Source: Eubacteriales bacterium (GTDB lineage Bacteria > Bacillota_A > Clostridia > Lachnospirales > Lachnospiraceae). From it: a DNA stretch of 11,446 nt. Of the stretch, positions 1 to 11,446 are shown in pieces. Location: NCBI GenBank assembly GCA_030527765.1, contig JAUNAE010000091.1:1-11446 (forward strand), in the 5' to 3' direction. The notes beneath the pieces were generated by a model. The model made no database searches and had not been told where the DNA came from. It saw nothing but the letters and a program-made list of their open reading frames with translations. The position numbers and the translations under genes were made by a program. Numbering within the stretch: position 1 is the stretch's first letter; each line of letters opens with the position of its first letter.

Positions 1-179
1 TTAAAAGTACATGGCATGGATTTTAGTCGGAAATCTGTTCCATGAATAATTCAGGATAAAGATAAAATTGTCTGCTGCCAGATATTTTTCTTTAAATTTC
101 TTCATATTCCCCTCTTCATTGCTAATTTCACTCAGACGCGTACATTTCATACTATAAGGATTTCCTCTTTCGCCAACAG
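1..179. other. Flanking stretch beyond the operon terminator; no gene firmly supported
   Basis: This stretch lies downstream of the operon's final terminator. The minus strand is open to the stop at position 1, and small starts are possible at 150 (49 codons, AGAGGA about 11 bases upstream) and at 105 (34 codons, starting MKKFKEKYLAADNF, with GAGGGG only 3 bases upstream). The longest reading of this frame would start inside the terminator hairpin, which argues against it. I recognise no domain, membrane segment or signal peptide, and nothing convincing on the plus strand. A small peptide gene remains possible but unproven. Confidence 0.2.
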
Positions 180-231
180 AAAAAAGTGACATAATCCTTC
201 TTTCCATCTCAGTCGGATTATGTCACTTTTT
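180..231 (-). terminator. Strong intrinsic terminator ending the 12-gene operon
   Basis: GTGACATAATCC (186-197) and GGATTATGTCAC (215-226) form a perfect 12-bp stem around a 17-base loop. The stem is flanked by an A-run on one side and a T-run on the other, so on the minus strand it ends in TTTTTT and works as a Rho-independent terminator. The upstream A-tract overlaps the stop codon of the HAD gene. Because the A and T runs are symmetric it could also stop transcription arriving on the plus strand. Confidence 0.9.
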
Positions 232-887
232 TATATCCGCTTCTGAAAATACTCTTTTACCTTCCAAAGCGATTCACAGATCAGCACGGAGATTTCTTCC
301 AGTTCCTGATTCGGTCCAGTCAGATCCGGCACCATAATCGGCATCAGACCTCCCTTGAATGCTGCCCGAAGACCATTTGGAGAATCCTCAATCGCATATG
401 CTTTCTCCGGTGCGATCTTCAGACGTTCACATGCACGCAGAAAAATTTCCGGATGAGGTTTGCTGTGTGTCACCATATCTCCACAGACGATCTCATCAAA
501 ATACTGAAACAAATCTGCATCTCGCAACGCTTTTTCCACCTGTGCACTTGCTGTAGAAGAGGCAAGTGCCACCGGTATTCCCTGCTCCTTCAGCCACTTC
601 AGAATTTCTCTTGCCCCTGGCTTCACAGGAAAACATCCACCGTATTTTTCACCCCAGAACAATCCTCTTGCCTCCGCTCTGTACTCCAGATATGGAAAAT
701 CTGCCCCATACCTGTTTAAGAAAATCTCTGTCGCAGCTTTCAGATTCAGGCCGGTGCAGCGCATACAGGTACCTTTGATATCCTCTATCCCATATCGATC
801 CGCAACGATCTGCCAGCACTCCTGAATCAGATGCTCCGTGTCAAAGATCACGCCATCCATGTCAAAAACAACTGCAAATTCACTCAT
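231..887 (-). CDS. HAD-superfamily hydrolase, beta-phosphoglucomutase/sugar-phosphatase type
   Basis: This 218-residue protein has all four HAD motifs. Motif I is FDMDGVIFDTE with nucleophile D9 and acid/base D11. Motif II is S110 in LASST, motif III is K143 in SKPHPEIF, and motif IV is E167-D168 in IEDSPNG. The helical cap inserted after motif I (about residues 18-85) places it with the beta-phosphoglucomutase/YniC-like subgroup. These are cytoplasmic Mg2+-dependent enzymes acting on sugar phosphates, as phosphatases or as mutases through an aspartyl-phosphate. It is the last gene of the operon, 22 bases after the asparaginase stop, with GGAG 7 bases before the ATG. In an Amadori pathway it might recycle or detoxify a phosphosugar such as a dead-end product, but the substrate cannot be read from the sequence. 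Confidence 0.9.
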   Translation of the reverse strand: MSEFAVVFDMDGVIFDTEHLIQECWQIVADRYGIEDIKGTCMRCTGLNLKAATEIFLNRYGADFPYLEYRAEARGLFWGEKYGGCFPVKPGAREILKWLKEQGIPVALASSTASAQVEKALRDADLFQYFDEIVCGDMVTHSKPHPEIFLRACERLKIAPEKAYAIEDSPNGLRAAFKGGLMPIMVPDLTGPNQELEEISVLICESLWKVKEYFQKRI

Positions 888-909
888 ATGTTTTCTCCAG
901 AGAGCCTAC

Positions 910-1908
910 CTACACCAGAATGTCATGATTGATTGTCTGATACAACATCGCTTCCTGCACCGCTGCATCGTGCTTCTGACTCAGAATCCACATGATTTTT
1001 GTAACAGTCGCCTCCAGTGTCATATCATAGGATTCCAGAATCTTGTATTTTTCCTTGATTTCCTTTCCAACCTGGTAAATGCTCATGTCACTGCCTTCGT
1101 GCGTCACCTGGGTAGCTAGTGCCACCAGTTTTCCCTGACGATTCCATTTCTCAATTGCCCTGGCAAAGCTGCCATCGCCGTAATCCGGCAATCCGCCAAC
1201 TCCAAAGGATTCTATGATCAGACCATCATAGTGGTCTGCCAGCGCGTCCAGTACTCCTGCATCCATTCCCGGAATCAACTTCAGCAAAACAACCTTTTCA
1301 TTCATTTCATGATAGAACTCCAGCGGTTTGCTGTTCTGATCCTTATCATCGATGTAGAAAATAATTCTTTTATCATGAATCACCGCAATATCCGGATAGT
1401 TGATACTGGAAAACGCATTATAGCTTTTTGAAAATTCCTTTTTCGCCCGGGTTCCCGCAATTACCTTTCCTCCAAATACAATACTCACTCCATGAGCTCT
1501 TGGATGGGATGCGAACCTGAGACTGTCCAGCAGGTTTGCTTTTGCGTCCGTAATAGCAAGGTCAATCGGCTTCTGCGCTCCCGTAATCACGACCGGCTTT
1601 TGATTATTCTGAATCATATAAGACAATGCCGCTGCAGTAAATGCCATCGTATCTGTTCCATGACAAATAACAAATCCATCATAATACTCATATTTTTTTT
1701 CGATAAGTTCAGACAAGATCACCCAGTGCTGCGCACGAATATTTGTACTGTCCAGTGAAAATGGTGAGATCGTATCAATCATACAAAACTCAGCTGCTTC
1801 CGGCACATAGGACAATAATTCCTCTGCAGTGATCTGCGGTGCCAGTCCTTTTTCTGTATATTTTGATGCAATTGTTCCTCCTGTTGCAATCAGCAAAATC
1901 TTTTTCAT
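910..1908 (-). CDS. Type I-like L-asparaginase, cytoplasmic, candidate fructosyl-asparagine deamidase
   Basis: At 332 residues this is close to E. coli AnsA (338). It starts MKKILLIATGGTIAS with nucleophile T12 in the GGTIA motif. D53-S54 (SLDSTN) would bind substrate, T85-D86 sit in the second signature CHGTDTM, and K157 (GTRAKK) aligns with the catalytic Lys of AnsA. The C-terminal part (ESFGVG, later DMTLEATVTK) also matches AnsA. There is no signal peptide, so it should act in the cytoplasm, unlike the secreted type II enzyme of the Salmonella fra locus. In this operon it probably deamidates fructose-asparagine, or its phosphate, to the aspartate form; plain asparaginase or glutaminase activity is the alternative. 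The nearest Shine-Dalgarno (AGGAG) lies about 13 bases before the ATG, which is unusually far, so translation may be modest. Confidence 0.9.
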   Translation of the reverse strand: MKKILLIATGGTIASKYTEKGLAPQITAEELLSYVPEAAEFCMIDTISPFSLDSTNIRAQHWVILSELIEKKYEYYDGFVICHGTDTMAFTAAALSYMIQNNQKPVVITGAQKPIDLAITDAKANLLDSLRFASHPRAHGVSIVFGGKVIAGTRAKKEFSKSYNAFSSINYPDIAVIHDKRIIFYIDDKDQNSKPLEFYHEMNEKVVLLKLIPGMDAGVLDALADHYDGLIIESFGVGGLPDYGDGSFARAIEKWNRQGKLVALATQVTHEGSDMSIYQVGKEIKEKYKILESYDMTLEATVTKIMWILSQKHDAAVQEAMLYQTINHDILV

Positions 1909-1938
1909 GTTGTGCAGTATTCTCCTGTTTTCGTTGTA

Positions 1939-2934
1939 TTAGTATTCTACTTTCCACATATATCGACGGGTTGAATAATCCTTCTGAATCGCTTTGGAAA
2001 GTTTTCTCATATATACATTATTCAGTATCGGGGAGAACAGGATATGATTAAAGTATTCGCACACAGAATCCCTGATTCGGTTGATTCCAAGCTCTTTTGC
2101 ATCCAGCAGATATATCTTTTCTCCACCATACGTATTCAGGAAGCGAATCGCTCTGTCATCAGCAGGACGGACTCTTCCCTCAGATACCAGTATAAATACT
2201 GAAGTACGTTTGTCAAGGATTTCAAATGGACCATGAAAGAAGTCACAGCAATTGATTGTCGGTGAATCCAGCTGAAGCATCTCCTCCAGATTGCAGATAG
2301 AGAAAATATAGGCAGAGCCCATCGCAGGACCACTCGCCATCACATAGATTACCTTCTCGTTTTTATTCTGATCTGCCCATTTTTCTGCCAGCGGTGTTGT
2401 ATACTCGACCGCCTTACGATAAATGTCGTCCACAATTTCAAAAGCATCCATCGCGTCCTGGAAATGCTGATATCCTTCTGTTTTTTCTACCAGGTGCATT
2501 GCAATTGACAGCGCAATGCTGGAATTCACCCGTTCCGTTCTGCTCTCATCCACTGCAATACTTTCATATTTTATATTGTAATCACAGATTCTTGTCATCT
2601 CTGATTCATCTACATACAGAGATAGCGTCACAGCCCCAAGTTCTTTTGCGGCTCTTGCCGCTTCACAGGTTTCTTTTGTTCCACGCATAGAGCATACGAC
2701 CGCTAATGTATTCCTGCCGCAGAAGGATGGCGGAGCAAATACAAATTCATTGCTGGTATATGCATGAGATCGTATCTCCTTTGCTTCATGTTCCATAAAA
2801 TACTGTGCAGGATAGAAACCGGCAAAGGATCCGCCTGCACCGATCCAGATGACAGATCTGATTCCACCATCCTCTGCTCTCTCTTCACAGATATTTTCGA
2901 TTACTTCTGTTATTTCTTCCTGAATATTTTTCAT
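1939..2934 (-). CDS. SIS-domain fructosamine-6-phosphate deglycase, second copy
   Basis: This 331-residue cytoplasmic protein has two SIS domains (about 25-150 and 190-315). It belongs to the FrlB/FraB group related to the isomerase half of GlmS. Its expected reaction splits a 6-phospho-fructosyl-amino acid into glucose 6-phosphate and the amino acid. E218 (NLEEML) and H234 (DFFHGPFE) are 16 residues apart, the same spacing as the catalytic Glu and His of GlmS (E488/H504) and FraB. The C-terminus RRYMWKVEY resembles the FrlB ending RRYYGGLVEY. It is clearly related to the deglycase at 4715-5683 but diverged: D231 replaces the Glu of the usual GEF.HGP motif and the N-terminus is longer. It starts 3 bases after the epimerase stop, with TGAGGA 7 bases before the ATG, so translation is probably coupled. 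Different amino-acid partners for the two copies are likely but unproven. Confidence 0.85.
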   Translation of the reverse strand: MKNIQEEITEVIENICEERAEDGGIRSVIWIGAGGSFAGFYPAQYFMEHEAKEIRSHAYTSNEFVFAPPSFCGRNTLAVVCSMRGTKETCEAARAAKELGAVTLSLYVDESEMTRICDYNIKYESIAVDESRTERVNSSIALSIAMHLVEKTEGYQHFQDAMDAFEIVDDIYRKAVEYTTPLAEKWADQNKNEKVIYVMASGPAMGSAYIFSICNLEEMLQLDSPTINCCDFFHGPFEILDKRTSVFILVSEGRVRPADDRAIRFLNTYGGEKIYLLDAKELGINRIRDSVCEYFNHILFSPILNNVYMRKLSKAIQKDYSTRRYMWKVEY

Positions 2935-2937
2935 CGT

Positions 2938-3780
2938 CTAGTCCTCAGGTCTCATATATCTTTCCAGATTACGAATGCTTCTCTTGTCATAGAATTCCGG
3001 ATGTTCAATATATCTTCCATCTGTAATATCCTGTCCAAGATACTTGTCGTATCCATAACGATTCAGAACAGAAATCCATTCTGCAAGATCATGAATACCA
3101 TCTCCCCAGATCAGCTGGCCCTCCGGCATACCATCTACAAAATGAATGTGTTCGATGTCATTTCCGAATGCTTCAAACCAATCCTCCATCGTTTCGCCTG
3201 CACAGCTCATCGCAGTCGTGTTAAGCATTGGTTTCAATGCTTTATTTCCAACCGTGCTGATCAGTTCTTTCAGATCTTCCAGCGTACATACTACGTTTCC
3301 AAAGCCACGAGGAGTTGTCTCTGCCATCAGAAGAATTCCCTCTCTTTCGGCAACCTGTGCCAGACGGGAAAGCATTTCCGTGCTTCTTTTATATCCTTCT
3401 TTCTTATCTTCTCCCAGATAACCCCAGCCACAGTTAATTCCCATACGGTCACATCCCAGCTCGGCTGTCAGATGAATCCCATTTGAAAAATATTTAAACG
3501 CTCTGTCCTTCTGGTCCTCTTCCCAGCCGGCAACCTGATACATATAAGCTGTATTCTCTGGTGTTACACATCCAATGTGGAAATCATATGAAGCAATCTT
3601 ATCTTTTACCTTATTCACATCATATGCACAATAATGATCCATCCAGATGTGAGGAGATCCTGCCCAGAATTCAATTGTCTCCATGCCAAGTTCTTTCTGT
3701 GCTTTCAGAAAATAATCCAACGTATAATAATGATAATGGTGGTTCATTACAGCCACCTGTTCTCTGCGAATATACTGCAT
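2938..3780 (-). CDS. FrlC-like TIM-barrel sugar epimerase, copy with altered metal site
   Basis: This 280-residue protein of the AP-endonuclease-2/xylose-isomerase-like TIM-barrel family resembles E. coli FrlC (fructoselysine 3-epimerase). Shared stretches include ELGMETIEFWAGSPH near the N-terminus and the CVTPEN segment at about 71-76. Family members bind a divalent metal through Glu, Asp, His and Glu. Here E154 (MAETT) and a His of HIHFVDG (211/213) are kept, but the Asp position holds N187 (PMLNTTAM) and the last Glu position holds D251 (GQDITDGR). The neighbouring paralogue has the standard residues at both places. Activity may therefore be changed or lost. It starts 20 bases after the other epimerase, behind GGAGGAGG. 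The shared N-terminus IRREQ-A-M--HY points to tandem duplication followed by divergence. Confidence 0.82.
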   Translation of the reverse strand: MQYIRREQVAVMNHHYHYYTLDYFLKAQKELGMETIEFWAGSPHIWMDHYCAYDVNKVKDKIASYDFHIGCVTPENTAYMYQVAGWEEDQKDRAFKYFSNGIHLTAELGCDRMGINCGWGYLGEDKKEGYKRSTEMLSRLAQVAEREGILLMAETTPRGFGNVVCTLEDLKELISTVGNKALKPMLNTTAMSCAGETMEDWFEAFGNDIEHIHFVDGMPEGQLIWGDGIHDLAEWISVLNRYGYDKYLGQDITDGRYIEHPEFYDKRSIRNLERYMRPED

Positions 3781-3800
3781 GTTTTCTTCCTCCTCCGAAA

Positions 3801-4640
3801 TTAATCTATAATATATGGACGGAATGCATCCATTGCTCTTTTGTCTGCCAGTCCAGGATTGTCCCAGTAACGTGAATCTGTAATTTCCTGAGTCAGATAG
3901 CCTTCGAAATGATTGTCATTGATAACCTGCAGATAATCTTCCAGCGGATATAATCCATCTCCCCATACAAGATGTTTATATGGTTTTCCATCAATAAAAT
4001 GCATGTGAACCAGATCTTTTCCAAGAGCAGCAAACCACTCTCTTGGTGTCTCATTTGCCACACCCATAGCAGTTGTATCCAGACCACCTTTTACATTCGG
4101 ACTGTCAACTGCTTTCAGCAGACGAACGAGTTCCGGAAGCTTGATAATTACCTTACTCTCCTCTGGTCGTACGGTTTCTACCGCAATTGTGATTCCATAT
4201 CCTTCCGCAACTTTTCCAAGTTCTGTCAGACTTCTGACCGCACGGTCAAATACACGCTCGTATTCTTCGTCCCATGCGCCTCCGATGCAGTTGGTAAGCA
4301 GCATTTTTGCACCAAGCTTTGATCCGCACTCCAGGCCGCGTTTAAAGTATTCCATACTCAGATCATGAAAGACTCCGTCCTCTGGTGCACACATCAGATA
4401 CTGATAGCCGGCACATTCCGGTGTAAAGCATCCGATATGAAGTCCTCTGTCTTCTGCCATTTTTCTTGCCTCATCCGGTGACTGATAGCATCTTTCATCC
4501 AGGTGATACTGTGGTGCAATTGCCAGAAATTCCAGTGTTTTAAAACCTGCTGCAGCCTGTGCATCCAGCATCTGTTCTAATGTACAATAACGATAATGGC
4601 ATCCCATTGCTGCCAGTTGCTCTCTTCTTATAGATGGCAT
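3801..4640 (-). CDS. FrlC-like TIM-barrel sugar epimerase, canonical copy
   Basis: This 279-residue TIM-barrel epimerase/isomerase is the paralogue of the next gene in the operon. The four expected metal ligands are all present: E155 (AVETV), D188 (GLDTTAMG), His in HMHFIDG (212/214) and E252 (TQEITDSR). By analogy with FrlC it would convert a 3-epimer (psicosyl-amino acid) into the fructosyl form accepted by the kinase. The exact substrate is inferred. A perfect AGGAGG lies 5 bases before the ATG. It begins just after a hairpin with a U-tract (4656-4694), so its expression depends on read-through from the deglycase upstream. The closest alternative is another ketose or inositol epimerase of the same fold, but the flanking deglycases favour an Amadori role. 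Confidence 0.85.
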   Translation of the reverse strand: MPSIRREQLAAMGCHYRYCTLEQMLDAQAAAGFKTLEFLAIAPQYHLDERCYQSPDEARKMAEDRGLHIGCFTPECAGYQYLMCAPEDGVFHDLSMEYFKRGLECGSKLGAKMLLTNCIGGAWDEEYERVFDRAVRSLTELGKVAEGYGITIAVETVRPEESKVIIKLPELVRLLKAVDSPNVKGGLDTTAMGVANETPREWFAALGKDLVHMHFIDGKPYKHLVWGDGLYPLEDYLQVINDNHFEGYLTQEITDSRYWDNPGLADKRAMDAFRPYIID

Positions 4641-4655
4641 TTTTTCCTCCTGTCT

Positions 4656-4694
4656 AAAAATGCCACCGCAGAATAATCTGCGATGGCACTTTTC
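4656..4694 (-). terminator. Intra-operon hairpin with U-tract, probably a leaky terminator or 3' stabiliser
   Basis: TGCCA (4661-4665) pairs with TGGCA (4684-4688) and CGCAGA (4667-4672) with TCTGCG (4677-4682), giving an 11-bp stem with one mismatch and an ATAA loop. On the minus strand the stem is followed directly by TTTTTA. It lies between the first deglycase and the first epimerase. Only 16 bases separate the U-tract from the epimerase start, leaving no room for a new promoter. It should lower expression of the five distal genes or protect the upstream mRNA 3' end. Confidence 0.8.
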
Positions 4695-4714
4695 TGCTTA
4701 TGAATAAGTTCTGA

Positions 4715-5683
4715 TTAATACTCCAGTTTCCACATATATCTTCTCATTGTAAGAGGATGATTTCTTTCTTTTGCAAGCTGCTCAGCATACATTCTGAGAA
4801 CGCCGCTCAGAAGAACTGGGTTAAAGTATTCTTTTACTTCTTTTGCAATTACGTTTCCGAGACCGAAATCTTTTGCATCGACAACTGTCATTTTTGCATC
4901 AAATCTCTGAAGGAATGTCATCGCACGGGCATCCATCGGACGAGTTGGACCATCATTCATAAGAAGCAGATATGGAACATCTTTTTCTGTAAGTTCGAAT
5001 GGTCCATGGAAGAACTCTCCGCAATGGAAAGAGGAGGAAGGTACCCACTGCATTTCCATCATCAGGAACATAGAGAAGGAATAAGCAACCATAGCTGTTG
5101 CACCTGAGCTCATTACATAGAGCATATCCATGTCTTTATATGCTTTACCAAATTCCTCTGCTCTTGGAAGAAGCATCTTCACAGAGTCATTGATCAGATC
5201 ATAGATTTTTGCAAATCCATCCTGCATCTTGTCGTAATGCTCATATCCCTCATATGTATTCAGAATTTCGCATGCAAGCGCAATAACATTTGTCATTTTT
5301 TCCATCTTGGCTGCATAATCTTTATAGAAGCCATGAATCAGCGCATATTTTGCATTTGTTGCCAAAGGTGAGTTCGGATCAGTTGTAACAGAAATTACTT
5401 CTGCATTCAGAGACATTGCCTTTTTTGTTGCCTCAACTGCTTCTGGTGTTCCACCGCTTAATGAACAGGTAATAACGACGGATCTTGGACCAACCGCTGC
5501 GGGTGTAGAATATACAAATTCATTAGCGGTATAAAGGCTTGCACGAAGTTTTTTTGCGTTTGCTTCAAAAAAGTATTTTCCTGGATACAGATCAGACTGG
5601 GAAGCTCCACAGCCTACAAAGTAAACAGAATCAATTTCAGGTTTTTCTGCACGAATTGCTGCTACGATTTCTTTTACGTTCAT
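4715..5683 (-). CDS. SIS-domain fructosamine-6-phosphate deglycase, first copy
   Basis: This 322-residue, two-SIS-domain cytoplasmic protein belongs to the FrlB/FraB family, which splits phosphorylated Amadori compounds into glucose 6-phosphate and an amino acid. The catalytic pair is E210 (MMEMQW) and H226 (CGEFFHGPFE), 16 residues apart as in GlmS and FraB. The GEF-HGP motif is intact, unlike in the second copy. The phosphosugar-binding loop is TCSLSGGTPE (72-81). The C-terminus RRYMWKLEY is nearly identical to that of the paralogue at 1939-2934. It follows the ABC binding-protein gene by 45 bases, with GGAGG about 12 bases before the ATG; no better in-frame start is visible. A hairpin follows its stop, so this copy is probably made at a higher level than the distal genes. 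Confidence 0.87.
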   Translation of the reverse strand: MNVKEIVAAIRAEKPEIDSVYFVGCGASQSDLYPGKYFFEANAKKLRASLYTANEFVYSTPAAVGPRSVVITCSLSGGTPEAVEATKKAMSLNAEVISVTTDPNSPLATNAKYALIHGFYKDYAAKMEKMTNVIALACEILNTYEGYEHYDKMQDGFAKIYDLINDSVKMLLPRAEEFGKAYKDMDMLYVMSSGATAMVAYSFSMFLMMEMQWVPSSSFHCGEFFHGPFELTEKDVPYLLLMNDGPTRPMDARAMTFLQRFDAKMTVVDAKDFGLGNVIAKEVKEYFNPVLLSGVLRMYAEQLAKERNHPLTMRRYMWKLEY

Positions 5684-5728
5684 GATTATAACTGACCTCC
5701 ACTTGAACAGTTGTTTTTCTTTATTTAT

Positions 5729-6610
5729 TTATTCTACTGTAAATGCTTTCAGAGCTTCAGCATCAAGCTGCTCTGCTGCATCATTCTGCATCTGAGCCCA
5801 AAGCCCTTCGCTTCTGATATCTGCAAAAAATCCGTTTGCCCACTCTGCAAAATCTTCGTTTCCATAAGCCATGCAAAGACCACAACCTTTGTCAAGGTCA
5901 TCACCAGGTGTCCAGCAAAGCTTGTCAACTACAACAAGGTCTGGGTTAGCCTGAGCAGACATAGCTGCTGATACAGCGTTCATTGCACCAAGTTCAAGCT
6001 TTCCGTTCTTAACTGCAAGAAGGATATCCGGAACTGTGCTTAATTCTTCGATCTGAGCATCTGGATATTTTGTTCCTGTGAAGACAACATCTGTAGATCC
6101 CATCTGAGCACCTACTGTAACACCTTCCAGTGTATCTGTGAATTTTTCATTGTCTGCATTTTCAGCAAGAGCTACATAGCACTCATCAGATTTGTGATAT
6201 ACATCTGTGAACAACCATGTTTCTTTACGTTCATCTGTTGGGGAAAGACGAGTTACAAAGAATACCTGATTTGCTTCCAGAGCTGACATACATCCTGTGA
6301 AGTCTGATTCATAGAATTCAACTGTTACTTCACGTCCAAGGTAATCAGAAAGACGTGTAGCCATTTCATACATACCAGCTACTTCGAAACCAGCAAGAAC
6401 ATCTTTTCCGTCTTCAACTGAATGGAAGCAGAATGTTGGGTCGTTTCCGATGATACCAACTTTAAGAACACCATTTTCAACCAGATCAGTAAAGATAGGT
6501 CCCATGTTTTCTGTGTCAAGAGCTGCTTCCTCTGCATAAGTAGCAACGCCTGCTGATAATGTCATTGCGCCGATCATTCCTAATGCAACTAATGTTTTTA
6601 AAGCTTTCAT
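5729..6610 (-). CDS. Extracellular solute-binding protein of the polar-amino-acid ABC importer
   Basis: This 293-residue SBP_bac_3-type protein follows the HisJ/GlnH plan. A signal peptide occupies about residues 1-26 (MKALK, a hydrophobic stretch, then TYA before EE). It lacks the lipobox cysteine expected of a Gram-positive binding protein. The first lobe begins ENGVLKVGIIGNDPTF. R128 (SPTDER) matches the Arg that holds the ligand alpha-carboxylate. N211 (LGAMNAV) replaces the Asp that normally contacts the alpha-amine, and R121 falls where HisJ has a Ser. Together these fit a ligand whose amine is substituted, as in fructosyl-amino acids; that is inference. The start at 6610 was chosen over an upstream ATG in the same frame because AAGGAG lies 6-7 bases before it and the signal peptide begins there. 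It follows the ATPase gene by 99 bases. Confidence 0.92.
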   Translation of the reverse strand: MKALKTLVALGMIGAMTLSAGVATYAEEAALDTENMGPIFTDLVENGVLKVGIIGNDPTFCFHSVEDGKDVLAGFEVAGMYEMATRLSDYLGREVTVEFYESDFTGCMSALEANQVFFVTRLSPTDERKETWLFTDVYHKSDECYVALAENADNEKFTDTLEGVTVGAQMGSTDVVFTGTKYPDAQIEELSTVPDILLAVKNGKLELGAMNAVSAAMSAQANPDLVVVDKLCWTPGDDLDKGCGLCMAYGNEDFAEWANGFFADIRSEGLWAQMQNDAAEQLDAEALKAFTVE

Positions 6611-6687
6611 TTTTTTCTCCTTTTTAATTATATTTATAAACCGCACCCTCGGTCTATATTCCAATCCGGTGATTCCGTCTCTGCATA

Positions 6688-6703
6688 AGGCAGTCATCTG
6701 CCT
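6688..6703 (-). other. Short hairpin between the ATPase and binding-protein genes
   Basis: AGGCAG and CTGCCT form a perfect 6-bp stem with a 4-base loop, 7 bases after the ATPase stop codon on the minus strand. No T-run follows, so it is not a convincing terminator. Hairpins at this place in ABC operons can act as mRNA processing or stability elements that raise binding-protein levels. The rest of 6611-6709 has only a weak 4-bp stem (6640-6653) and an A/T-rich leader with the binding-protein Shine-Dalgarno. Confidence 0.35.
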
Positions 6704-6709
6704 CAGCGT

Positions 6710-7465
6710 TTAAAGCATCTTACTCAGGAAGTCCTTGGTTCTCTGATGCTGTGGATTTCCGATTACTTCTTTCGGATCTCCCTCTTCTACAATGTATCCG
6801 CCATCCATGAAGATCAGGCGGTCACCAACTTCTCTTGCGAATCCCATCTCATGAGTTACTACTACCATAGTCATTCCATCCATTGCGAGCTGACGCATGA
6901 TCTGTAAAACCTCTCCTACCATTTCAGGATCGAGTGCAGAAGTTGCTTCATCGAAAAGAATTACTTCTGGTTCCATTGCAAGTGTTCTTGCAATCGCCAC
7001 ACGCTGTTTCTGACCGCCGGAAAGCTGTGCCGGATAAGAGCCTGCCTTGCTTTCCAGACCAACTCTTCTCAAAAGCTCCATTCCCTTTTTTTCCGCTTCT
7101 TCCTTCGGTACTTTTTTCACCTTACGTGGTCCGATTGTTACGTTGTCGAGAACACTTAAATTTTCAAAGAGATTAAAAAGCTGGAATACCATACCGAATT
7201 TTTCACGATACTCGTCAATCTTCATTCCTTTTCCTAAAATTGACTGACCATGGAAAAGGATATCTCCACCGTTTGGCGTTTCCAGAAGGTTCAGACATCT
7301 CAGCATGGTTGATTTTCCGGAACCGGATGGCCCGATTACTACCACGGCTTCGCCTTTGTGAATCTCAAGATTTACATCCTTTAAAACCTGCAGTTCACCA
7401 AAATTCTTTTTCAGATTTTCGACCCTGATTACTACTTCTTTTGTCTTTTCATTAGTCATGTGCAT
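6710..7465 (-). CDS. ATP-binding subunit of the polar-amino-acid-type ABC importer
   Basis: This 251-residue ABC ATPase of the GlnQ/HisP family powers uptake from the inner face of the membrane. It shows Walker [10 protein letters not shown] (about 44-52), the Q-loop in MVFQLFNLF, signature LSGGQKQR, Walker [15 protein letters not shown] and the switch His in VVTHEM. Walker B reads DEATS where DEPTS is the more usual form; both occur in active enzymes. The reading frame overlaps the permease gene by 14 bases, so the two are translationally coupled. The start at 7465 has AGGAG 5 bases upstream; a second ATG two codons later is an equally valid choice. With one permease gene present, the transporter is expected to be a permease homodimer with two ATPase subunits. 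Confidence 0.95.
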
Positions 7466-8105
7466 GAAGTCTCCTTTCCAATACGCCGATTAACTTCTTG
7501 ATCACATAAGTAATTACGAAATAAATTACTGCTACTACGATCAATGGCTCAAATGCAAGGAAGGTATTTGCACGAACTGCATTCGACATATAGGTCAGTT
7601 CGTGAAGTGCAATTACAGATACGATTGATGTATTTTTAATCAAAAGAATGAATTCATTACACAAAGACGGAAGGATATTCTTGATTGCCTGTGGAATGAT
7701 AATATACCAGTTCGCCTCCAGCTTTGACATTCCGATACAGCGAGCTGCTTCCATCTGCCCTTTGTTTACCGCCTGCATACCGGCTCTGGTGTGTTCTGCA
7801 ATATACACAGAGCTGTTTACTGTGAGGGACAGAACTGCAGCCCAAAACTGAGGCAACTGAGTTGCAATTCCGTAATAAACAATAAATACCTGAACCATTA
7901 CCGGTACACCACGGATAAAATTTATGAAGGCATCAATGATCTGACTAACTACCTTGTAATTCTGAACACGAATCATTCCCATGATAATTCCAAGAATTGA
8001 TGCGAAGATCAATGTCCAGAAAGCAAGCTCCAACGTCAGAATCACACCATCGCGATAATAAAACCAATACTTTTCCAGGAAAGCAAAATTCATACCAAAA
8101 ATCAT
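7452..8105 (-). CDS. Permease subunit of the polar-amino-acid-type ABC importer
   Basis: This 217-residue membrane protein belongs to the HisM/GlnP family (HAAP permeases, His/Glu/Gln/Arg/opine group). Hydrophobic segments at about 20-45, 60-80, 85-105, 150-170 and 183-205 fit the five-helix core. The cytoplasmic EAA loop that docks on the ATPase is well conserved: [17 protein letters not shown] followed by [10 protein letters not shown]. It is the only permease gene in the operon, which suggests a homodimer. The family includes transporters for opines and other amino-acid conjugates, in keeping with an Amadori substrate. The start has TGAGGA 6-7 bases upstream. It follows the YjbQ-like gene by 21 bases. 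Confidence 0.95.
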
Positions 8106-8126
8106 TTTTTATCCTCACTTTCCTGT

Positions 8127-8558
8127 TTATTCTTCGCCCATTACTTCGATAAAGTAGCCTCTTCTCTGAAGACCGTCAAACTCCACAAAGTAAATATTCT
8201 GTTCCCCACCTGTCATCATCTTTCCGTTAATTACAGGGAATATACAGTGATTTCCCGCCAGCATGGATTTCAGATGTCCCGGTGAATTGCCTGAACAGGT
8301 ACCATAGGTCGGAAGCATATGTGTATGCACATACGGATAATCTGTCGGTACCAGACGTTCCAGCTGAAGTTCAATATCTTTTTCTACACACGGAAGTGCT
8401 TCATTAATCATAATTCCAGTTGTTGTATGTTTTGTAATCACTGCAACCATACCGTTTTTGATTCCACTCTCTTCCACTGTTCTCTTTACTTCATCAGTGA
8501 TTAAAATCATGTCGAATTCATGTTTGGATTCGAGCTGTCGTTCATATAATTTAACCAT
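8127..8558 (-). CDS. YjbQ/UPF0047 family protein
   Basis: This 143-residue protein carries the family's conserved points: H44 in KHTTTGIMINE (with N52-E53), H95 in GNSPGHLKSMLAG, and the C-terminal TGGEQNIYFVEFDG with Q120, E126 and D128. The ending DGLQRRG differs from the more usual DGPR-R. The family forms small trimeric beta-rich enzymes with a His-lined site. A weak thiamin-phosphate synthase activity is reported for E. coli YjbQ, but the physiological role is unknown, and I do not infer one here. The ATG directly abuts the TAA of the amidohydrolase gene, and its GGAGGG Shine-Dalgarno lies inside that gene's last codons, so the two are translated together. That suggests they act in one step. 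Confidence 0.88.
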   Translation of the reverse strand: MVKLYERQLESKHEFDMILITDEVKRTVEESGIKNGMVAVITKHTTTGIMINEALPCVEKDIELQLERLVPTDYPYVHTHMLPTYGTCSGNSPGHLKSMLAGNHCIFPVINGKMMTGGEQNIYFVEFDGLQRRGYFIEVMGEE

Positions 8559-9410
8559 TTAGCCCTCCAGTCCGAGGAAACGTTCTGCATTTCCTCCAAT
8601 GATTGCCTCCAGAACCTCCGGACGAAGCGGCAGATTCTTGATACCTGCAAGACTTCTGATGTGACGGAATCTTGGAGTATTGGAACCATACATAACCTTC
8701 TCAGCAAAGCAGTTCTGAAGCCAGTTCAGATCCATATTCACTGAGAATAAATGTGAATAATAGTTCTTTGGTGAATCCATATAAACTGTAGAAGTGTCTG
8801 CATAAACGTTGTCATACTTCATTAGCATCATGATTGTTTCTTCCCACCATGGCCATCCCATATGGGCCAGACAGAAACGCAGATTTGGGAAATCCACTGC
8901 AACATCTTCAAAATTAATCGGTCGTGCATATTTTGAAGGCGTGTTTGGTTCCCAGCTGTATCCTGCATGGAACATGATTGGTTTGTTTCTTTCTTCACAG
9001 ATTTCATAAAGAGGAAGCAAAGAAGGATCATTTGGATACATATGAAGTCTGGAAACATTCAGCTTCAGACCAGAAAGTTTCAGTTCATCAAAAGCACGAA
9101 CCAGTTCTTCTTTTGCATCACTTCTTCTTGGATCCACTCCTGCAAATCCAATAAAATGCTCCGGACTGCTGTCAACGATTTTTTTCATTTCATCATTGCT
9201 GACCATCGGAGGCTGTCCTTCAGAAGAGTAATCTTCTCCAAGAAGAACAACTTTATCGATCTGAGCATCTTTTAACAGGGTCAGTTCAAAATCAAGCGGC
9301 GTAATTCCTGATTTATACACACCAAGCTGTTTTCTTCTTCTCTCGAAATCTTCCCGGTCCTGATTGATCACATCAAATAAAATCGGATGTGCATGAATAT
9401 CAATTACCAT
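8559..9410 (-). CDS. COG2159-type amidohydrolase with substituted metal-ligand Asp
   Basis: This 283-residue TIM-barrel metal-dependent hydrolase/decarboxylase-like protein belongs to the amidohydrolase superfamily (ACMSD-like group). It has the HxH motif in DIHAHP (H6, H8), H148 in MFHAG and H183 in LAHMGWPWWEE. The usual GSDyP motif near the C-terminus, whose Asp is the last metal/catalytic ligand, reads YGSNTP with N244, encoded by AAT. The enzyme may have an altered metal site or be non-hydrolytic. The start at 9410 was preferred over an ATG six codons upstream because AAGGAG sits 7 bases before it and the HxH motif then falls at the usual N-terminal place. Together with the YjbQ-like gene it has no counterpart in the E. 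coli frl or Salmonella fra loci; its substrate here is unknown. Confidence 0.87.
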   Translation of the reverse strand: MVIDIHAHPILFDVINQDREDFERRRKQLGVYKSGITPLDFELTLLKDAQIDKVVLLGEDYSSEGQPPMVSNDEMKKIVDSSPEHFIGFAGVDPRRSDAKEELVRAFDELKLSGLKLNVSRLHMYPNDPSLLPLYEICEERNKPIMFHAGYSWEPNTPSKYARPINFEDVAVDFPNLRFCLAHMGWPWWEETIMMLMKYDNVYADTSTVYMDSPKNYYSHLFSVNMDLNWLQNCFAEKVMYGSNTPRFRHIRSLAGIKNLPLRPEVLEAIIGGNAERFLGLEG

Positions 9411-9470
9411 ATCGTTTCTCCTTTTCATTTGTTTTCTATTAAAAACGGAGCTTCTGTCCGCTTATTCTCA

Positions 9471-10274
9471 TTAAAGATAAGGATCAAATGTACCGATTAC
9501 CTTTGCAGATCTCTTCGCACCCTCATACATGCATTCATCAATCGGCTTATGATCAATCATTCCGGAAATAAATCCTGCAAAATAGGAATCTCCTGCTCCT
9601 ACCGTATTTACTACTTCTTTCACCGGCACGATGTCACCTCTGTAGAATTTTTCACCGTCATATGCAAGGGATCCCTGTTCTCCAAATGTTGCAATCATCA
9701 CCTTTGTTCCAAGGCTGCATGCGTACCGGAGATACTCTTTTCCTTCTTCCATAGTCCCATCAAATGAAACCAGACCACAGTCGATGTTGCTCAGGATATG
9801 CTTTGCATCCGGATCATTTCTTCTGGTACTTAAATCAAAATAAATCTGCACGCCTCTCTTGTGGATTTCCTCCAGACGAGGAATCAGTTTTCCGGTAAAG
9901 TCAGAATGCATAATGTCATGCTGACAGATAAAATCAATCGCTTCTTCTGAGAATTCATAGTTTCCCATGACACCTCTGACTGGATCTCCATGAACACGGT
10001 CATTATTGATCAGATGAAGCGGTACACTAGGTGTTGCTCCTCCCGGAATAATGTCGAGATGAGAGCAGTCAATACCTCTCTTCTGAAAGGCTTCCAGAGA
10101 TGCCTTTCCATATTCATCATCTGAAATTGCCGAAACAACCGAGGATGTCACATCCTGTCTCAGGTCCAGTAAATTAAACAGTACATCTACTCCATTTCCT
10201 GTCACATAATATCGATTATTAAAATCAGGATAGTAATCAATACATACATATCCGGCAGCCGTAAATTTCACCAT
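9471..10274 (-). CDS. PfkB-family sugar kinase, FrlD-like fructosamine 6-kinase
   Basis: This 267-residue ribokinase-type kinase (E. coli FrlD has 261) would phosphorylate the imported fructosyl-amino acid at C6 in the cytoplasm. Similarity to FrlD is visible through the middle: NDRVHGDPVRGVMGNY and SEE near 91-112, where FrlD has NDRVFGDYTEGVM. The PfkB signature NTVGAGDSYFAGF (223-235) carries catalytic base D229 and the anion hole GAGD. The substrate-side glycine motif near residues 25-28 reads TGNG where FrlD has GGNA. It is the first gene of the catabolic operon. The start at 10274 was chosen over an ATG eight codons upstream because AAAGGAG lies 8 bases before it. Specificity (lysine, asparagine or other conjugate) cannot be read from the sequence. 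Confidence 0.9.
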   Translation of the reverse strand: MVKFTAAGYVCIDYYPDFNNRYYVTGNGVDVLFNLLDLRQDVTSSVVSAISDDEYGKASLEAFQKRGIDCSHLDIIPGGATPSVPLHLINNDRVHGDPVRGVMGNYEFSEEAIDFICQHDIMHSDFTGKLIPRLEEIHKRGVQIYFDLSTRRNDPDAKHILSNIDCGLVSFDGTMEEGKEYLRYACSLGTKVMIATFGEQGSLAYDGEKFYRGDIVPVKEVVNTVGAGDSYFAGFISGMIDHKPIDECMYEGAKRSAKVIGTFDPYL

Positions 10275-10301
10275 AATAATTTCTCCTTTCCGATTCATTC
10301 A

Positions 10302-10317
10302 AGACGTTATAGACGTT
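10302..10317. promoter_or_regulatory. Candidate regulator operator before the catabolic operon
   Basis: AGACGTT occurs twice in direct orientation (10302-10308 and 10311-10317). The ten bases ACGTTATAGA (10304-10313) recur exactly before the gntR gene. The near edge is 30 bases before the kinase start and just downstream of the predicted transcription start, a position where a bound GntR/HutC repressor would block transcription. On the coding strand the core reads GTCTATAAC, in the GT-TA-AC style of HutC-type operators. Confidence 0.5.
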
Positions 10318-10334
10318 TTATATATCTAGTACGT

Positions 10335-10363
10335 ATAATATCATCATTCTCTGTTTTTGTAAA
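10335..10363 (-). promoter_or_regulatory. Sigma-A-type promoter of the catabolic operon
   Basis: On the minus strand a -35 box TTTACA (10358-10363) and a -10 box TATTAT (10335-10340) are separated by exactly 17 bases. Each differs from consensus at one position. Transcription should start near 10328, giving a leader of about 54 bases that holds the candidate operator and the Shine-Dalgarno of the kinase gene. Confidence 0.75.
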
Positions 10364-10431
10364 GTGTTAATTTCAAAAAAATTTCAGAGTTCGGTCTTTC
10401 CTTTTTCCGCATACACAGAATCCTTAAACGC

Positions 10432-10489
10432 AAAAAGACAGAGACGTCTGAACAGCAGATCTTGATCTGCCATTCAGACGTCCCTGTCT
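10432..10489 (-). terminator. Strong intrinsic terminator of the gntR gene
   Basis: A hairpin of about 22 bp (10437-10488) is built from GACAG, GACGTCTGAA and GCAGATC and their complements, with a TT loop and small internal loops. On the minus strand it is followed by TTTTT. It begins 24 bases after the regulator's stop codon and separates the regulator from the catabolic operon. On the plus strand no T-run follows, so it acts in one direction. Confidence 0.93.
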
Positions 10490-10512
10490 CGAACACGATA
10501 AGTATTTCATTT

Positions 10513-11238
10513 TTACAAGTTGAACATATAACGACTACCCAGATAATATTGATGTCCAATACACAGAGGTTTCTGATCCTGATTTAAGAACAGAACATTC
10601 ATATAAAACAGCGGTTCATTCAAAGGAACATTCATAACTTTTGCAATATCCGCTGATGCTCTGGCGATTTCAATAGAGCGAGACTGCGTATTTACAAATG
10701 ACTCACCATACATTCTGTTAACCGTATCAAACAAAGAAACATCATTCAGATCCACTGAAAGCAAATCTTTGTATTTTTCGTACGGAAACAGGTGATTTTC
10801 CAGTAAAACCGGAATTCCATCTGCGGTTCGAACACGCTCTATAAATATAAGCAGTGCTCCATCCTCCAGCCCGAAGAACTCTCTCTCATTTTTTCTAGCA
10901 GGTACAATCTGACGCTTCAATACCTTCGCCCCTGCCACCATGCCTTCGTCCCTGCATGAATTTGTAAAGCTTCGAACCCATCCGGCTACTCCGACAATTT
11001 TACGATGAATACGCGGACTTCTGACAAAAGTTCCTTTTCCCTGAATTTTCACCAGATAACCTTCTGTACACAGTTCTTCAATTGCCCGTCGGACTGTGAT
11101 TCTGCTTGCATTGAACTCTTTGATTAATTCCTGTTCGGATGGAATCTGATCTTTTGTTTTATAAGTACCATCCTTAATAGACTTTTTTATGTCCTCCTTG
11201 ATCTGTTGATAAATTGGTACAATCGAGTTTTCTCTCAT
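10513..11238 (-). CDS. GntR-family regulator of HutC/UTRA type, FrlR-like
   Basis: This 241-residue regulator has an N-terminal winged helix-turn-helix (about 5-75): PIYQQIKEDIKKSI, the IPSEQEL turn, SRITVRRAIEEL recognition helix, and the wing GKGTFV. A UTRA ligand-binding domain follows (about 95-235). This is the architecture of FrlR and FraR-type regulators, whose effectors are often a phosphorylated pathway intermediate. The start at 11238 was preferred to an ATG 40 codons upstream because the homology begins there, AAGGGG lies 7 bases before it, and the longer reading would cover the promoter. It is monocistronic, closed by the terminator at 10432-10489. A 10-bp element shared by its own promoter and the catabolic operon suggests autoregulation and control of the operon. 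Repression relieved by a sugar-phosphate intermediate is the likely mode. Confidence 0.9.
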   Translation of the reverse strand: MRENSIVPIYQQIKEDIKKSIKDGTYKTKDQIPSEQELIKEFNASRITVRRAIEELCTEGYLVKIQGKGTFVRSPRIHRKIVGVAGWVRSFTNSCRDEGMVAGAKVLKRQIVPARKNEREFFGLEDGALLIFIERVRTADGIPVLLENHLFPYEKYKDLLSVDLNDVSLFDTVNRMYGESFVNTQSRSIEIARASADIAKVMNVPLNEPLFYMNVLFLNQDQKPLCIGHQYYLGSRYMFNL

Positions 11239-11265
11239 TATTTTCCCCTTTTTATCATTTATTGA

Positions 11266-11282
11266 CACGTTATAGATATCTA
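11266..11282. promoter_or_regulatory. Candidate operator before the gntR gene
   Basis: ACGTTATAGA (11267-11276) is identical to the element before the kinase gene and lies 29 bases before the gntR start, almost the same distance as there. It overlaps the perfect 10-bp palindrome TAGATATCTA (11273-11282). It sits just downstream of the predicted -10 box, consistent with autorepression. Confidence 0.5.
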
Positions 11283-11287
11283 CATAA

Positions 11288-11316
11288 ATGCTATGAGAAA
11301 ATTCTCTAAAAGTCAA
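11288..11316 (-). promoter_or_regulatory. Candidate sigma-A-type promoter of the gntR gene
   Basis: On the minus strand TTGACT (11311-11316) and TAGCAT (11288-11293) are separated by 17 bases. The -35 box matches consensus at five of six positions and the -10 box at four of six, so a moderate promoter is expected. The -35 box lies inside a GTCAACCCC-type repeat that recurs farther upstream. Confidence 0.55.
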
Positions 11317-11420
11317 CCCCAAACTCCCGATTTTATTTCTTTTTCTTTTTAAATCCAAAGCATTGTCAACCCAAAGCGGACAGATGCGTTTCTGGTGTGC
11401 TATCCGTCAAGTGGACAATG
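11311..11420. repeat. Nested repeats, possibly the end of an insertion element
   Basis: GTCAACCCCAAA (11312-11323) recurs as GTCAACCCAAAG (11365-11376), and a related GTCAAGTGGACA occurs at 11406-11417. CATTGTC (11361-11367) and GACAATG (11414-11420) are a perfect inverted pair, with CGGA (11377-11380) and TCCG (11403-11406) as an inner pair. Repeated short motifs of this kind are seen at the ends of some IS21-type elements. No transposase is present in the window, so this is tentative. Confidence 0.3.
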
Positions 11421-11446
11421 AAATATTAAAAAGTTACGTGCTGTCA

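Follow-up and report, generated by a model that had tools for sequence, protein, structure and literature searches.

Heated food is rich in glycated amino acids, and the question raised by the locus described here is whether its genes handle such compounds as the known frl and fra systems do, or in some other way. The locus lies on a Lachnospiraceae contig (JAUNAE010000091.1), of which a stretch of 11,446 nucleotides, hereafter the window, was analysed; features are on the minus strand unless stated. The first-pass annotation had claimed a run of 12 genes at 231..10274, and this is confirmed: 12 consecutive ORFs fill that stretch as one operon, with intergenic gaps of -14 to 99 bp when starts are picked by ribosome site, or -14 to 74 bp with the listed ORF starts. 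Homology gives good support for an Amadori (glycated amino acid) role: the operon combines a kinase, a deglycase pair with intact catalytic residues and one importer. The gene inventory stood, with the qualifications given below, but it omitted an amidohydrolase and YjbQ, although no other genes accompany the kinase so consistently.

Regarding its boundaries, the operon stands behind a GntR-UTRA transcriptional regulator gene, 238 bp upstream, whose product is probably a repressor (10513..11238, start from the printed sequence). A terminator-like hairpin lies between this gene and the kinase gene (10439..10486). The operon is bracketed by a promoter-like site upstream of the kinase gene (10363-10335; TTTACA-17-TATTAT, the second hexamer preceded by TG, a consensus match only) and, immediately past the stop of the last gene, by a perfect inverted repeat of 16 nt (182..230, no strand assigned), a likely terminator. 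The former is weak evidence because such sites are as frequent in shuffled sequence (27 found, 26.7 expected). The inverted repeat is absent from the terminator-scan output, and Rfam and tRNA scans of the window gave no matches.

As for the deglycases, the two FrlB/FraB-like enzymes that had been proposed are borne out by homology. SIS1 (4715..5683; E210, H226) is a FrlB/FraB-like sugar-amine 6-phosphate deglycase, and SIS2 (1939..2934; E218, H234), 35% identical to it, is FraB-like; both keep the E-x15-HGP motif, that is, the catalytic Glu and, 16 residues on, the His before GPFE, with E214 and H230, presumably the catalytic residues of FraB, as the reference. Their best E values against solved FrlB/FraB-type structures are 1.5e-75 and 5e-71, respectively. 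Both fall below the FrlB equivalog cutoff of 430 bits (80 and 36 bits), a model built on E. coli-type FrlB, which may leave FraB-type proteins outside, and SIS2 reaches 20 bits with the Pfam SIS model, below its cutoff of 25. Relatives of SIS2 occur in 6 of 299 genomes, in operons resembling the B. subtilis fructosamine operon; a GGNE[YF]N kinase is present in five of these six loci, and sugar-type ABC proteins in those checked (L121, L123).

The single amino-acid-type importer was likewise found as described; it comprises a polar amino acid-type permease (7452..8105) and ATPase (6710..7465), both named from sequence and with relatives adjoining the kinase, amidohydrolase and YjbQ genes elsewhere, and a solute-binding protein identified by the SBP_bac_3 scan (5729..6610, start 6610 by ribosome site), with a signal peptide-like start by eye. 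Two FrlC-like epimerases had also been listed, and here only one holds: both TIM barrels belong to AP_endonuc_2 and match fructoselysine 3-epimerase best (109-111 bits, cutoff 305), and TIMb (3801..4640; 110.6 bits) retains all four metal ligands, E-D-H-E, a set found in 70 of the 77 proteins compared, whereas TIMa (2938..3780) has E-N-H-D instead, as does its relative in locus L004, so that two of the four ligands are missing.

The kinase, KIN (9471..10274, start 10274 by ribosome site), is a PfkB protein whose best NCBIfam match is FrlD (NF007321; 224 bits, under the curated cutoff of 247). It is FrlD-like, as listed, but it is not an ordinary FrlD: it lies outside the E. coli FrlD clade and carries TGNxxD (TGNGVD in the window) instead of the GGNxxN sugar motif. 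In the kinase tree, 71 TGN/AGN-type proteins, KIN among them, split from 33 of GGN/GGG/GGQ type with a support of 1.0. The NCBIfam model was dropped as a separator of the two clades, since TGNxxD kinases from five loci (L032, L048, L050, L057, L075) exceed its cutoff. Judged from sequence, KIN is likely a sugar-amine 6-kinase and the sister of fructoselysine 6-kinase FrlD. Both kinase types are present in 30 of 72 loci, which means that the substrate of FrlD is not necessarily that of the TGNxxD enzyme. Two Levilinea loci (L060, L064) encode a single protein of 538-541 aa in which a GGNPVN kinase is joined to a TGNVVD kinase, and this fusion ties the TGNxxD kinase and its partner genes to the same pathway as the FrlD-type enzyme; in locus L079, genes of the two types overlap. 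Finally, the genomes of loci L001, L008, L010 and L011 have the TGN type only (E. coli FrlD query, E 1e-12) and carry SIS1 in the locus, so the TGN-type kinase is likely the partner of the deglycase there.

Next to KIN lie the two omitted genes. AMH (8559..9410, start 9410 by ribosome site) is an Amidohydro_2 TIM-barrel enzyme of ACMSD-like fold, and its metal ligands, an HxH motif and two more His, are conserved in an alignment of 77 AMH proteins, window included (H12 and H189 in 77, H14 and H154 in 76). The amidohydrolase superfamily usually has an Asp after strand 8; at what we take to be this position, residue 250, AMH has an Asn in 76 of 77 proteins, the strand-8 assignment being read from the motif and not from structural superposition. 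By fold comparison, a predicted model (pLDDT 91) falls among ACMSD-type decarboxylases, hydratases and lactonases, a match that names no reaction; nor do the homologies of AMH and YjbQ point to one. YjbQ (8127..8558) is a UPF0047 protein above the TIGR00149 cutoff (108.9 against 67.75 bits). It shares H78, H95, D61 and several glycines with 18 ordinary family members, and differs from them in C57, C105 and an added loop with residues 82-86; the subfamily so defined is monophyletic, with a support of 1.0.

KIN, AMH and YjbQ form a conserved three-gene cassette at the front of the operon, and this YjbQ subfamily is specific to the cassette. Its distribution was assessed in a family sample of 200 genomes (AMH at E<1e-100, cassette YjbQ at E<1e-40, SIS1-like proteins at E 1e-45). 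Fourteen genomes match AMH; three weaker ones (G035, G055, G130; E 7e-44 to 2e-31) were kept apart from the 11 strong ones, and cassette YjbQ occurs in exactly the same 11 (p 2.6e-18), all of which also have a TGNxxD kinase. At the thresholds used, the three genes are always together and never separate in this sample. A SIS1-like deglycase is present in 7 of the 11 AMH genomes and in 11 of the other 189 (p 3.7e-6), in all seven within 7 kb.

The neighbours were surveyed in 80 cassette loci, the best 80 of 294 confirmed, with genes called as greedy ORF picks and not by a gene finder; length limits on ORFs left 72 loci with a usable kinase, 77 AMH and 74 YjbQ, window included. Tallies of kinase type come from the 72 loci, and the 80-locus tally of T-kinases includes some with an unread motif (e.g., Sphaerochaeta). 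Among the 80, and with families assigned from single representatives, the cassette adjoins a FrlA-like carrier in 21 loci and DcuA/DcuC in eight; it recurs next to FrlA-, DcuA- and ABC-fed deglycase loci. Hydantoinase A/B-type genes occur in seven of the 80 loci, six times in the same operon; the lactam or hydantoin substrate at which they hint was set aside, as the loci are too few.

The gene order, families, catalytic residues, clade membership, co-occurrence and kinase fusion are all direct observations, and they probably describe an Amadori-type operon that works as follows. Glycated amino acids would enter via the polar amino acid ABC importer, and KIN would phosphorylate the sugar at C6; SIS1 and SIS2 would then split the 6-phosphates into glucose 6-phosphate and the amino acid, probably with different amino acid partners, and TIMb would epimerise a sugar isomer back into the pathway. 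The asparaginase and a beta-phosphoglucomutase-like HAD-IA phosphatase (231..887) look like window-specific additions, which might trim the amide and the sugar phosphate. As with every substrate and the phosphorylation site, we infer the AMH/YjbQ step: the pair would act on the KIN product, in the simplest case a sugar-amine phosphate that has cyclised or resists the deglycases in some other way. It is tentatively suggested, as a possibility only, that the cassette is a phosphorylation-dependent route for glycated amines that dispenses with a FrlB/FraB-type deglycase, or that it opens a form which those enzymes cannot use.

A stricter separation, in which KIN phosphorylates a non-FrlD sugar-amine that AMH and YjbQ degrade on their own, with the SIS enzymes serving another substrate taken up by the same system, is rather improbable. 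The retention of both kinases in many loci agrees with it, as do five loci (L016, L017, L022, L048, L055) that have KIN-AMH-YjbQ and neither SIS nor GGN kinase in the fetched stretch, and the genome of L033, where a FrlB-like protein was not found, although this genome, a MAG, could be incomplete. A SIS gene is absent from the fetched stretch in 35 of the 80 loci, with 21 of the 80 stretches shorter than 17 kb; this speaks against the Amadori-type reading of the operon. The strong co-occurrence with SIS argues against full independence, and so do 20 AMH genomes, mostly picked for having no linked SIS: 18 have a SIS1-like protein, often elsewhere. In the other two, a Bacillus MAG and Sphaerochaeta, only GlmS-length ORFs and no FrlB/FraB-like protein were found. 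The Bacillus MAG carries the full cassette; in Sphaerochaeta, AMH-YjbQ stands with a tagatose kinase-like gene instead of the cassette kinase, so that this spirochaete was rejected as a case of a full cassette lacking a deglycase, and the AMH-YjbQ pair can apparently serve non-Amadori compounds.

It is unlikely that the operon is a composite of frl and fra for fructose-asparagine, other fructosyl-amino acids and their C3 epimers, with AMH and YjbQ as bystanders. The gene set fits, SIS2 is closer to 9otj (243 bits), taken here as Salmonella FraB, than to 3eua (173 bits), taken as B. subtilis FrlB, and the asparaginase gene (910..1908) starts 30 bp after SIS2. However, the kinase belongs to a separate clade linked to AMH and YjbQ, TIMa has lost two metal ligands, and the asparaginase is of the common, cytosolic type I (305 bits, cutoff 260.5; 108 bits with the type II model, cutoff 314). 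Its N-terminus, MKKILLIATGG, shows no signal peptide by eye, which weakens its earlier reading as a FraE-like sign of fructose-asparagine, FraE being periplasmic in Salmonella (PMC10100877). No asparaginase above 60 bits lies beside the cassette in the best 80 of 294 loci (top match 44 bits) or adjoins SIS2 in its six relative loci, and at nine places examined the type I enzyme of relatives, common in the family, is apart from Amadori-type genes. It is therefore weak evidence for fructose-asparagine; its derivation from a fra locus was dropped, and this compound is not established as the specific substrate.

Equally doubtful is a detoxification or repair role, with AMH and YjbQ clearing toxic sugar-amine 6-phosphates or cyclised by-products. 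6-P-fructose-aspartate is described as toxic in Salmonella fraB mutants (PMC12755824, PMC4941530), and YjbQ relatives have solved structures with roles still to be assigned, but a cassette with its own kinase and, among the relatives of the window, its own importer suggests nutrient use. Catabolism of an unrelated sugar or amino sugar, with a merely family-level resemblance to frl, is very unlikely: the PfkB, SIS and TIM families are broad, loci L019, L021 and L080 have a cluster of sugar-binding proteins in common (Peripla_BP_4 in L019) and a tagatose kinase-like gene occurs in L080, but the E-x15-HGP motif, the FrlB/FraB-level similarity and the FrlA- and DcuA-like companions argue against it.

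If the cassette does provide a deglycase-free route or one for resistant forms, this would be the first defined metabolic role for the UPF0047 family, and many genes named frlD would encode another kinase. The frlD gene serves as a marker for the breakdown of glycated amino acids by gut microbes (PMC9749803), and its counts would be distorted by a second kinase clade with several members above the FrlD cutoff that belong to another cassette. The function is testable, since the cassette links UPF0047/YjbQ to a single pathway and comes with a delimited subfamily, partner genes and hosts that can be grown in culture.

Among the known systems, the E. coli frl operon (frlABCDR) shares with the window a kinase, a SIS deglycase, a FrlC-like epimerase and a regulator (FrlR in E. 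coli); the window instead has an ABC importer in place of FrlA, two deglycases and a TGNxxD kinase, with AMH, YjbQ, the asparaginase and the HAD phosphatase as extra genes. The Salmonella fra locus (fraR fraBDAE) is matched by the FraB-like SIS2, the kinase and an asparaginase-family gene; by the published accounts (PMC10100877, PMC12755824), it differs in its DcuA-type FraA, its periplasmic asparaginase and the lack of AMH and YjbQ. These sources already report fra genes and fructose-asparagine use in Clostridia, so fra functions in this class are not new. B. subtilis frlBONMD-frlP also combines ABC uptake of alpha-glycated amino acids with a kinase and a deglycase, but its importer is made up differently and the operon as described has no AMH/YjbQ (PMC12632257). 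The fructoselysine cluster of the gut Clostridium Intestinimonas AF211, compared by its description alone, has an ABC importer, kinase and deglycase, and AMH/YjbQ do not figure in that description (PMC4697335). The riboflavin catabolism gene set, as reported, differs from that of the cassette (PMC12934955), and the cassette is absent among the literature matches listed for amidohydrolases with Amadori compounds or fructoselysine, one of which deals with other amidohydrolases, and for YjbQ/UPF0047. In conclusion, the operon is a variant of the Amadori operon, and the cassette, which appears undescribed in the literature, is the main find.

On homology and gene context, the 12-gene run is a well-supported putative operon for Amadori compounds (glycated amino acids). 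That the genes form a single run, as the first-pass annotation had it, was borne out: all lie on the minus strand, from 231 to 10274, and in the order of transcription they encode a PfkB kinase (KIN), an Amidohydro_2 protein (AMH), a UPF0047 protein (YjbQ), the permease, ATPase and SBP of an ABC importer, a deglycase-like protein (SIS1), two TIM barrels (TIMb, then TIMa), a second deglycase-like protein (SIS2), an asparaginase and a HAD phosphatase, with intergenic gaps of -14 to 99 bp when starts are set by the ribosome site. A GntR-UTRA regulator gene (10513-11238) lies upstream, 238 bp apart, and the spacer between it and KIN contains a strong terminator-like hairpin and a promoter-like site; at the other end, a perfect 16-nt inverted repeat directly follows the stop of the HAD phosphatase gene. 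Shuffled sequence yields promoter-like matches just as often as the window does, which leaves spacing and hairpins as the main grounds for the operon boundaries; tRNA and Rfam scans of the window found no element.

The main interest lies in the KIN-AMH-YjbQ cassette, whose chemistry is amenable to testing. An AMH profile made from 24 sequences gave 294 relatives, with one genome per species, and the best 80 of the 294 loci were fetched. YjbQ occurred in 79 of these 80, about 0.86 kb past the AMH start, the single exception being at a contig end; a TGN-type kinase occurred in 70 of the 72 loci having a kinase within the length limits, and in the remaining two (L028 and L066) it was present but outside those limits. 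A check independent of AMH used an even sample of 200 genomes from the family to which an Enterocloster MAG belongs (Lachnospiraceae): a strong AMH was found in 11, and the cassette-type YjbQ in exactly those 11 and no other, while 23 further genomes had an ordinary YjbQ alone (at most 75.5 bits). FrlD-like kinases at E 1e-30 or better numbered 20, with all motifs read; 11 were TGNxxD, one per AMH genome, and the other nine, with GGN or GGG, were divided between AMH genomes (five) and those lacking AMH (four). A SIS1-like deglycase (E 1e-45) was present in 7/11 AMH genomes versus 11/189 others, less than 7 kb from AMH in all seven genomes having both; in the four AMH genomes with no such match (G058, G097, G100, G184), a kinase of the GGN/GGG type lies no more than 8 kb away. 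A second cassette-type YjbQ on a separate contig was seen in G227 (L009), G230/G231 (L012, L013), G006 (L055) and G220 (L001), which therefore probably carry two cassettes for different substrates.

As for the kinase, first annotated as FrlD-like, it is a relative of FrlD but not an ordinary one, and it belongs to a separate TGN-type clade: its sugar motif is TGNGVD, versus GGNAVN in E. coli FrlD. The tree of 104 sequences (the window kinase, E. coli FrlD and 102 ORFs of 220-330 aa from AMH loci) split with support 1.0 into 71 kinases with T/A at the first motif position (68 TGN..D, two TGN..N, one AGN..D) and 33 with GGN/GGG/GGQ..N. The residue preceding GAGD is V in 70/71 of the former and M in 31/33 of the latter, and a C-terminal P[YW] is found in 69/71 versus 0/33. 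Both types are present in 30/72 loci; in Levilinea (Chloroflexota; L060:4020-5636 and L064:4013-5638) a GGNPVN and a TGNVVD kinase are fused into a protein of about 540 aa, with the GGNPVN half first, and in the Chloroflexota locus L079 the genes of the two types overlap. The fusion and the overlap argue that the two clades serve one pathway, neither being a spare copy of the other. The NCBIfam FrlD model does not tell them apart: its equivalog cutoff is passed by the TGNxxD kinases of L032, L048, L050, L057 and L075, and the kinases of the window, L001 and L022 fall below it; public annotation and frlD-based metagenome counts therefore probably merge the two clades.

Regarding the neighbours of the cassette, named from one representative per cluster, the best 80 of the 294 loci included 45 with a SIS1/SIS2-like ORF (32 with the E-x15-HGP motif), 21 with a FrlA-like permease, eight with a DcuA/DcuC-type carrier and seven with hydantoinase A/B-type genes. 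The order KIN-TIM-AMH-YjbQ-FrlA-GntR-FrlD-type kinase recurs in 11 loci, some with one extra gene inside, and is often followed by GntR and a SIS gene. In Paenibacillus (L034, L037, L046) KIN-AMH-YjbQ comes after a fra-like block of SIS, GGN kinase and DcuA, from which a single gene separates it in L037; unlike these, L027 has its SIS gene further downstream. The L034 host, P. macerans, carries both kinases. Hydantoinase/oxoprolinase A and/or B-type genes share an operon with the cassette in L019, L020, L021, L029, L030 and L032, hinting that its substrate may be a lactam or a hydantoin-like compound. Downstream of the cassette, L023, L025 and L040 (Paenibacillus, Cohnella) have arrays of about four to five FrlC-like TIM barrel genes, or pieces of such genes. 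The culturable [Clostridium] asparagiforme (L062) has the cassette, a FrlA-like permease, both kinases and a SIS gene in one run, and Frisingicoccus caecimuris DSM 28559 (L009) is a further cultured host of the cassette.

In the loci most closely related to the window, too, this ABC importer comes straight after YjbQ. The gene order of the window, which the first-pass annotation proposed to seek elsewhere, was only partly found: L001 reads GntR-KIN-AMH-YjbQ-PERM-ATP-SBP-SIS1-SIS2, L004 continues as far as SBP-TIMb-TIMa, near a contig end, and none of the fetched loci (best 80 of 294) had the whole set or an asparaginase or HAD match above 60 bits (top match, 44 bits).

The claim of two FrlB/FraB-like deglycases holds for family and catalytic residues. 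SIS1 and SIS2 are 35% identical; SIS1 matches 3eua (258 bits; entry name, putative fructose-amino acid 6-phosphate deglycase) and 9otj ('SIS domain protein', 253 bits), and SIS2 matches 9otj (243 bits) and 3eua (173 bits). We take 3eua to be B. subtilis FrlB and 9otj Salmonella FraB, whose pair E214/H230 would be chain residues 234/250, assuming a 20-residue tag; the pair is kept as E210/H226 in SIS1 and E218/H234 in SIS2. Of the two proposed FrlC-like epimerases, TIMb has the metal ligands E-D-H-E, as in FrlC, but TIMa (2938-3780) has E-N-H-D; the latter set is shared with a 70% identical relative (L004:8731-9654), so the change is conserved, suggesting an altered function rather than decay.

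Four of the best 80 of 294 AMH loci (L001, L015, L065, L076) have a relative of SIS2 with at least 59% identity. Others, at 58-64% identity, were found in 6/299 genomes, adjoined in five by a GGNE[YF]N kinase, with no AMH, YjbQ or asparaginase in the stretches fetched round them; sugar-type ABC proteins were confirmed at two of these loci (L121, L123). The asparaginase is type I by family scan; 11/12 cassette genomes have one relative each, the nine fetched places showed no homologues of the operon's enzymes nearby, and the Frisingicoccus relative adjoins nadA. By this evidence, the window seems to be a cassette-plus-importer operon to which a TIMa-SIS2 block and two common genes were added. 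The composite frl/fra reading thus keeps its deglycases and TIMb; it loses ground on the kinase, of another clade, on the changed ligands of TIMa and on the common type I asparaginase.

The link with Amadori compounds has limits. No SIS gene lay within the fetched stretch in 35 of the best 80 of 294 loci, and among 20 AMH genomes, mostly picked for having no linked SIS, 18 had a SIS1-like protein (E 1e-20 or better); the two lacking one were the Bacillus MAG of L033, which has a TGNxxD kinase, and the spirochaete Sphaerochaeta halotolerans. In the latter (L080:9014-11279), AMH-YjbQ has as neighbours a sugar-type importer and a gene resembling tagatose kinase, with no TGN kinase at the locus and no FrlB-like protein in the genome; there, then, either the pair acts on a different phosphorylated sugar or an Amadori role is too restrictive a reading.

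For the KIN-AMH-YjbQ cassette, no paper was found in the open-licence literature among the matches listed. A clostridial Amadori operon as such is not new, because published work already describes fra genes of likely clostridial origin and fructose-asparagine consumption by Clostridia (PMC12755824, PMC10100877), as well as fructoselysine use by Intestinimonas via an ABC importer, a kinase and a deglycase (PMC4697335). Intestinimonas resembles the window in this combination and in being clostridial; likewise, the B. subtilis fructosamine operon is fed by an ABC importer, as the window operon would be (PMC12632257).
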